A stretch of 62,674 bases of DNA from Clostridia bacterium. Its GTDB lineage: Bacteria; Bacillota; Clostridia; Christensenellales; Aristaeellaceae. Under the pieces are notes generated by a model that saw nothing but the letters and a program-made list of their open reading frames with translations, ran no database searches and was not told the origin of the DNA. Positions 1-62,674 of this stretch are shown piece by piece. The stretch spans positions 1-62,674 of the forward strand of contig JAGBDE010000016.1 in the NCBI GenBank assembly GCA_017937655.1. Reading direction: 5' to 3'. Within the stretch, counting starts at the first letter, position 1, and every line of letters begins with the position of its first letter. A program made the position numbers and the translations under genes.

Positions 1-111
1 ACCGTTACGCTCGGTGTAGATGTAGGTAGCCATTTTGGGGTTCCAGCGGCGGGTCTGATGACCGAAGTGTACGCCAGCTTCCAGGAGCTGTTTCATAGAG
101 ATAACTGCCAT
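1..111 (-). CDS. rpsB: 30S ribosomal protein S2 (5' end only)
   Basis: The minus strand from position 111 encodes the first 37 residues of S2 and runs off the window. The translated start ([20 protein letters not shown]) followed by RRWNPKM is the signature N-terminus of the S2 family. An AAGGAGGA ribosome site lies 6-7 bases before the ATG. S2 joins the small ribosomal subunit on its solvent side. The promoter at 213-241 leaves a leader of roughly 95 nt, where S2 autoregulation could act, although I see no specific known leader motif. Only about the first 15 percent of the protein is present. Confidence 0.95.
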
Positions 112-212
112 TGGGTCTTCCTCCTTGTTTTTTCCACCCTTTGCGGTACGGGGATACTTAACCGTTTTCACGGCACAAGGACGCCATCCGCAAAGGTGCG
201 TAATCGTGTTAG

Positions 213-241
213 AGTATAACACAAGGAAAACGATTGTGCAA
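213..241 (-). promoter_or_regulatory. sigma-A promoter of rpsB
   Basis: Reading the minus strand, TTGCAC (236-241) and TATACT (213-218) are separated by exactly 17 bases. This points into rpsB and predicts a leader of about 95 nt. Confidence 0.7.
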
Positions 242-300
242 TAGTTTCCGCAAGGTTTTTCGCATTTTTTGGAAGAATTTTGCCGGGTTTCCGCCCTTGC

Positions 301-329
301 TTGCGCCCACCCCGGGAACATGGTACAAT
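301..329 (+). promoter_or_regulatory. sigma-A promoter of the DUF1461-tsaD operon
   Basis: TTGCGC (301-306), a 17-base spacer and TACAAT (324-329), with TG one base before the -10 (extended -10). The predicted transcript begins about 30 bases before the start codon at 363. Confidence 0.55.
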
Positions 330-362
330 ACCGGCGGCAGCAAATGCAGGGAGGGATGAATC

Positions 363-1037
363 ATGGCCAAAAAAACGCTCCTTGCCCGGCTGTGCTGCCT
401 TGTGGCCGCCGCCCTTCTCATGCTGAGTTTCACCACCGGCGCGGTGCTGATACAGCTGACCAACGCGCCCCGGTTCCATCGTGCGCTGCAAAGCCATGTG
501 GCATGGGAACGGCTGGGCATTCCCCCGGACCATCTCGCAGAATTCGCAGGCGAGACCATCTCCTACCTCCGGGGCGACGTTCCTGCCTGGCAGCCCGAAG
601 TCCTTACCGCTGACGGGCCGCTCCCCATCTCCCCCGCCTTCACCGCCCACATGGAAACGGTGAGAAACGGCGTGGCGACTGCGTTTGGGGTCGCGTGCTG
701 GCTCTTCGCAGCGGGGATCCTCCTGCTGATCGTCGGCCTGAAAACCGGGTTTTCCACCAAAGCCTGGCTGTGGGGCATGTCGCTGCCGTTCCTGCTGATC
801 GCCATTGTGTGCATCGCCGCCGCCATTGACTTTGACGGCTTCTGGTACTGGCTGCATGAACATTTCATCCCCGACGGCATTTTCAGCGGCTACGAGCCCA
901 TCATGCGTCTGTTCCCCGCCAGCCTGTTTTCTTCCTATATTATCCCCCTGCTTTTGATGCTGGCCGCAGCGGTGGTCCTCCTCCTGCTGGTGCCGGTCAT
1001 CCATAAAATCATGATAAGGAAGCGTTCCCAACCATGA
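363..1037 (+). CDS. DUF1461 / TIGR01906 family integral membrane protein
   Basis: A 224-residue membrane protein with a transmembrane segment near residues 9-31, an extracytoplasmic loop of about 75 residues, then three further hydrophobic segments (about 108-128, 134-153 and 193-214). This layout, the short motif around FDGFWYWLHEHFIPDG and the length fit the DUF1461 (TIGR01906) family of Firmicutes. The function of the family is not established. The gene overlaps the tsaD start by four bases (ATGA), so the two are probably translationally coupled. AGGGATGAATC before the ATG gives a modest ribosome site. The family call is by recognition of pattern and length and has not been searched. Confidence 0.7.
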   Translation: MAKKTLLARLCCLVAAALLMLSFTTGAVLIQLTNAPRFHRALQSHVAWERLGIPPDHLAEFAGETISYLRGDVPAWQPEVLTADGPLPISPAFTAHMETVRNGVATAFGVACWLFAAGILLLIVGLKTGFSTKAWLWGMSLPFLLIAIVCIAAAIDFDGFWYWLHEHFIPDGIFSGYEPIMRLFPASLFSSYIIPLLLMLAAAVVLLLLVPVIHKIMIRKRSQP

Positions 1038-2095
1038 ACACCAATGCCGAAATGCTTGAAAAGCTGCAAAATCTCCAGTCCAAGCCCCAAATCCGCATCC
1101 TGGCCATGGAGTCCAGCTGCGACGAGACTGCCGCCGCCATCATCGAAAACGGCCGGAAGATCCTGTCCAGCGTCATCTTTTCCCAGGCCGACACCCACGC
1201 CCTCTACGGCGGCGTGGTGCCGGAGATCGCCAGCCGCGCCCATGTGGATGCCTGCGACCGGGTGATCGACCAGGCGCTGAAGGAAGCGGGCATGGCCCTT
1301 TCCGACCTGGACGCCCTGGCGGTGACCTACGGCCCCGGCCTGGTGGGCGCGCTGCTCACCGGCGTCAACTGCATGAAGGGCCTCAGCTTCACCAGCCGCC
1401 TGCCGCTGATTCCCGTCAATCACATCGAGGGGCACGTCAGCGCCAATTTCCTCACCACGCCCGATCTTGAACCGCCGTTCCTCTGCCTCATCGTCAGCGG
1501 CGGGCACAGCCACATCGTCCGGGTGAACGATTATGCGGACTACACTTTGCTGGGCCAGACCGTGGACGACGCCGCCGGCGAAGCCTTTGACAAAGCCGCC
1601 CGCGTGCTGGGCCTGAACTATCCCGGCGGGCCGTTGCTGAGCCGCCTGGCGGAAAGCGGTAACGACACCTACCTGGAGCTGCCCAAGCCCCATCCCGCCG
1701 GCCGGTACGATTTTTCTTTCAGCGGCCTGAAAACCGCCTTCCTCAATGCCTGCCACAAGATGGACCAGAAAGGCGAGACCCTTCCCCGGGCCGACCTGGC
1801 CGCCTCCTTTGAGAAGGCCGTGGTGGACACCCTTTCCGAGAAAGCCCTGCTGGCCATGCAGGAAAGCGGCCTTTCTACCCTGTGCCTGGCCGGAGGCGTC
1901 AGCGCCAACCGCCGCCTGCGGGAGGAAATGACCCGTCTGAGTCAGAAGCACGGTTTCCAGCTTTGCATGCCGGAGCTGTGGCTCTGCACGGACAACGCCG
2001 CCATGATCGGCTCGGCGGCCTACTACCGCCTGCGCAAGGGCGAACTGGCTGATCTGACCCTGAACGCCAATCCTGCCCTGGCTCTGAAAATGTAA
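1034..2095 (+). CDS. tsaD: tRNA N6-adenosine threonylcarbamoyltransferase
   Basis: The 353-residue product is the universal TsaD/Kae1 protein. With TsaB and TsaE it transfers the threonylcarbamoyl group from threonylcarbamoyl-AMP to A37 of ANN-decoding tRNAs. Visible signatures are the N-terminal MESSCDETA (residues 25-33), the metal-ligand motif HIEGH, the SGGHSH phosphate loop and the LAGGVSANRRLR motif near the C-terminus. Length is normal for the family (about 335-350), with about 15 extra residues at the start. TsaB and TsaE are not next to it, so they must lie elsewhere. Confidence 0.95.
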   Translation: MNTNAEMLEKLQNLQSKPQIRILAMESSCDETAAAIIENGRKILSSVIFSQADTHALYGGVVPEIASRAHVDACDRVIDQALKEAGMALSDLDALAVTYGPGLVGALLTGVNCMKGLSFTSRLPLIPVNHIEGHVSANFLTTPDLEPPFLCLIVSGGHSHIVRVNDYADYTLLGQTVDDAAGEAFDKAARVLGLNYPGGPLLSRLAESGNDTYLELPKPHPAGRYDFSFSGLKTAFLNACHKMDQKGETLPRADLAASFEKAVVDTLSEKALLAMQESGLSTLCLAGGVSANRRLREEMTRLSQKHGFQLCMPELWLCTDNAAMIGSAAYYRLRKGELADLTLNANPALALKM

Positions 2096-2105
2096 GGAGA
2101 ACGCC

Positions 2106-2723
2106 ATGCATCATCCTTCCACTGAATGGGGCGACAAGGTCATCCGCACCGCCCTGGAATACGCCCATTTCCGCTGGACGCCCACGGAAGCAAACGTCCT
2201 CCACGGCGTGGATTCCGACGGCCGTTTCGTGGACACCCCGGATGTGACCTGGACCGGAGAAGTCCTTTCCTGCGGCTGGTGGAAGCCGGGCGTGGAAAAC
2301 ATCGGCGTGGCATACGGCTGGGGCAATGCCTCCACCCTGGAGCAGTTTGCCCGGGGCATCCGGGAAGGCAAATTCGCCGGCAACGTACCCGAGGACAAAT
2401 CCCGCTACGGCAGCCATCAGACCGTGGGCGTGGACTGTTCCGGCCTGCTGACCATCTGCTGGGGGCTGCCCAAAAAGATCGCCACCCGGGACATCCCCCT
2501 GTATGCGGACGTGCTGGAAAATCTGGCCGATATCCGCCCGGGCGACGTGTTCGCCAAGGTGGGCAGCCATGTGATGCTGTTCAAAGAGTTCGTGGATGAC
2601 GCCCGACAGCAGGCCGTCATCATTGATGCCACCCGCTCCACCGGCAAGGTTTCACAGCGGATTGTGGATATCCCGGAGCTGTTTACGAAGGGGTATCGGA
2701 TCTATCGTAAGAAGGCTGAATGA
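2106..2723 (+). CDS. NlpC/P60-like cysteine hydrolase
   Basis: A 205-residue protein with no signal peptide and no membrane segment. GVDCSG places a candidate nucleophile at Cys111, followed by LRPGD-like spacing (IRPGDVF, about 143-149) and GSHVMLF with a candidate catalytic His155, the order found in NlpC/P60 (CHAP-like) papain-fold peptidases. The absence of a secretion signal is unusual for a peptidoglycan hydrolase and leaves open a cytosolic amidase role. It follows tsaD by 10 bases with a good AAGGAG site at 2094-2099, so it is likely the last gene of that operon. The fold assignment is fair and the substrate is unknown. Confidence 0.65.
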   Translation: MHHPSTEWGDKVIRTALEYAHFRWTPTEANVLHGVDSDGRFVDTPDVTWTGEVLSCGWWKPGVENIGVAYGWGNASTLEQFARGIREGKFAGNVPEDKSRYGSHQTVGVDCSGLLTICWGLPKKIATRDIPLYADVLENLADIRPGDVFAKVGSHVMLFKEFVDDARQQAVIIDATRSTGKVSQRIVDIPELFTKGYRIYRKKAE

Positions 2724-2840
2724 GTCGCACAGCGCGCGCCTTCGGCTGGCTGTGCTTTGTGTTTTTGCGCTGCGGCGCATATTTGGGGCTCTGCCCCAAA
2801 CCCTGGCAGGAAGCAGTGCCTCCTGGTGGGAGGATTGTTA
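2724..2840. repeat. Extragenic hairpin-rich repeat (REP-like)
   Basis: This stretch behind the tsaD operon holds a perfect 7-bp hairpin, TTTGGGG-ctctg-CCCCAAA (2782-2800). It is followed by an imperfect AGGAAGC/GCCTCCT hairpin (about 2808-2825) and preceded by a GC-rich CACAGC...GCTGTG hairpin. Chains of short GGGGCTCTGCCCC-type palindromes between genes are common in gut Clostridia. There is no clear U-tract, so it is not a canonical terminator. No gene was seen in 2724-3020. Confidence 0.5.
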
Positions 2841-3020
2841 AGGATGAATTTATCCCATAATGAAACAATGAGCATCCGACAAAATATTCCGGATGCTCAT
2901 TTGCTTATGGGGTTGTATAAACGCAATGCACGGATACTGTGCGTATAATTGCGCCCTCCCAAAGGGATGCGTAAGTGTATGTTCATGGGTTATTTTTGCA
3001 GGCGGAACAGGCAATATTAA

Positions 3021-3671
3021 TTACCAATCAACAACTTCAGCAGGAATATCAGACAAGAATAAATATCTGGCGGCAATATTATTTGTACCCCATCCCCAAT
3101 TAGGAATAAGTTTTGCCAGTTCATCGCTCAAACCCGGAAATCCATCTGTTCCAATACCGGAGCCCGGAAACAATTCTTCGTTCATCTCATCAAAGAATTT
3201 TACCGAAAGCGGAAACCAACTGTCATTCTCATATTCATAATCAATTTCAAACAATCCAACGGTATCGAGATTTTGCGCCAGATACAGAGAAGCGTCATCG
3301 GCTTCAAACAAACCATATGAAGCAATCGCACTTGAACAATATATCTTTATACGATCCTCACCTTGTTTATCTATTCGAATGATATATGGTTCAAGTAAGA
3401 TAACCTCTTGGTGGTTCCACATTAAGTCGCACCAATCAGCATACATAGCATATTCTGAAACAAACCATTGTCTCAAAGCTATGGCTGCAAGTTGTTGATA
3501 TTGATCGTCAAACAGTAAATCGAAGTCAACTTTCGGGCATTCAAGTCTTTCAGTATATCTTGTTTCATCGATGCTTGCATATATTGCTTGGGCAAAAACC
3601 GTATTTGATGAAAAAACGAAGATCAAGGTAACAACAAACAAAGCAATCGTGACTTTTTGTTTCTTTTGCAT
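3021..3671 (-). CDS. Secreted protein of unknown function, AT-rich
   Basis: A 216-residue product starting at MQKKQKV. I prefer this start over an upstream in-frame ATG because GGAAGG lies at proper spacing before it and the signal peptide then begins immediately (hydrophobic residues about 8-25, cleavage near VFAQA). The mature part is acidic, rich in Trp, Tyr, Asp and Leu, without Cys-based anchor motifs or any domain I recognise. Base composition is clearly more AT-rich than the neighbours (many ATA, TTA and AAA codons), which suggests recent transfer. It stands alone between the tsaD operon and an oppositely oriented operon. Function unknown. Confidence 0.75.
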   Translation of the reverse strand: MQKKQKVTIALFVVTLIFVFSSNTVFAQAIYASIDETRYTERLECPKVDFDLLFDDQYQQLAAIALRQWFVSEYAMYADWCDLMWNHQEVILLEPYIIRIDKQGEDRIKIYCSSAIASYGLFEADDASLYLAQNLDTVGLFEIDYEYENDSWFPLSVKFFDEMNEELFPGSGIGTDGFPGLSDELAKLIPNWGWGTNNIAARYLFLSDIPAEVVDW

Positions 3672-4020
3672 GTTTACACCTTCCAATTGCTGCATGAACA
3701 ACGGCTGACGGATTATATCGTTTGCCAGCCTCTGTTCCTAATCCAAGTTTGACTCAATCATTTTATCACAGTAAAGAAAGTACAGCAAGCCATATCGTAC
3801 GTACGGCTTGCTGCTGCTGTTGACTTCTTCTATTCATCACAAACAAACTGCAATCATAATGTATCAGAAGGACAAATTCTTCCTTTTCATTACGCACACT
3901 GCACCTCCACCTTTTTTCTATTATCCCGGGAGGCCGAATCATCGGCCTTTTTTCTTTTCCTCATAATCCCAGCCATTTTTGCCCATACTGTTCCTATCCG
4001 TTTAGCGAAAAGGAGACAGT
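3672..4020. other. Intergenic region with an orphan terminator and a palindrome
   Basis: A 349-base non-coding stretch. It contains a possible promoter for the AT-rich gene (TATAAT on the minus strand at 3712-3717, weak -35), an AGCAAGCC...GGCTTGCT inverted repeat (3784-3812 region) with a central GTACGTAC, and a plus-strand terminator at 3931-3953. No convincing gene or RNA family was recognised. Confidence 0.4.
3931..3953 (+). terminator. Rho-independent terminator with no gene before it
   Basis: Perfect stem AGGCCGA/TCGGCCT (3931-3937 with 3942-3948) with a 4-base loop and six T residues. No plus-strand gene ends upstream within 1.2 kb, so it ends either an unannotated transcript or one lost by insertion, or it acts as an attenuator 68 bases before the next gene. 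Confidence 0.75.
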
Positions 4021-4596
4021 ATGATGAGCAACAAACAATCCGCAAACCCGCAAAACCGGCGCATGCTGCTGGTTTCGCTGATGATCACCGCGGCGGTGGT
4101 CATCGTCACCGGGCTGACGCTGCTTCTGCCCAGGCCCGGCCACGCGCCGGAGAAAATCCCCTCGGCCGAGGAAGCCAACGCCGCCCGGGAGGACCTGGTG
4201 GAAGAGGGCGCCATCCTGTTCCAGACCCTGACCTACACCCGCTGCGAGCATCAGGTGGCCCGGCGGGTCACCGCGCCCACGGAGCTGTACGGCAAAAACC
4301 TGGCCGGCGTGGAAGCCCTCTACCCGGAATGGCAGATCACTGAGTTTTCTCCCAGCCAGATCCGCATGGCCCAGCAGCCGGACATCTTCTGTCCGGATCA
4401 CCTGGTGCTGATGCCGGACGCCACCGGCAGGCTGTGCGTATTCCAGAACAAATACGGCGACGCCCTGGCCCTTGTCAGCGAGCTGGAAACCGACGTATCC
4501 ACCCTGCCCGCCGCCCTGCAGGAGGAGCTTGCGGAGGGCATCGGCTTTCCGAATGCGGAGGAGCTGGACAAGTGGCTGGAAAGCGCGGAGTCCTGA
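4021..4596 (+). CDS. Membrane-anchored protein, BofC-like C-terminal region (tentative)
   Basis: A 191-residue protein with one N-terminal transmembrane segment (about residues 15-37) and an extracytoplasmic remainder. The region around residues 65-140 (paired Cys-containing strands ending in VFQNKYGD) vaguely resembles the BofC C-terminal domain found in sporulation signalling proteins, but I would not rely on it. It heads a tight three-gene operon with a YetF-like protein (3 bases downstream) and a DUF4363 protein. AAAAGGAG precedes the ATG at 4021, and the second ATG at 4024 is also possible. Confidence 0.6.
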   Translation: MMSNKQSANPQNRRMLLVSLMITAAVVIVTGLTLLLPRPGHAPEKIPSAEEANAAREDLVEEGAILFQTLTYTRCEHQVARRVTAPTELYGKNLAGVEALYPEWQITEFSPSQIRMAQQPDIFCPDHLVLMPDATGRLCVFQNKYGDALALVSELETDVSTLPAALQEELAEGIGFPNAEELDKWLESAES

Positions 4597-4599
4597 TCC

Positions 4600-5322
4600 A
4601 TGCTGACGGTTCTCATCCGCAGCGTGGTGCTGGTGTGCGTTGCCATTCTGGCCCTGCGCATGATGGGCAAGCGGCAGATAGGCCAGCTGCAGCCCTTTGA
4701 GCTGGTCATCGCCATCATGATCGCCGACCTGGCTGCCACGCCCATGGAAAGCCTGGACATCCCCCTGTGGCGGGGCATTCTGCCCACCGCCGCGCTGATC
4801 ATCCTCCATCAGACCTTTTCCCTGCTGTCCATGAAAAGCCAGCGACTCCGTTCCTTTTTCAGCGGCACGCCCACGGTGGTCATCCGCAAGGGGAAAATTG
4901 ACCCCAAGGCCCTGGAAAAGCTGTGTTTCAACCTCAACGACCTGCTGGAAGAGCTGCGCACCAGCGGCGTACTTTCCCCCACGGAGGTGGGCACCGCCAT
5001 CATGGAGACCAGCGGCAAGCTGAGCGTGTTCCCCACCTCCCGCAAGCGTAGCCTGACCCCGGCCGATATGGGCATGGAGCCCGGCTACGAAGGCATCCCC
5101 CTGACGCTGATCCTGGACGGGCAGCTGGAAAAAAACAACCTGCCCCTTTGCGGCAAGGACGAAACCTGGCTGATGAGCCAAATCAAAAAGCTGGATATCT
5201 CCAGCTTTCAGGATGTTTTGCTCTGTTATCTTGACACCGACGGCCTGATGACCGTCCACCGCTACCAAAGCGACAAACCCCAGCGTTTGCAGGCCCTATC
5301 CGCCGAGGAGGTGACCTGGTAA
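4600..5322 (+). CDS. YetF-like DUF421 membrane protein
   Basis: The 240-residue product has three N-terminal membrane spans (about 4-22, 34-52 and 57-76). Two small soluble domains follow, with the hallmark RMMGKRQIGQLQPFELVI near residues 22-40 and the phrase GTPTVVIRKGKI at the start of the soluble part. These are typical of YetF/YrbG-type DUF421 proteins, which in spore formers are membrane proteins of poorly defined role in envelope or germination biology. It overlaps the next gene by one base (TAATG). The DUF421-DUF4363 pairing is a recurrent Clostridia/Bacilli arrangement and supports both calls. Confidence 0.85.
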   Translation: MLTVLIRSVVLVCVAILALRMMGKRQIGQLQPFELVIAIMIADLAATPMESLDIPLWRGILPTAALIILHQTFSLLSMKSQRLRSFFSGTPTVVIRKGKIDPKALEKLCFNLNDLLEELRTSGVLSPTEVGTAIMETSGKLSVFPTSRKRSLTPADMGMEPGYEGIPLTLILDGQLEKNNLPLCGKDETWLMSQIKKLDISSFQDVLLCYLDTDGLMTVHRYQSDKPQRLQALSAEEVTW

Positions 5323-5705
5323 TGCGCCGGGCGTATCTTCTGATCATTTTGCTGACGGTGGCGGCGGTGGGGCTGGGCCTCTGGGCCGACCTGACCCAGC
5401 GCAGCGTGGCCCGGGACTACCTGCACCAGACGGAAAGCCTGCGGCAGCAGGTCAAGGCCGGGGAAATGGAAGCGGCAGAGGAGGCAGAGGCCTCCATCCA
5501 TGCCAGGTGGGACAAGGATTCCCGGTGGCTCAACTGCCTGATAGACCATCACCACACCCGGGCGGTGTCCACCGCCTTTCTACAGCTGTCCACCGCCCTG
5601 GAAATGGGCTGGGCGGACGAAAGCATGAAGGCCCTGGATCTGCTTCAGGATGCCTTTACGGACATCGGCCAGAGCGATTTCCCCCACCTTTACAATGTGC
5701 TGTGA
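5322..5705 (+). CDS. DUF4363 family protein
   Basis: A 127-residue protein with an N-terminal hydrophobic anchor (residues about 4-21) and a helical extracytoplasmic domain with the pattern RWDKDSRWLNCLIDHHHT, typical of DUF4363. It is coupled to the DUF421 gene by a one-base overlap and ends immediately at the convergent stop of the next gene. The family is usually found beside YetF-like proteins. Function unknown, presumably a partner of that membrane protein. Confidence 0.75.
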   Translation: MRRAYLLIILLTVAAVGLGLWADLTQRSVARDYLHQTESLRQQVKAGEMEAAEEAEASIHARWDKDSRWLNCLIDHHHTRAVSTAFLQLSTALEMGWADESMKALDLLQDAFTDIGQSDFPHLYNVL

Positions 5706-6401
5706 TCAGCGGTCGTTGGTGATATCGCCGTTGCCGAAAATGGAAATGACCTCGCCCATGTAGGTGGGTTCCGGCTTCAGGATGCAGAAGACAAAGTCCT
5801 TGGTACGGGCGGCCACTTCCCGGAGCCGGAACTTGACCCACTGGGTCGGGGCAAAGTGGCGGATATTGGACGAAATGCCCCAGGCTTCCATACCCATGGC
5901 TTTGGCATTGTATACAGCCCGGTACATGTGGTAGTTCTGGGTCACGATGATCACCTTCTCACAGCCGAAAATCGCCTTGGCACGGTACATGCTCTCGTAA
6001 GTGGAAAATCCGGCGTGATCCATGAAAACGTCCTCCGAGGGCACGCCCTTGGAGATGGCATAGTCCTTCATGGCGTTCACTTCGTCATAGTCCTCCTGGC
6101 CGTGGTCGCCGCTCATGAGAATGCGGTCGGCCAGGCCCATTTCATATGCCGCAATGCCCACGTCCAGTCGGTCGCGGAGCATCTGGCTGGGAAACCCGTC
6201 CCGGCGAAGGCCGCAGCCCAGAATCAGAATGCAGTCCGCCCTGAGGTCGCCGGCGTCTTCCAGGCTGAAAATGCTCCCCTGAGTGGTCGCCCCCACATAC
6301 AGATTGGTTCCTGCCACCAGCACGCCCGTCAGCACAGCCAGCACCAACACCCATATGACCAGCGTCCGGAAAAATCCCGGACGCTTCTTATCTTTCTTCA
6401 T
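5706..6401 (-). CDS. SanA/YdcF-like DUF218 membrane protein
   Basis: The 231-residue product has one N-terminal span (about 11-31) followed by a DUF218 domain. The domain shows DCILILGCGLRRDGFPS, LMSGDHG, and the VSQ-like region ending VIIVTQNYHMYRAV. SanA of Escherichia coli is an inner-membrane protein linked to envelope permeability to vancomycin, and the catalytic activity of the fold is not settled. Stops of this gene and the DUF4363 gene abut at 5705/5706 without a terminator between them. GGGAGG precedes the start. Confidence 0.85.
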   Translation of the reverse strand: MKKDKKRPGFFRTLVIWVLVLAVLTGVLVAGTNLYVGATTQGSIFSLEDAGDLRADCILILGCGLRRDGFPSQMLRDRLDVGIAAYEMGLADRILMSGDHGQEDYDEVNAMKDYAISKGVPSEDVFMDHAGFSTYESMYRAKAIFGCEKVIIVTQNYHMYRAVYNAKAMGMEAWGISSNIRHFAPTQWVKFRLREVAARTKDFVFCILKPEPTYMGEVISIFGNGDITNDR

Positions 6402-6537
6402 GCCTTTTCCTCCCTTTCGTCAGCGGGGTACAATATAGAAACGATTGACAATGGTAAAATCTTGCACCCAATCATGACCCTCACAGCATACCGCCAAAAT
6501 CCTTTTCCCGCAAACCTTTTGTATACAAGACTGGTTA

Positions 6538-6565
6538 TTGCAAAGCCCCTGCAATATGCTATAAT
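6538..6565 (+). promoter_or_regulatory. Promoter of the 5'-nucleotidase gene
   Basis: TTGCAA (6538-6543), 16-base spacer, TATAAT (6560-6565) preceded by TGC (extended -10). The start codon lies about 45 bases further on. Confidence 0.7.
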
Positions 6566-6616
6566 ATGTATGGATTTACTCGTTTCCCCATCTACCATTG
6601 AAGGAGGAGAACAACC

Positions 6617-8431
6617 ATGAAAAAGTTCCTTGCGCTGCTCCTGGCCTGCGCCCTGATCCTGGGTTGCACCGCCTGCAGCACCGAGAAGGCCGAACCCGTT
6701 GTGGCTGATGTGACCGAGGCCCCCACCGAGGTTCCTACTGAGGTCCCCACCGAGGTTCCCACCCCCGAACCCGCCCTCAAGAGCGACCTGATCGTTCTGT
6801 TCACCAGCGACGTGCACTGCGGCGTGCAGTCCGGCTTTGGTTACACCGGCCTGGCCCAGCTGCGTGACACCCTGAAGTCTGAAGGCTATCACGTCCTGCT
6901 GGCCGATAACGGCGACTCCATCCAGGGTGAGCCCATCGGCACCATGACCCGCGGCGAAGCCAACCTGAACCTGATGAACGCTGTTGGCTACGACGTTGCC
7001 ACCATCGGCAACCATGAGTTTGACTACGGCATGGATCGCTTCCTGGAGCTGGCCGGCAAGGCCAACTTCCCCTACGTGAGCGCCAACTTCGACAAGGAAG
7101 GCGAGCTCGTGTTCCCCGCTTACGTCATCAAGGAGATCGACGGTATCAAGATCGCCTTCGTGGGCGCCACCACCCCCAAGACCCTGACCTCCTCCACCCC
7201 CAAGTACTTCCAGAACGAAGCCGGCGAATTCGTGTACGGATTCTTCCAGGCCGAAACCGGCGCTGAGTTCTACGCCGCCATCCAGAAGGGCGTGGACGAT
7301 GCCCGCGCTGAAGGCGCCACCTACGTCATCGTGCTGGCCCACCTGGGCAACGAGGCCGAGTGCGTGCCTTACACCTACGCTGACCTGATCTCCAACACCA
7401 CCGGCATCGATGCCATCCTGGATGGCCACAGCCATGACACCGACAAGGTGCAGATGCTCAACAAGGAAGGCGTCAACGTCCTCCGTCAGGGCTGCGGCAC
7501 CAAGCTGGAAAGCATTGGCTACCTGAAGATCCACGTGGACGGCACCATGGAGACCGGCCTGTACAACTATGACGAGACCGTTTCCGTGGCCGTGGACGAA
7601 GCTACCGCTTCTCTGGACGCCGCTCTGAGCGAAGTTGTCGCCAAGACCGACGTTGAGCTCTACATCCACGATCCCGAAGCCAAGACCGAAGAAGGCAAGC
7701 CCGTCCGCATCATCCGCACCGCCGAGACCAACCTGGGCGACCTGTGCGCTGACGCTTACCGCTTCGTGTCCGGCGCTGACGTTGCCATCATCAACGGCGG
7801 CGGCATCCGCAACAACATCAAGGCCGGCGACATCACCCGCAACGATCTGCTGCTGGTGCATCCCTTCGGCAACAGCATGTGCGTTGTGGAAGTGACCGGC
7901 CAGGAAATCCTGGACGCCCTGGAGCTGAGCGTGCACTCCATGCCCGGCGAATACGGCGGCTTCCTGCAGGTTTCCGGCATGACCTTCGAAGTGCACACCT
8001 ACATCCCCTCCTCCGTGGTGCTGGATGAAAACTCCATGTTCGTCAAGGTGGAAGGCGACTACCGCGTGCAGAACGTCATGATCGGTGAAGAGCCCCTGGA
8101 TCTGAACAAGACCTACACTCTGGCCTGCCACGACTACAAGCTTAAGAACATGGGCGACGGCTACACCATGTTTGCTGACAACACCTTCCTGCAGGACAGC
8201 GTCATGCTGGACAACCAGGTGCTGATCACCTACATCACCGATTACCTGGGCGGCGTTGTTGGCGCTGAGTACTCCAACCCCTACGGCCAGGGCCGCATCG
8301 TGGCTGTGGAAGCTCCCGTTGTGGAAGAAGAACCCGCTGAAGAGGAAGCCGTGGAAGAGACCGTTGAAGAAACCGTCGAAACCACCGAAGAGACTCCTGC
8401 GGAAGAACCCGCCCTGGAGCCCGCTGCCTGA
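6617..8431 (+). CDS. Surface 5'-nucleotidase / 2',3'-cyclic phosphodiesterase lipoprotein
   Basis: A 604-residue exported protein of the UshA/CpdB family that hydrolyses extracellular nucleotides. It has a lipoprotein signal (LLACALILGC, a second Cys follows at TAC), then a Thr/Glu/Val/Pro repeat linker (TEVP three times, about 35-50). The calcineurin-like metal site follows: SDVHCG, NGDSIQGEP, GNHEFDYG, AHLGNE and GHSHD. The C-terminal 5'-nucleotidase domain has NLGDLCADAYR and INGGGIRNNI. It ends in an acidic Glu/Pro/Thr tail of about 35 residues with no sortase motif. The gene stands alone with its own promoter and terminator. It probably scavenges phosphate and nucleosides, and pdp lies elsewhere in the window. 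Confidence 0.92.
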   Translation: MKKFLALLLACALILGCTACSTEKAEPVVADVTEAPTEVPTEVPTEVPTPEPALKSDLIVLFTSDVHCGVQSGFGYTGLAQLRDTLKSEGYHVLLADNGDSIQGEPIGTMTRGEANLNLMNAVGYDVATIGNHEFDYGMDRFLELAGKANFPYVSANFDKEGELVFPAYVIKEIDGIKIAFVGATTPKTLTSSTPKYFQNEAGEFVYGFFQAETGAEFYAAIQKGVDDARAEGATYVIVLAHLGNEAECVPYTYADLISNTTGIDAILDGHSHDTDKVQMLNKEGVNVLRQGCGTKLESIGYLKIHVDGTMETGLYNYDETVSVAVDEATASLDAALSEVVAKTDVELYIHDPEAKTEEGKPVRIIRTAETNLGDLCADAYRFVSGADVAIINGGGIRNNIKAGDITRNDLLLVHPFGNSMCVVEVTGQEILDALELSVHSMPGEYGGFLQVSGMTFEVHTYIPSSVVLDENSMFVKVEGDYRVQNVMIGEEPLDLNKTYTLACHDYKLKNMGDGYTMFADNTFLQDSVMLDNQVLITYITDYLGGVVGAEYSNPYGQGRIVAVEAPVVEEEPAEEEAVEETVEETVETTEETPAEEPALEPAA

Positions 8432-8447
8432 GAAGTAGCATAACAAA

Positions 8448-8481
8448 ACGCCTCCGGATTTTTCCGGGGGCGTATTTTTTT
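8448..8481 (+). terminator. Terminator of the 5'-nucleotidase gene
   Basis: Ten-base stem ACGCCTCCGG/CCGGGGGCGT (8448-8457 with 8464-8473, one G-U pair) followed by A and seven T residues. Confidence 0.9.
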
Positions 8482-8768
8482 GCCTCCGGCGGCCCTGCCG
8501 GGGGCCTACTTTTCTTCTAAGAAGAAAAGTAGCAAAAGAAGTTCTTTTCAGTTGTTATTATCCGTGTTTAAGATACGACATAAAGTGGTTCTTTTGGTTC
8601 TTTTCTTTCCAAAGAAAAGAACGCGCCCGCAACCTCAGTCGGCGTACAGCCCGCTAACCGCGGGCTGTACTTGCTTCGGTTGACGACTGCGCGTCGCTAA
8701 CGCCTTCGGCGTTGTGTCCACTGGACACACGCTCCCCTCCGTCGCCCAGCAGAGCCGCCGGAGGCAAA
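8479..8768. mobile_element. MITE-like element with 15-bp terminal inverted repeats
   Basis: The ends 8479-8493 (TTTGCCTCCGGCGGC) and 8754-8768 are perfect inverted copies, 290 bp end to end. Inside are four further hairpins: 8506-8532 (13-bp arms), 8597-8622 (12-bp arms), 8644-8670 (11-bp arms) and the pair 8699-8713/8714-8728. No open reading frame of note lies inside, and the left end overlaps the T-tract of the preceding terminator. It looks like a non-autonomous miniature element or a composite palindromic repeat. I see no clear target duplication and no second copy in this window. Confidence 0.6.
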
Positions 8769-8779
8769 CATTTCAATTG

Positions 8780-9691
8780 TCAATATCCCACGGCCTCGTG
8801 GAAGCCCTCGAAGAACTCGGGGCAGCTCCAGGTGCCGCATGCGCTGACACAGTCGTTGTCCGCCGTCAGCTGCAAAACCAGGCCGCTGTTCAGGCCGATC
8901 TGCATGGAGGTGTTGCCGCTCATGCCGGTGGACTGGTACTCGGCGCAGTCAAAGAGGATGCTCATCAGTTCCACGGCATCGCCGCCGCTGACGGTGCCCA
9001 GGCCGGAGATAAAGATCCAGCTCACGTCGTCCGCAGAGCAAAGGGTGTCGGCCAGGGTTTCGCTGCCCAGAGTGGCCTTGCCCGCGTAGCTGATGCGCTG
9101 GAACACGCGCATATTGCCGTCCACAGGGGCTGCCACCATGCCACCGTTCATGTGGCGGACGGCGCAAACCGTTTCACCCTGCCCCACAACGTTGCTGATG
9201 ATATCGCCGGAACCGAGAGCGGGCTCCATGTTGAACTCGCTGACGGTGCCAAGTTCATCGCCCAGAAGGCCGGAAGAAATGCCGTTGGGCGACGTGAGCA
9301 GCCGGTAGGTGGCGCCATCCACGATGATCAGCGGGAAGGTGCTGCCGGTGGCAGGGGCAAAGAGGCTGTCGCTCCGGGAGCTGACGCCGGCGGTCATGTT
9401 CAGGCTTCCGGGAGGCAGATCGCCAATGGCGGGAACCTCGGTGTTCTGCACGCCCGCGGAATGGCTGGTAATGAGGCTATCCGTGACGACCGGTTCCTTG
9501 GGCAGGATCATCAGCCCGCCCACCAGCAAAACCAGTGCCATGGCGCAGGCCAGAACGGGTTTCCAGTAGGTTTTCTGCACGGTTTTCCGCTGGGCTGCCT
9601 CCTGGCGGATCCGGGCCAGCAGCTCCGGCTTTGCCTCCAAACCGCTCAACTGTCGATTTGCAATTTCACCCAATCTTTCAAGCCGTTTCAT
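8780..9691 (-). CDS. Probable anti-sigma factor, single-span membrane protein
   Basis: The 303-residue product starts with a basic/helical cytoplasmic segment (about 1-42), has one transmembrane span (about 45-64), and carries an extracytoplasmic domain of about 240 residues. The domain is rich in Gly, Ser and Val with three Cys near the C-terminus (CVSACGTWSC). It overlaps the ECF sigma gene by four bases (ATGA), the usual coupling of sigma and anti-sigma. I see no zinc-binding HxxxCxxC motif in the cytoplasmic part, so it would be a non-ZAS anti-sigma factor. Role inferred from position and topology. Confidence 0.65.
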   Translation of the reverse strand: MKRLERLGEIANRQLSGLEAKPELLARIRQEAAQRKTVQKTYWKPVLACAMALVLLVGGLMILPKEPVVTDSLITSHSAGVQNTEVPAIGDLPPGSLNMTAGVSSRSDSLFAPATGSTFPLIIVDGATYRLLTSPNGISSGLLGDELGTVSEFNMEPALGSGDIISNVVGQGETVCAVRHMNGGMVAAPVDGNMRVFQRISYAGKATLGSETLADTLCSADDVSWIFISGLGTVSGGDAVELMSILFDCAEYQSTGMSGNTSMQIGLNSGLVLQLTADNDCVSACGTWSCPEFFEGFHEAVGY

Positions 9692-10176
9692 GGATTGACC
9701 TCGCTTTCTTTCAATATCTCCTCCAGCTTTTTGCGCGCCCGGGAAAGGCGGCTGGAGATGGTGCCTTCGGGAAGATCCAGCATCTCGGCAATTTCGTTGA
9801 TGCCATATCCCTGGTAGTAGTAGAGCATGATGGTTTCCCGGAAACTTGCGGGCAGCTGATGAATGGCGGTCATCACCGCTTCCTCGTCCTCCCGGCGTTC
9901 GTGGTCGTCCGGGGCGGGAATCAGTTCAAAGGTGGGACTTCCAAGCACCACCCGCTTCAGCCACGCGCCCCGCCACAAGTCCCTGCAGCGGTTCAGGGCC
10001 ACCTTGAGAAGCCAGGCTTTTTCCCGGCCCTCCTGCAGGTCCGGCGCGTTGGTAATCAGGCGCACAAACACGTCCTGACATACGTCCTCCGCCCGTTGCC
10101 TGTCCCCCAGGTAAAAGTAGCTGACCCTTAAAACGTCGTTGGCATATTTTTCGTAAAGTTCCTCGTAGTTCGTCAT
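9688..10176 (-). CDS. ECF-type RNA polymerase sigma factor
   Basis: A 162-residue group 4 sigma factor. Region 2 spans roughly residues 5-70, with the core-binding helix and RAEDVCQDVFVRLI. Region 4 is about 100-155, with the helix-turn-helix in INEIAEMLDLPEGTISSRLSRARKKL. There is no sigma-1 or sigma-3 region, as expected. It should direct polymerase to a small envelope or stress regulon when released by its membrane partner encoded just downstream. A sigma-A-like promoter precedes it. I did not find an obvious AAC-type ECF -35 of its own. Confidence 0.92.
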   Translation of the reverse strand: MTNYEELYEKYANDVLRVSYFYLGDRQRAEDVCQDVFVRLITNAPDLQEGREKAWLLKVALNRCRDLWRGAWLKRVVLGSPTFELIPAPDDHERREDEEAVMTAIHQLPASFRETIMLYYYQGYGINEIAEMLDLPEGTISSRLSRARKKLEEILKESEVNP

Positions 10177-10233
10177 CCGCGACCTCCGCAGTGCTTTCCG
10201 GTCATGCCTTCAAAAACCGGTAAGTTTCCAGTA

Positions 10234-10262
10234 CCTATATTGAAACGAAAAGCCATGTCCAA
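10234..10262 (-). promoter_or_regulatory. Promoter of the ECF sigma / anti-sigma operon
   Basis: On the minus strand TTGGAC (10257-10262), 17 bases, TATAGG (10234-10239). The -10 is imperfect. Confidence 0.5.
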
Positions 10263-10354
10263 TCCCTGCATTTTTCTCCAAATTTTATTTTGAACTATTT
10301 GTCACAATTTTTCGGACAAAAAAGAGGAATTTTGTAACAAAACTGTATAAAATG

Positions 10355-10383
10355 AAAAACCGCCGAAACTGCTTTCGACGGTT
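10355..10383 (-). terminator. Terminator of the zinc-ribbon gene
   Basis: Minus-strand stem AACCG.CGAAA with TTTCG.CGGTT (10358-10368 with 10373-10383, one mismatch), followed by a T-rich tail. Confidence 0.65.
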
Positions 10384-10460
10384 AATGGATTGCGAAAAAA
10401 ATTGCGATCCGGTGCAGGAATCGGAGGAATCAACCACAGTCATCCATTGCCGGGAAGGAA

Positions 10461-10742
10461 TTATTCCTGGTTGCGGTTCTTGGCGAAGCACTCGCTGCAA
10501 TAGATGGGACGATCGGTCTTGGGAACGAAGGGCACCACAGTGGTGGCTCCGCAGATAGCGCAGGTGGTCTCGAAAGACTCACGGGGAGCGGCAGCGCGGT
10601 TGGCCTTACGGGCAGCGCGGCATTCCTTGCAGCGGGTAGGCTCATTCTGGAAGCCCTTCTCGGCATAGAATTCCTGCTCGCCAGCAGTGAATACGAACTC
10701 AGCGCCACAGTCACGGCACTTCAAGGTCTTGTCTTCATACAT
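10461..10742 (-). CDS. Small double zinc-ribbon protein
   Basis: A 93-residue protein with four CxxC pairs: Cys9/12, Cys38/41, Cys61/64 and Cys82/85, enough for two zinc sites. The N-terminal half (LKCRDCGAEFVFTAGEQEFYAEKGF) is the conserved probable zinc-binding (zf-trcl type) domain widespread in Firmicutes. Start chosen at MYEDK because GGAGGG lies 8 bases before it; the in-frame ATG further upstream lacks such a site. Its promoter is about 250 bases upstream, leaving a long structured leader. Likely binds nucleic acid or a redox partner, function unknown. Confidence 0.85.
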   Translation of the reverse strand: MYEDKTLKCRDCGAEFVFTAGEQEFYAEKGFQNEPTRCKECRAARKANRAAAPRESFETTCAICGATTVVPFVPKTDRPIYCSECFAKNRNQE

Positions 10743-10774
10743 AGTGGGTACCCTCCGATTTGTTGATTTGTTTG

Positions 10775-10982
10775 TGCATCTGGCTGACCTGGTCTTTGAC
10801 CCCACACTCGCCGACTGGAAGGCTTGCTCATCGTTTCGTCGCCCTACGCCCCTTCTCTCGCTGCGTGCAGCGGTCGGACTTACATCTAGAACGCGCCATG
10901 CTCACCAGGACTTTTGCCCGGCTTACGTGGACCGTTTTGCCCGCGTCTGGCTTCGGCTTGCAACCACAGACCCAAATGCAGT
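10775..10982 (-). ncRNA. Candidate structured RNA in the zinc-ribbon gene leader (possibly raiA-motif-like)
   Basis: Between the promoter at 10989-11017 and the zinc-ribbon gene lies a GC-rich, non-coding transcript of about 208 nt. Its ends pair: minus-strand TGCATTTGG (10980-10972) with CCAGATGCA (10783-10775), 9 bp with one G-U. Inside I can draw GTGG/CCAC, the hairpin CGCTG-CACG-CAGCG, CCGAC/GTCGG enclosing it, and GAAGG(GG)C/GCCTTC. After the closing helix the RNA becomes A/C-rich and unstructured up to the GGAGGG site. The size and purine-rich junctions recall the raiA-motif RNA of Firmicutes, but I cannot verify that identity. Confidence 0.6.
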
Positions 10983-10988
10983 ATATCA

Positions 10989-11017
10989 ATTATATGCTTT
11001 TTTCCGATAAATGACAA
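10989..11017 (-). promoter_or_regulatory. Promoter of the structured leader and zinc-ribbon gene
   Basis: Minus-strand TTGTCA (11012-11017), 17 bases, perfect TATAAT (10989-10994). Predicted start of transcription near 10982. Confidence 0.75.
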
Positions 11018-11268
11018 GAATATTTTAATGTTTTTCCAACCTTTTTATCCAAAAGTCCATTTTCGATACTCTGTTTGCAGGTTTTTTCCCTTTTTTCGAT
11101 ATTTTTTTACTTATTTATTGAGGGTTATTTTTCCTTTTCATGGCCTCAACTTTCACATATTATTCACACAACCGCCCAGAAACCGCAAACATTTCGCGGT
11201 ATACTTTTCCTGTTGATGACGCAAGATATTTGCAGCGTATATTGTTCTGAACAGGAGGATGAAGGGCC
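11018..11268. other. AT-rich intergenic region before the Ig-like protein
   Basis: Divergent spacer with long T and A runs. Possible plus-strand promoters (TATACT near 11200, TATATT near 11237) have poor -35 elements. No gene seen. Confidence 0.35.
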
Positions 11269-12102
11269 ATGCAGCATCGCAAAAACGCCGTCCGCATCGG
11301 TGTCATTTTCTCCGTTTTGGTATGCCTTTTCGCCTTCCTTGTGGAGGATGCCGCTTATGCCGCCAGCTTCTTTCCCTCCCAAATCGTGACGGAAACCCGG
11401 CCCAGCGTTCTGTCCCGCTACCAGAACCAAAGCTACACCCGGGGCGTATCCACCACCGGACTGATCATCAAGTTTTCCTTTGTGGAGAATTTCAGCGATT
11501 TCGTCATTGAAAATACTGATTTTGTGAACGTGACTCCCTCAGCCGACCAATATTCCCGCAACCAGGACGGCACCCTGTTTTTGCTCAAGCCGGAATACCT
11601 GGACATCCTCCCCGCGGGAAAATACACCATGACCGCTACCTTTTCCAACGCCCGGCTGGCCGCCAGCTTCTACGTCTTCGACCAAGCCTCCGCCGTGCTG
11701 ATAGAACAGCCCGTTACTGTTTATGCCAACAACGGCGACAACGTTACCTTCTCGGCCGACGTTGCTGTCACCGGCAAAGACGCCGACACCACCGCCAAGG
11801 AGATGGGCATTACCTACCAATGGTACCGTGCCAGCCGCACCGGCAAAAAGAAGGTCCGCGGCGGCGTTTCCCGCATTTTGCAGCTTAACGAAGTTCCAGA
11901 CGAGCTGACCGGCTACACCTACTGGTGCGAAATCAAGGTGCCGGGCTACTCCGCGCCCTTCGTGACCAATCGGGTGAAGCTGTACATCATCGGCGCAGGC
12001 GATTCCTCTAACATATTCTTGTATGGCGTGCTTGCCGCCATGGCGTTGGTCGGTTTGGTATGCTGCATTTTATTGAAAAATCGCTTCCACCATTTTCCAT
12101 GA
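11269..12102 (+). CDS. Surface-anchored protein with Ig-like domain
   Basis: The 277-residue product has a signal peptide (about 1-31), an extracellular region and a C-terminal transmembrane anchor (about 248-269) followed by basic residues. The second half contains a bacterial Ig-like fold: VTFSADVAVTG, ITYQWYRAS and YTYWCEIKVPG show the Trp and Cys positions of that fold. There is no LPxTG motif, so anchoring is by the membrane. The gene stands alone with a perfect terminator. It may be an adhesin or a cell-surface scaffold; nothing points to an enzyme. GGAGGATG precedes the start at good spacing. Confidence 0.65.
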   Translation: MQHRKNAVRIGVIFSVLVCLFAFLVEDAAYAASFFPSQIVTETRPSVLSRYQNQSYTRGVSTTGLIIKFSFVENFSDFVIENTDFVNVTPSADQYSRNQDGTLFLLKPEYLDILPAGKYTMTATFSNARLAASFYVFDQASAVLIEQPVTVYANNGDNVTFSADVAVTGKDADTTAKEMGITYQWYRASRTGKKKVRGGVSRILQLNEVPDELTGYTYWCEIKVPGYSAPFVTNRVKLYIIGAGDSSNIFLYGVLAAMALVGLVCCILLKNRFHHFP

Positions 12103-12229
12103 AACAAATTATCAATTCTATATATATCATTGATTCATCTACGCAACCACTTTTTTCGTTTTGCTTTTTCCAAACAAAATGCTTTCACTATGTTTTGTTC
12201 TCTCCCATACTTCATCTTGATTTACTACT

Positions 12230-12257
12230 AACCACAGGCCGATCCTGTGGTTTTTTT
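12230..12257 (+). terminator. Terminator of the Ig-like protein gene
   Basis: Perfect 9-bp stem AACCACAGG/CCTGTGGTT (12230-12238 with 12244-12252) and a run of seven T residues. Confidence 0.9.
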
Positions 12258-12260
12258 CTA

Positions 12261-12295
12261 TATAAAAGGACCTCCGTACTTTCGTACGGAGGTCC
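12261..12295 (-). terminator. Terminator of the sugar-uptake locus
   Basis: Perfect 12-bp stem GGACCTCCGTAC/GTACGGAGGTCC (12268-12279 with 12284-12295), followed on the minus strand by TTTTATA. It ends the nine-gene minus-strand locus. Confidence 0.75.
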
Positions 12296-12360
12296 AGCTT
12301 CACCTAATCAATCGGCCAGTATCCTTTCGGACTTAGCAAATTGTTAACGTGCAAGTAAAA

Positions 12361-13713
12361 TTACTTAGCGTTGAAGGTGTCGCAAGCGGCCTGCCAAGCG
12401 GGCATGCCAGCTTCGATCAGAGCGTTGACGTCGCCGCCGGCCAGCTGCCACAGCAGGCTGTTGCCCAGCACGTCGTTCTGGGTGCCCAGATAAACGACCT
12501 TGTTGTCAACGGCGTATTCGCCCTGGCGCAGCATAGCATAGGTTTCATCCACAGCGCGCTCGTCAGTGTAGTTGTACTTGTTGCCAATCCAGGCGTCCTC
12601 ATCGTCGTAGCCGGGGGTGGGGTTGGTCCACAGATCATAGAAGAAAGCGATCTTCTGGATCTCTTCAGCGGTGTAGACGTTGGGGATCAGAGTGGTGTTC
12701 TCAGAAGCAACGTGCAGGTACTTAGCGCCTTCCTTGTCAGGCTTGGGGAAAGCAACGCAGCCCCACTCGTCTTCCATGTCGGCCATTTCGCTGTTGTCGT
12801 TGTATCCGCCGTAGGTCTGGTATACGTAGAAAGCGAAGGAGCCTTCCTTCCAGGCCTGCTTGTACCAATCCCAGTTGGCATCAGCGGGGGTGTGCATCCA
12901 GTAGTTAGCCTGGATCTTCTTGCCCCAGTTCAGAGCTTCGACAGTCTCGTTGCTGTTCATGGTGGGCTGCAGCTTGCCTTCGGCGTCATAGTCGAAGAAG
13001 GAGCCGCCGTTACCAAAGGTAGCCAGCACGTACATGTCATCGCCGGAGCCGGACACGCCGTAGATGTCGATCGCGCCATCGTTGTCGGTGTCCAGAGTGG
13101 TCTTGGCCAGGAGCTCTTCCCAAGCGGACCAGGTCCAGGTGCCTTCAGCCTGCATGTCATAGATGGTGTTCCAGTCGATGCCAGCTTCTTCCAGGATGCG
13201 CTTGTTGAAGTACACGCAGCCACGGGGCTCGGTAGCGCCAGTGGACACGCCGTAGACGTCTTCGCCGATCTTCCAAGCGTTCAGGGTGAAGGTGTTCCAC
13301 TTCTCAGCGGAGAAGTCGTAGTCGCCCCAAGAAGCGGCCACGCCATTGCCGACCAGAGAACCAACCTTGCCGGGCTCGATGATGTAGGCGCGGAGGCTTC
13401 CATCGGGAGCGGACACGAAGTTGATCATTTCTTCAGCGCAGGTGCCCCAGTCGCCGCCCTGGATCTGCTGAACCTTAACATTGTAGGTAGCTTCGATCCA
13501 ATCGCGGTAGTCGTACTGAGCCTGCTGTTCTTCGGTGGGTTCGGCAGCGCGGGCGCCGTCGCCAGACCAGTAGTCATAAATGGTGATGGTGGTGGGTTCG
13601 GCCTGAATCATTTCGGGCACGATCTCGGGGTAGCCTTCGGGCACTTCAGCCATGGCCACGATGCTCATGGAGAGCATGAGGACAGCCAGAAGCAGGGCAA
13701 CCAGTTTCTTCAT
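12361..13713 (-). CDS. Sugar ABC transporter solute-binding protein (family 1)
   Basis: A 450-residue extracellular binding protein of the CUT1 type. It has a signal peptide (about 1-22, AMA cleavage). The mature part starts with a short acidic stretch (EVPEGYPEIVPE) and carries periplasmic-binding-protein features such as the hinge region ISVSAP-like FVSAPDGSLRAYI and several aromatic ligand-stacking candidates (WSGDGA, YWMHTPADANWDWY). No lipobox cysteine is present, unusual for a Gram-positive binding protein. It lies 177 bases after the permease gene with its own strong promoter and leader hairpin, so it can be made in excess over the permeases. It probably serves the permease pair upstream (13891-15877). 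Confidence 0.85.
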   Translation of the reverse strand: MKKLVALLLAVLMLSMSIVAMAEVPEGYPEIVPEMIQAEPTTITIYDYWSGDGARAAEPTEEQQAQYDYRDWIEATYNVKVQQIQGGDWGTCAEEMINFVSAPDGSLRAYIIEPGKVGSLVGNGVAASWGDYDFSAEKWNTFTLNAWKIGEDVYGVSTGATEPRGCVYFNKRILEEAGIDWNTIYDMQAEGTWTWSAWEELLAKTTLDTDNDGAIDIYGVSGSGDDMYVLATFGNGGSFFDYDAEGKLQPTMNSNETVEALNWGKKIQANYWMHTPADANWDWYKQAWKEGSFAFYVYQTYGGYNDNSEMADMEDEWGCVAFPKPDKEGAKYLHVASENTTLIPNVYTAEEIQKIAFFYDLWTNPTPGYDDEDAWIGNKYNYTDERAVDETYAMLRQGEYAVDNKVVYLGTQNDVLGNSLLWQLAGGDVNALIEAGMPAWQAACDTFNAK

Positions 13714-13786
13714 AGTGGGTTCCTCCTTTTTATTTCTATACGAATGCTACTTAAAAACAGTGCATTCATACAGTTTCGATGGAATT

Positions 13787-13804
13787 TTGTCCCCTGGGGG
13801 ACAA
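13787..13804. promoter_or_regulatory. Palindrome in the leader of the solute-binding protein gene
   Basis: Perfect inverted repeat TTGTCCCC-tg-GGGGACAA lies just after the predicted transcription start. It can form an 8-bp 5' mRNA hairpin (protecting the transcript) or be an operator. Confidence 0.5.
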
Positions 13805-13815
13805 CTTCTTGGCTA

Positions 13816-13844
13816 ATTATACACCAGATTTTCCATTTTCGCAA
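13816..13844 (-). promoter_or_regulatory. Internal promoter for the last gene of the uptake locus
   Basis: Minus-strand TTGCGA (13839-13844), 17 bases, perfect TATAAT (13816-13821), about 95 bases before the binding-protein start. Confidence 0.7.
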
Positions 13845-13890
13845 GATGTATATTACTTAACAAAGAATCTATCTTATTAAGCAATTTCCC

Positions 13891-14901
13891 TTACTCCTTG
13901 CTGCCGGTCATGGCCAGGCTCTGCACGAAGGTCTTCTGGGTGAAGCAGTACAGAATGATCAGCGGGATGCAGCAAATCAGCACGCCGATGGCGATCAGCT
14001 GCTGCTGGCGGCCATTGGGCACGATCACGGCCTTGCTGGCGTCGGCAGAGAAGTAACGGGCCATACGGCTGACGATGGAGCTGAGCTGGTTGGAATAAAT
14101 GGAGTAGCTGCTCAGGAAGTTACGGGTGTAGAAGATGTCCGTCCACTGCCACACGAAAGCGAACAGGAAGCAGCTGGCGATGGTGGGAACGGCATCGGGC
14201 AGCATGATCTTGGTGAAGGTGTGGATGGTGCCGCAGCCGTCAATGTAAGCAGCTTCTTCCAGGCTGGTGGGCACGCCCTTGAAGTACTGACGCAGCATGT
14301 AGATGTACAGGCCGTTTTTCAGACCCATGCAGGTCAGGCTCATCATGGCGTAGGGCAGGATGGACGTACGCAGGTTGATGGGCTTGCCGGTGGTAGCCTT
14401 GAAAATGCCGAAGATGTCGAAGTTGGCAAAGTTCATGTACAGTGCCGTCTGGATGGTCTGCGGGGGAACCACGATCAGCATGATGACGCAGCCAAACCAG
14501 AACTTCTTCAGGGGGAACTCAAAGCGGGCAAAACCGTAGGACACCAGCGTGCAGCTGATGATCTGCAGCACAGACACAAGCAGGGACGTCCACAGGGTGT
14601 TCACCATGGAGTTGGGGAAGTCCGTCAGGTCAAACACGATCCGGTAGTTGTCCAGGGTCAGGTGACGGGGCACCAGAACGATGGTGGAATCGTACAGGTC
14701 CTGCTCCACCATGAAACCGGTGGAGAAACGGATCAGCAAGGGCTGGATGATCATGAAGCACAGGCCGAACATCAGCAGGGCGCGGGCGATAGACACCACA
14801 GTCCGCTTGGTTTCGCGCTTCAGGAGATAACCGCCGCTGCGACGGTTTCTCTCCCAGAAGCTCTTGTTTTCACCAATGAACACAGTCTTGCTCTTACTCA
14901 T
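13891..14901 (-). CDS. Sugar ABC transporter permease, MalG type
   Basis: A 336-residue membrane protein with six predicted spans after a basic N-terminal segment of about 35 residues. The conserved EAA loop (EEAAYIDGCGTIHTFTKIMLP, about residues 220-240) is the docking site for the ATPase in CUT1 importers. It overlaps the MalF-type gene by eight bases and would form the translocation pore with it. The transported sugar is unknown. The ATPase is not encoded in this window, so a shared MsmK-like ATPase is expected. Confidence 0.9.
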   Translation of the reverse strand: MSKSKTVFIGENKSFWERNRRSGGYLLKRETKRTVVSIARALLMFGLCFMIIQPLLIRFSTGFMVEQDLYDSTIVLVPRHLTLDNYRIVFDLTDFPNSMVNTLWTSLLVSVLQIISCTLVSYGFARFEFPLKKFWFGCVIMLIVVPPQTIQTALYMNFANFDIFGIFKATTGKPINLRTSILPYAMMSLTCMGLKNGLYIYMLRQYFKGVPTSLEEAAYIDGCGTIHTFTKIMLPDAVPTIASCFLFAFVWQWTDIFYTRNFLSSYSIYSNQLSSIVSRMARYFSADASKAVIVPNGRQQQLIAIGVLICCIPLIILYCFTQKTFVQSLAMTGSKE

Positions 14902-15877
14902 AAGACTTCACCGCCTTCGAGATAATGAATGCGCCAATGCCGATGAAGGCAAGAGCAATACCGAAGTAGGTCCAGCTCATGGCAGCGGAGATACCAAACT
15001 TGAAGTCCTGATAAGTGACCTGGTAAATCAGTTCCATGACCCGGTTATCGTTCTTCATGAAGAAGTCGATAATGGTGTAAATGCAGTTGACCAGCAGCAG
15101 GGGGCTGACCATGGGGAAGGTGATCTTCCAGAAGGATTCCCATGCGGAGCAGCCTTCCACTTCCGCCGCCTCGTAGAGGGAGGGAGAGATGGACTGCAGG
15201 CCGCTCAGGAACACGATGATCTGGATACCGGACGCCATGACGATGTCGTAGATAGAGTCGATCATGGTGAAGACCACTTCGAACACCTGGCCGCCGACGC
15301 CGGACAGGGAAAGCAGATCCTGCAGCGTGGCGGAAAGGTCAACGCCGGATTCTTCCATGGCCTCGGCCATGCCAGCCATCATGTCGTAGAACTCGTTCTG
15401 GTGCTCAATGCCGGGCAGAACGCCGCTGGACAGGATGACGGGCAGGAAGAAGATGGCACGGCACAGGGTGCGGCCCTTGAATTCCTGGTTGAGGATGACG
15501 GCCACCACGAAGCTCATGACCAAAGTGGCGATGGTGTTGATGGCCATCTGGCCCACTTCTTCCAACAGGTACTTGTTGAACTCGGGGTCAACGGTGAAAG
15601 CGTGCTTGTAGTTGTTCAGGCCGACGTAAGACTGGCTGTAGCCCTGGCCGGGAATCAGCGTAACATCGTTGAAGCTCATGATGAAGCTTTCAACCATGGG
15701 CTTGGCCATGAACACCAGGAAGCCGATGATAAAAGGAAGGATAAACAGGACGCCAGTGCGTGCGCTGCGTGCGCGCATGGTTTTGTAGGTGGAGTTACCA
15801 GGAACAAAGGACATCACAGCATCCTGAAGCGGGCTGTACCAATGTTCACTCAGGGAGGTACTCTTCATCTTTTTCAT
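14894..15877 (-). CDS. Sugar ABC transporter permease, MalF type
   Basis: A 327-residue permease with a membrane segment at about 44-65, an extended extracytoplasmic loop (about 66-105 and again near 160-215) and an EAA loop (YEAAEVEGCSAWESFWKITFP, about 232-252). The loop between spans is longer than in a minimal MalF because of an acidic/helical insert around MAGMAEAMEESGVDLSATL. It overlaps the DUF5696 gene by four bases and the MalG-type gene by eight, showing tight coupling. Confidence 0.9.
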   Translation of the reverse strand: MKKMKSTSLSEHWYSPLQDAVMSFVPGNSTYKTMRARSARTGVLFILPFIIGFLVFMAKPMVESFIMSFNDVTLIPGQGYSQSYVGLNNYKHAFTVDPEFNKYLLEEVGQMAINTIATLVMSFVVAVILNQEFKGRTLCRAIFFLPVILSSGVLPGIEHQNEFYDMMAGMAEAMEESGVDLSATLQDLLSLSGVGGQVFEVVFTMIDSIYDIVMASGIQIIVFLSGLQSISPSLYEAAEVEGCSAWESFWKITFPMVSPLLLVNCIYTIIDFFMKNDNRVMELIYQVTYQDFKFGISAAMSWTYFGIALAFIGIGAFIISKAVKSYE

Positions 15878-18450
15878 TCCCCGTCTCCTCCTTTCACAAC
15901 GTAATTCCGGGCGGGAACGTGAACGCCGTCAACGCCGCGGCTCTTGTCACCGTAGTTGACGTACACCTTGGTGCCGTCTTCGTAGGTGGTAATGGTGATG
16001 GTTTCGGTGCGCTGCTCGTGGTCCACAATGCGCAGCTGGTTCAGGCCTTCCATATCAGCCTGGAAGCGGGTGACCATTTCGATGGTTTCCTCGTCCCATG
16101 CGTCATAATGGGCTGCGTAGTAACCGGAGTGGAGCGTATCCTGCAGGATTCTGGTGTCTTCCTTCATGAAGGTGAAGTTCAGACCGGCGCCGCTTTCAGC
16201 GCACTTGAGCAGTTCCTGCCAATGGTCCTCGGCCAGGTTAATGGGAGCGCCGGTGTAGTCCTTCAGGCCGTGGAGCGCAATCTGGTAGAAGGGCACCATC
16301 TGGTCCAGAATGGAGTACTTGGTACCGCTCAGATCCATATCGGTGATCAGGTCTGCATAAGGCACGGCGTAATCGTTACCGGTGCGGATCATGATGCTCT
16401 GGCCGGCGGCCTGGGCTTCTTCCATGGTGGAGATGTTCATGGACTTGACCTGCTCGCGGGTGACGGTTGCCTTGGGGTTGTAGTCAGCACTCAGCAGGCT
16501 GCCGATGTCGCGGAAGGCAACGCCGTAGGCTCCAACTTCTCCCAAAGAGTTGATCAGGTTGGTGGCGTTCTCCTGAGCGTAAACGGGCTTGACCAGATAG
16601 ATCTTATCCTCCGGATCAAGCCAGTCGGCCTCCAGGTAGGTGACCACGTCGTAAGGATAGAACACGACCTGCTCGCGGGTGGTGTAGCGGGCTGCGTTGG
16701 TGAAGGGAATGAAGCCGTCGAAGATGTCGCTCTGATAGGCGAAGCAGTTGACGCCGTCGAAGTACAGCGGAACGTCCTGCTCCTTGGCAAACTTGACCAG
16801 GGCTTCCATGCCCTTCTTGCCGCCCAGGGAGTTGACAATCTTCACGTTCCGGAACACCTTCTGGGTAACGCCGCCGTTGGCCCAGCCGCTGAAGCGGACG
16901 TTCAGGTTCTTGATGCCGCCTTCCTTCAGCTGGCCGATCATTTCCTCGGTCTCAGCGAAGGTGGTGACAGGAACCACGGAGTCGATAGGCAGACCGAACT
17001 TGACCACGGTCTTGTCGATGGCGCCTACAACCTCCACGGTGACGGGCACTTCCTCGGAGGAGGTATCGTCCGCCATGAGAGGATTGGAGCGCAGGTACTC
17101 GCCGTAGCTGGTGGCCATGTCCACGTAGCTGCCGCTATCCACGAAGCGATAGCGCTGCACGATGGTGTCCGTGGGGATCTGCTTCTCATACATGTAAACC
17201 AGAGAAGCGGTCTTGGCGGAAACGTTGTACTGGTCGCTGTGCAGTACGTTGTACTTGGCGCAGATCCAGTTGTAGCTGTTGTAGCGCATGCTGATGTCAG
17301 CCTGCACGCCGCCGTAAGCGCTGCCGCCTTCCATCACGCAGATGAAGGAAGCATCGTTCTTGCTGACGCCGAACACCGGGAAGGTGTTGCGGGTCTCGGT
17401 GATCACTTCCTTACGGACGGTGGCGTAGTCCCAGCCGTAAGTATTGGCATAGTAGGTGTTCTGGGCCAGCTTGCCGTTGTTGAAGTTGATCAGCGCGCCG
17501 CCGCCTTCAGGCACGAACATGAAGCCTTCATCTTCCAGACCGGCCGCGCCGAACATGGGCAGCGGGGTCACGTAGGTGATAGGATAGTCCGGCATGTAGC
17601 GGATCTCGCTGTAAGGCAGCTCCACAACCAGGTCATTGCCTTCCAGGCGGTAGATCATGTTGATGTTGAACACAGGGTTGCTGCTTTCCTTGCTGCCTGC
17701 AACCAGCTGCTGGTCCAGCTCAAAGTCCTCCTGGGAGTAGTTGACCTCGGCAAAATACTCCTCAATCTTCTTCTTGCCGTTTTCCTTGACGTCAGACTTC
17801 AGAATGTACAGAGGCTGGTTCACAACCTCGGGGTACATGGCGATGATCTCGTCCTTGTTCTTCTTGGAGTCAAGCTTTTCCGGCTCGTAGAGAGTGTAGT
17901 TACTGGACAGCTTCTTCTTGGTGGACTTCTTCATCTGATCCGTGAAGGAGACGAAGCGTTCCTTGGTGATGGCGGTGGGAATCAGGTAAACCTTTTCAAT
18001 CTTGCCGATGGCGTAGTTTACCTTGATGGAACCGTCTTCCAGCTGTTCAATGGTGTAGTTGCCGTTTTCAACGGAATACTTGTAGTTGTTCATTTCCACC
18101 GCGCCGCCGGAGGTGGCGTAGGTGACCAGAACGGTGGCCTGCAGGTTTTCCTTGTTGGCGGCCAGGGCCACGGAGTCGTCCGCTGCATCGGCGGGGTTGG
18201 ACAGCCATTCTGCGCCGGAAGCCTTATCCGTCACCTTGAATTGGGTGGTGGTGGGGTCCAGCTCAAACAGCAGGGCGTCGTTCTCCATGACGAGGGGCTC
18301 GGCCTCGCCCTCATAGTAAATGATGTCAGGCTTGGCAATGTTCACTTCTTCCGTCTCGCTGAACAGCGGGATGATCACGAAGAACACCAGCGCTGCAGCG
18401 GCGGCCAGTACAAGGAGCCAAAGAATCAAACGGGAAATGACCTTTTTCAT
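15874..18450 (-). CDS. Large membrane-anchored DUF5696 protein, putative glycan-acting
   Basis: The 858-residue product has an N-terminal transmembrane anchor (about 8-30) and an extracytoplasmic region of about 825 residues. It begins with a beta-rich domain (LFELDPTTTQFKVTDKASG onward, about 55-400). A segment with TIM-barrel-like rhythm follows (NLNVRFSGWANGG, DVPLYFDGVNCFAY, YGVAFRDIGSLLSADYN, about 530-720), then a C-terminal beta region ending RGVDGVHVPARNYV. This architecture fits the DUF5696 family, which sits beside sugar transporters in Clostridia and Paenibacillus-like bacteria. I infer a surface glycoside-acting enzyme or receptor. Catalytic residues cannot be assigned with confidence. 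Confidence 0.75.
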   Translation of the reverse strand: MKKVISRLILWLLVLAAAAALVFFVIIPLFSETEEVNIAKPDIIYYEGEAEPLVMENDALLFELDPTTTQFKVTDKASGAEWLSNPADAADDSVALAANKENLQATVLVTYATSGGAVEMNNYKYSVENGNYTIEQLEDGSIKVNYAIGKIEKVYLIPTAITKERFVSFTDQMKKSTKKKLSSNYTLYEPEKLDSKKNKDEIIAMYPEVVNQPLYILKSDVKENGKKKIEEYFAEVNYSQEDFELDQQLVAGSKESSNPVFNINMIYRLEGNDLVVELPYSEIRYMPDYPITYVTPLPMFGAAGLEDEGFMFVPEGGGALINFNNGKLAQNTYYANTYGWDYATVRKEVITETRNTFPVFGVSKNDASFICVMEGGSAYGGVQADISMRYNSYNWICAKYNVLHSDQYNVSAKTASLVYMYEKQIPTDTIVQRYRFVDSGSYVDMATSYGEYLRSNPLMADDTSSEEVPVTVEVVGAIDKTVVKFGLPIDSVVPVTTFAETEEMIGQLKEGGIKNLNVRFSGWANGGVTQKVFRNVKIVNSLGGKKGMEALVKFAKEQDVPLYFDGVNCFAYQSDIFDGFIPFTNAARYTTREQVVFYPYDVVTYLEADWLDPEDKIYLVKPVYAQENATNLINSLGEVGAYGVAFRDIGSLLSADYNPKATVTREQVKSMNISTMEEAQAAGQSIMIRTGNDYAVPYADLITDMDLSGTKYSILDQMVPFYQIALHGLKDYTGAPINLAEDHWQELLKCAESGAGLNFTFMKEDTRILQDTLHSGYYAAHYDAWDEETIEMVTRFQADMEGLNQLRIVDHEQRTETITITTYEDGTKVYVNYGDKSRGVDGVHVPARNYVVKGGDGE

Positions 18451-18465
18451 TTTCTTCTTCCCTCC

Positions 18466-19152
18466 TTAATACAAACGGAAAGCGATCTCGCGATACAGAG
18501 ACACGAAGTAGCTCAGGGCATCGCTCAGAAGGCTCAGGAACACAAGGATCAGGAAGATGATGATCAACGCGCCAACCACGGTGACAATCAGGAAGATGAT
18601 GGTCTTGCCGGGGCCGTAATCGTGCACCTGCATCAGGCCCACAAACGCCAGCAGCAAACTCCAGACGATGGAGAAAGTCATCAGCACGGTGTAGAAAGCG
18701 GCCTCATCAAAAGCGATGATGTTGCTGACAAACACCAGTGGCAGCTGAATGATGACGTAAGGCACCAGCGCGTAGCACATGGCCATGTAGATGTCGCTGA
18801 AGCGGCCCTTACCATCAAACAGGGTGGTAAGGCTCCAGTTGGCCACGCACAGGATCAGGAAGGGGAACAGCAGCGATGCTGCCTGCTCAAACACGTTGAT
18901 GTACTGCAGGGGGGCGCTGATGAACTGGAAGTTGGTGTACATCAGCTTCAGCACGCGGGTGACCAGGAACAGGACCAGGAAAGTGGTGGCAGCAGCGATG
19001 GTGCCCCGCTTTTCGTGTACCAGATCCCAGAAACCATCAAAGGGATGGGTCATGACGTGGAAGGCATACTTGACAGATTCCCAGTAGCGGTTCCACTTTT
19101 CGTTCTTGGGCTTCTTCACGGCAGGATTACTTTGCAATTTGGCTGCGCTCAT
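18466..19152 (-). CDS. YIP1-family membrane protein
   Basis: A 228-residue protein with a soluble N-terminus of about 45 residues and five hydrophobic segments (about 50-66, 92-112, 125-147, 155-177 and 190-215). WNRYWESVKYAFHVMTHPFDGFWDLVHEKRGT just before the first span is the typical entry of YIP1 (PF04893) proteins. It overlaps the NHL-repeat gene by 26 bases and precedes the DUF5696 gene by 15. Bacterial YIP1 proteins have no assigned function. Here it may be the membrane partner of the NHL and DUF5696 proteins. Confidence 0.8.
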   Translation of the reverse strand: MSAAKLQSNPAVKKPKNEKWNRYWESVKYAFHVMTHPFDGFWDLVHEKRGTIAAATTFLVLFLVTRVLKLMYTNFQFISAPLQYINVFEQAASLLFPFLILCVANWSLTTLFDGKGRFSDIYMAMCYALVPYVIIQLPLVFVSNIIAFDEAAFYTVLMTFSIVWSLLLAFVGLMQVHDYGPGKTIIFLIVTVVGALIIIFLILVFLSLLSDALSYFVSLYREIAFRLY

Positions 19153-20638
19153 ATGCTTCCACCTCCCATCTCGTTTTCTTCACAGTTTTGATCACCAGGG
19201 GGATGATCATGACGGCAGCCAGTGCGGCCACCATCCAGCCAATGTTTTCTTCCACCCAGATCTTGCGGTACTGACGGAAGGCTCTTCCGTAGTTGTCACG
19301 GTCATGGGCCATCTTGAAGTATTCCATGGCTTCGGGGTACTTTTCCTGACGCATCAGCGAACGGCCGATGCCGATGAAAGCCAGGTTGTAGTTGGCGTTC
19401 AGCTTCAGGACTTCCTCCCACAGGTCGGCGGAACCGTCGTAGTCGCCGTTGAGATAAGCCTCGCTGGCGTCGAAGATCAGGTTGCCGTATTCGGTGGGGG
19501 TGAAGATGGTCAGGTTGGCTTCGTTCTGGTCCAGCACGATCAGGTTCTTGCCCATATGATCGATAGCGATGGCGGAGTTGAACGCGCCTTCCTGGTTGCC
19601 GGTGGTACCGAAGGCCCAGAGCATGATGCCCTGAGAATCGTAGCCGAAGATACGGCCGCGGGTACGGTCCACAGCAACGTAAATGTCATTTTCCAGAACG
19701 GTGATGTCCACCAGCTTGGAGGGGCCGTAAGCGTCGGAGCCTTCCACCCAGTACAGCTCGCCGATGGGGGGATAACGGTCATTCTTGATCAGAATGTCGT
19801 TGCCGATGCCGTTCAGGCGGCGGATGGGCTGGGCGTTGTCCCACAGCAGGTCGTACTCGTCAAAGCTGACGTTGGTGGCATAGATGAAGGATTCATCATC
19901 CATGTAGATGTTGTAGTACTCAGTAGGAACGAAGGATTCCTGCTGGGCCCGCTGTTCCTTGGTGGTGAAGTACATCTTCCAGATGTACTCAGCGATGTTG
20001 TAGGTAACCTTGTTGGCGCCGATGTAGCCAGTGAAGGTACCATCGCTTTCGAACTTGACCAGACCCTTGTTGACGTTGGTGGCCAGGACGAAAACGCGTC
20101 CGGAGCTGTCCACAACCAGCTTGCTGGGCAGGAAGCTGAGGGATTGGTCATAGGTAGCGTCGGTGGGCTTGACAAACTCCTGGATGAAGTTCAGGTCCTT
20201 GTCCATCTTCACCACGCGGCCGTTGTTGGTATCGCAGACGTAGATGGTTCCTTCCTCGTCCACGAAAACGTCGCTGGGGGTGTTGAAGGTGGGAATGTCG
20301 CTGCCGGCAACGGTATCAATGATCCGTACCAGCTCGTAGCCCTTGGACTTGAGGCGAATCTGCAGCAGCCGGTTGTTGCCGGTATCGCAGACGTAGATGT
20401 CATTGTCGCGGACGAACATGCTCTGGGGAGTTTTCATGGCAACTTCCAGCCCCAGCCCGGAGCTATAGAGCACGGTGTCAACACGATAAGCGTCGGGCGA
20501 TTCGCGAACGTCGCCCCAGTAATCGTAGTTGTAGGTATATGATGTGGGATATCCATCGTCGGCAGCATAAGCGCTGGAGAATCCGGCCATCATGATGATG
20601 ATCGTAAGCAGCGCCAAAAGCCTGTGCATCATTTTCAC
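19127..20638 (-). CDS. Membrane-anchored NHL-repeat (beta-propeller) protein
   Basis: The 503-residue product starts at a GTG eight bases after AGGAGGAG; the ATG codons three and four codons later are too far from that site. A signal peptide (about 1-28) is followed by six-bladed NHL-type repeats: DNDIYVCDTGNNRLLQI, DEEGTIYVCDTNNGRVVKM, DSSGRVFVLATNVNKGLVKF, and ENDIYVAVDRTRGRIFGYD. A TPR-like helical pair (AFIGIGRSLMRQEKYPEAMEYFKMA) and a C-terminal transmembrane segment (about 466-486) complete it. It is probably an extracytoplasmic binding platform anchored at its C-terminus, co-expressed with YIP1. Confidence 0.85.
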   Translation of the reverse strand: MKMMHRLLALLTIIIMMAGFSSAYAADDGYPTSYTYNYDYWGDVRESPDAYRVDTVLYSSGLGLEVAMKTPQSMFVRDNDIYVCDTGNNRLLQIRLKSKGYELVRIIDTVAGSDIPTFNTPSDVFVDEEGTIYVCDTNNGRVVKMDKDLNFIQEFVKPTDATYDQSLSFLPSKLVVDSSGRVFVLATNVNKGLVKFESDGTFTGYIGANKVTYNIAEYIWKMYFTTKEQRAQQESFVPTEYYNIYMDDESFIYATNVSFDEYDLLWDNAQPIRRLNGIGNDILIKNDRYPPIGELYWVEGSDAYGPSKLVDITVLENDIYVAVDRTRGRIFGYDSQGIMLWAFGTTGNQEGAFNSAIAIDHMGKNLIVLDQNEANLTIFTPTEYGNLIFDASEAYLNGDYDGSADLWEEVLKLNANYNLAFIGIGRSLMRQEKYPEAMEYFKMAHDRDNYGRAFRQYRKIWVEENIGWMVAALAAVMIIPLVIKTVKKTRWEVEAYERSQIAK

Positions 20639-20694
20639 GGTCTTTTCTCCTCCTGTCATTGAGATGATGAAACCAAGGTCTTTTTCCGGGAAGA

Positions 20695-21915
20695 TTAGTC
20701 TTTGATACCGGAGCTGGCCATGGTTTCCAGAATCTGGCTCTGGCTCAGGATGAAGATCAGAATGGGCACGGCCATGACCACGACGGTAACGGCTGCTGCC
20801 TGACCGGTACGGGCGATACCGCCGGCCTGGATCTGCTGCAGGGCGTAAACCAGCGTCTTCTTGGCTTCGGAGTAGATAACCGTTGCGGCGCTGTTGTTCC
20901 ACAGGCTCTGCACGCTGAAGATGATCACGGTCAGCCATGCGGGCTTCACGTTGGGCATAACGATGTTCCAGAAGATGCGGAACTCGCCTGCGCCGTCGAT
21001 GTGAGCCGCTTCAATCAATGCAGTGGGCAGGCCTTCCATGAACTGCTTCATCATGAACAGGCCGATGGGAGCGGCAAACGCGGGCAGCAGAAGCGCCCAG
21101 TAGGTGTCGATCATGTTCAGTTTGCTCATGATCACGTAGTTGGGAATACCGGTCACGTAACCGGAGAACATCAGCGCGGTGACAACCACGTTGAAGAAGA
21201 ACCGTCCGCCGGGGAAATCGTACTTGGCCAGCACGAAGGCAGCCATGGAAGCAACGATCAGGTGACCGAAGGTGCCAAAGAAGGTAATGAACACCGTGTT
21301 GGTCAGGTACCGGCTGAAGGGCACCCAGCTCTGACCCATGGTCACGATCAGGTCGGAGAAGTTATCCAGGGTGGGATGTTCCGGCAGAACCGTGGGCGGG
21401 AAGCGGAACAGTTCGTCCAGGGGCTTCAAAGCGGAGCCGATGGCGAAGATCAGCGGGAAGGCCATCAGGAAGGCCACGCAGGCCAGCAGGATGTAGATGC
21501 CGATGTCGCCGCCGATGGAACGGTTGGGATGACGGCGCTTGATCAGGTGCTTCTTGACCTTCTGCACCTTCTCACCGCGGAGCTCGGCCAGGCGGCGCAG
21601 CTCTTCGGCGCGGCTGTAAGCCATCACGGGCTTGTTCAGCCAGAACTTGTCAATGTTGTTGTACACCTTCAGGCCATCGATCAGGGTGGCGCTGAACGCG
21701 GTTTCGTCCTTCAGCACAACGCTGATGGTGCTGGACATGCCGCCGTGGCGTACATTCTTGAGTTCCTTGAGTTCGCCGTAGGTAAACTCGCAGACCACAT
21801 TGCCCTTTGCGTCCTGGAAGTAGGTCTTGGCCTCTTCAGAGACCATAATGCCTTTGATTTTCTTCTTGTTAAAGTCCAGGGTACCCTTGGATTTGATAAT
21901 GTTAAATTCGCTCAT
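20695..21915 (-). CDS. Sugar ABC transporter permease, MalG type, with extra N-terminal domain
   Basis: At 406 residues this permease is about 120 longer than usual. Residues 1-85 form a soluble beta-rich segment (KIKGIMVSEEAKTYFQD, CEFTYGELKELKNV, TISVVLKDETAFSATLI) that resembles a PH-like fold. A basic helix (about 95-130) leads into the six-span core with the EAA loop IEAAHIDGAGEFRIFWNIVMP. The extension would face the cytoplasm near the ATPase and could sense or tether something. It is separated from the MalF-type gene by one base, so the two are translated together. Confidence 0.9.
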   Translation of the reverse strand: MSEFNIIKSKGTLDFNKKKIKGIMVSEEAKTYFQDAKGNVVCEFTYGELKELKNVRHGGMSSTISVVLKDETAFSATLIDGLKVYNNIDKFWLNKPVMAYSRAEELRRLAELRGEKVQKVKKHLIKRRHPNRSIGGDIGIYILLACVAFLMAFPLIFAIGSALKPLDELFRFPPTVLPEHPTLDNFSDLIVTMGQSWVPFSRYLTNTVFITFFGTFGHLIVASMAAFVLAKYDFPGGRFFFNVVVTALMFSGYVTGIPNYVIMSKLNMIDTYWALLLPAFAAPIGLFMMKQFMEGLPTALIEAAHIDGAGEFRIFWNIVMPNVKPAWLTVIIFSVQSLWNNSAATVIYSEAKKTLVYALQQIQAGGIARTGQAAAVTVVVMAVPILIFILSQSQILETMASSGIKD

Positions 21916-21916
21916 A

Positions 21917-22870
21917 TCAGGTACCCACCTTTTCCAATGCGGCAGAAATGACTTTCTTGCACAGAATCATGACCAGGAACAGCAGCGTTGCGATGGCGGA
22001 AGCGTAACCCATTTCGAAACGGCTGAAGCCGTAGTCGAACAAGTGGGTAACAACGGTACGGGCGGCGTAGTCCGTGGAGGGATAGCCGGCCAGTGCGCGG
22101 GGCACGTCGCAGACGTTGAAAGCGGAGGTGATGCTCATAACAGCACCGAACAGCAGCATGGGCTTCATGCTGGGCAGGGTGATGTGGTACAGTTCCTGCC
22201 AGCGGTTGCGGACGCCGTCCACATAACCGGCTTCATACATGCTCTTGTCAATGCCCTGGAAACCGGCCACGAAGGACAGGAAGCCAGTACCCATGCTCAT
22301 CCACAGGATGACGATGATCAGCACGGGCATGATGTATCTGGGGTCCGTCAGCCAGAGCAGAGGGGCATCGATGATGCCGAAGTCCAGCAGGAAGGAGTTC
22401 AGATAGCCGTAAGCATCGCCACGGAAGATGATGGAGAAGATGGTGTAAGCGTTACCGGCAATACTGGGGGCATAGAAGATGACCACAGCGATGGCGCGGA
22501 GCCACTTGGGCAGCTCGTTGATGAACCACGCAAACACGAAGGAGAGGATGTATCCGATGGGGCCCGTGACGACGGCGATGACGAAGGTGTTCTTCACAGC
22601 CGTCAGGAAGACCTCGTCCTGCAGAACCAGGTTGATGTAGTTCTGCGCGCCGATGAACCGGGGCTTTTCCAGGATGTTGTAGTAGGTAAATCCATAGAAA
22701 ATGGAAGTACAAATGGGAAGAATGAAGAAGGTGAAGAACAAAATGGCGTACGGGGCGAGGAACAGGTAGCATACTTTCATACGCTTGGCCTTAGACCAGC
22801 CGTAGCTGATTTTGTTAGACTTCATGGTCATATATCTTTTGGCGAAAGACTGGGTCTGCGCACTGTTCAT
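21917..22870 (-). CDS. Sugar ABC transporter permease, MalF type
   Basis: A 317-residue six-span permease with a basic N-terminus and the EAA loop YEAGYVDGVRNRWQELYHITLP (about 227-248), where Gly replaces the second Ala of the motif. It overlaps the preceding giant binding-protein gene by four bases (ATGA) and abuts the MalG-type gene, so these three form one transport unit distinct from the second permease pair at 13891-15877. Confidence 0.9.
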   Translation of the reverse strand: MNSAQTQSFAKRYMTMKSNKISYGWSKAKRMKVCYLFLAPYAILFFTFFILPICTSIFYGFTYYNILEKPRFIGAQNYINLVLQDEVFLTAVKNTFVIAVVTGPIGYILSFVFAWFINELPKWLRAIAVVIFYAPSIAGNAYTIFSIIFRGDAYGYLNSFLLDFGIIDAPLLWLTDPRYIMPVLIIVILWMSMGTGFLSFVAGFQGIDKSMYEAGYVDGVRNRWQELYHITLPSMKPMLLFGAVMSITSAFNVCDVPRALAGYPSTDYAARTVVTHLFDYGFSRFEMGYASAIATLLFLVMILCKKVISAALEKVGT

Positions 22871-25803
22871 TTCTTTCCCTCCTCTCCGTCAATCGGCAGG
22901 CCGAATTCGCGCCGCTTGATCTTGATTTCTTCATTAATAGTACGGGTGTAGGTCAGAAGCGTCTCACGGGGATCGTCCTTGTCGTTGATGACCTTACGAA
23001 TGGCGTTGGTCATGTGACGGGTGGTGGAGTAACCACCGGCGATTTCCGGGAAGCCGCGGGCCCAGCTCTGCTGCTCTTCCAGCACGGCCAGCTGATCGCT
23101 GGACCAGGCCAGCTGCTTCAGGGCCTCGGTGTTGGCGGTGGCATAGCGGGCGGAGGAGCCCAGAACGCTTTCCATTTCACGGCCGAAGCGGACCTGAGAC
23201 TCGGTGGAGACCCACCACTTCATGAACTCCCAGGCATTCTGCTTGACCTTTTCGTCATCGGTGGCAACCATCATGCAGCAGGCGCCGTTGGCGTGGACGG
23301 AACGGTCAATGGTGCCGTCCTCCTTCATGGTGCCGGGATACAGGGTGAAGTCCCACAGGCCGCGGATTTCCGGAGCGGAAACGGTCAGGGTGTTGTACAG
23401 GGTGTACTGGCCAACGCCCAGGGGCATTTCGCCGGAACGGAAACGGCTGACAAAGTCGAAAACAGTGGGCAGGCCGTAGTCGTTGTAAAGGCTGGTGTAC
23501 AGCTTGAAGGCGGCAACGCCGGCTTCGCTGTCGATCACGGTGCGCTGAGCGTCGTCATCGTAAATGGTTCCGCCGTTCTGATAGATCAGAGCGTTGAAGC
23601 CGGACATATCGACGTTGGAGATATCCGGGAAGGGAACGCCGACAGACATGTTGTTGCCCTGGATGGTGGGCAGCACGGCGATCAGTTCTTCCCAGGTCTG
23701 AGGCACTTCCACGCCCAGCTCTTCCAGCACGTCCTCACGGTAGAACAGCACGGAGAAGATCTGGGTCTCGGGCAGGCCGTAAACGCCCTTGTGGCTGCCA
23801 TCGTCGTAGGTCAGGGGATCCAGCGCGCTCTGGTAGAAGGGCTTGACCACTTCGTCAAAGTCATCGAACTGGGTCAGGTCTTCCACAGCGTTACGCATGG
23901 CGTAGTTGACTGCGAACCAGCCGTCAACGCTGAGCACAACGTCGGGGCCGTTGCCGGCAACCACGGCGGTCAGGATGGCGTCGGGGGCAACCAGCTTCAC
24001 GTTGACCTTGATGCCGGTCTTGGGGGTGAAGCTGTCGTCCACCATGGTCTTCAGCACGTTGGACTGGTCGCGGCCGGTCACGATCCAAACCTCGATCAGG
24101 TCATCGGACTCTTCGTCATACACGTCGCCCAGGGCGTTGTAATCCACAAAATAGGAAGCAGCGCAGGCGCTGACTTCGTGCACAGCCTTGGCGAAGAAGC
24201 CCTGCTTGAGCTTCTTTTGCTCCACGTTGGCGCCGCTGATCACGATCAGGTCAACGTCCAGCTTGGTCTCGGCCATGTTCTGCATGGCGGTACCCAGGCT
24301 GGTGATGTTGTCCTTGAAGTTGACGAAGGACTGGGTGATGCGCTCGTTGCGGTCCACAAACTGCTCCAGCTGAACAGCCAGGGTCTGGGCAACGGCCACA
24401 CGGTCGCTCTTCTGGCCGGTGAGGGCGACGGTGTCGTCCACCAGCTTGTACAGACGCTTGCTTTCCAGATCCATGGCCTCGATCACTTCCGGATACACCT
24501 TGCCCAGGTTGTAGTCACGGAAACGGTCAGGATTGACGCCGGTCAGAACCAGCAGCTTGCGGTAGATCTGGTTGAGGCGGAAGATGCTGTCTTCCATATC
24601 CTTCAGGATGCCGCCCATGGCGCCCAGGGTAGCCTCCAGGCGGATGGTGTGGTGGCCTTCCGTCAGGTAGAAGCTGTAGGGATTGCCCTCAGCGTCGGAC
24701 AGGGTGTTCAAATCCCAGTTGGTGTCATAGGAGAAAGCCAGGTTCTCCATGGCGTCAAAGGGCACCTTGCCGTCCAGGTACAGGGTACGGCAGGACAGAG
24801 CGCCGCGCTGATAGGTCTGGCGGACCTTGAGGGTGATGTTGTAATAACCGTCTTCAGGAACGTCAAATTCCCATTCAATCCACTGGCCGGCGTTGTTCCA
24901 GGGATCGCCGCCGATGTAGTTGAACACGGTCTTGCTGACGTCATAGGGCTCCGTTGCGGGGGAGGCATGATCGTAGCGGGGGTAGAGAGAAGGAGAAGAA
25001 CGCAGGTCAGCGTGTTCACCCTGGAGGGTCACGGACCAGTTCATGGCATCTTCGCTCATGTTCACTTCCGGCTGCGCGCCAAGATAGGCATCATAAGTGG
25101 GGTTCTCGGTAACGGGAACCAGCTTGATGCCGCGCAGAATGAAGGGCTCGTTGATGGCCTTCAGAGAAATGGTGTTTTCGCCAGCCTGGAAATAGAACTG
25201 GTAAGGATCAATGGTGTAGCCCATGTCGTCCCGGCAATAGGCCTGCTGCCAGTCGAACACTTCGATCTGGGAAGGACGGATATGGTTGCCCTGGTTGTCC
25301 TTGCGGAAGGAGCCATCCTCAGCAAAGTCTTCAGGATCATCGGTCCAGAGACGGGAAAAGCGCAGGTTAGCAGCACCAGCGAAGGGAAGTTCTTCGTTGA
25401 TGTACAGTTCGCGCTCAATATCCACGCCGCGGGCCTGTGTGGTTTTGTAGTCAAGAAGGATGGTGTACATGCCCTCTTCAGGAACCGTCACCTTCCAGGT
25501 GGTATAGTGTTTGTCTGCCGTGTAGACGCAGTCAGCGCCGTCCTCCTGGCAGGCTTCGCCATCGCCTTCAAAGGCGGTAACGTCCACTTCCACCACTTCG
25601 CTACCGGTGGCCACTCCCTCGTGGTCCCGCAGGTAGCCGTCGTAGGTGTCGCTGCGACCCATGCCTTCCACGTCGGTGGTCAGATCCACGCCTTCATACT
25701 TGGCGCGGAAGTTGGACTCACCCTTGGAAAGCAGAAGAACCCCAGCGATAATCACCACTGCGCAAAGAATTCCGATCAGTACGCCCCGTGTTTTCTTACC
25801 CAT
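22867..25803 (-). CDS. Giant membrane-anchored solute-binding protein with duplicated beta-sandwich modules
   Basis: The 978-residue product has an N-terminal transmembrane anchor (about 6-26, no lipobox). Two related beta-sandwich modules follow (about 75-230 and 265-400); compare WKVTVPEEGMYTILLDYK with WEFDVPEDGYYNITLKVR, and ELYINEELPF with TLYLDGKVPF. A helical linker (about 405-540) leads to a complete family 1 solute-binding domain (about 560-975: IEVWIVTGRDQSN, GNGPDVVLSVDGW, VPQTWEELIAVLPTI). The modules look CBM35-like, so the protein could hold a polysaccharide while delivering oligosaccharides to the permeases. It is the first gene of the operon. Standard binding proteins are about 430 residues, so this is more than double. 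Confidence 0.85.
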   Translation of the reverse strand: MGKKTRGVLIGILCAVVIIAGVLLLSKGESNFRAKYEGVDLTTDVEGMGRSDTYDGYLRDHEGVATGSEVVEVDVTAFEGDGEACQEDGADCVYTADKHYTTWKVTVPEEGMYTILLDYKTTQARGVDIERELYINEELPFAGAANLRFSRLWTDDPEDFAEDGSFRKDNQGNHIRPSQIEVFDWQQAYCRDDMGYTIDPYQFYFQAGENTISLKAINEPFILRGIKLVPVTENPTYDAYLGAQPEVNMSEDAMNWSVTLQGEHADLRSSPSLYPRYDHASPATEPYDVSKTVFNYIGGDPWNNAGQWIEWEFDVPEDGYYNITLKVRQTYQRGALSCRTLYLDGKVPFDAMENLAFSYDTNWDLNTLSDAEGNPYSFYLTEGHHTIRLEATLGAMGGILKDMEDSIFRLNQIYRKLLVLTGVNPDRFRDYNLGKVYPEVIEAMDLESKRLYKLVDDTVALTGQKSDRVAVAQTLAVQLEQFVDRNERITQSFVNFKDNITSLGTAMQNMAETKLDVDLIVISGANVEQKKLKQGFFAKAVHEVSACAASYFVDYNALGDVYDEESDDLIEVWIVTGRDQSNVLKTMVDDSFTPKTGIKVNVKLVAPDAILTAVVAGNGPDVVLSVDGWFAVNYAMRNAVEDLTQFDDFDEVVKPFYQSALDPLTYDDGSHKGVYGLPETQIFSVLFYREDVLEELGVEVPQTWEELIAVLPTIQGNNMSVGVPFPDISNVDMSGFNALIYQNGGTIYDDDAQRTVIDSEAGVAAFKLYTSLYNDYGLPTVFDFVSRFRSGEMPLGVGQYTLYNTLTVSAPEIRGLWDFTLYPGTMKEDGTIDRSVHANGACCMMVATDDEKVKQNAWEFMKWWVSTESQVRFGREMESVLGSSARYATANTEALKQLAWSSDQLAVLEEQQSWARGFPEIAGGYSTTRHMTNAIRKVINDKDDPRETLLTYTRTINEEIKIKRREFGLPIDGEEGKK

Positions 25804-25949
25804 GAAGCTTTCTCTCCCGGTTTGCCGCTACGTTTTCAGTACGGCAGTTTTTGCTCTTTTCTCCATTTTAAGGGGAAAAAAGATTGCAAAAAGGCGAATG
25901 TACCCCTGCAATTCTGGCGAAAACAGAACCACATTAGACATTCGTTTTG

Positions 25950-25957
25950 CAACGTTG
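25950..25957. promoter_or_regulatory. Possible LacI-type operator
   Basis: CAACGTTG, a perfect 8-bp palindrome centred on CG within TTGCAACGTTGTTG, lies at about +5 to +15 of the predicted transcript, where a LacI-family repressor would block the operon. Short, so tentative. Confidence 0.35.
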
Positions 25958-25963
25958 TTGTAA

Positions 25964-25993
25964 ATTATACTCTATTTTTCGCCATTATGTCAA
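25964..25993 (-). promoter_or_regulatory. Main promoter of the sugar-uptake operon
   Basis: Minus-strand TTGACA (25988-25993), 18-base spacer, TATAAT (25964-25969): both hexamers match consensus exactly. It leaves a leader of about 155 nt before the giant binding-protein gene. Confidence 0.85.
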
Positions 25994-26200
25994 CCTTGGG
26001 CGGGGATGGCATAAGGCCTGTTTCCCTTTGTAGACTAACGGGTTTAGTTGTTAAGCAACCCCTGTAAACCGCCGTAAAGCAACGGCCTTTGTGAAATTTT
26101 TGTCCTGTTTAGGTTAACGTTTTGTCCGACCCGCCATCAAACTCATGAAAAAAATTTTTTTGTTCTGAAATATTAATTAATCTTTTCTAAGTTCCTCGAC

Positions 26201-26223
26201 AAAAAACCCGCCATGCAGGCGGG
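26201..26223 (-). terminator. Terminator of the GH26 gene
   Basis: Minus-strand stem CCCGCC/GGCGGG (26207-26212 with 26218-26223), 5-base loop, then six T residues. Confidence 0.9.
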
Positions 26224-26230
26224 CTAAATG

Positions 26231-27187
26231 TCAGTACAATTCCGGCAGGCTGTCTTTGGTTACGGCCCAGGGATGCCTATACATGGCGCGCAGAGTCTCG
26301 TTGTCCGTATAATCCTCGGTCAGGCAGAATTCATTACACCAGGTCATGTAGCTGACCCATTCCGCCCTTTCCCGGGCCAGGATCTCGGCAGAGGGAATGG
26401 TGCCAATTTCCCCAATCAGGGCGATCTTTTTCTTCCGGGTAATCTGCCTGAGTTCCTCGAACTTTTCCACATGCGCCTCGTGCTGATGGGCAGGGGGATA
26501 CATGTCCCGGGAGATGATGTCCACCACGTCATCCCCGGGATACCGATCCGGATCGGGGGCATTCCACACCCAGATCAGATTGTTCAGGCCGTGCAGATTG
26601 GTGAAACGGTCGTACATCAGCCGCCAAAGGCCCTTGACTGTGTCGGCGCCCTTGGCGCCCCACCAGAACCAGCTTCCTTCCGCTTCATGGAAAGGCCGCC
26701 ACAGAATGGGAACGCTCGCATCACAGAAGGGCCGCAAAAGGCCGGCCATCATGTCCATGTCGGACACCAGGGCTTTGTTTTCCGGCGTACCCTCCACCAA
26801 GGCAAGGCTTGCGTCAAAATCCGTGTTCTGGGTATAGAAGGCCTTGCCATGGCCGCCCAACGGCGAAAACCAATGCCACACAAAGGTGAGCACGCCCTTC
26901 TGCGCCGCCCATTCCCAGGCCTGACGCAGCGTGCCATAATTGCCTTCCACCTCCGCCATACATTCCTCGTCGGTGTCCAGATAATTGATATTGGGCGAAT
27001 AGGAAAGCAGCTCAAACCCCAGCAGCGCGGGCTGCTTTCCGGTGATCTTTTCAATATGATGCAGTTCCTCCATCGCCCGGGTCTTGGTGTGCTGCCCGGT
27101 GAGGATCCCCTTGCCGGAAAGATTCCCCAAATACTCCATCATCCGGCGGACGCAAGGCAAAGCGTTGGGATTGCAGGGGGTGGTCAT
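26231..27187 (-). CDS. GH26 beta-mannanase-like glycoside hydrolase, cytosolic
   Basis: A 318-residue enzyme without signal peptide. GH26 features are GQHTK near the start, FVWHWFSPLGG (about 98-108), the acid/base Glu in PILWRPFHEAEGSWFWWG (about 150-167), and the nucleophile Glu in IALIGEIG (about 261-268). The start at MTTPCN follows AAGAAGG by 7 bases; the upstream in-frame ATG has no such site. A cytosolic location means it acts on imported manno-oligosaccharides rather than polymeric mannan. It is transcribed toward the uptake operon, with a terminator between them, so it is a separate unit. Confidence 0.88.
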   Translation of the reverse strand: MTTPCNPNALPCVRRMMEYLGNLSGKGILTGQHTKTRAMEELHHIEKITGKQPALLGFELLSYSPNINYLDTDEECMAEVEGNYGTLRQAWEWAAQKGVLTFVWHWFSPLGGHGKAFYTQNTDFDASLALVEGTPENKALVSDMDMMAGLLRPFCDASVPILWRPFHEAEGSWFWWGAKGADTVKGLWRLMYDRFTNLHGLNNLIWVWNAPDPDRYPGDDVVDIISRDMYPPAHQHEAHVEKFEELRQITRKKKIALIGEIGTIPSAEILARERAEWVSYMTWCNEFCLTEDYTDNETLRAMYRHPWAVTKDSLPELY

Positions 27188-27248
27188 AAGCGTGCCTTCT
27201 TTCGCGATTTCGTTACGGTTGCCGGGCATTTTCCCGCCCGGCCGCTCA

Positions 27249-27323
27249 AGTATATCACCCCAGCCAAAGAAACGCTACTTAAATATCTGCGACCTTTCCT
27301 TGCAATCCGCATTGTGGTATACT
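27249..27323. promoter_or_regulatory. Divergent promoters between GH26 and the flavoprotein gene
   Basis: Minus strand: TGATATACT extended -10 (27249-27254 core) toward GH26. Plus strand: TGGTATACT extended -10 (27318-27323 core) toward the reductase gene. Both lack a good -35. Confidence 0.45.
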
Positions 27324-27357
27324 GGTGTAACGTTCTACGCGGAAAGGAGCGCCTTAT

Positions 27358-27954
27358 TTGCAACGCATTCTGTTTGTCACGGGCTGCATCCGGGAGGAAC
27401 AATCCCGCAGCCTGCGCCTTGCACGGCATTTTCTGGAAAGCTACCGGCAATCCCACCCGGAGGCGGAGATCGCCACGGTGGATTTGCCCCGGATGAACCT
27501 TTCGCCCCTCGACCCGGACAGCCTCCGGCAGCGGGATCAGGCCCTGGGCCAATGGAACGATCCTGTTTTCGACCTGGCCCGCCAGTTCCGGGATGCGGAT
27601 CTGCTGGTCATCGCCGCGCCCTTCTGGAACGGCTCGTTTCCGGCCTGCGTCCACACCTATCTGGAGCACATCTGCGTGCCGGGCCTCACCTTTGACTGCG
27701 AGGACGATCGTTACATCGGCCTGTGCAGCGCCAAAAACTGCGTCCTCGTCACCACCCGGGGCGGACGGTACGACGGCGGCGTAAACATGCTGGGCGACGA
27801 GCTGGCCACTCCCATCCTGAAAGCCATCATGACCATGGTGGGCGTGCCCCGGGTCAGTACCCTGGCCGCCGAAGGGCTGGATCTCCCCTCCCCCACCGAT
27901 CCCCTGCAAACTGCCATGGCAGAGGCTGCCCAACTGGCGCAGACCCTGGCCTGA
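27358..27954 (+). CDS. Flavodoxin-like NAD(P)H-dependent FMN reductase
   Basis: The 198-residue product has the flavodoxin-like fold of NAD(P)H:quinone oxidoreductases and azoreductases. It shows RILFVTGCIREEQSRSLRLARHFLESY at the N-terminal phosphate loop, LLVIAAPFWNGSFPACVHTYLEHIC around the FMN ring, and VLVTTRGGRYDGG. It starts at TTG, eight bases after AAAGGAG; no ATG is available nearby. It probably reduces quinones or azo compounds with NAD(P)H in the cytosol. The radical SAM gene follows after 26 bases with no terminator between, so the two may share a transcript. Confidence 0.85.
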   Translation: MQRILFVTGCIREEQSRSLRLARHFLESYRQSHPEAEIATVDLPRMNLSPLDPDSLRQRDQALGQWNDPVFDLARQFRDADLLVIAAPFWNGSFPACVHTYLEHICVPGLTFDCEDDRYIGLCSAKNCVLVTTRGGRYDGGVNMLGDELATPILKAIMTMVGVPRVSTLAAEGLDLPSPTDPLQTAMAEAAQLAQTLA

Positions 27955-27980
27955 TCCCATACACAAGGAGGACAACACCC

Positions 27981-29105
27981 ATGAAAATCTCCAAGAAAGA
28001 CGCCCTTCTCTGGTTCCGATTCTTTGCGGAGCTGCCGGAATACGAAGAGATCTCCCTGCGGCAGCAGGAGCTGATCTACGCCACCCTGACCCAGATCGAG
28101 GACGCGGTGGATGACCGTGTTCAGAAGCTGATGGCCCAGATCCCCGGCCTGAAGACCCTGGATGGACGCAGCTATTATATAGGAAGCGATGCAAATTTTC
28201 CCAAGGGCTGCCGCTCCTGCCTGCTGGGCTCCGGCCTGACCGCCATCCGCAAGACCAACAAATGCAACCTGAACTGCAAGTTCTGCTATGACCACGGCGT
28301 CATCCACACCATTCCGCCCATCGGCGAAGGGCTGTGGGAGATCGGCGGAACCAAGTTCCAGGAGCGGGATCTGGATCTGCTGCTTTCCATCCACAAAAAG
28401 CCCACCGGCATCTCCTACGTGTACCTGGAGCCCTTCATGGAAATTGAGGTGTATTACGGCATCATCCGCAAATTCCACGAGGCGGGCGTGCATCAGCACA
28501 TGTACACCAACGGCACCCTCTGCACCGAGGAGACCCTCCGCGCTCTGGGCGAAAACGGCCTGGACGAGCTTCGCTTCAACCTGGGTGCTTCCGGCTGCTC
28601 CGATAAGGTGATCCAAAACATTGCCATTGCCAAGAAATACATCCCCCAGGTGGGCGTGGAGACCCCCATGACCCGGGAATTCTGGGACAGCATCCAGCAG
28701 AAGAAGGATGCCGTTCTGGCCACAGGCCTGGATTTCATGAACTGCGCGGAATTGCACCTGAACGAAAACAACCTGGGCAACTACTTTGGCGAGAACATGT
28801 ACATGCACCGCCAAGGCTACCTCTCCCCCATTTTCAGCCAGGAATTCACCCTGCGGCTGATGAAGCAGGCCGCCGAAGAAAACTGGCCCATCGTGATCCA
28901 CAACTGCTGCAACCATACCAAATTCGCCCGGGACCTGAACCTGCGCGCCAAGGAAGGCGGATGGTTCGGCTCCAGCAGCTACCACGGCGAATTCGACCGC
29001 ATCCCCTTCGAGGCCTTCCTGCCCGTTCTGGAGGACGACAGCTTCACTTTCCTCACGGAGGAAGAGCTGCCCGAGGGCTATCGACCCGGGGATTTGGTGT
29101 TCTGA
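27981..29105 (+). CDS. Radical SAM enzyme of unknown substrate
   Basis: A 374-residue protein with the radical SAM cluster motif CNLNCKFC (Cys95, Cys99, Cys102), preceded by a second pair CRSC (Cys77/Cys80) and followed by HNCCNH (about 307-312), which could bind an auxiliary cluster. The barrel contains YVYLEPFMEIEVYY, HQHMYTNGTLCTEE and LRFNLGAS, with the TNG and LR.N positions usual for the family. It is not a PFL activase or tRNA enzyme that I recognise. AAGGAGG precedes the ATG by 9 bases. Confidence 0.8.
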   Translation: MKISKKDALLWFRFFAELPEYEEISLRQQELIYATLTQIEDAVDDRVQKLMAQIPGLKTLDGRSYYIGSDANFPKGCRSCLLGSGLTAIRKTNKCNLNCKFCYDHGVIHTIPPIGEGLWEIGGTKFQERDLDLLLSIHKKPTGISYVYLEPFMEIEVYYGIIRKFHEAGVHQHMYTNGTLCTEETLRALGENGLDELRFNLGASGCSDKVIQNIAIAKKYIPQVGVETPMTREFWDSIQQKKDAVLATGLDFMNCAELHLNENNLGNYFGENMYMHRQGYLSPIFSQEFTLRLMKQAAEENWPIVIHNCCNHTKFARDLNLRAKEGGWFGSSSYHGEFDRIPFEAFLPVLEDDSFTFLTEEELPEGYRPGDLVF

Positions 29106-29130
29106 CAGAGATGCATGAGGTAGCGGAAAG

Positions 29131-29529
29131 ATGAAATTTTGGAAAAAGTACAGAAAAAAACCGCTGGACGAAAACACAGTAAGGGTCATCAAAATCAGCA
29201 AAGAAGCGCTGTATGAATTCCTTTATGAAAAATTCATTGAGAATCAGGAGCAATACCTTGACGTGGATCCTTTAACAGTCACCAACAACTTTGCATTGGA
29301 TTGTGTGAACGGGGACTTCATCTTCTGTGCCTATAAATCGGAGGATGCCCAGAGCAACCTATTTCCGTTCCCCAAAGAAATTGATTTGCAAAAAGTTATG
29401 AAAAGGATTCCAGACACAACTTTCTCCATGTTTGCGCCGAACAGTTGCAGATATAAAGACTATACAAAGAAAGAATTAGCGGAATTATCAAAGGACGATA
29501 AAGCATGCGAATCGAAACCGAAAGACTGA
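29131..29529 (+). CDS. Hypothetical small soluble protein, AT-rich
   Basis: A 132-residue basic protein with no signal peptide, membrane span or motif that I recognise. It has a predicted helical N-terminal half (ALYEFLYEKFIENQEQYL) and a short beta segment (CVNGDFIFCAYKSED). Its codon use is more AT-rich than its neighbours. It follows the radical SAM gene by 25 bases and overlaps the acetyltransferase start by 25 bases. It could be a transferred gene inserted in the operon. Confidence 0.6.
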   Translation: MKFWKKYRKKPLDENTVRVIKISKEALYEFLYEKFIENQEQYLDVDPLTVTNNFALDCVNGDFIFCAYKSEDAQSNLFPFPKEIDLQKVMKRIPDTTFSMFAPNSCRYKDYTKKELAELSKDDKACESKPKD

Positions 29530-30014
29530 TCATCACGGAATTCACCATGGACATGGCCCAGGCCGTCCACCAGAATTCCCTGGACGAGGACAACCGCCGC
29601 TTCGTGCCCGACGAGGTGTTTGAAACGGTGGAGGAAGCCGCAGAGACCGTGGCGTTCCTGATGGGCGTTTACCAGACCGGCGACGGCCCGCTGGTGTACC
29701 CGGTGCTGCTGAAGGACGGCACGTACGTCGGCTATGTGCAGGCCATCCCCATGGAGGACGGTACCTGGGAGGTGGGTTATCACATCGGCGGCGACTACAT
29801 CGGCCGCGGTTATGCCACCGAAGCAGTGAAGGCCTTCCTGCCCGTCGTTATGCGGGATAAGGGCATCCGGCGCATCGCCGGCATCTGCCTGGCGGACAAC
29901 CAGGCTTCCGTCAAGGTAATGGAACGCTGCGGATTCATCAAGGAATTTGAGGGCGTCGGCCCCTACCAGGGCGAGGAACGGGAAATCTGCCGATTTTCCT
30001 ACGACCTGAAATAA
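29505..30014 (+). CDS. GNAT acetyltransferase, RimJ/RimL type
   Basis: A 169-residue acetyltransferase (Acetyltransf_3 subfamily). It starts with MRIETERLIITEFTMDMA, has the acetyl-CoA pyrophosphate loop in GYHIGGDYIGRGYATEAVKAF (about 87-107), and ends with the NQASVKVMERCGF motif typical of RimJ/RimL and antibiotic-modifying members. The substrate (protein N-terminus or small molecule) cannot be told from the sequence. The gene ends 4 bases before a strong terminator. Confidence 0.88.
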   Translation: MRIETERLIITEFTMDMAQAVHQNSLDEDNRRFVPDEVFETVEEAAETVAFLMGVYQTGDGPLVYPVLLKDGTYVGYVQAIPMEDGTWEVGYHIGGDYIGRGYATEAVKAFLPVVMRDKGIRRIAGICLADNQASVKVMERCGFIKEFEGVGPYQGEEREICRFSYDLK

Positions 30015-30018
30015 AAAG

Positions 30019-30060
30019 AAAGCGTGATATCCAGCTGTTGAGCCGGGTATCACGCTTTTT
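30019..30060 (+). terminator. Terminator after the acetyltransferase gene
   Basis: Stem of 14 pairs (30019-30032 with 30045-30058, one G-T) followed by T residues. The A-rich left arm gives T residues on the minus strand too, so it can also end the GH5 transcript from the other side. Confidence 0.9.
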
Positions 30061-30084
30061 ATCGCCCAAAGGGGCCGATGGATG

Positions 30085-31284
30085 TCAGTCAATAGCGGGG
30101 GCGTTGAGGATCATGGCTTCCACGATTTCCGGATACCGCCAGGTAGCGTTCTTGCGGTCCAGCAGGCCGAAGAGCTCGCCGTTGCCCTGGAAGGCGTGGT
30201 TGTCCCACCAGAGGCAGGGAATGCCGCGGTTGGTGGCGTGGAACAGATAGTATGCCGCAAAATGGACGCGATCCTGCAGGTTGCCGTCCTTGTCCCGGGC
30301 GCCGAATTCGCCCACCACAACGGGAATGCCGTTGGCAACAAACTTGTCGTACAGATTGTTCAGGAACAGCGGGATCTGCCGGGAGAAGGTGGAGTTGATC
30401 TCAAACTCGCCGGTGCCGGCGCCGTTCAGGGCAAAGTCGTAGGGAGTGTAGGCGTGCACGGAAACGATGATGCGGTTCTCCACCGTATCGGTGGGCAGCA
30501 CGTTGTACTCGTTCATGGCGCCCTCGGGGGATGCGGAATAGCCGGGAACCATCAGGAAACGGTCCGCATTGTTGCCGCCGGCAGCGCGGACAGTATCCAC
30601 AAACACCTGGTTCAGCTTGGAAATGCAGTCCATGGCCTCCACGGACTTGGGATCGTTCTTGTCTACCCGCCACTCCAGGCTGGTTCCGCTGAGGCGGGGC
30701 TCGTTGATGGACTCAAAGATCAGGTGGTTATCATAATCCGCAAAGCGGGCAGCCACCTGGCTCCAAATGGCAGTCATGTACTTGGTGGACTGCTCAAAAT
30801 GCTCCTCATCCGGGTAGTAGTATTTGGGGTCGTTGTCGTGATGGATGTTGATGATCACGTACATATCCCGGCTGATGGCATAGTCCACCACTTCCTGCAC
30901 GCGGTTCAGCCAGTGCTCGTTGATCTGGAAGTCCTCATCCACGTGGTTATGCCAGGAAATGGGAATGCGCAGGGTGTTGAAGCCGCTGTCCTTCAGCAGC
31001 TGGATCATTTCCGGAGTGGTCTTTGCGCCGCACCAGTAGGTTTCCAGCTCCATGTGACGGCTGGCAGGCAGCCACTTGTCCTCAATGGCGTCGAAGGTAT
31101 TGCCCAGATTCCAGCCCACGCGCATGTTGCGCACGAACTGCATGGCTTCGTTGTCCGGGATCTCAAACACCCGCTGCATTTCCAGCTTGGGAATGTCGAT
31201 CTCCTCAGCCAGCGCGACGCTGCCCATGCACAGAATCAGCACAAGGCTCAGCGCCAGGATCCGGAAAAACAGGTTGGACTTCAT
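30085..31284 (-). CDS. Secreted GH5 cellulase/endo-glucanase
   Basis: A 399-residue secreted enzyme with a signal peptide (about 1-26, ALA cleavage). Glycoside hydrolase family 5 features are MRVGWNLGNTFDA, FNTLRIPISWHNH, VIINIHHD, acid/base Glu in IFESINEPR, HAYTPYDFA and the nucleophile in VVVGEFGAR. The GWNLGNTFDA plus VIINIHHD pattern suggests subfamily 5_4 (endoglucanase/xyloglucanase) but this is not certain. It has no carbohydrate-binding module. It follows the TetR gene by 53 bases without a clear terminator, so they may be co-transcribed. It would act outside the cell on beta-glucans, supplying the oligosaccharides for uptake. Confidence 0.93.
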   Translation of the reverse strand: MKSNLFFRILALSLVLILCMGSVALAEEIDIPKLEMQRVFEIPDNEAMQFVRNMRVGWNLGNTFDAIEDKWLPASRHMELETYWCGAKTTPEMIQLLKDSGFNTLRIPISWHNHVDEDFQINEHWLNRVQEVVDYAISRDMYVIINIHHDNDPKYYYPDEEHFEQSTKYMTAIWSQVAARFADYDNHLIFESINEPRLSGTSLEWRVDKNDPKSVEAMDCISKLNQVFVDTVRAAGGNNADRFLMVPGYSASPEGAMNEYNVLPTDTVENRIIVSVHAYTPYDFALNGAGTGEFEINSTFSRQIPLFLNNLYDKFVANGIPVVVGEFGARDKDGNLQDRVHFAAYYLFHATNRGIPCLWWDNHAFQGNGELFGLLDRKNATWRYPEIVEAMILNAPAID

Positions 31285-31337
31285 ACGTAGGATCTCCTCT
31301 CCAAAACGCCCTGCTTTTCCTGAAAGCAGCGCTTGAT

Positions 31338-31889
31338 TTACGGAAATACAATGGAGCGGCCGTTGACCAGGTCGTCCAGAACCTTTTCCACCATTTCATC
31401 AGAAAGGGTGAGGTAACCGGTGGCAAACATGGTGGCCATTCCGTGGATAAACATCCAAAAATTGATGTACACGCCCTGGGCCTGCTTCTGCTCCACGTTC
31501 ATTTCCCGGCCGAAGTTTTCGGCCTTCTCGCAGGCGCTGGCAATGGCAAAATTGGAGCTTTCCTCGCAGCGCTTGCGCATGAACAGCATGCGGAACAGGT
31601 TGGGCTCGTTCCGGGCCATGCGGAGGTACACCCGCCCGGCAGCCTTCAGAGGGTTTTCCTCCTGGGCCTGCGCTTCCTGGGTTTCCTGCTCAAAGCGGTT
31701 CAGAGTGTAATGAAAAACTTCCTTTTTGATGTCCTCCATGCAGGAGAATTCACGGAACAAAGGCTGGGTGGAGCAGCCGATCTGCGCCGCCACGGAGCGC
31801 GCATTCACCGCGTCCAGGCCCTTCTCCCGGGCGACCTCATAAGCCGCTTTTACAACATCGTCCTTTGCGAAACGAATCTTGGGGGGCAT
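31338..31889 (-). CDS. TetR/AcrR-family transcriptional regulator
   Basis: The 183-residue product has an N-terminal TetR helix-turn-helix (VVKAAYEVAREKGLDAVNARSVAAQIGCSTQPLFREF, about 11-47) and a C-terminal all-helical ligand domain with a WMF-containing helix near residues 150-155. It lies immediately upstream of GH5 in the same direction. It would act as a repressor released by a small ligand; the GH5 operon and its own promoter are natural targets. AGGTGAAAAT precedes the start. Confidence 0.88.
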   Translation of the reverse strand: MPPKIRFAKDDVVKAAYEVAREKGLDAVNARSVAAQIGCSTQPLFREFSCMEDIKKEVFHYTLNRFEQETQEAQAQEENPLKAAGRVYLRMARNEPNLFRMLFMRKRCEESSNFAIASACEKAENFGREMNVEQKQAQGVYINFWMFIHGMATMFATGYLTLSDEMVEKVLDDLVNGRSIVFP

Positions 31890-31897
31890 ATTTTCAC

Positions 31898-31925
31898 CTC
31901 GTTGTGTAACAATAGTGTTTTATAT
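31898..31925. promoter_or_regulatory. Possible TetR operator
   Basis: Between the TetR -10 and start codon, AACA-atag-TGTT (about 31908-31919) is a short inverted repeat in the position expected for an autoregulatory operator. Arms are only 4 bp, so weak. Confidence 0.3.
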
Positions 31926-31932
31926 CCCCTTT

Positions 31933-31962
31933 ATTATAATTCGTTTATATATAGGATGTCAA
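31933..31962 (-). promoter_or_regulatory. Promoter of the TetR-GH5 transcript
   Basis: Minus-strand TTGACA (31957-31962), 18 bases, TATAAT (31933-31938): both hexamers perfect. Confidence 0.8.
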
Positions 31963-32000
31963 TGATTTTCGAAAGTTTTCCGAAAAATCCAGAAACTGTC

Positions 32001-33011
32001 TTAATCAATGCGGCGGATGCTTTCGCCGATGATCAGGCTTCCGGGCACGGTAATGTGCCGGAAATGGGTCTCCTGGGGGTTTTCGATGGCGTTCAGCAGC
32101 ATCTGGGCCGCCTCCTGGCCAATCATCTCGCTGTTCTGGCGGAAGGTGGTCAGCCGGGGCAGGAACATATCGGCCAGGCGGGTGCCGTCGTAGCCGGCCA
32201 CGCTGATCTCCGGCGGAATGGGCGAGCCCTCCCGCTCCAGAATGTTCCGGGTGCCGATGCAGCAATAATCGTCCTGATACAGGATGCAGGTGGGCCGGTT
32301 TTCCAGCCGGAGCAGCTCCCGGGTGGCCTGGGCTGCGCTTTCCATGTTGTGGTAGATGGCGGGCTTCAGGTACTCCGGGGGGATGTCCAGCGAAAGCTCT
32401 TCGCAGGCGGCGCAGAAGCTCTTCAGGCGGCCCTGGGTGACGGGGGTGTCCTCGCCGTGAATGAAGGCGATGCGCCGGTGGCCCATGCTGTAAGCATAGC
32501 GAACCAGCTCCCGGGTGCCTTGCAGGTTATCGGAAAGCACGGCGCTGCGGCCCGGGAAGGTATGGTCGATGGACACCAGCGGAATGCGGCTGGAAAGCAG
32601 GCCCTGGACGTCGCTCTCGCCAAAGCCTGCGCTCATCACGATCAGGCCGTCATAGCCCCGGTGGATGCAGTAATTCAGCAGCCGATCCGTCTCGCCCAGC
32701 TTCTGGGCGTTGATGGGCGTGATGTCATAGCCCTTCTCCTCGGTAATGGACTGAATGCCAGCCGCAATCTGGGAGAAGAAATCGTGGGTCCATACGTTTT
32801 CATTTTTCAGAAACATGATCAGGCCTATGGTGCGGGAACGGTGGGTTTTCAGCGTTCTGGCCGCAGCATTGGGCATATAACCCATCTCAGCCGCCACCGC
32901 GCGGATGTGCCGTGCGGTTTCCTGGCTGATGTCCGGCATGCCGTTCAGCGCCTTGCTGACGGTAGCAACGGAACAACCGCAGCGTGCGGAAATATCCTTC
33001 AAAGTAACCAT
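32001..33011 (-). CDS. LacI-family transcriptional regulator
   Basis: The 336-residue protein begins with a LacI helix-turn-helix (MVTLKDISARCGCSVATVSKALNG), then the hinge helix (MPNAAARTLKTHRSRTIGLIM) and a sugar-binding-protein-like core (SADIPLVSIDHTF-type strand, MGHRRIAFIHGE, CILYQDDYCCIGT, VAGYDGTRLADMF). Such proteins sense sugars and repress carbohydrate genes. A palindrome sits on its own promoter, so it most likely regulates itself, and probably the nearby glycan genes. The ligand is unknown. Confidence 0.92.
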   Translation of the reverse strand: MVTLKDISARCGCSVATVSKALNGMPDISQETARHIRAVAAEMGYMPNAAARTLKTHRSRTIGLIMFLKNENVWTHDFFSQIAAGIQSITEEKGYDITPINAQKLGETDRLLNYCIHRGYDGLIVMSAGFGESDVQGLLSSRIPLVSIDHTFPGRSAVLSDNLQGTRELVRYAYSMGHRRIAFIHGEDTPVTQGRLKSFCAACEELSLDIPPEYLKPAIYHNMESAAQATRELLRLENRPTCILYQDDYCCIGTRNILEREGSPIPPEISVAGYDGTRLADMFLPRLTTFRQNSEMIGQEAAQMLLNAIENPQETHFRHITVPGSLIIGESIRRID

Positions 33012-33032
33012 ATAAACACCCTTTGACAGATT

Positions 33033-33048
33033 TCTTAATCGTTTAAGA
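33033..33048. promoter_or_regulatory. LacI-type operator at the lacI-like gene
   Basis: TCTTAA-tcgt-TTAAGA: perfect 6-bp arms around a CG centre, directly downstream of the -10. This is the classic layout of a LacI-family autoregulatory operator. Confidence 0.7.
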
Positions 33049-33049
33049 T

Positions 33050-33079
33050 ATTATAGCGTTTTTGATCGCCATCTGTCAA
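33050..33079 (-). promoter_or_regulatory. Promoter of the LacI-family gene
   Basis: Minus-strand TTGACA (33074-33079), 18 bases, TATAAT (33050-33055): both hexamers perfect. Confidence 0.8.
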
Positions 33080-33110
33080 TAGATGAATAGAATTCTCTTT
33101 ATGTTATTTT

Positions 33111-34502
33111 TTATCCAAGGATTTCCGGGAACAGGGAAACCACCATCACCGCCACAATGATCACAGGCAGCACCCAGGTCATGTACACACGCATAAATGC
33201 GGGCAGCTTGGGGCCTTTATCGCCGGTATTGATTTCCGCAAAATAGTTCTTCCAGCCCCAGCCGTAGCGGGCGGTGCAGAACAGCACGTACATCAGGCTG
33301 CCGATGGGCAGCAGCAGGTTGGAGACCGTATAATCCTCCAGATCCATGAATCCCTTTCCGAAAACGGTTACGTCGCTCCAGATGTTCAGGCTGAACACAC
33401 AGGGCAGGCTGAGGGCCATCATCAGGCCCACGTTGATCAGGGCGATGGCCCGCCGGCTGAGCTTGGTGGTCTCCAGCCAGAAGGACATCAGGTTCTCAAA
33501 CACCGCAATGACCGTGGAGGCAGCGGCAAAGATCATAAACAGGAAAAACAGGCAGCCCACGATCTGTCCGCCGGGCATATTGTTGAAAATGCTGCTCAGC
33601 GTGGTGAACAGGAAGACGGCGCCCACGGAGCCCGCATCGGCGGTGACGCCATTGTTGAAGGTAAAGCAGGCCGGGAAGATGATCAGGCCGGCGGTCAGCG
33701 CCACGAAGGTATCCAGGCTGATGATGGTGATGCTCTCGCCCAGCAGGCGGCGTTCCTTGCCGATATAACTGCCAAAAATGGCGATGGAGCCGATGCCCAC
33801 GCTCAGGGTGAAGAAGGCCTGGCCCATAGCGGAGGAAACCACCTTGCCCACGCCGTTTTCCACCATTTTGCCAAAATCGGGGATGAGGTAGAACTTGAGG
33901 CCCTCCGCCGCCTTATCCAGGGTGCAGGAGTAAACCGCCAGGCCGATCATCAGCACCAGCAGCGCTACCATCATGCCCTTGGTCACCTTCTCCACGCCCT
34001 TTTGCAGGCCCAGGGAGCAGATGCCAAAGCAGCAGATGATTACGCCGAAGGTAGCGGCCAGCAGCACCGGCAGGTTGCCCGTCAGGTCGCCAAAAACCTG
34101 GGCCAGCTCCTGGGCGGTGGAGTACTGCAGGATGGAGCCGCTCAGGTATTTGAACAGGTAGATGACCATCCAGCCGGAAATGGTGGTGTAGAACATCATC
34201 AGCAGGTAATTGCCGGCGATGCCCACGTATTTCATCCAGTGCCACTTCTGGCCCGGCTTTTCCAGCACGTCAAAGGAGGAGGCAATGCTGCGGCGGCTGG
34301 CCCGGCCCACGGAAAGCTCGCAGGTCATGACGGGCAGGCCCAGCAGCAGCAAAAACAGAATGTAGATCAGCACAAAGGCCGCGCCGCCGTACTGGCCGGT
34401 AGCAATGGGAAAACGGTATACATTTCCCAGGCCGATGGCGCAGCCTGCGGAAATCAGAATAAATCCAAGACGGGAGGAAAATTGCTCGCGTTTCTGTTCC
34501 AT
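33111..34502 (-). CDS. Sodium-dependent transporter of the NSS/SNF family
   Basis: A 463-residue membrane protein of the LeuT fold. The signature SRLGFILISAGCAIGLGNVYRFPIATGQYGG (about 9-40) holds the unwound TM1 with the sodium and substrate sites. About eleven to twelve spans follow, and the motif LSVGIGSIAIFGSYIGKERRLL corresponds to TM6. NSS carriers import amino acids with sodium. I place the start at the ATG (34502) since AGGTGAAG directly precedes it; a GTG at 34511 lies inside that ribosome site. It follows the DUF3795 gene by 18 bases, one operon. Confidence 0.9.
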   Translation of the reverse strand: MEQKREQFSSRLGFILISAGCAIGLGNVYRFPIATGQYGGAAFVLIYILFLLLLGLPVMTCELSVGRASRRSIASSFDVLEKPGQKWHWMKYVGIAGNYLLMMFYTTISGWMVIYLFKYLSGSILQYSTAQELAQVFGDLTGNLPVLLAATFGVIICCFGICSLGLQKGVEKVTKGMMVALLVLMIGLAVYSCTLDKAAEGLKFYLIPDFGKMVENGVGKVVSSAMGQAFFTLSVGIGSIAIFGSYIGKERRLLGESITIISLDTFVALTAGLIIFPACFTFNNGVTADAGSVGAVFLFTTLSSIFNNMPGGQIVGCLFFLFMIFAAASTVIAVFENLMSFWLETTKLSRRAIALINVGLMMALSLPCVFSLNIWSDVTVFGKGFMDLEDYTVSNLLLPIGSLMYVLFCTARYGWGWKNYFAEINTGDKGPKLPAFMRVYMTWVLPVIIVAVMVVSLFPEILG

Positions 34503-34520
34503 GTTCTTCACCTGTTTTTG

Positions 34521-35024
34521 TTATTTGTTCTCAGCTTCTTTCCGGAAGCTGCTGTAGTGGGACTGGTCTTTCTTTTCCAAATAATAAGCCTCCGGGCCAA
34601 TTTCCCGGATGCGTTCCGTGCCCCGTTTCCAGTCATTCAAAATGATGGGATCCAGCTTGCCGAAAAACGCTTCCGTCTTTTGGCAGGGAAAGTCCGGGCA
34701 CTCGGCGCAGAACTCCCGGCCCGTTTCCCGCACGCAGGAAAGCACCGTACAGCCTTCGATGCAGCCATGCCCTTCCGGGTTTTCCCGGCAGCCGGGGCAG
34801 GGCCGGACGGTGTACTTTTCCAGCCTGGCCAGGTGCCCCTTGACCATCTGGCGATATTCCTGGTTGTCCGGCGGAACCCGGGCGTCCAGAAAGTCGTAGT
34901 ATCCATCAAAATAACGCAAAAGCTTTTCTGCCGTCTGGCAGATGGCTCCATCGCAAAGCGCCGGGCAGGTATGGCACATCAGCGAGCAGGGCGCCACCGC
35001 GTGCAAAAGCTCTTCATGAGTCAT
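34521..35024 (-). CDS. Cys-rich DUF3795-like protein
   Basis: A 167-residue soluble protein with an array of Cys: CSLMCHTCPALC near the start (about 13-24), then PCPGC, HGCIEGCTVLSCV and FCAECPDFPC (about 70-115). This series of CxxC-like motifs fits the DUF3795 family of probable zinc- or cluster-binding proteins. Start chosen at MTHEEL after AAAGGACG. The gene is first in an operon with the NSS carrier. Function unknown. Confidence 0.7.
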   Translation of the reverse strand: MTHEELLHAVAPCSLMCHTCPALCDGAICQTAEKLLRYFDGYYDFLDARVPPDNQEYRQMVKGHLARLEKYTVRPCPGCRENPEGHGCIEGCTVLSCVRETGREFCAECPDFPCQKTEAFFGKLDPIILNDWKRGTERIREIGPEAYYLEKKDQSHYSSFRKEAENK

Positions 35025-35067
35025 GAAATTCGTCCTTTCGGGGGTGTATTTCATTGCATATGAAATC

Positions 35068-35096
35068 AGTATAAGCCTTTTCAGGCTTTTTTTCAA
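35068..35096 (-). promoter_or_regulatory. Promoter of the DUF3795-NSS operon with an inverted repeat in its spacer
   Basis: Minus-strand TTGAAA (35091-35096), 17 bases, TATACT (35068-35073). The spacer contains AAGCC-ttttca-GGCTT (35074-35089), a possible operator for a DNA-distorting regulator. Confidence 0.6.
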
Positions 35097-35199
35097 TGAG
35101 TTTCTTTCACAAAGAAGGAAAAACCGCCCCGGGCAACGTATATACAAAAAGAAAGCCGCTCACCGCAGCGCGCCGATACACCCGAAGGAGGCCGATTGC

Positions 35200-36204
35200 A
35201 TGACCATCCGTCAGCAGCTGGAACAGGAGGAAATGACCCGGCTGTCCCCTTATGCCGCCAAGGCTTGCCAGAGCGCAGGCCGGGAACACCCCATTTCTGA
35301 CGACGAGCTCCGCACCTGCTTTCAGCGGGATCGGGACCGCATCATCCACTGCAAAAGCTTCCGACGGCTGAAGTTCAAGACCCAGGTGTTTCTCTCTCCC
35401 GTGGGCGACCATTATCGCACCCGGCTGACCCACACCCTGGAGGTTTCCCAGGTGGCGCGGACGCTGGCACGGTGCCTCCGCCTCAACGAGGACCTGACCG
35501 AAGCCATCGCTCTGGGCCACGATCTGGGCCATACGCCCTTTGGACACATCGGCGAAAACGCCCTGAAGCGGCTGCTTCCCGGCGGCTTCCACCACAACCG
35601 GCAAAGCCTGCGCATGGTGGAACGGCTGGAGCGGGATGGCCAGGGCCTGAACCTTTGCAAAGAGACCCGGGACGGCATCCTCTGCCATTCCGGCGAAAAG
35701 ACCCCCTCCACCCTGGAGGGCTGGTGCGTCCGCCGGGCCGACCGCATCGCCTACATCAGCCATGACATCGACGATGCCATCCGGGGCGGTATCCTCAAGG
35801 AATACGAGCTTCCCCGCAGCTGCGTGACCGTGCTTGGCAAAAACCACGGCGAGCGCATCAACACCATGATCTCCGACGTGGTCAACGCCAGCATGGACAA
35901 GAACGAGATCACCATGTCCCCCGAGGTCAGCGACGCCGCCGAGACCCTGCGTGACTTCCTCTTCGAGCACGTCTACATGGATGACTGGCGCAAAAAGGAG
36001 GAGGAACGCTGCGGCTACGTGGTCAGCGCCCTGTTTGACCACTACATGAGCCACCCGGAGCAGCTGCCCGGCGAATACCTGGAAATCAACTACCTGGAAG
36101 GCACAGAGCAGGCCGTTTGCGATTTTATTGCCGGCATGACGGACCGCTATGCCACGGTTGCCTTTCAGCAGCTTTTCGTGCCAAAAGCTTTCTCCAAATA
36201 CTGA
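35200..36204 (+). CDS. dgt: dGTP triphosphohydrolase-like HD-domain protein
   Basis: The 334-residue product carries the HD metal site of the dGTPase family: RTRLTHTLEVSQVAR, ALGHDLGHTPFGHIGE, and YISHDIDDAIR. These enzymes cleave dNTPs to nucleoside and tripolyphosphate and help control nucleotide pools. It is shorter than Escherichia coli Dgt (505) but normal for the Firmicutes type (about 330-450), and starts at the ATG after GAAGGAGGC; upstream in-frame sequence is non-coding leader. The dgt-dnaG-rpoD order is a frequent Clostridia arrangement. Confidence 0.92.
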   Translation: MTIRQQLEQEEMTRLSPYAAKACQSAGREHPISDDELRTCFQRDRDRIIHCKSFRRLKFKTQVFLSPVGDHYRTRLTHTLEVSQVARTLARCLRLNEDLTEAIALGHDLGHTPFGHIGENALKRLLPGGFHHNRQSLRMVERLERDGQGLNLCKETRDGILCHSGEKTPSTLEGWCVRRADRIAYISHDIDDAIRGGILKEYELPRSCVTVLGKNHGERINTMISDVVNASMDKNEITMSPEVSDAAETLRDFLFEHVYMDDWRKKEEERCGYVVSALFDHYMSHPEQLPGEYLEINYLEGTEQAVCDFIAGMTDRYATVAFQQLFVPKAFSKY

Positions 36205-36283
36205 CCAAATGTCGGTTTTTGTAGAATCCTTGGCAGGAAACCCCGCCACCGTGGCGAATTGTTAGGAGTGGGTGAAGGAAACC

Positions 36284-38017
36284 ATGGCCGGAAGATTCCC
36301 AAACCAATGGCTGGATGAATTGCGCCAGCGGGCCGACATCGTATCGGTGATCGGTTCGTATGTGCAGCTGAAAAAAAACGGGCATAGATATTCAGGTCTG
36401 TGCCCGTTTCATAACGAGACCGCCCCTTCCTTTTCCGTGGACAGCCAGAAGCAGTTCTACTATTGCTTTGGCTGCAAGGCCAGCGGCAGCGTGATCCAGT
36501 TCATCATGGACATTGAGCATCTTACCTTCCCGGAAGCGGTGGAGTACCTGGCCAACCAGCTTCATCTTCCCCTGCCGGAAATGCAAAACGACCCTGCCTA
36601 CGAAAAACGCCGTTCGCTCAAAGAGCGCATCTATCTGGCCAACAAGGCAGCAGCAAGATTGTATCATCAGTATTTGTGGCAGGCAGAGGGAGCGGAAATC
36701 CTTCAATACCTCAAAAAGCGCGGACTTTCCGACGGCGTGATCCGCCGTTTTGGAATCGGTGCGGCTCCCGGGAGGCCGGACGTCGGCAAAAAGCTGATGG
36801 ACGAAGGCTTCACCAAAGAGGAGCTCCTTTCCGCTGGACTGATGATGGAGCGGGAAGGCCGCGCCTTCGACATGTTCCGCAACCGGGCCATGTTCCCCAT
36901 CATCGACGCTTACGGCAACGTGCTCGGCTTTGGTGGCCGGGCCATGGGCGACGCCATGCCCAAGTACCTCAACACATCGGACACCCCGGCCTTCAATAAG
37001 CGTTATAACGTTTTTGCAGCCAATCTGCTGCGCAAGGCAAGAGGGCTCACGAGGGTCATTCTGGTGGAAGGGTACATGGACGTGGTGGCGCTGAGTCAAT
37101 ACGGCGTGGAAGGCGTTGCCGCCACGCTGGGTACCGCCCTCACCCCGGAGCAGGCACGGCTGCTTAGCCGCTATGCCCCGGAGGTGCACATCGCCTACGA
37201 TGGCGACAAAGCCGGTCAGAAGGCCATTCTGAAGGGTTTGGATATTCTGGAGGAAGCCAACGTACCTGCCAAGGTGCTGGACTTCCCCGGAGGTCTTGAC
37301 CCGGACGAGTTCATCCGTCAGGAAGGATTGGAGGCTTTCCAGGCTTTGAAACCTATTTCCGGCGTATACTATCGTATGCTCAGGGAAAAGGAAAAGCATG
37401 ACATGTCCACCGAAGAAGGCCGCACCGCCTACGCCAAGGCCTGCGCCACCTTCCTGCAAAAGGTGAAGGAACCGGTGGATCTGGAAAACTACCTCAAGCG
37501 CCTCAGCCTGGAAACCGGCTTTGACCGGGAAGTACTCCTGCAGCAGGTGGGCATCACGCCCTCAAGACCCGTCACCACCGCCCCCAAGCGGGATTCTTTC
37601 CGGCAAAAAGCCCGGGAAGCCTCCGGTGTGGACTGGACGGGCCGCACGCTGCTGGCGGTACTGGCCACCGGCAAACTGCCCAAGGACAGCGTATCCCCCG
37701 AGGATTTCGATGACCCCACCCTCCGCAGCCTGTGCCAGGATCTCCTGGCCGGGGAAAGCCCTGCCGCCCTCATGGAACGGCAGCCGGACGAGCGGGGCCG
37801 CGCCGCCATTGGCGACATCCTCAGCATCAACACGGACATGGACGACGACGGCCTGATGCAGATGGCAAAGGACTGCCTGAAAAAACTGCGCCGCGCCCGG
37901 CTGGAAAATGAGCTGGACAAGCTGCAAACGTCCCTGCCCAACCTGCTGCCGGAAGATCAGCCAAAAGCCATGCAGCGGGCCCTGGAATTGACCCGTTTAC
38001 TAAGCGAACAAAAGTAG
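36284..38017 (+). CDS. dnaG: DNA primase
   Basis: The 577-residue primase synthesises RNA primers for lagging-strand DNA. N-terminal CHC2 zinc domain: CPFHNETAPSFSV...YYCFGC (about 39-65). Toprim catalytic core: RVILVEGYMDVVALSQYG with DGDKAGQKA and DPDEFI (about 255-350). The C-terminal helical part binds DnaB helicase. The ATG at 36284 aligns with the usual M..FP..W start; a GTG at 36272 is an alternative, but it sits too close to the GGAG site. The gene lies between dgt and rpoD. Confidence 0.95.
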   Translation: MAGRFPNQWLDELRQRADIVSVIGSYVQLKKNGHRYSGLCPFHNETAPSFSVDSQKQFYYCFGCKASGSVIQFIMDIEHLTFPEAVEYLANQLHLPLPEMQNDPAYEKRRSLKERIYLANKAAARLYHQYLWQAEGAEILQYLKKRGLSDGVIRRFGIGAAPGRPDVGKKLMDEGFTKEELLSAGLMMEREGRAFDMFRNRAMFPIIDAYGNVLGFGGRAMGDAMPKYLNTSDTPAFNKRYNVFAANLLRKARGLTRVILVEGYMDVVALSQYGVEGVAATLGTALTPEQARLLSRYAPEVHIAYDGDKAGQKAILKGLDILEEANVPAKVLDFPGGLDPDEFIRQEGLEAFQALKPISGVYYRMLREKEKHDMSTEEGRTAYAKACATFLQKVKEPVDLENYLKRLSLETGFDREVLLQQVGITPSRPVTTAPKRDSFRQKAREASGVDWTGRTLLAVLATGKLPKDSVSPEDFDDPTLRSLCQDLLAGESPAALMERQPDERGRAAIGDILSINTDMDDDGLMQMAKDCLKKLRRARLENELDKLQTSLPNLLPEDQPKAMQRALELTRLLSEQK

Positions 38018-38050
38018 TTTCCCCCCTCTGTACATAAAGGAGTGATACAG

Positions 38051-39136
38051 TTGAGTGAGAATCCCTCCCGTGAAGCGGCCAAAGTGAAGCTCAACGAATT
38101 GTTTGAAGAAGCAAAGTCCAAGGGAACCATCACCAAGGACGAGGTTGCCAATCACCTGATGGAGCTGGAAATTGACGCCGAGCAGATTGCCAAGGTTTAC
38201 GAAACCCTGGAAAGCCTGGGCGTGGACGTGGTCAACGAATTCGACCCCGTGCCCCAGGAAGAGCTGGTCGAGCCGGAGCAGATTGACCTGAGCGTTCCCG
38301 AAGGCATCAGCGTGGACGACCCTGTCCGCATGTACCTGAAGGAAATCGGCAAGGTTCCCCTGCTCAGCGCCGAGGAAGAGATCGAGATTGCCCAGCGGAT
38401 GGAGCAGGGCGACGAAGAGGCCAAGCAGAAGCTGACCGAGTCCAACCTCCGTCTGGTGGTTTCCATTGCCAAGCGCTATGTGGGCCGCGGCATGCTGTTT
38501 TTGGACCTGATCCAGGAAGGCAACCTGGGCCTGATCAAGGCTGTGGACAAGTTCGACTACCGCAAGGGTTACAAGTTCTCCACCTACGCCACCTGGTGGA
38601 TCCGGCAGGCCATCACCCGCGCCATCGCGGACCAGGCCCGTACCATCCGCATCCCCGTGCATATGGTGGAAACCATCAACAAGCTGATCCGCGTTTCCCG
38701 CCAGCTTCTGCAGGAATACGGCCGCGAGCCCACTCCTGAGGAAATTGCCAAGGTGATGAACATCTCCGAGGGCAAGGTGCGGGAAATCATCAAGATCGCC
38801 CAGGAGCCCGTCTCCCTGGAGACCCCCATCGGCGAGGAAGAGGACAGCCATCTGGGCGACTTCATCCCCGACGATGACGCCCCCGCTCCCGCGGAAGTAG
38901 CCAGCTTCACCCTGATGAAGGAACAGCTGCTGGACGTGCTGGACACCCTCACCCCCCGCGAGGAAAAGGTGCTGCGTCTCCGCTTTGGTCTGGACGACGG
39001 CCACCAGCGTACCCTGGAAGAAGTGGGCCGGGTGTTCAAGGTCACCCGTGAACGCATCCGCCAGATCGAGGCCAAGGCCCTGCGCAAGCTGCGCCATCCC
39101 AGCCGCTCCAAGAAGCTGCGGGACTATCTGGACTGA
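38051..39136 (+). CDS. rpoD: Housekeeping sigma factor (sigma-70 / sigma-A)
   Basis: The 361-residue product directs RNA polymerase to housekeeping promoters. It has region 1.1 at the N-terminus, region 1.2/2 with [43 protein letters not shown] (2.3-2.4), region 3 ([21 protein letters not shown]) and region 4 with [18 protein letters not shown] and [19 protein letters not shown]. The TTG at 38051 follows AAAGGAG by 8 bases; the GTG at 38042 overlaps that site and is less likely. The stop overlaps the trmK start (ATG at 39136). Confidence 0.97.
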
Positions 39137-39867
39137 TGATGAACACTCCCTTTCCCAAGCTGGATAACCGGCTGAAACAGGCCCTTCTGCTGGCCGACCC
39201 CGGCAAGACCGCGGCGGACATCGGCGCGGATCACGGGCAGCTCAGCGCGGCGCTTCTCATGAGCGGCTACGCGGAGCATGTGCTGGTTTCCGATATCAGC
39301 GAGCCTTCCCTGAACAAGGCCCGCACCGCCCTTGGCAATCTGGGCATCTACGACAAGGCCACCTTTGCTGTGGCGGATGGTCTGGACGCGCTGAAGGCCC
39401 TCAGGGGCACCCCGGCGGACAACATCTTCATCCTGGGCATGGGCGGCATGACCCTCAGCCAGATCCTGGAAAAAGGCGCCCACCGCCTTCAGGGGGCCGC
39501 GCTGATCCTGGGCGCCCAGACCGATCTCCCTCTTTTGCGGGAAACGCTGCAAAACATCGGCTACCGCATCCGCAAGGAGATTGTGGTGGAGGAAAACCGC
39601 CGCTATTACATCCTGATGCAATGCACCCCGGCTCACCCTGACGAGCCCACGTACACCCGGCAGGAATTACTGCTGGGTCCCGTGCTTTTACAGGAATATC
39701 CGCCCCTGTGGCCGGCCATTCTCAACCGCCGCAGGCAAATGCTGGAAACCGCCGTCACCTCCATGCAGAAGGCCACGTCCGACAAGCGTGCCGCCCAGCT
39801 GCCGGAGTTTGAAGAGGAACTTTCCTACGTAAACGGTGCGCTTTCCCACTACTCCACCCAAGGCTGA
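39136..39867 (+). CDS. trmK: tRNA (adenine(22)-N1)-methyltransferase
   Basis: A 243-residue Rossmann-fold methyltransferase of the TrmK family, which methylates N1 of A22 in Gram-positive tRNAs. Visible are the AdoMet motif TAADIGADHGQLSAALL, VSDISEPSLNKARTAL, the catalytic-loop FILGMGGMTLSQIL and the C-terminal helical extension. The start overlaps the rpoD stop by one base; the second ATG at 39139 is also possible. The gene order rpoD-trmK-Nif3-like is the classical Firmicutes arrangement. Confidence 0.92.
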   Translation: MMNTPFPKLDNRLKQALLLADPGKTAADIGADHGQLSAALLMSGYAEHVLVSDISEPSLNKARTALGNLGIYDKATFAVADGLDALKALRGTPADNIFILGMGGMTLSQILEKGAHRLQGAALILGAQTDLPLLRETLQNIGYRIRKEIVVEENRRYYILMQCTPAHPDEPTYTRQELLLGPVLLQEYPPLWPAILNRRRQMLETAVTSMQKATSDKRAAQLPEFEEELSYVNGALSHYSTQG

Positions 39868-39880
39868 AAGGAGCAACCAA

Positions 39881-40654
39881 ATGCCCACCATTCAGGATAT
39901 CTACAGCTGGCTGGACGGGCTGGCTCCCTTTGCCACCGCCGAGGGCTTTGACAACGTGGGCCTTCTTCTGGGCGATAAAACCCGGGAAGTCCGCAAGGTG
40001 TTTTTCTGCCTGGACGCTAATCTGACCAATGTGGAAGAAGCCATCCGCTTTGGGGCGGAACTGATCGTCACCCATCACCCCCTCATTTTCCGGCCCCTTC
40101 GCCGCATAGACTATACCACCCCCGCCGGACAGGCCCTTTGCAAAATGGTCGCCGCGGGCATGGGCCTCATCTCCGCCCACACCAACTGGGACAGGGCTCC
40201 CGGCGGCGTCAGCGACGCCTTGGCGGAGAAGCTGGAATTGTCGGGCGTCGTCCCCCTGGATGATTTTGCCCGCATGGGCTATCTGCCCCGGCCCATGACC
40301 GCCGATGAACTGCGGGCCCACATCGCGGCCAAGCTGGACATGCAGCCCCGCATGTTCTGCGCATCCGACGCCCCCCTCCGCAAGGTGGCGGTGGCCGGCG
40401 GCTCTTACGGCGAGGGCGCGGCTTTGGCCTATGAGCAGGGCGCGGATGCCTACATCACCGGCGAGATTGGCTATCATGAAATCCTTGACCTGAACGGTCT
40501 GGGCCTGACCCTGTATCAGGCCGGGCATTTTGCCACCGAGCGGCCGGGAATCGCCGCGCTTTATCAGCGTTTTTTGAAAGACGCCGCCGCTGCCGGCTGG
40601 CAGACGGAAGCCCGTCTTTTTACTCCGGCCCCCTTTGCCGGAACCCCCGTCTGA
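39881..40654 (+). CDS. Nif3-like dinuclear metal-centre protein (YqfO type)
   Basis: The 257-residue protein belongs to the Nif3/YqfO family, often annotated as GTP cyclohydrolase I type 2 although the activity is not proved for most members. Metal ligands sit in ELIVTHHPLIF (about 60-72), TNWDRAPGG and YQAGHFATERPG near the C-terminus. It starts at the ATG after AAAGGAGC, 13 bases behind trmK. It is shorter than versions carrying an inserted PII-like domain, so it is the simple form. Confidence 0.9.
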   Translation: MPTIQDIYSWLDGLAPFATAEGFDNVGLLLGDKTREVRKVFFCLDANLTNVEEAIRFGAELIVTHHPLIFRPLRRIDYTTPAGQALCKMVAAGMGLISAHTNWDRAPGGVSDALAEKLELSGVVPLDDFARMGYLPRPMTADELRAHIAAKLDMQPRMFCASDAPLRKVAVAGGSYGEGAALAYEQGADAYITGEIGYHEILDLNGLGLTLYQAGHFATERPGIAALYQRFLKDAAAAGWQTEARLFTPAPFAGTPV

Positions 40655-40714
40655 GGATTTTTTCTCCTCGTGTTTCCCCTTTCCCCCTTCGACCTACCTA
40701 AGGAGGTACTTTTC

Positions 40715-41422
40715 ATGGAACAGACTGAAATGCTTTGGCAGTATCAGCAGGCTGACATGGCCGCAGATGCGATGGAATTGGAAATCAAGCGGGATCCTGC
40801 CCGTCTTGCTCTGAAAAAGAACCGGGAATTCCTGGTGGAGCAGCAGAACACCGTCAAGCGCATGGAAGAAGACGTGGCGCTGATGGTGGACCGGGTGGAC
40901 GTGATCAAGGTGGCCATCGCCCGCATTGAGGAACAGCTGGCGGCCCTGAGCAAGAAGATGGAAAACGAACCTCCGGCCGACCTGGAAAAGGCCCAGGAAA
41001 TGAGCAAGGACGCCCAGAAGCTGCTGGCCAACCTGACCAGCTACGAGGCTGAGCTGCAGAAGATCCAGAAGGACGCCTCCGACCGGGACCGCCAGGAGAA
41101 GGACATCCGCATGAAGTACGCCAAGGTCAAGGCCGAGTACGACAAGCAGAAAGTGGATTACGAAGCCCTCTACAAGCAGCAGATGAAGGGTCTGGAAGAA
41201 AAGCGGGCCGCTGCCCAGGAAAAGACCAAGGGCATTGATCCGGAACTGCTGGAAAAATACAAAACCATCAAGCAGCATTGCTCCCGCCCGGTGGCCAAGC
41301 TCTACGGCGACCAGTGCGGCGGCTGCAACATGAACTTGCCCCAGGCTTCCCTGCGTGTGCTCAAAAACGGTGCCAAGATCATTGAATGCGAAAACTGCGG
41401 AAGAATGCTCATCCAGATGTAA
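40715..41422 (+). CDS. Coiled-coil C4 zinc-ribbon protein (HP0958-like)
   Basis: The 235-residue product is a long antiparallel coiled coil (about 10-170, rich in Glu, Lys and Gln heptads) ending in a four-Cys zinc ribbon, CGGCN...CENCGR (about 204-230). This is the architecture of the zf-RING_7/HP0958 family. HP0958 of Helicobacter binds flagellar mRNA and sigma-54; the Firmicutes orthologue, usually downstream of Nif3, has no proven role. It starts at ATG 40715 after AAGGAGG. A strong terminator follows. Confidence 0.85.
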   Translation: MEQTEMLWQYQQADMAADAMELEIKRDPARLALKKNREFLVEQQNTVKRMEEDVALMVDRVDVIKVAIARIEEQLAALSKKMENEPPADLEKAQEMSKDAQKLLANLTSYEAELQKIQKDASDRDRQEKDIRMKYAKVKAEYDKQKVDYEALYKQQMKGLEEKRAAAQEKTKGIDPELLEKYKTIKQHCSRPVAKLYGDQCGGCNMNLPQASLRVLKNGAKIIECENCGRMLIQM

Positions 41423-41429
41423 CACATGG

Positions 41430-41467
41430 GCGCAGGAAAAGCGACACGGCCTTTCCTGCGCTTTTTT
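41430..41467 (+). terminator. Terminator of the rpoD operon
   Basis: Perfect 10-bp stem GCGCAGGAAA/TTTCCTGCGC (41430-41439 with 41452-41461) plus six T residues. Confidence 0.92.
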
Positions 41468-41490
41468 GATTCAGTTATGGAGGTTTTGCT

Positions 41491-42804
41491 ATGAATATGG
41501 TAGAACTGATCGAAAAAAAGAAGCTCAATCAGCCCCTGACCAAGGAAGAGATCCAGTATTTTGTCAGCGGCGCGGCCGACGGCAGCATCCCGGATTATCA
41601 GCTGTCTGCGCTGCTGATGGCCATCCGCCTCAATGGCATGAACCGGGAGGAGACCGTCAACCTGACCCTGGCCATGGCCCATTCCGGCGACATGATGGAT
41701 CTTTCCTCTCTGCCGGGCATCCCCACCGACAAGCACTCCACCGGCGGCGTGGGCGATACCACCACTTTGGTGCTGGCCCCGCTGGTGGCAGCCTGCGGCG
41801 TGCCCGTGGCCAAGATGAGCGGCCGCGGCCTGGGCCATACCGGCGGCACGCTGGATAAGCTGGAAAGCATCTCCGGCCTGAGCGTGGACCTGACGGAAGA
41901 GCAGTTCCTTCAGCAGGTCAGCGACATCGGCCTGGCGGTGGTGGGCCAGACCAAGAACCTTGCCCCCGCTGATAAGACCCTCTACGCCCTCCGAGATGTG
42001 ACCTCCACCGTGGACTCCCTGCCGCTGATCGCCTCCAGCATCGTCAGCAAGAAGCTGGCCAGCGGCGCCCAGGCCATCGTGCTGGACGTGAAAACCGGCG
42101 CAGGCGCGCTGATGCAGACCGTGGAGGACAGCATTCAGCTGGCCAAAACCATGGTGCGCATCGGCTGCGACGCAGGCCGCCGCATGGTAGCTTTGGTCAC
42201 CGATATGGGCGAGCCCCTGGGCAGCCACATCGGCAACGCGCTGGAGGTCAAGGAAGCCATTGACGTGCTTTCTGGCCGGGTGGAAGGTCCGCTGCTGACC
42301 GTGGCCCTGGAGCTGGGCGCACGGATGCTGGTACTGGGCGGCAAGGCGGACGATGTAGAAAGCGGCAAAGCCAAGCTGATGGACGCCCTCCGCAGCGGCG
42401 CAGGCCTGGAAAAACTCCGCCAGATGATCCGCGCCCAGGGCGGCGATCCCTCCTGCTGCGATGACGTATCCAAGCTGCCCCAGGCCAAGGTCATCGTCCC
42501 CCTTGCCAGCCGGGAGGGCGGGTACATCGCCTCCATGGACACCATCCGCCTGGGCAACGCCGCCCAGGGCATGGGCGCAGGCCGCAAGCAGAAAACCGAC
42601 GTCATCGACTTCAGCGTGGGCTTCGTGATGCATCACCGCATCGGCGATTATGTGGCCCCGGGAGACGTGATCGCCACCCTGCACGCCAAGGATGCGGAAA
42701 GCGCAGCCGTCGCCGGGGAAGAGATCCTGCAGAGCCTGCACTTCTCCCCCACCCCCGTCCCCCCCTGCAAGCTGATCCACGCTTTCATTGACAGCGGCGA
42801 CTGA
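41491..42804 (+). CDS. pdp: Pyrimidine-nucleoside phosphorylase
   Basis: A 437-residue enzyme that phosphorolyses thymidine, uridine and deoxyuridine to the base and (deoxy)ribose-1-phosphate. Signature KMSGRGLGHTGGTLDKLESI (about 110-130), phosphate loop DKHSTGGVGDTTTLV, and the family-specific ALRDVTSTVDSLPLI. The C-terminal PYNP domain is intact. Length and domain order match Bacillus Pdp. TATGGAGG precedes the start. It could act on nucleosides freed by the surface 5'-nucleotidase. Confidence 0.93.
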   Translation: MNMVELIEKKKLNQPLTKEEIQYFVSGAADGSIPDYQLSALLMAIRLNGMNREETVNLTLAMAHSGDMMDLSSLPGIPTDKHSTGGVGDTTTLVLAPLVAACGVPVAKMSGRGLGHTGGTLDKLESISGLSVDLTEEQFLQQVSDIGLAVVGQTKNLAPADKTLYALRDVTSTVDSLPLIASSIVSKKLASGAQAIVLDVKTGAGALMQTVEDSIQLAKTMVRIGCDAGRRMVALVTDMGEPLGSHIGNALEVKEAIDVLSGRVEGPLLTVALELGARMLVLGGKADDVESGKAKLMDALRSGAGLEKLRQMIRAQGGDPSCCDDVSKLPQAKVIVPLASREGGYIASMDTIRLGNAAQGMGAGRKQKTDVIDFSVGFVMHHRIGDYVAPGDVIATLHAKDAESAAVAGEEILQSLHFSPTPVPPCKLIHAFIDSGD

Positions 42805-42851
42805 CATCGCCCCTGCATCCTCCCCGGTCATGAGTGGCCGGGGATTTCTTA

Positions 42852-42881
42852 TTGCCATCACACCGTTTTTCGTGCTATACT
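42852..42881 (+). promoter_or_regulatory. Promoter of the rsuA-like / Hsp70-like operon
   Basis: TTGCCA (42852-42857), 18 bases, TATACT (42876-42881) with an upstream TGC. It lies 33 bases before the pseudouridine synthase gene. Confidence 0.6.
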
Positions 42882-42913
42882 GTATACGATTTCTACTGAA
42901 AACAGGAGGAGCT

Positions 42914-43618
42914 ATGCGGCTGCAAAAGTACCTTGCCTCCTGCGGTGTGGCGTCCCGCCGCAATGCGGAAAAGCTGATCGCAGAAGGGCATGTAACCGTT
43001 GACGGCGTTTGCATTACTGAAATGGGCGTGCAGGTGGAAGATCATCAGGTCGTCTGCGTGGACGGCAGAAAGGTCACCCCGGAGGCCGAGAAACACTACA
43101 TTCTTTACCACAAGCCCGCCGGTGAGGTGACCACCGTCAGCGACCCGGAAGGCCGCGCCACGGTGCTGGATCGTTTCCGGGATTATCCCGTGCGGCTGTA
43201 TCCCGTCGGCCGCCTGGACTACGACAGCGAAGGCCTGCTCCTTCTCACCAACGACGGCGATCTGACCGAGCGGATGCTCCACCCCTCCATGGAGGTGGAT
43301 AAGGTCTACCTGGCCCGGGTCAGCTACCAGGTCACCCCCGAGGAAGCCCGGAAGCTGGCCAGCGGCGTGGTGGTGGACGGCCGCAAGACCGCCCGCGCCA
43401 AAACCAAAATTCTCAGCGTGCAGAACCTGTTTACGGATATGCTCATCACCATCCATGAGGGCCGGAACCGGCAGGTGCGTAAGATGGTGGAGCAAATCGG
43501 CCACGAGGTGGTCATGCTCAGGCGCATCCGCTTCGGCCCCCTGAAGCTGGGCGATCTGCCCCGGGGCCAGTGGCGGCACCTGACCAAAGAGGAACTGGAC
43601 GAGCTCAAAGCATTGTAA
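42914..43618 (+). CDS. rRNA pseudouridine synthase, RsuA/RluB family
   Basis: The 234-residue protein has an N-terminal S4 RNA-binding domain (MRLQKYLASCGVASRRNAEKLI...GHVTVDG) and a catalytic domain with YPVGRLDYDSEGLLLLTNDGDL, where Asp in GRLDYDSEG is the family catalytic residue. It isomerises one specific uridine in 16S or 23S rRNA; which one cannot be decided here. AGGAGG precedes the ATG. The first gene of the five-gene operon leading to the Hsp70-like protein. Confidence 0.92.
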   Translation: MRLQKYLASCGVASRRNAEKLIAEGHVTVDGVCITEMGVQVEDHQVVCVDGRKVTPEAEKHYILYHKPAGEVTTVSDPEGRATVLDRFRDYPVRLYPVGRLDYDSEGLLLLTNDGDLTERMLHPSMEVDKVYLARVSYQVTPEEARKLASGVVVDGRKTARAKTKILSVQNLFTDMLITIHEGRNRQVRKMVEQIGHEVVMLRRIRFGPLKLGDLPRGQWRHLTKEELDELKAL

Positions 43619-43651
43619 TTGACTCATTTTCATAATCAGGAGGTAACTAAC

Positions 43652-44299
43652 ATGGCTAACAACGGATGTCTCTCTACTATTTTCAGCCTGCTCATGGGCG
43701 GCGGTTCTTCCTCCTCTTCCGGCGGCGGCCTCATGAACGGCGTCGTGGGCGATGTGCTTGACGACCTGATCGATACCAATTCCGGCAACGGCGGCCTTGG
43801 CGATATGCTGGGCGGCCTGACTGGTGGCGACTCCGAGGGCGGCCTGGGCGACATGCTGGGCGGCCTGGGCGATACCTTCACCGACCTGACCGGCATCGGC
43901 GCCACCAACACCGAGGCCTCCGACATGGCCAAGGAAAAGGGCGCCAACAAGATCTCTGCTTCCGGCAAGAAGCCTTCCAGCCTGTCCAGCGCTTCCTCCA
44001 AGGAGAAAGCCGGACGTCATCGTCCCAGCGTGCAGCGGGAGCGGGCCTCTGCTTCCAGCGGCTCCACCGTGCAGAGCGCTGCCCAGGCAGCCAAGGAGCG
44101 CGCCAAGGAAAAGGCCAGCCGTCCCCGTCCCCAGCGTGAAAAGATCTCCGCTTCCAGCGGTTCCACCGTCCAGAGCGCTGCTCAGGCAGCCAAGGAACGG
44201 GCCCGCGAAAAGGCCGGCAAGACCGGCAGCAGCGGCAAACTGGGCACGGCACGTCGGCCCAGCAGCCTCTCCGGCAAGAAGAAGACCCGGGATCTGTAA
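43652..44299 (+). CDS. Low-complexity Gly/Ser-rich protein with duplicated basic repeat
   Basis: A 215-residue protein with no recognised domain. The N-terminal part is Gly/Ser/Asp-rich with the unit GLGDMLGGL twice (about 50-80); the rest is a basic, low-complexity segment with a 33-residue repeat (SASSGSTVQSAAQAAKERA, twice, 99 bases apart in DNA). It has no signal peptide. It is the first of three genes (with 44302-45147 and 45167-47053) that look functionally linked. The start at MANNGC follows CAGGAGG. It could be a client or scaffold of the Hsp70-like protein, but that is a guess. Confidence 0.6.
   Translation: MANNGCLSTIFSLLMGGGSSSSSGGGLMNGVVGDVLDDLIDTNSGNGGLGDMLGGLTGGDSEGGLGDMLGGLGDTFTDLTGIGATNTEASDMAKEKGANKISASGKKPSSLSSASSKEKAGRHRPSVQRERASASSGSTVQSAAQAAKERAKEKASRPRPQREKISASSGSTVQSAAQAAKERAREKAGKTGSSGKLGTARRPSSLSGKKKTRDL
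44048..44220 (+). repeat. Tandem coding repeat, period 99 bp
   Basis: Two near-identical units begin at 44048 and 44147 and encode SASSGSTVQSAAQAAKERA. Third-position differences (for example GGC/GGT, GTG/GTC) show it is not a very recent copy. Confidence 0.8.
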
Positions 44300-44301
44300 T
44301 C

Positions 44302-45147
44302 ATGACAGCCTTTGAATGCTGGCAGGAACAACGGGACGAACTGAAACAGTCCCTGCACAAGCAAAACAGCATGGCGGATGTGGTTTTTTCCATCCGCCAT
44401 GCTTTGATGCAAACAGAGCAGAATCTGCTGGCTGCCCAGCGGGACGACGTGCTGCGCCAGCAGCTGGGCGTGCTGTTTTCCTTTGCCAAAAGCGCGGTGC
44501 TCTATCTGGAAACGCCCATGGCCACGTCCACCTGGGTGGCCCAGAGCCGGAAAAAGCAGCCTGCCAACGGCGGAAAGCTGCTTTTACGCCTGCTGCCCAT
44601 CGGGCTGATTTTGCTCTGCGGGCTGTTCTGCTATTTTGAAAAGCTGACCTTCGGGTGGATCCTTTCCCTGGTGGCGCTTGTGTTCTACGCCCTCAGCTTC
44701 CTGCCGGAAAAGAAGCCCGCCCCCAAGGACGACGCCCTGCGCATCACCTTCACCCCCGATGCGGAGCGGCTGCTTTCCGTCATTGACGGGCAGATGCGCA
44801 CCATCGACCGCTGCATCAACGATTTCACCTACCTAAACGACAGCCTCCGGGGCGACGACCACTCCGCAAACGCTGCCATGGCAGGGAAAATCGGCGATCT
44901 GATGGAAGCGGTATACGACGTAGACCCCGAAAGCCGGGAACCCCTGGAGGACGCTTTGCAGGGCCTCCTTTCCGACATGGGCCTGACCGCCGTTCCCTAC
45001 AGCGAGCAAACCGCCCGGCTGTTCACCACTTTGCCCTCCAAGAACGAGACCCGTACCATCGCGCCGGCCATCGTGACCAGCGAGGATTTTGGGCTGCTTC
45101 GCCGCGGCACCGCCGCCGTGAAGATGGACGGCCAGCAACACAGCTAA
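44302..45147 (+). CDS. Two-span membrane protein with GrpE-like C-terminal region
   Basis: The 281-residue product has an N-terminal helical region (about 1-75), two membrane spans (about 94-111 and 117-134) and a cytoplasmic C-terminus. The C-terminal part (about 205-275: EPLEDALQGLLSDMGLTAVPYSEQ, then TRTIAPAIVT and LLRRGTAAV) reads like the four-helix/beta part of a GrpE-type nucleotide exchange factor, where RPA and G..V motifs contact Hsp70. It lies two bases behind the Gly/Ser-rich gene and 19 before the Hsp70-like gene, so a membrane-tethered exchange factor for that chaperone is plausible. This is inference, not a database result. Confidence 0.55.
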   Translation: MTAFECWQEQRDELKQSLHKQNSMADVVFSIRHALMQTEQNLLAAQRDDVLRQQLGVLFSFAKSAVLYLETPMATSTWVAQSRKKQPANGGKLLLRLLPIGLILLCGLFCYFEKLTFGWILSLVALVFYALSFLPEKKPAPKDDALRITFTPDAERLLSVIDGQMRTIDRCINDFTYLNDSLRGDDHSANAAMAGKIGDLMEAVYDVDPESREPLEDALQGLLSDMGLTAVPYSEQTARLFTTLPSKNETRTIAPAIVTSEDFGLLRRGTAAVKMDGQQHS

Positions 45148-45166
45148 ACCAATGAAGGAGCGACCT

Positions 45167-47053
45167 ATGCGCTATATCGGGTTTGACGTAGGCGATGGCG
45201 AAAGCGCCGTCGCCGCTTTTGAACAGGGCAGCGGCATCGAGCCCATCATTCTGCCTGTTCACGGTTCAAAAAGCATATTGAGCGCCGTGGGAATCCTGAA
45301 CGGCGAAATCGTCATCGGCGAAAGGGCCTACACGGACGCCCTGGCCGATGGCCTCAGCGTGCGCTTCAAGAGCCGCTTCACCTACGATACCAGCCGCAAC
45401 GAGGACATCGTCCGCTTTGTGCGGGGCGTGATCCGCCACCTGACGGACAGCGGCGCCGTCCAGCCGGAGGATCGTTTCGTCATCGGCTGCCCCGCCGGCT
45501 GGAACGCCACCGCCCGGGCCCGCTACCGGGATCTGCTCATCCGGGCCGGCATCCGGGATCCCCAGGTCATCTCCGAGTCCCGGGCCGCCTTCCTCTACGC
45601 TAAATACGCCAAGACCGTGGCCCTGGATATCGACATCCTGAACGAAAGCGCGCTGGTGATTGACATCGGTTCTTCCACGCTGGACTTTGCTTACATCGTG
45701 GACGGCCGGGAGACCGGCGTGGGCACCTTTGGCGATATCGCTTTGGGCGGTGGCATCCTGGACGCCGAGCTGCTCCGGCTGATGGTGGAAAAGAGCCGGG
45801 AGCGGGAGCAGATCCAGGCGGTGCTGAACGAAAGCCGCAGCTGGTACAGCTATTGCGAAATCCAGGCACGTCGGCTGAAAGAAGAGTTTTTCACCCGACT
45901 GCCCGCCGAGCCCAATGTGAACGTGAAAAAGCAGCTGCGCATCTGCTACGACGGCGTGCAGAAGCTCCAATTGCAGCTGAATCAGGACATCGCCCAGTGC
46001 CTGATCTACAATCCCCTGTCCGTGCTCAGCGGCCGCAGTTTCTATCAGGCCGTGGAGGAAGCCCTGAAGGACGCCGTACGCCTCACCGCGGCCAATCCGC
46101 CCCGGCTGGTGTTGCTCACCGGCGGCGCATCCCGGATGGATTTCTTCCGGGAGCTTTGCCGCGAGACCTTCTCCGGGGCTGTGGTGGTTTGCTGCCCGGA
46201 ACCGGAATTTTCCATCGCCAAGGGCCTGAGTTACGCGGGCTGGGTGGACGAAAACCTCCGGGCCTTCCGCAAGTCCATCGAGGAGGAAGTGACGGAAGCC
46301 AGGGTGAGTCACATCGCCCGGGAAGCCTTGCCCGACCTGCAATCCGACGCTGTGGAAGTCCTCACCGACCTGATCATTGACGAGGCCCTGCTGCCCATGG
46401 TCAGCGACTGGCGGCACGGCAAGATCGACACCCTGGACGAGATGAACGGCCGCATCAGCAAGCGGATGGAGCAGGTCATGGCCTCCCCCATGGCAGCCGA
46501 GGCCCTGGAGCCCTGCATGGAACGCTGGCTGCACGGCCTTACCGGCAAGCTGCAGGCCCTCATCGACCCCATTTGCGACCGGCACGAGGTGCCCCGGAAG
46601 GAAATGCAGCTGAACCTGACCGCAGCCGGGGCCAACACCGTGGCTCTCAACCCCAAAGATCTGACCGGCAGCCATTTCACCAGCACCATTTTGACCGTGC
46701 TGGTCAGCGTGCTGACGGGCCTGCTCTGCGGCGGCAGCGGCGTGGCGCTGGTGGCGTCCGGCCTGCCCGGCTTCATTTTCGGCCTGGCGGCAGGCGCGCT
46801 CATCTCCATTCTGGGCGCGGACGTGATCAGCAAGGGCATCACCAAGGCCAATATTCCTTTGCTTTTGCGCACCAAGGCCATTGAAAAGCGCCTTGGCAGC
46901 GACCAGACCCGCAAAAAAATCCGGGACGCCCTGAACAAGGAGCTGGGCAGCGAGAACGGCCAGTTCCAGACCCAGGTGGTCGGCGGCTTCACCCGGTCCT
47001 TCCGCAGCTACGTGAGCACCATCGCCCAGGCGGCGGAAATCCCCATCGAATAA
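45167..47053 (+). CDS. Hsp70-like (DnaK-type) ATPase with C-terminal membrane hairpin
   Basis: A 628-residue protein with an actin-like ATPase domain. The phosphate-1 motif is GFDVGDGESAVA at the start, phosphate-2 is LVIDIGSSTLDFAYI (about 160-175), and the adenosine motif is VLLTGGASRMDFF (about 320). Instead of the beta-sandwich substrate-binding domain of DnaK it has a helical region and two hydrophobic stretches (about 500-548), then a basic tail. ATG chosen at 45167; the ATG at 45152 overlaps the AAGGAG site. No DnaJ or canonical grpE gene is beside it. Confidence 0.8.
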   Translation: MRYIGFDVGDGESAVAAFEQGSGIEPIILPVHGSKSILSAVGILNGEIVIGERAYTDALADGLSVRFKSRFTYDTSRNEDIVRFVRGVIRHLTDSGAVQPEDRFVIGCPAGWNATARARYRDLLIRAGIRDPQVISESRAAFLYAKYAKTVALDIDILNESALVIDIGSSTLDFAYIVDGRETGVGTFGDIALGGGILDAELLRLMVEKSREREQIQAVLNESRSWYSYCEIQARRLKEEFFTRLPAEPNVNVKKQLRICYDGVQKLQLQLNQDIAQCLIYNPLSVLSGRSFYQAVEEALKDAVRLTAANPPRLVLLTGGASRMDFFRELCRETFSGAVVVCCPEPEFSIAKGLSYAGWVDENLRAFRKSIEEEVTEARVSHIAREALPDLQSDAVEVLTDLIIDEALLPMVSDWRHGKIDTLDEMNGRISKRMEQVMASPMAAEALEPCMERWLHGLTGKLQALIDPICDRHEVPRKEMQLNLTAAGANTVALNPKDLTGSHFTSTILTVLVSVLTGLLCGGSGVALVASGLPGFIFGLAAGALISILGADVISKGITKANIPLLLRTKAIEKRLGSDQTRKKIRDALNKELGSENGQFQTQVVGGFTRSFRSYVSTIAQAAEIPIE

Positions 47054-47068
47054 CATCGGAGGCACAAT

Positions 47069-48241
47069 ATGGCTAATGTTTATCTGGTTCCCAAGAAGGA
47101 ACAGCGCGTGTATGGCGGCCACCCCTGGGTGTTCCGCAGCGACATCGCCCGGGTGGAGGGCGACCACAAGGACGGCGGCGTGGTTCGTGTCCTGTCCGAC
47201 CGGAGCAAATTCCTGGGCATGGCGGTGTACAATCCCCAGTCCCAGATCAGCCTGCGGATGCTGAGCCGCCGGGACGAAAGCATAGGCAGCGCTTTCATCC
47301 GCCGGCAGGTGAAGACCGCTATCGACTACCGCCGCAAGTTTGCCGACCTGAACAGCTGCCGCCTCATCTTTGCCGAGAGCGACGGCCTGCCCGCTGTCAT
47401 CGCCGATAAATTCGGCGACGTGGTGGTGCTGCAGGTGCTGTGCCTGGGCATGGAGCGGTTCAAGCAGGACATTGTGGACGCCATCGTGGAAGAGTTGCAT
47501 CCTGCGGGCATCTACGAGCGCAACGACGTTCCCGTCCGGGAGCTGGAAGGCCTGGAGCAGCACACCGGCCTGTTGTACGGCCAGGTGCCCGACCGGGTGG
47601 AAATGGTGGAAAACGGCGTCCATTTCTGGGTGGACGTAAAGGAAGGCCAGAAGACGGGCTTCTTCCTGGACCAGAAGGAAAACCGGGCCGCTATCGCCCC
47701 CTTTGTGAAGGACGCCCGGGTGCTGGACTGCTTCACCCACACCGGCAGCTTCGCTCTGCATGCCGCCCACTACGGCGCCAAAGAAGTCATCGGCGTGGAC
47801 ATCAGCGACTACGCTTGCCAGTTTGCCACGGAAAACGCCCGGCTGAACCATGTGGAGGACCGCGTTCGCTTCGAGTGCGCCAACTGCTTCGACTACCTCC
47901 GGGAAGCCCAGGAGGCCAAGGAGCAGTTCGACGTGGTCATCCTGGATCCGCCCGCCTTCACCAAGACCCGCTCCGCTGTGGAGGGAGCCATCCGCGGCTA
48001 CAAGGAGATCAACCTCAAGGGCATGAAGCTGGTCAAGGACGGCGGCTACCTGGTCACCTGCTCCTGCAGCCAGCACGTCACCCCGCCCTTGTTCCGCCAG
48101 ATGCTGCTGGACGCCCAGAAGGACGCCCGGGTGAAGCTGCGGCAGGTGGAGTGGCGCACCCAGGGCCGGGATCATCCCATCCTGCTGTCCTCTCCGGAAA
48201 CGGAATACCTCAAATGCGCCATTTTCCAGGTGTTCAAGTAA
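47069..48241 (+). CDS. PUA-domain 23S rRNA methyltransferase, RlmI type
   Basis: The 390-residue product has an N-terminal PUA domain (about 1-70, YGGHPWVFRSDIARV), a middle EEHEE-like region, and a Rossmann methyltransferase domain with KTGFFLDQKENR, LDCFTHTGSFALHAAHYGAKEVIGVDIS and the DPPAF motif near 290. RlmI methylates cytosine C5 in 23S rRNA; the catalytic Cys sits in LVTCSCSQH. It closes the operon (15 bases behind the Hsp70-like gene). The specific rRNA position is not determined. Confidence 0.9.
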   Translation: MANVYLVPKKEQRVYGGHPWVFRSDIARVEGDHKDGGVVRVLSDRSKFLGMAVYNPQSQISLRMLSRRDESIGSAFIRRQVKTAIDYRRKFADLNSCRLIFAESDGLPAVIADKFGDVVVLQVLCLGMERFKQDIVDAIVEELHPAGIYERNDVPVRELEGLEQHTGLLYGQVPDRVEMVENGVHFWVDVKEGQKTGFFLDQKENRAAIAPFVKDARVLDCFTHTGSFALHAAHYGAKEVIGVDISDYACQFATENARLNHVEDRVRFECANCFDYLREAQEAKEQFDVVILDPPAFTKTRSAVEGAIRGYKEINLKGMKLVKDGGYLVTCSCSQHVTPPLFRQMLLDAQKDARVKLRQVEWRTQGRDHPILLSSPETEYLKCAIFQVFK

Positions 48242-48266
48242 GCAGCAACGATTGCCGTGGTTCAAC

Positions 48267-48307
48267 AACAAAACTCCGCGTGATTCACGATCATGCGGAG
48301 TTTTGTT
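48267..48307 (+). terminator. Terminator of the operon 42914-48241
   Basis: Perfect 13-bp stem AACAAAACTCCGC/GCGGAGTTTTGTT (48267-48279 with 48295-48307). T residues are within the right arm. Confidence 0.75.
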
Positions 48308-48330
48308 ATGCCTAAAGCGCAAGCATAGTA

Positions 48331-48359
48331 AAAGTCACAGCAAAAGATGCTGTGACTTT
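48331..48359 (-). terminator. Terminator of prfB
   Basis: Perfect 12-bp stem AAAGTCACAGCA/TGCTGTGACTTT (48331-48342 with 48348-48359) 16 bases after the prfB stop; on the minus strand T residues follow the stem. Confidence 0.75.
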
Positions 48360-48375
48360 CACACGCTTCATTTCC

Positions 48376-49473
48376 TTACTGCATCTTCAAGAACGCAGTG
48401 ATAAATCCATCAATGTTGCCGTCCATGACATCGTCCACGTTGCCGCTTTCAAAGCTGGTACGGTGGTCCTTGACCATGGTGTAGGGCTGGAAGACGTAGG
48501 AGCGGATCTGGCTGCCCCATTCGATTTTCTTCATTTCGCCCTTGATGTCGCTCATCTGTTCTTCACGCTCGCGCTGCTTCAGTTCCAGCAGACGGCTCTT
48601 CAGAATGCGAAGGCAGACCTCGCGGTTCTGGATCTGGCTGCGCTCGTTCTGGCACTGGGCCACGATGCCGGTGGGGATGTGGGTCATACGCACAGCAGAG
48701 TCAGTACGGTTAACGTGCTGACCGCCGGCGCCGCCGGCACGGTAGGTATCGATACGGACTTCGTCCATGTTGATCTCAAAGTCCTGATCGCCCTCCAGAA
48801 TGGGAGCCACGTCCAGGGAGCTGAAAGAGGTGTGGCGGCGGGCATTGGAGTCAAAGGGAGAGATGCGCACCAGACGGTGCACGCCGCGCTCGCTACGCAG
48901 GAAGCCGTAGGCGTTGTCGCCTTCCACCTGGAAGGTAACGCTCTTCAGGCCCGCTTCGTCGCCGTCCAGGATGTCGTTGACGGTCACCTTGAAGCCATGG
49001 CGCTCGCAGTAGCGGGTGTACATGCGGAACAGCATGGAAGTCCAGTCCTGGGCCTCGGTTCCGCCGGCGCCCGCGTGCAGGCTCAGAACGGCGTTGCTGT
49101 TGTCGTATTCGCCCCGCATCAGGGTTTCCAGCTCCAGGGCGTCCGCATCGTCGGTCAGGGACTGCAGCTCGCTTTCGCACTCTGCGCCCATCTCGTCGTC
49201 CGGATCTTCCTTGAGAAGCATCAGCATGGCCTCGATGTCGTCGGCCCGATCCTTCAGCTGCTTGACCCGGTTCAGTTTGCCTTCAATCTGGCTTACCTTG
49301 CGGTTCACCGCGGTGGAGCGCTCCAGGTCGTTCCAGAACTCGGGCACGTTCATTTCTTCCCTGAGTTCCGTCAGTTCTTCCTCCAGATGAGGCAGGTTCA
49401 GGGCATCGGCCGCCTTCTCCACCGTATCGCGGAGCTTGTTCAGTTCCTGAGAATACCGTTCAAGATCGATCAT
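48376..49473 (-). CDS. prfB: Peptide chain release factor 2
   Basis: The 365-residue product has the stop-codon-recognition tripeptide SPF (ISPFDS) and the hydrolysis motif GGQ in RAGGAGGQHVNRT. It releases finished proteins at UGA and UAA. It reads as one uninterrupted frame of exactly the full-length size, so the programmed +1 frameshift found in most bacterial prfB genes is absent. AGGAAAG precedes the start. It follows secA in the same direction after 43 bases, the usual Firmicutes order secA-prfB. Confidence 0.96.
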   Translation of the reverse strand: MIDLERYSQELNKLRDTVEKAADALNLPHLEEELTELREEMNVPEFWNDLERSTAVNRKVSQIEGKLNRVKQLKDRADDIEAMLMLLKEDPDDEMGAECESELQSLTDDADALELETLMRGEYDNSNAVLSLHAGAGGTEAQDWTSMLFRMYTRYCERHGFKVTVNDILDGDEAGLKSVTFQVEGDNAYGFLRSERGVHRLVRISPFDSNARRHTSFSSLDVAPILEGDQDFEINMDEVRIDTYRAGGAGGQHVNRTDSAVRMTHIPTGIVAQCQNERSQIQNREVCLRILKSRLLELKQREREEQMSDIKGEMKKIEWGSQIRSYVFQPYTMVKDHRTSFESGNVDDVMDGNIDGFITAFLKMQ

Positions 49474-49516
49474 TTCTGCTTTCCTACTCTCTGTGTCAAT
49501 AGTTGGTGGGAAGGGG

Positions 49517-52228
<2,712 letters not shown>

Positions 52229-52303
52229 TGCCAAGAAAAACTCCTTTACGGTTTCATTTCTGCCGCAGGCGAAAAAGCCCGGCAGCATAAAAACATACAT
52301 TTT

Positions 52304-52333
52304 ATTATACCATTACGGGGATTCATTGCGCAA
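52304..52333 (-). promoter_or_regulatory. Promoter of secA-prfB
   Basis: Minus-strand TTGCGC (52328-52333), 18 bases, perfect TATAAT (52304-52309). The short leader contains a CTGCCG/CGGCAG hairpin. Confidence 0.65.
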
Positions 52334-52360
52334 CCGTGAAACATGAAAAATCTTGCAAAC

Positions 52361-52396
52361 AAAAACCGCCGCTTCTGCCATGGCAAAAGTCGGCGG
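52361..52396 (-). terminator. Terminator of the DUF4230 gene
   Basis: Minus-strand stem CCGCCG...CGGCGG (52366-52371 with 52391-52396) with an inner TGCCA/TGGCA helix, then five T residues. Confidence 0.85.
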
Positions 52397-52404
52397 ATGC
52401 AATC

Positions 52405-53070
52405 TCAGGGCTGAGGCGTTTGGTCCACGGCGGGGCTTTCGCTTGCCTCGCTGACGGCCAGCGAGTCGTCAAACTCCACCAGAATGGTGTAATCCTTGTC
52501 AAAGGCTTCGCTGTTCATGACGCTGGAGAACAGGTTGGAAATGGCCTCCTGGGTGCCCTCCCGGGCCTGGGTGAGGTACTCCTCCTTGCCAGCGTTTTCC
52601 GTGTAGAGCTGATCCCGCACCTCGTTCATCAGGCGGCTGATCTCCGCGGTGGACAGAAGGGACGCAAGGCCGCTCTGGCGGATGTCCGCATCGTCAAAAG
52701 TGACGGTGCAGGCGTTCACCTGGGGCGACGGCACCGCAATGCGGATCTCCTCGCCCTCCACGGTTACGGCGGCGTTGCGCAGATCCACGGTGTAATCCAT
52801 GTAGAAGGTATAGGGGATCTCGATCTTGCGGGTCTCCACCTTTTTGCCGAAAAGCTCAAATCCGCGGGTGTAGGTCTTCATGCCGGTCTGGGTGTCCTGG
52901 AACACCTTCAATTCGGCGGTTTTCTTCATTTCCTCGGTGAACTTCTCGGTAATCCAGATGCCATTGTCCTCGTAAAGGCGTTCATAAAGTTCCGGGCCGA
53001 AAGCCACACCCACCACCACAAAGGCCAGGGCAAACACCACCAGGGCAATTTTCCGAATGGTTTTCTTCAT
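52405..53070 (-). CDS. DUF4230 membrane-anchored protein
   Basis: A 221-residue protein with one N-terminal span (about 7-26) and an extracytoplasmic domain. VFGKKVETRKIEIPYTFYMDYTVDLRNA and the later IRIAVPSPQVNACTVTFDD are the hallmark of DUF4230. The family function is not known. It lies 20 bases after a small membrane protein gene transcribed the same way, so the two may act together at the membrane. GGATAAG precedes the start. Confidence 0.8.
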   Translation of the reverse strand: MKKTIRKIALVVFALAFVVVGVAFGPELYERLYEDNGIWITEKFTEEMKKTAELKVFQDTQTGMKTYTRGFELFGKKVETRKIEIPYTFYMDYTVDLRNAAVTVEGEEIRIAVPSPQVNACTVTFDDADIRQSGLASLLSTAEISRLMNEVRDQLYTENAGKEEYLTQAREGTQEAISNLFSSVMNSEAFDKDYTILVEFDDSLAVSEASESPAVDQTPQP

Positions 53071-53090
53071 TCCACTTATCCTTCCGTAAA

Positions 53091-53327
53091 TCAGCTGAGC
53101 GGGAAGAAGGTTTCCAGCAGCACGATCAGGCCGTACACCAGCGCGGCGAAGGTGGTCATCAGGCCCACCAGCATCAGATAGCCCCGCACAAAGCGGCGGA
53201 AGCGGTTCTTCTTTTTCTTGGGCTTTTCAGGTTTATGCATATCCTGGGGCGCGATGGTATTGGCCGGCATCTGCGGCTGCATCGGCGCATGCGGATGATT
53301 CTCATGGCGAGGGACGTTAGGCTGCAT
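53091..53327 (-). CDS. Small single-span membrane protein
   Basis: A 78-residue protein with a Pro/His/Gln-rich N-terminus, a strongly basic stretch (KPEKPKKKKNRFRRF) and one transmembrane helix (about 50-72). No family recognised. Probably in one operon with the DUF4230 gene. GAGGAAAAGC before the start gives a fair ribosome site, which makes it more credible than length alone suggests. Confidence 0.6.
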   Translation of the reverse strand: MQPNVPRHENHPHAPMQPQMPANTIAPQDMHKPEKPKKKKNRFRRFVRGYLMLVGLMTTFAALVYGLIVLLETFFPLS

Positions 53328-53441
53328 TCGCTTTTCCTCCTCAAGGGCAAAGTATGTGAAGGATATACCTTCTATTATAGTATACGACAGTTCCCGCGAA
53401 AATGCTATCTTTTTTTCTGTACTTGTTACAGGCGGAGGAAC

Positions 53442-54104
53442 TTATCTCCTCCTTTTACCGGCCACCACATGAAACACGGGGCGATCCCACTCCGCAGCCT
53501 GTCCGCCATACTGAAATAAAAACGAATACCCCTTGTTTACAATGTCAAATTCTTCATCCAAAATTTGGATGCAATGCAAAGCGCTGCAGAGATACGTCTC
53601 TTTGTCCTGAGCATCGTCCGCCGCGGGGCGCAGCACATAATGCGTTTCCCATTCCGAATGTTCCTGCATAGAAAGCACGCCATTTGAAACAAAAACGTTT
53701 TCAGCCGCTGTTTGTTCAGAAAATCCATTTACCATCTGGTGATTTGAAAACATATGAAAATGAACCTGCTGAACTTCCTGCTTCTTTCCACCATTGGCAA
53801 CAAGCACAAAACCCTCCTGATACGCTGCGTGCTTTGCGCATATGTCCATTGCGGCGTCCATGATCCGGGCAAAGTACTCAACAAACTGTTCTGACCCTAA
53901 CTGCTGTAAATTCCGAATTGCCTTTCGCGGCGAAAGAATCAGGTGGTTTGTATAGGAAGGACTGGGATGATGAAATGCCAAAACTTCCTTGCTGCAATAT
54001 ACTTTTTTCACCGGAATCGCCCAAGGGCAATACTGAAAGGCCCTTCCGACCACCTTCCCCATGAAGGGACTTTTGGCGATCCTGAACAACATCTTCTTTA
54101 GCAT
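53442..54104 (-). CDS. HIT-like protein with altered histidine triad
   Basis: The 220-residue product has a basic N-terminus and a HIT-type core: SYTNHLILSPRKAIRNLQQL (about 50-70), then VANGGKKQEVQQVHFHMF (about 103-120). The canonical HxHxH triad reads QVHFH here: the first His is replaced by Gln while the central, nucleotidylated His is kept. HIT proteins hydrolyse or transfer nucleotides from ApnA or adenylylated substrates. The start at MLKKML follows GGAGGA by 7 bases. Base composition is lower in GC than neighbours. Confidence 0.65.
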   Translation of the reverse strand: MLKKMLFRIAKSPFMGKVVGRAFQYCPWAIPVKKVYCSKEVLAFHHPSPSYTNHLILSPRKAIRNLQQLGSEQFVEYFARIMDAAMDICAKHAAYQEGFVLVANGGKKQEVQQVHFHMFSNHQMVNGFSEQTAAENVFVSNGVLSMQEHSEWETHYVLRPAADDAQDKETYLCSALHCIQILDEEFDIVNKGYSFLFQYGGQAAEWDRPVFHVVAGKRRR

Positions 54105-54160
54105 CCGTCTGTCCTCCAAAAGGCTTATGTCTCATTATACCACATCTGTTTTTCCAAACA

Positions 54161-54196
54161 AAAAAGCTGCCCAACACATAGCAGAGCAGCTTTTTT
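54161..54196 (-). terminator. Terminator of the SpoIID/LytB gene
   Basis: Stem AAAAAGCTGC/GCAGCTTTTT (54161-54170 with 54187-54196) just after the stop; U-rich on both strands. Confidence 0.85.
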
Positions 54197-54198
54197 GC

Positions 54199-55995
54199 TT
54201 ATTCCTTACTCAGATAACTTTCCATCACATAACCTTCCGCATCGTCGGTGCGGACCTTGACCCAGCCCTCTTCCGGGGCCCGTTCCAGCACCAGCAGCCG
54301 CTGGTACTTGTACAGGCGCATCAGGATCTCGCCGCCCAGGCTGGGCTGAGCGCGCAGGTTCAGGGAGCTGTCATCGGCAATGCCGGTGACCACAGCCACC
54401 CATTGCCCCTTCTCCGGTTTCAGGCTGAGGGGCATCAGCGTGGGCAGGGGCGTGGGCGACAAGGCCGGGCCCATGGTAGCACGCAGTTCCTCCGAGGCCT
54501 CGGGAAGCTCCACAGGCTCGTATTCGTAACGCTTCAGATCCATGCCGGGGTAGTAGAACAGAAGGATGTCCTCGTAGGTTTTGCCGTACTTGCTGGCCAT
54601 CCACTCGGCGCCCCGCTGGCTCATGCCAACGCCGTGGCCATAACGGCGCGCCTCCAGAACGTAGCCGTCCTTTTTCTCCGCCAGCGTCCAGATCTCGTTT
54701 TCATAATTGGGCGAGATATCCATGCCGAAGGCTTCCTCCGCCAGGGGGAAAATGGGGATCTCCACCTGGAACCGCTGGTCAATCAGCTCAAACGGGCCGT
54801 AAGTAGGCTCCTGGGTGGGGGCGGGCGTGCTCACGGACAAAACCTCTCCCTCTGCGCCAGGCGTATTCGTATCCAAAATGGTGATAACCACGCCAGGGCC
54901 AGGCTTATCGTCCTCTCTGGTCCGACCCTTGAGAGTCACCTCCAGGCTGATGGTGGTCGCCGCTTTGAAATTCTCGCTGTCCGGCACGTTGTTCAGGGTC
55001 AGGCTGTGGATCTCCACCACCTGGATGCTGTCCGGGTCGATGTCCAGGCCACGGGATGTCAGATCCTCGGCCAGGATGTCAACAAGAAGCATGCGCAGGC
55101 CATAGGGGGCGACGTCCTTGTTTTTGTTGGTGTACGACTTGTTGAGGGTCAGGCGGCGCACGCTGCTGGAGGGATTTTCCAGGTCATAGGGGTCGTTGAC
55201 GCTGGCGTAGTAGGCGTAGTCTTCCTTCTTCACCCGCCAGACCGTTTCCACCAGCTCCGTCCGGCCGCCGTTGGAGGCGGAATAGTAGCACTGGGCCAGC
55301 TTGTCCCGGAAAAAGCCGCAGACGCCCGCGGTTTCCCGGATGGCCTGCAGGGACTTGGGATAGCCGTCCAGATAGCCCTTGAACACCTGGTCGGCAGTGG
55401 TGTCAACCACGTCGTAATCCTTGTCCGGGTTGCGCTTACGCAGCACATAGGTGCGGGCGGCCACGGTTTGGGCCTTCAGCGCCTCCAGAGGGAAATAGTC
55501 GCTCATTTCGTAGGGCACAACGCCCTGCAGATAGTCCTCCACATGAATGGAAAGGATGGGCAGGATCTTGCCTTCCTCCACCTTCAGCCGGAGATCACCT
55601 TTGTAGAGGGCAGTCACATTGGTCAGCTGGAAGCCGGCGGCGTCCGGGTTGTCCACGGCATAACGCTCCAGCAGGCAGTCATCCCCCACCCGGGCGGACA
55701 TATCTTCATAATACAGGTACATTTCGTCATGCCGCAAGCGGAAGGACAAAACGGTGCCCGTCCTGAAATGCAGATGGGTCTTGTTGGGCAAAGTAAGGCC
55801 ATAGGGGCTTTCCAGAACCAGGTCGATGCGATCCGTCACGTTCAGCCGCCGCAGCAGCACCCGCACCATGGGATCCACCGTGGAGGCAGGCTTCACGGCG
55901 CTGGCAGCCAGGCTGTCGGTAACGGCCAGCGTCAGCAGCATGGACAGGCAAAGCACAAACGCAAAAAAACGGCTTTGCAGTTTTTTTGTCTTCAT
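54199..55995 (-). CDS. SpoIID/LytB-domain surface protein with C-terminal SH3b domain
   Basis: A 598-residue exported protein: signal peptide (about 1-30), a beta-rich N-terminal region, the SpoIID domain (HVEDYLQGVVPYEMSDYFPLEALKAQTVAARTYVLR, CYYSASNGGRTE) and its C-terminal YGHGVGMSQRGAEWMA motif. A Pro-rich linker follows (about 505-525), then a bacterial SH3 domain (LNLRAQPSLGGEILMRLYKYQ). SpoIID is a lytic transglycosylase that digests peptidoglycan during engulfment; LytB enhances autolysin action. The C-terminal SH3b would bind wall. The start at MKTKKL follows AAAGGAGG. An insertion of about 110 residues between the two parts of the SpoIID domain is larger than usual. Confidence 0.88.
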   Translation of the reverse strand: MKTKKLQSRFFAFVLCLSMLLTLAVTDSLAASAVKPASTVDPMVRVLLRRLNVTDRIDLVLESPYGLTLPNKTHLHFRTGTVLSFRLRHDEMYLYYEDMSARVGDDCLLERYAVDNPDAAGFQLTNVTALYKGDLRLKVEEGKILPILSIHVEDYLQGVVPYEMSDYFPLEALKAQTVAARTYVLRKRNPDKDYDVVDTTADQVFKGYLDGYPKSLQAIRETAGVCGFFRDKLAQCYYSASNGGRTELVETVWRVKKEDYAYYASVNDPYDLENPSSSVRRLTLNKSYTNKNKDVAPYGLRMLLVDILAEDLTSRGLDIDPDSIQVVEIHSLTLNNVPDSENFKAATTISLEVTLKGRTREDDKPGPGVVITILDTNTPGAEGEVLSVSTPAPTQEPTYGPFELIDQRFQVEIPIFPLAEEAFGMDISPNYENEIWTLAEKKDGYVLEARRYGHGVGMSQRGAEWMASKYGKTYEDILLFYYPGMDLKRYEYEPVELPEASEELRATMGPALSPTPLPTLMPLSLKPEKGQWVAVVTGIADDSSLNLRAQPSLGGEILMRLYKYQRLLVLERAPEEGWVKVRTDDAEGYVMESYLSKE

Positions 55996-56076
55996 AGCCG
56001 CACCTCCTTTTCCCAGCAATAGAATACCCCAACGCAGATCAATTACACCCGCAATCGTTTTCAATAAGCCGAAAAT

Positions 56077-56105
56077 ATTCTATCATGCCATTTTTCAAAG
56101 CTCAA
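56077..56105 (-). promoter_or_regulatory. Promoter of the SpoIID/LytB gene
   Basis: Minus-strand TTGAGC (56100-56105), 17 bases, TAGAAT (56077-56082). Confidence 0.55.
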
Positions 56106-56270
56106 GGCCTGCTAAATTTGGAAAAACGTTTGCCAAAAAAGGCAAAGTCTTATATTAGACGGGCTTGCGGCTTTTTATAACTTTTTTACTTATATTTCCA
56201 AACAAATTGATAAAAACAATTCATAAACAGTTCATTATTACATATATTACATCTTTTCCGCCAAAAAAGT

Positions 56271-56299
56271 TGCTTTGACGCGATGTTTCCATTATAATC
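56271..56299 (+). promoter_or_regulatory. Promoter of the GH43 gene
   Basis: TTGCTT (56271-56276), 17 bases, perfect TATAAT (56294-56299), 37 bases before the start codon. Confidence 0.7.
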
Positions 56300-56335
56300 A
56301 ATGTAACCATCCGTTTCATATCACAGGAGGCAACT

Positions 56336-57817
56336 ATGCGCAATCCCTTTCTCTATGCGGATTATCCCGATCCCGACGTGATTCGCGTCGGCAACAGATA
56401 CTATATGATCACCACCACCATGCACGTTTTTCCCGGCGGCGACCTGCTCACCTCCACAGACCTTGTCCACTGGGAGCTTTGCTGCCATGTGTTTGACCGC
56501 CTGGACTCCACCCCTGCCCAGCGCATGGAGCAGGGGCACATTTACGGCAAGGGCATGTGGGCGGCATCTCTCAGGTATCACCAGGGCATGTTCCACATTT
56601 TCTTTGTGTGCAACGACACCGGCCGCTCCTACCACTACACCGCGGAAAAACCGGAAGGCCCCTGGACACATCACCCGGTGGAGGGCTTCTACCACGATGC
56701 CTCCATCATTTTTGATGACGACGGCAAGGTCTACCTGGCCTACGGCAACCGGGAAATCCGCATTGTGGAAATGGAGCCCGACCTGAGTCGCCCTAAAGCC
56801 GACGGCCTTAACCGGGTGGCGCTCCGGGATGAGGGCAACCTGATCCTGGGCTTTGAAGGCACCCATATTTACAAGCGTGGCGGCAAGTACTACCTGTTTA
56901 TGATCCATTGGCCCAAGGACGGCCATGCCCGCCGCACCCAGGCCTGCTACGTGGCCGACCGCCTGACCGGCGAATTCCACGGAAAAGACATTCTGGACGA
57001 CGACATGGGCTTTTTCAACCAGGGCGTGGCCCAGGGGGCCATGGTGGATACGCCCGACGGCCGCTGGTACGCCATCCTGTTCCAGGATCACGGGGCCTGC
57101 GGGCGCATGCCGGTGCTGATGCCCATGCGCTGGAAGGACGACTTCCCCGTCATTGACTGCGCGCCGCCTGTGCTGGAAGGTTTCCCCGCGCCCGATGTGC
57201 CCCTCCGCCCGCTGATTTCCTCGGACGATCTCCGGGGCGACCAACTGGCGGACTGGTGGCAATGGAACCACGAGCCGGATCTCCGCCGTGTGGAATGCAC
57301 CCCCGACGGCCTGCTGCTGCGCCCAGCCGGCGCGGCCCAAGGCCCGGAGTTTGCCCGCAACACCCTGACCCAGCGCACCTCCGGCCCCCGCTGCGCCTTC
57401 GAGGTCACCCTGGACGCATCCGGCCTGCTGCCCAGATGCCGGGCCGGGCTGATGGCCCTGCAAAGCCAGTACGCAGCTTGCCTGGTGGAACGTCGCCCGG
57501 AAGGTTTCCATCTGCTGCTGGAAACCAAAACCGACGCCCCTGCCATCATTGCGGAGCTGCCGCTGCCCTCCCCCATCGTCCGCCTGCGGGCAGAGTTTGA
57601 CTTTACCGACATGCGGGACAATGTCCGCTTCTTCCTCCGCCAGGAAGACGGCTGGCAGCCCATGGGCCCGGAGCATCAGCTGGTCTATACCCTGGAGCAT
57701 TTCATGGGCTGCCGCATCGGCCTGGCGTGCTACTCAATGCTTCCTATGAACAATAGCTACGCTGTTTTCACTGACTTTACTTACTCTTCAGATCATATCG
57801 CCTCCGTTTCCATTTAA
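56336..57817 (+). CDS. GH43 glycoside hydrolase (beta-xylosidase / arabinofuranosidase-like), cytosolic
   Basis: The 493-residue product has a five-bladed propeller GH43 catalytic domain (about 1-300): catalytic Asp region YADYPDPDVIRVGNRYYM, the transition-state Asp in GFYHDASIIFDDDGK and the acid Glu in GFEGTHIYKRGGKYYL. A C-terminal beta-sandwich domain (about 310-490) follows, as in many xylosidases. There is no signal peptide, so it acts on imported oligosaccharides. Substrate (xylose or arabinose linkages) is inferred from the family. AGGAGG precedes the ATG by 7 bases. Confidence 0.9.
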   Translation: MRNPFLYADYPDPDVIRVGNRYYMITTTMHVFPGGDLLTSTDLVHWELCCHVFDRLDSTPAQRMEQGHIYGKGMWAASLRYHQGMFHIFFVCNDTGRSYHYTAEKPEGPWTHHPVEGFYHDASIIFDDDGKVYLAYGNREIRIVEMEPDLSRPKADGLNRVALRDEGNLILGFEGTHIYKRGGKYYLFMIHWPKDGHARRTQACYVADRLTGEFHGKDILDDDMGFFNQGVAQGAMVDTPDGRWYAILFQDHGACGRMPVLMPMRWKDDFPVIDCAPPVLEGFPAPDVPLRPLISSDDLRGDQLADWWQWNHEPDLRRVECTPDGLLLRPAGAAQGPEFARNTLTQRTSGPRCAFEVTLDASGLLPRCRAGLMALQSQYAACLVERRPEGFHLLLETKTDAPAIIAELPLPSPIVRLRAEFDFTDMRDNVRFFLRQEDGWQPMGPEHQLVYTLEHFMGCRIGLACYSMLPMNNSYAVFTDFTYSSDHIASVSI

Positions 57818-57835
57818 CAAGCAAATAGCCGCTCA

Positions 57836-57864
57836 TTGACTATTCATTATAAAAATGTTATGCT
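57836..57864 (+). promoter_or_regulatory. Promoter of the CotH gene
   Basis: TTGACT (57836-57841), 17 bases, TATGCT (57859-57864). Confidence 0.55.
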
Positions 57865-57928
57865 TTTTTAGAAATGCTATCATTTTGACTGTATTTCATG
57901 ACTTTATGACAGGAAGGCGAACGACCAA

Positions 57929-59602
57929 ATGAAAAACAACCGTATCTTATTCATGATCGCGTTTTCGTTATGCTTTACCCTTCTTTTCTGCGCAAACGCT
58001 TTTGCAGCTAATTCGCCCCTTTTTTCCATTTCTCTTGGCCAAGAAGAAAACCAGGCAACCATTATTCCTTATCTCAAAGAAAAGAATTCTTTTCTCTTCT
58101 TTCCGGGAAGTTGGGTTGATCAGTCTGTTGTAATCCATACCTCAGAAGCAGATGGAATCTTTATCGACGATGTTTTCTACCAGGATGGCGATCTTGCTCC
58201 TACATTTACGAATAATCAAACTTTGAAGGTTCGAAAAGCAACTCAAAAGAATCCGGATGATTATGTTGTTTACATTGGAAGCAAAATCCCCTCTCTCTTT
58301 ATTTCACTGGATCCAGATGATCTAATTCAAATTCACGAAAGTAAAAACGAGACTGTACCCGCGCATCTGGTTGCATTTCGCTCCGATGGCACTATTGAAT
58401 TATCCCAGAATATTGGGGATATGAAAACCCGCGGTAACACCACACGCAAATATCCTAAAAAACCTTACCAAATCAAGTTTGAAGAAAAGACTGACTTTTT
58501 TGGATTAGGCAAATCCAAGAAATTTATTCTTCTTGCGGATTATTTGGACATCTCTCTTCTCCGAAATCGCATTACTTATGACATGGCAGTTACCTCTGGT
58601 TTGCCTTATGCCCTCAGCTCCCTGCATGCAGATCTGTTTATCAATGGCGAATATCGTGGCCTATACCTGCTGACTGAAAAAATCGAGATTGGCGATTCCT
58701 CTGTAGACATTCATAATCTGGAAAAAGAAACAGAAAAGCTGAACGAGAACCCTTTGGAAGACTATCCCCGTTATGACGGCGACAGCGAAGGCTTGCGCAA
58801 TGCTCGCTGGTATGACATCCCCAACAATCCTGAAGATGTTTCCGGCGGATACATTCTGGAAACAGATAAAGTGTTCCGCTACAACAAAGAATCCGATGCC
58901 GGTTTTATCACAACCCGTAACATGGCGGTATATATCAAAGAACCAGAGTATCCCTCCCAAAAGCAAGTGGAATACATTTCCGGACTTGTTAATTCCTTCC
59001 ACAGAGCCATTACCGAGAAGGACGGCATCGACCCCCAAACCGGCAAACATTTTTCTCAAATTGGTGATATGACCTCTTTCAGTAAAAAATATCTTTTAGA
59101 GGAAGTTTCCAAAAATTTTGATGCTCTTTTGGGAAGTCAGTACTTCTTCAAAGAAAAGGGCGACGATTTTCTGTACGCCGGCCCCGCCTGGGACTACGAC
59201 CTATCCTACGGAAATATTCGTCAAGAAGGCTTTATGAAGCATTCCGGCGGGCGACATTTTTATCTGTCCACCTACACCACAAAGGAATATTGGTATAATA
59301 ATCTGATCAAGCATGAAGACTTTGAGCAGCTTGTGATTGATACCTACGGCGATGTTTTCCACCCCATGCTGGAAGTGTTGCTTGGCATCAGAGAAGAAGC
59401 GGGTTACGAACCGCTGAAATCTATCGCAAGTTATCGGGAAGAAATCGAAGCATCGGCCGAAATGAATTTTACTCGCTGGCTTCCAGGCGGCATCAAGGAC
59501 TACTATAAAGGCGCCGGTTTTGATTTTAATTCTGGCGTAAAATATCTAACCCGTTTCTTAGAGCTTCGTCTTGAGTTCCTTGATAGGGAGTGGATGAAAT
59601 AA
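57929..59602 (+). CDS. Secreted CotH-family kinase-like protein, AT-rich
   Basis: A 557-residue exported protein with a signal peptide (about 1-26) and a CotH kinase-like domain: MKTRGNTTRKYPKKPYQIKF (about 168-187), LADYLDISLLRNRITYDM (about 203-220), FINGEYRGLYLLTEKIEI, and the metal-binding WDYDLSYGN (about 420-428). CotH phosphorylates spore coat proteins in Bacillus; many secreted gut CotH proteins occur without a known target. The base composition is much more AT-rich than its neighbours, so it may be acquired. It stands alone. AGGAAGGC precedes the ATG at long spacing. Confidence 0.85.
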   Translation: MKNNRILFMIAFSLCFTLLFCANAFAANSPLFSISLGQEENQATIIPYLKEKNSFLFFPGSWVDQSVVIHTSEADGIFIDDVFYQDGDLAPTFTNNQTLKVRKATQKNPDDYVVYIGSKIPSLFISLDPDDLIQIHESKNETVPAHLVAFRSDGTIELSQNIGDMKTRGNTTRKYPKKPYQIKFEEKTDFFGLGKSKKFILLADYLDISLLRNRITYDMAVTSGLPYALSSLHADLFINGEYRGLYLLTEKIEIGDSSVDIHNLEKETEKLNENPLEDYPRYDGDSEGLRNARWYDIPNNPEDVSGGYILETDKVFRYNKESDAGFITTRNMAVYIKEPEYPSQKQVEYISGLVNSFHRAITEKDGIDPQTGKHFSQIGDMTSFSKKYLLEEVSKNFDALLGSQYFFKEKGDDFLYAGPAWDYDLSYGNIRQEGFMKHSGGRHFYLSTYTTKEYWYNNLIKHEDFEQLVIDTYGDVFHPMLEVLLGIREEAGYEPLKSIASYREEIEASAEMNFTRWLPGGIKDYYKGAGFDFNSGVKYLTRFLELRLEFLDREWMK

Positions 59603-59603
59603 A

Positions 59604-59643
59604 AATCATACCCCGGCGCAGTTCATAGGCTACGCTGGGGTAT
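59604..59643. terminator. Bidirectional terminator between CotH and the acetyltransferase gene
   Basis: Stem ATACCCCGGCG/CGCTGGGGTAT (59608-59618 with 59633-59643, one G-T), with T-rich sequence on the minus strand after it. Confidence 0.65.
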
Positions 59644-59713
59644 TGCTTTATCAAAATTGATTAATGGTTTGCTCAAAATACCAATCCACTCCGTCCGTCA
59701 CGCCGTGCTGAGC

Positions 59714-60148
59714 TTATGCCTCGTAGGCGTACAGGTTTCCCAGCCGCAGGCGGAAGCCCAGCGCCTTGTACATTTCCTCGTCGCAGTCGGCGCATCCCAC
59801 CGTCAGGGAGCTGACGCCGCTTTCCTGCCAGGCAAACTGCACCAGCCGCCGGGCAATGCCCCGGTGCCGATACGCCGGCAGAATGAAGAAATCCTCAAAA
59901 ACGCCGCTGGTTTGATAGTTGAAGGTGGAAAAGGTGGGCGACACGGAACAGCAGGCCACCAGCCGGCCTTCTTCCCGGCAGCCAAAAAACAGGATTTTCC
60001 CGCTTTGGATGGCCCGGCCGAGGCTGGCCAAGTCCGCCTCCGCGGGGCATTCCTCGCCGATCTCCGCCTTGTATGCCCTTTGCAGCGGCCACAATTCCGC
60101 CATATGTTCCTCAGATAAACGGATGAAATCCAATCCCTTTCCTCCCAT
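59714..60148 (-). CDS. GNAT-family acetyltransferase
   Basis: A 144-residue acetyltransferase: LDFIRLSEEHMAELWPLQRAY at the start, then VFEDFFILPAYRHRGIARRLVQFAWQESG with the acetyl-CoA loop (RHRGIA, about 95-100), and YKALGFRLR near the end. Substrate unknown. The ATG at 60148 forms TGATG with the stop of the metallo-hydrolase gene; a TTG at 60133, 7 bases after GGAGG, is an equally good start. It is the third gene of the operon. Confidence 0.82.
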   Translation of the reverse strand: MGGKGLDFIRLSEEHMAELWPLQRAYKAEIGEECPAEADLASLGRAIQSGKILFFGCREEGRLVACCSVSPTFSTFNYQTSGVFEDFFILPAYRHRGIARRLVQFAWQESGVSSLTVGCADCDEEMYKALGFRLRLGNLYAYEA

Positions 60149-61029
60149 CAAAACTGGCCTTCCGTCTGGGAAAAATACCAATCCACGCCGTCCGTCACGC
60201 CATACACCGTGCCGTCACCGGAAAACAGCGTCGGCAGCTGCCTGTCCTTCAGCTGGTTGAGCATCTTCTGATCCATCTTGTCCTGCCGGTTGGTGATGAT
60301 CAGCACCTCCGGGGACGCCGCGTCCAGAAACTCCGCATTCACCGGGGTGATGCCGTGATGCGGCGCCTTGACCACATCCACGTCCAGCAGTCCCTGGGGC
60401 AGATTTTCCGCAAAGTACAGCTGGGTTTTGCCGGTGATGTCCGCGCAGAGCAACAGGCTGGTGTCGCCAAAGGTCACCTTCAGCATCAGCGACCGGGCGT
60501 TGGTGTCCGCATAGGCGTCGCACTGGTAGATGCGGACTTCCGCATCCCCCAGCCGCAAGAACGAGCCATCGCCCACCCGCCGGACGGACACCCGGTTCCC
60601 CTGCGCCTTTTCCACCGCCCGCCGCTGGAAAGAATCCTTTTCCACCGCCGCATCGCTGTAGGAATGCAGGTACTCCTCCGGCACAAAGCCGTAATCAAAC
60701 AGCCGGATAATGCCGTCGATGTGGTCGTCATGGGCGTGGGTATTGAGGATGTACTTCATCCCCCGACGAAGGCCCAGACTTTCCAGCCGTTCCCGAAGCT
60801 TCTCCCGGAAGGGATCAGGGCCGCCGTCCACCAGCATGCTTTCGCCGCCGCAGGTGAGCAGCATGGCGTCGCCCTCGTCCACGTCAAACACCGTCCAGGT
60901 CAGCAGCGGCTTCGTGTGCCACTCCTCCGGCATGGGGCCGATGTGCACCTCCGCTAGCGCCGACCCCATCAGGCACAGAAGGGCCAGGAGCAGGCACAGC
61001 CCCACCTTTCCGATTTTGCTCACCGTCAA
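60148..61029 (-). CDS. Secreted ComEC-like metallo-beta-lactamase-fold hydrolase
   Basis: The 293-residue product has a signal peptide (about 1-26) and a metallo-hydrolase domain with the metal site THAHDDH (His98, His100, Asp102, His103), DGG, and CADIT and APHHG further on. The order and the phrase VFDVDEGDAMLL match the detached ComEC C-terminal domain of competence proteins, here as a free exported enzyme. It is coupled to the lipoprotein gene (ATGA overlap) and to the acetyltransferase gene. It could degrade DNA or a phosphate diester outside the membrane; not proven. Confidence 0.85.
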   Translation of the reverse strand: MTVSKIGKVGLCLLLALLCLMGSALAEVHIGPMPEEWHTKPLLTWTVFDVDEGDAMLLTCGGESMLVDGGPDPFREKLRERLESLGLRRGMKYILNTHAHDDHIDGIIRLFDYGFVPEEYLHSYSDAAVEKDSFQRRAVEKAQGNRVSVRRVGDGSFLRLGDAEVRIYQCDAYADTNARSLMLKVTFGDTSLLLCADITGKTQLYFAENLPQGLLDVDVVKAPHHGITPVNAEFLDAASPEVLIITNRQDKMDQKMLNQLKDRQLPTLFSGDGTVYGVTDGVDWYFSQTEGQF

Positions 61030-61646
61030 TCCTCCCAGACCTTATCCAGTTGTTCCTCGGTCAGTTCATGCCAGCTGTTGGCCTCGCCCTTAGCGGACAC
61101 AGGGCACATGGCCGCGCACACGCCGTAGCTGGAAAGGCAGACCATTTGCTCCGCATAAGCCATGCCCGTATCCAAATCGGCCTGAATTTCTACCCGAATG
61201 CGGTTCATTTCTGCATCGGAGATCAAGCCGTCCTCATACTGCTCGTTGGCTGTTTTCATGCGGGTTCTCATGTTGTTGCTGTGACGATCAGACTTGAGCT
61301 TGAGCGCAGCATAGTCCTCCACGCCCAGAACATTGCCGTTTTCATTCTCCAGCACGTAAACGTTGTTGCTTCCCATGGACAAAATGAACAGATGGCCTTT
61401 CTGGGGCACGCTTTTCAGCGCAAAGCCATCGGCCAAGGTATAACCCACCTGGGCGTCCAGCTTCTCCGTGCCCTGGAAAGCATAATGATACACCCGATCA
61501 ACGCCATAAGGTTCGCCGGCGGCCCGCCAGGCATTCTGGTAGAACGCATCCACCTCGTTTTTGCCGCAGGCGGTCATGGAAAGCAGCATTGCCGCACAGA
61601 GCAGCAGGCACAAAAAGCGTTTGCAAGCCGGTTTTACAGAAGTCAT
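61026..61646 (-). CDS. Lipoprotein of unknown function
   Basis: A 206-residue lipoprotein with a signal sequence ending LLSMTAC (lipobox Cys27), then a mature part with no known domain. Two small beta segments (KGHLFILSMGSNNVYVLENENG) precede a helical section (DRHSNNMRTRMKTANEQYEDG) and a C-terminal region with three Cys (CLSSYGVCAAMC). First gene of an operon with the metallo-hydrolase (four-base overlap). A role in the same extracytoplasmic process is likely. Confidence 0.75.
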   Translation of the reverse strand: MTSVKPACKRFLCLLLCAAMLLSMTACGKNEVDAFYQNAWRAAGEPYGVDRVYHYAFQGTEKLDAQVGYTLADGFALKSVPQKGHLFILSMGSNNVYVLENENGNVLGVEDYAALKLKSDRHSNNMRTRMKTANEQYEDGLISDAEMNRIRVEIQADLDTGMAYAEQMVCLSSYGVCAAMCPVSAKGEANSWHELTEEQLDKVWED

Positions 61647-61694
61647 CGTTGTTCTCCTTCGTATGGATTTTGTTTTTGGAAAAACATCTGTCCT

Positions 61695-61724
61695 ATTATA
61701 TCATTCGCAGGAGCATGTTCACAA
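61695..61724 (-). promoter_or_regulatory. Promoter of the lipoprotein operon
   Basis: Minus-strand TTGTGA (61719-61724), 18 bases, perfect TATAAT (61695-61700). Confidence 0.65.
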
Positions 61725-61748
61725 GCAGAATTTTTCCGGCATTTCCTC

Positions 61749-61776
61749 TTGCTTCCAGCGTTTTCCGTGCTATAAT
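61749..61776 (+). promoter_or_regulatory. Promoter of the FUSC-like gene
   Basis: TTGCTT (61749-61754), 16 bases, perfect TATAAT (61771-61776) with upstream TGC. Confidence 0.65.
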
Positions 61777-61816
61777 AGGCTTCGTGCTTTCAAAAGCGAA
61801 ACGAAAGAGGGATTTT

Positions 61817-62368
61817 ATGGACATTGCCGGACATCACCTTCAGCTGCACATCGGGCTGCGGAACATCAAAACCGCTCTGGCGGCCACGCTGTGCGCGCTG
61901 CTTTACTTCCTGGTGGATCGCAACCCCACCTTTGCCTGCATCGGCACCATTTTTGGCATGGGCAGCGATATGAGCAACTCCCGTCTCAACGGCGGCAACC
62001 GCTTCTTTGGCACCATTATCGGCGGCCTGTTGGGCATGGGGCTGTTCCGCATTTACATCATCTTCTACCCCGACGGCGCCATGAAGCTGCCCTTGCTGCC
62101 GTTTTTGTTTGTGGGCGTGATCCTGCTGATCCTGATCAGCGTGCTGTTCCGCTGGCCCGGCGCAGTCCAGCCCGGCGGCGTGGTGCTGTGCATCATCCTG
62201 TTCAACACGCCCGTGGCCACCTACATCAGCTACTCCCTGGCCCGCATGCTGGACACCGGCATCGGCGTGGCCATTGCCCTGCTGGTCAACTGGCTCCTGC
62301 CCCGGGACAGGCTGGTGCAATGGCTCCGGCTGCATCAGAAGGAAAACGAAACCAGCGTTTCTGAATAA
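61817..62368 (+). CDS. FUSC/aromatic-acid-exporter-like membrane protein
   Basis: A 183-residue protein with four to six hydrophobic segments: LRNIKTALAATLCALLYFLV at the start, GNRFFGTIIGGLLGMGLF (about 56-74), two spans about 92-115 and 122-142, and one near 150-165. The pattern RNIKTALA...GTIIGG is typical of the FUSC/YgaE (ArAE) family of aromatic acid or fusaric acid exporters; it is the membrane part only, without the large cytoplasmic domain. ATG at 61817 follows GAGGG. Confidence 0.75.
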   Translation: MDIAGHHLQLHIGLRNIKTALAATLCALLYFLVDRNPTFACIGTIFGMGSDMSNSRLNGGNRFFGTIIGGLLGMGLFRIYIIFYPDGAMKLPLLPFLFVGVILLILISVLFRWPGAVQPGGVVLCIILFNTPVATYISYSLARMLDTGIGVAIALLVNWLLPRDRLVQWLRLHQKENETSVSE

Positions 62369-62375
62369 GCAAAGG

Positions 62376-62410
62376 ATCCCCCTCGTCTGATGGTGAGGGG
62401 GATGTTTTTT
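62376..62410 (+). terminator. Terminator of the FUSC-like gene
   Basis: Perfect 9-bp stem ATCCCCCTC/GAGGGGGAT (62376-62384 with 62395-62403) followed by G and six T residues. Confidence 0.9.
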
Positions 62411-62416
62411 GGTAAA

Positions 62417-62454
62417 CCAAAACCCCCTCCCGCCCAATCAGGCAGGAGGGGGTT
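62417..62454 (-). terminator. Terminator of gap
   Basis: Perfect 10-bp stem AACCCCCTCC/GGAGGGGGTT (62421-62430 with 62445-62454); on the minus strand T residues follow. Confidence 0.8.
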
Positions 62455-62520
62455 GTTTATCGTACCTACGCACCGACCTCTGCGCAAAGCGCAGTGATGG
62501 GTGCAGGGTGAAAACCCTGC

Positions 62521-62674
62521 TTAGGCCAGCTCAGCGAAGTACTTGATGGTGCGGACCATCTGAGAGGTGTAGCTGTTCTCGTTGTCGTACCAGGACACGA
62601 CCTGCACCTGATAGGTGTCTTCGTCGATCTTGGCGACCATGGTCTGGGTGGCATCGAACAGGGAGCCGTACTTC
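62521..62674 (-). CDS. gap: Glyceraldehyde-3-phosphate dehydrogenase (3' end only)
   Basis: The last 50 codons of GAPDH, ending at TAA (62521-62523); the rest lies outside the window. The tail [18 protein letters not shown] is diagnostic of the NAD-binding/catalytic C-terminal helix of the GapA family. The enzyme oxidises glyceraldehyde-3-phosphate in glycolysis. Its terminator is at 62417-62454. Confidence 0.95.

Follow-up and report, generated by a model that had tools for sequence, protein, structure and literature searches.

A complete raiA RNA followed by a small zinc-finger gene in a genome of the Clostridia

The raiA RNA, also called ModT, has been described in Clostridium acetobutylicum and Clostridioides difficile as an RNA of about 210 nt (PMC11706538, PMC11751092). 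According to PMC11706538, the RNA is, elsewhere in the Clostridia, very abundant in growing cells, drops upon entry into stationary phase, and is required for timely transition and sporulation. Its structure has been solved, and cryo-EM shows a pseudoknot of seven pairs, pk-1 (PMC11751092). In published loci it mostly neighbours comFC (74%) and the raiA/hpf gene (66%) (PMC11706538), and hundreds of bases often separate it from the next ORF (PMC11477304).

Here, a stretch of 62,674 nt from a Clostridia bacterium (the window) was analysed. It carries an RNA that resembles the raiA/ModT RNAs of C. acetobutylicum and C. difficile by its full-length match to the family model, its closing stem, its conserved single-stranded segments, the SigA-type promoter placed directly 5′ of it, and its length of 206 nt. 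Unlike those of the published loci, it has a zinc-finger gene as its next ORF, 32 nt away. The product of this gene resembles the small zinc-finger proteins PF13451/PF23477 (TIGR04272), both domains scoring above their cut-offs. What this analysis adds is the zinc-finger gene behind the raiA RNA; the RNA family is already known, and we do not claim that the linkage is unreported. The main texts of four papers on raiA RNA, among them PMC11706538, PMC11751092 and PMC11477304, do not contain the word "zinc"; a listing of this neighbour would most likely stand in Soares et al. 2024 (PNAS) or Weinberg et al. 2017.

The raiA RNA and its transcription unit

Table 1. Features of the raiA locus, in window coordinates
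Feature	Position	Strand	Basis
SigA-type (Sigma-70) promoter TTGTCA-17-TATAAT	10989..11017	-	11/12 consensus matches
raiA (ModT) RNA, complete, 206 nt	10775..10980	-	RF03072 match and covariation
A/T-rich spacer, 32 nt, with Shine-Dalgarno site GGAGGG (10756-10751)	10743..10774	-	sequence, scan, relatives
Gene of a 93-aa zinc-finger protein, PF13451 zf_Tbcl + PF23477 zf_Tbcl_2 / TIGR04272, 8 cysteines	10461..10742	-	profile matches
Terminator-like hairpin with T-rich tail	10358..10383	-	scan; 77 nt 3′ of the zinc-gene stop codon

The first-pass annotation had placed a structured leader 5′ of the zinc gene, and had suggested the raiA motif as a possible identity, with an Rfam scan as the check. 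When the Rfam covariance models were applied, RF03072 was matched over its whole length (model positions 1-209 of 209) with a score of 179.6 bits, for a gathering cut-off of 101.3 (E = 1.2e-45). This is the sole Rfam match in the window at the gathering threshold, and the assembly has a single copy of the RNA. The element is a full-length raiA RNA, of a known class, and no new class of RNA. The position given to the leader was correct, the RNA running from 10980 to 10775 on the minus strand, as was the promoter TTGTCA-17-TATAAT. The two ends said to pair, TGCATTTGG (10980-10972) and CCAGATGCA (10783-10775), turned out to be the closing stem of RF03072, and none of the listed same-strand ORFs spans the RNA, in agreement with the statement that no ORF fills it.

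Folding energy was uninformative as a test of structure (z = -0.05, 94 of 200 shuffles folding at least as well), and since it does not set the RNA apart from shuffled sequences, helices alone are insufficient to make the case. The covariation check that the same annotation proposed was carried out on 47 of 48 raiA RNAs, taken both within the genus and among named relatives (L054 was left out as it scored as L052), the Rfam structure being mapped through the window sequence. In this alignment 82.2% of the cells were paired, compared to 72.0% in shuffles and 33-45% with slid partners. Changes on both sides were found at 28 of the 57 pairs, with 279 such cells for 103.8 in shuffles. Pairing in the raiA RNA is kept by compensatory change, beyond both the shuffled and the slid controls. 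Pairing is weak in helices 5, 6 and 11 (52-56% of cells), and in the window RNA itself 50 of the 57 pairs are standard ones. The seven-pair helix that we equate with pk-1, by our own reading of the wording in PMC11751092, is paired at 90.3% in the 47 RNAs and forms six of its seven pairs in the window. The raiA RNAs of one other family (f45; L181, L185-L189) are 335-348 nt long, with an insert of ∼130 nt inside the motif.

The raiA RNA begins 8 bases 3′ of the promoter. The TATAAT box is invariant in the 16 genus leaders (16/16; row L016 does not reach the -35 region), and promoter boxes were also found 5′ of the raiA RNA in the genus and in named relatives. On the other side, the ATG of the zinc gene, at 10742, lies 32 nt 3′ of the RNA end, with GGAGGG eight bases 5′ of it, and a GGAGG site is kept in the 16 raiA-bearing genomes of the genus. 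Neither a terminator-like nor a promoter-like site was found in the spacer, by the scan or in the relatives, and its 32 nt leave no room for a second promoter besides the Shine-Dalgarno site.

The hairpin at 10383-10358 is the predicted end of a transcript comprising the raiA RNA and the zinc gene; a terminator-like site within 150 nt 3′ of the zinc-gene stop codon was present in 41 of 48 raiA-zinc-finger loci. A strict terminator scan of the 100 nt 3′ of the raiA RNA gave no site in the 20 class loci where the zinc gene comes next, and one in the 32 named raiA-zinc loci, located inside the gene. The same scan gave 5 sites in the 25 class loci where hpf follows without a zinc gene, and 6 in 10 loci where neither follows (the eleventh was too short). 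This contrast softens when loops of up to 14 nt are allowed (1/20, 7/25 and 7/10, respectively). As terminator-like sites are rare before the zinc gene and common after it, read-through from the raiA promoter is the most likely source of its expression, and a single transcript probably carries both RNA and gene.

The zinc-finger protein is near neutral (15 K+R for 14 D+E, pI 7.5). Its AlphaFold model has a mean pLDDT of 87.8 and a pTM of 0.48, and a structure search of the PDB with this model gave no match at E <= 0.001. At the sequence level, LIM and zinc-finger proteins gave weak matches (best E 0.0024), so that neither kind of search yielded a convincingly scoring solved relative of the PF13451/PF23477 protein. 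A link to the ribosome through a Foldseek row (Methanosarcina ribosome) was discarded, as its E value was 0.94 and a literature search found nothing relevant among the papers listed. Among the 15 papers listed, of 166 matched in a further literature search, none contains the name PF13451, and no tested function was found there.

Other genes lie close by in the window. A 277-aa ORF (11269-12102, plus strand), divergent from the raiA promoter, has no Pfam or NCBIfam match. An ECF sigma factor gene (9688-10176) is overlapped by a 303-aa ORF, both within 8780-10176 on the minus strand; the latter has no Pfam match and could be an anti-sigma partner.

Genes found behind raiA RNAs

In the genus, raiA was found in 16 of 17 genomes, and a same-strand zinc gene follows in all 16 carriers. 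Among the best 80 homologues of the zinc gene from named genomes, a full raiA RNA lies 29-47 nt upstream in 32, and one more named locus (L019) is cut inside the RNA; no raiA RNA was found near the other 47 in the flanking DNA available. The named carriers include Candidatus Aphodomonas merdavium and Candidatus Onthenecus intestinigallinarum (Eubacteriales incertae sedis). For the family, 150 genomes were drawn, and yielded 124 full-length raiA RNAs above the cut-off, in 123 genomes. PF13451 was matched 34-72 nt downstream of 97 of them, the start codon being about 6 nt nearer. Reading of the remaining 27 added 4 linked cases (G071, G118, G034 and G049) and 19 RNAs without a zinc gene, and 4 RNAs at contig ends (G146, G116, G060 and G032) were left out as undecided. 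Altogether, the zinc gene stands behind 101 of the 120 assessable raiA RNAs of the family. In other members the RNA precedes a terminator, or a gene recognised by eye as phosphatase-like or RsmH-like. In genera g6 and g47 (L107, L108, L109, L123, L131, L133), the start of a HAD-type phosphatase-like ORF was noticed by eye behind raiA, where the zinc gene would otherwise stand.

At the level of the class, raiA was present in 57 of 291 genomes. For the 56 RNAs besides that of the window, neighbours were read over ∼1.5 kb or as far as the contig reached: 20 (in five further families) are followed first by the zinc gene, hpf follows on the same strand without a zinc gene in 25, and neither was found in 11, one of which is cut at a contig end. 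The gap between raiA RNA and zinc gene is about 28-66 nt in the family and 37-39 nt in four other families. It reaches 113-121 nt in the fifth, f24 (in L157 the zinc gene starts at 121, another ATG hit being false). A recurring AGAAC...GTTCT-like element was seen by eye in the f24 gap (L151-L155, L159, L166, L171).

In the assembly of the window, the raiA RNA is on contig C6, a comF-like gene on C37 and the single hpf on C52, so that the usual raiA neighbourhood is absent in this genome; the comF-like gene, the best one of the assembly, scores below the comF cut-off. An ORF clustering with the comF-like locus of the window genome was found in 11 of the 32 named zinc-linked loci, and hpf lies further on in 12 of the 20 class loci where the zinc gene comes first. 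One locus, L182, which belongs to the same order as the window, has a comF-like gene, the raiA RNA, the zinc gene and hpf consecutively. The simplest history would start from an ancestral cluster of the order comFC-raiA RNA-zinc gene-hpf; the line of the window would have lost hpf and then comFC from it, and kept RNA and zinc gene side by side.

Two types of zinc finger in the family

Family copies of the zinc finger, here the matches listed with lower-scoring ones read in some genomes including that of the window, fall into two types: type A, the raiA-linked copies, with a G before EQ, and type B, the unlinked copies, mostly with an S at this place. This single letter was abandoned as the mark of a type, owing to one unlinked copy with a G (G130), which the tree groups with the unlinked ones. 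The tree was built with 39 of 41 linked copies, all 4 doubtful ones and 64 of 65 unlinked copies (a separate protein alignment used 38 of 40, without L049 and without L081, which has a stop codon in the range). Upon midpoint rooting, the 39 linked copies fell on one side and the 64 unlinked ones on the other, none being misplaced (supports 0.97 and 0.92).

Among the 71 copies read that do not stand behind a full raiA match, 65 were type B or B-like, 2 were odd or unreadable and 4 were type A. Two of these four (that of G119 and the second one of G118) stand behind the 3′ part of a raiA RNA truncated at the end of the contig, and that of G152 lies at a contig end and could not be judged. The last one, in G086, stands behind a relic (L222, about 190-368) in which the promoter, the spacer, both RNA ends and the zinc gene are kept, the inside of the RNA being mostly missing; Rfam did not detect it at E <= 0.01. 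G086 may be regarded as a natural case of loss of the RNA, in which the zinc gene outlives it. Among the copies read in the family, type A was met only behind raiA, be it intact, cut by a contig end or, once, decayed, G152 being undecidable.

Among the matches listed, 17 of the 19 genomes with an unlinked raiA have type B alone, and the other 2 have no PF13451. As for the 25 family genomes without raiA, 11 have no PF13451 and 12 no type A among the copies read, the two others being G086 and G152; the one raiA-less member of the genus has type B only. Incomplete drafts can lose neighbours together, which makes the tree and the relic stronger evidence than these absences. Four flags of "raiA-like" sequence beside the second paralogue were due to a loose pattern, and were dismissed since Rfam found no raiA in 20 such loci.

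Mode of action and role of the zinc-finger gene

It is highly probable, in our view, that the window carries a complete raiA RNA which has its own SigA-type promoter, forms one transcript with the zinc gene and acts in trans, and which likely is no riboswitch. Transcription would start at the promoter directly 5′ of the RNA, and RNA polymerase would read through into the zinc gene. Trimming or cleavage of the transcript in the A/T-rich spacer would then leave an RNA end protected by the closing stem and the compact fold, and the zinc protein would be made in step with the raiA RNA, the latter acting in trans as a stable, compactly folded molecule. We infer the read-through, the processing and the 206-nt species from the sequence, and the abundance and the role in growth transition and sporulation would be carried over from other Clostridia. 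The RNA does not need the zinc gene, as 19 of 120 family RNAs are without it.

The first-pass annotation had also proposed a riboswitch-like element for the zinc protein, that is, a leader acting in cis which responds to a ligand such as zinc and thereby controls that gene. The short same-strand spacing, in the family and in four others, and the lack of a terminator between RNA and gene would suit it, Rfam files RF03072 as cis-regulatory, riboswitch, which counts against an RNA acting in trans, and DMS data of raiA RNA change between growth phases (PMC11706538). The terminator scan and the fold prediction nevertheless found no expression platform at the locus, neither terminator/anti-terminator nor hidden Shine-Dalgarno site: openness of the latter is 0.49 both with and without the raiA fold imposed, under a constraint that lost some of the pairs. 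Moreover, the gap is much longer in f24, the same RNA stands elsewhere in the family before other genes or a terminator, or at any rate without the zinc gene, and the authors of PMC11706538 hold that trans complementation in two Clostridia rules a cis-acting riboswitch out. Such control of the zinc gene is not supported, and we regard it as very improbable.

The zinc gene may simply owe its place to capture by a strong promoter, or it may take part in the same growth-transition and ribosome-related process as hpf, which is the neighbour in other families. As a passenger, it would be expressed like any gene behind the strong raiA promoter, and shared ancestry would explain the pair. That different genes or none stand behind the RNA across the genera of the family, and zinc gene, hpf, both or neither across the class, favours a passenger; the same zinc-finger type behind raiA in six families, with nearly equal spacing in five, and its staying in place where hpf and the comF-like gene have left the cluster, speak against it. 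We hold this to be a serious possibility, somewhat short of an even chance. Alternatively, in lineages that keep the pair the two would be dedicated partners, the zinc protein binding the raiA RNA or the same target. The separation of linked and unlinked copies into two halves of the tree points this way, as do the lack of the linked type in the 19 genomes with unlinked raiA (among the matches listed) and in 23 of the 25 without raiA (among the copies read; raiA is decayed in one of the other two, and the second ends with its contig), the raiA-less genus member with the other paralogue only, and the pair being kept where comF-like gene and hpf sit elsewhere. Against it, physical linkage alone would lead to joint loss of both, the zinc gene outlives the RNA in G086, and the protein is not basic. 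An obligate partnership was rejected: in the class, PF13451 is present in 39 of the 57 raiA genomes (18 lack it) and in 124 of the 234 others, and the 16 non-family genomes tested that have the same zinc-finger type were all without raiA, a test that covers 16 of the 47 loci, in drafts of unstated completeness, and that gave no positive match anywhere in the search. Dedicated partnership is unlikely in our eyes, and we would give no better odds to its extended form, a two-part unit made as one transcript, with the raiA RNA or its ribosome-linked target being bound by the zinc protein.

Found behind raiA in six families, the zinc gene is a concrete candidate for a partner or co-worker of the raiA RNA. 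If the two-part unit is true, it would name a protein partner for this abundant RNA; if the zinc gene is a passenger only, the locus still argues against reading the RNA as a riboswitch.
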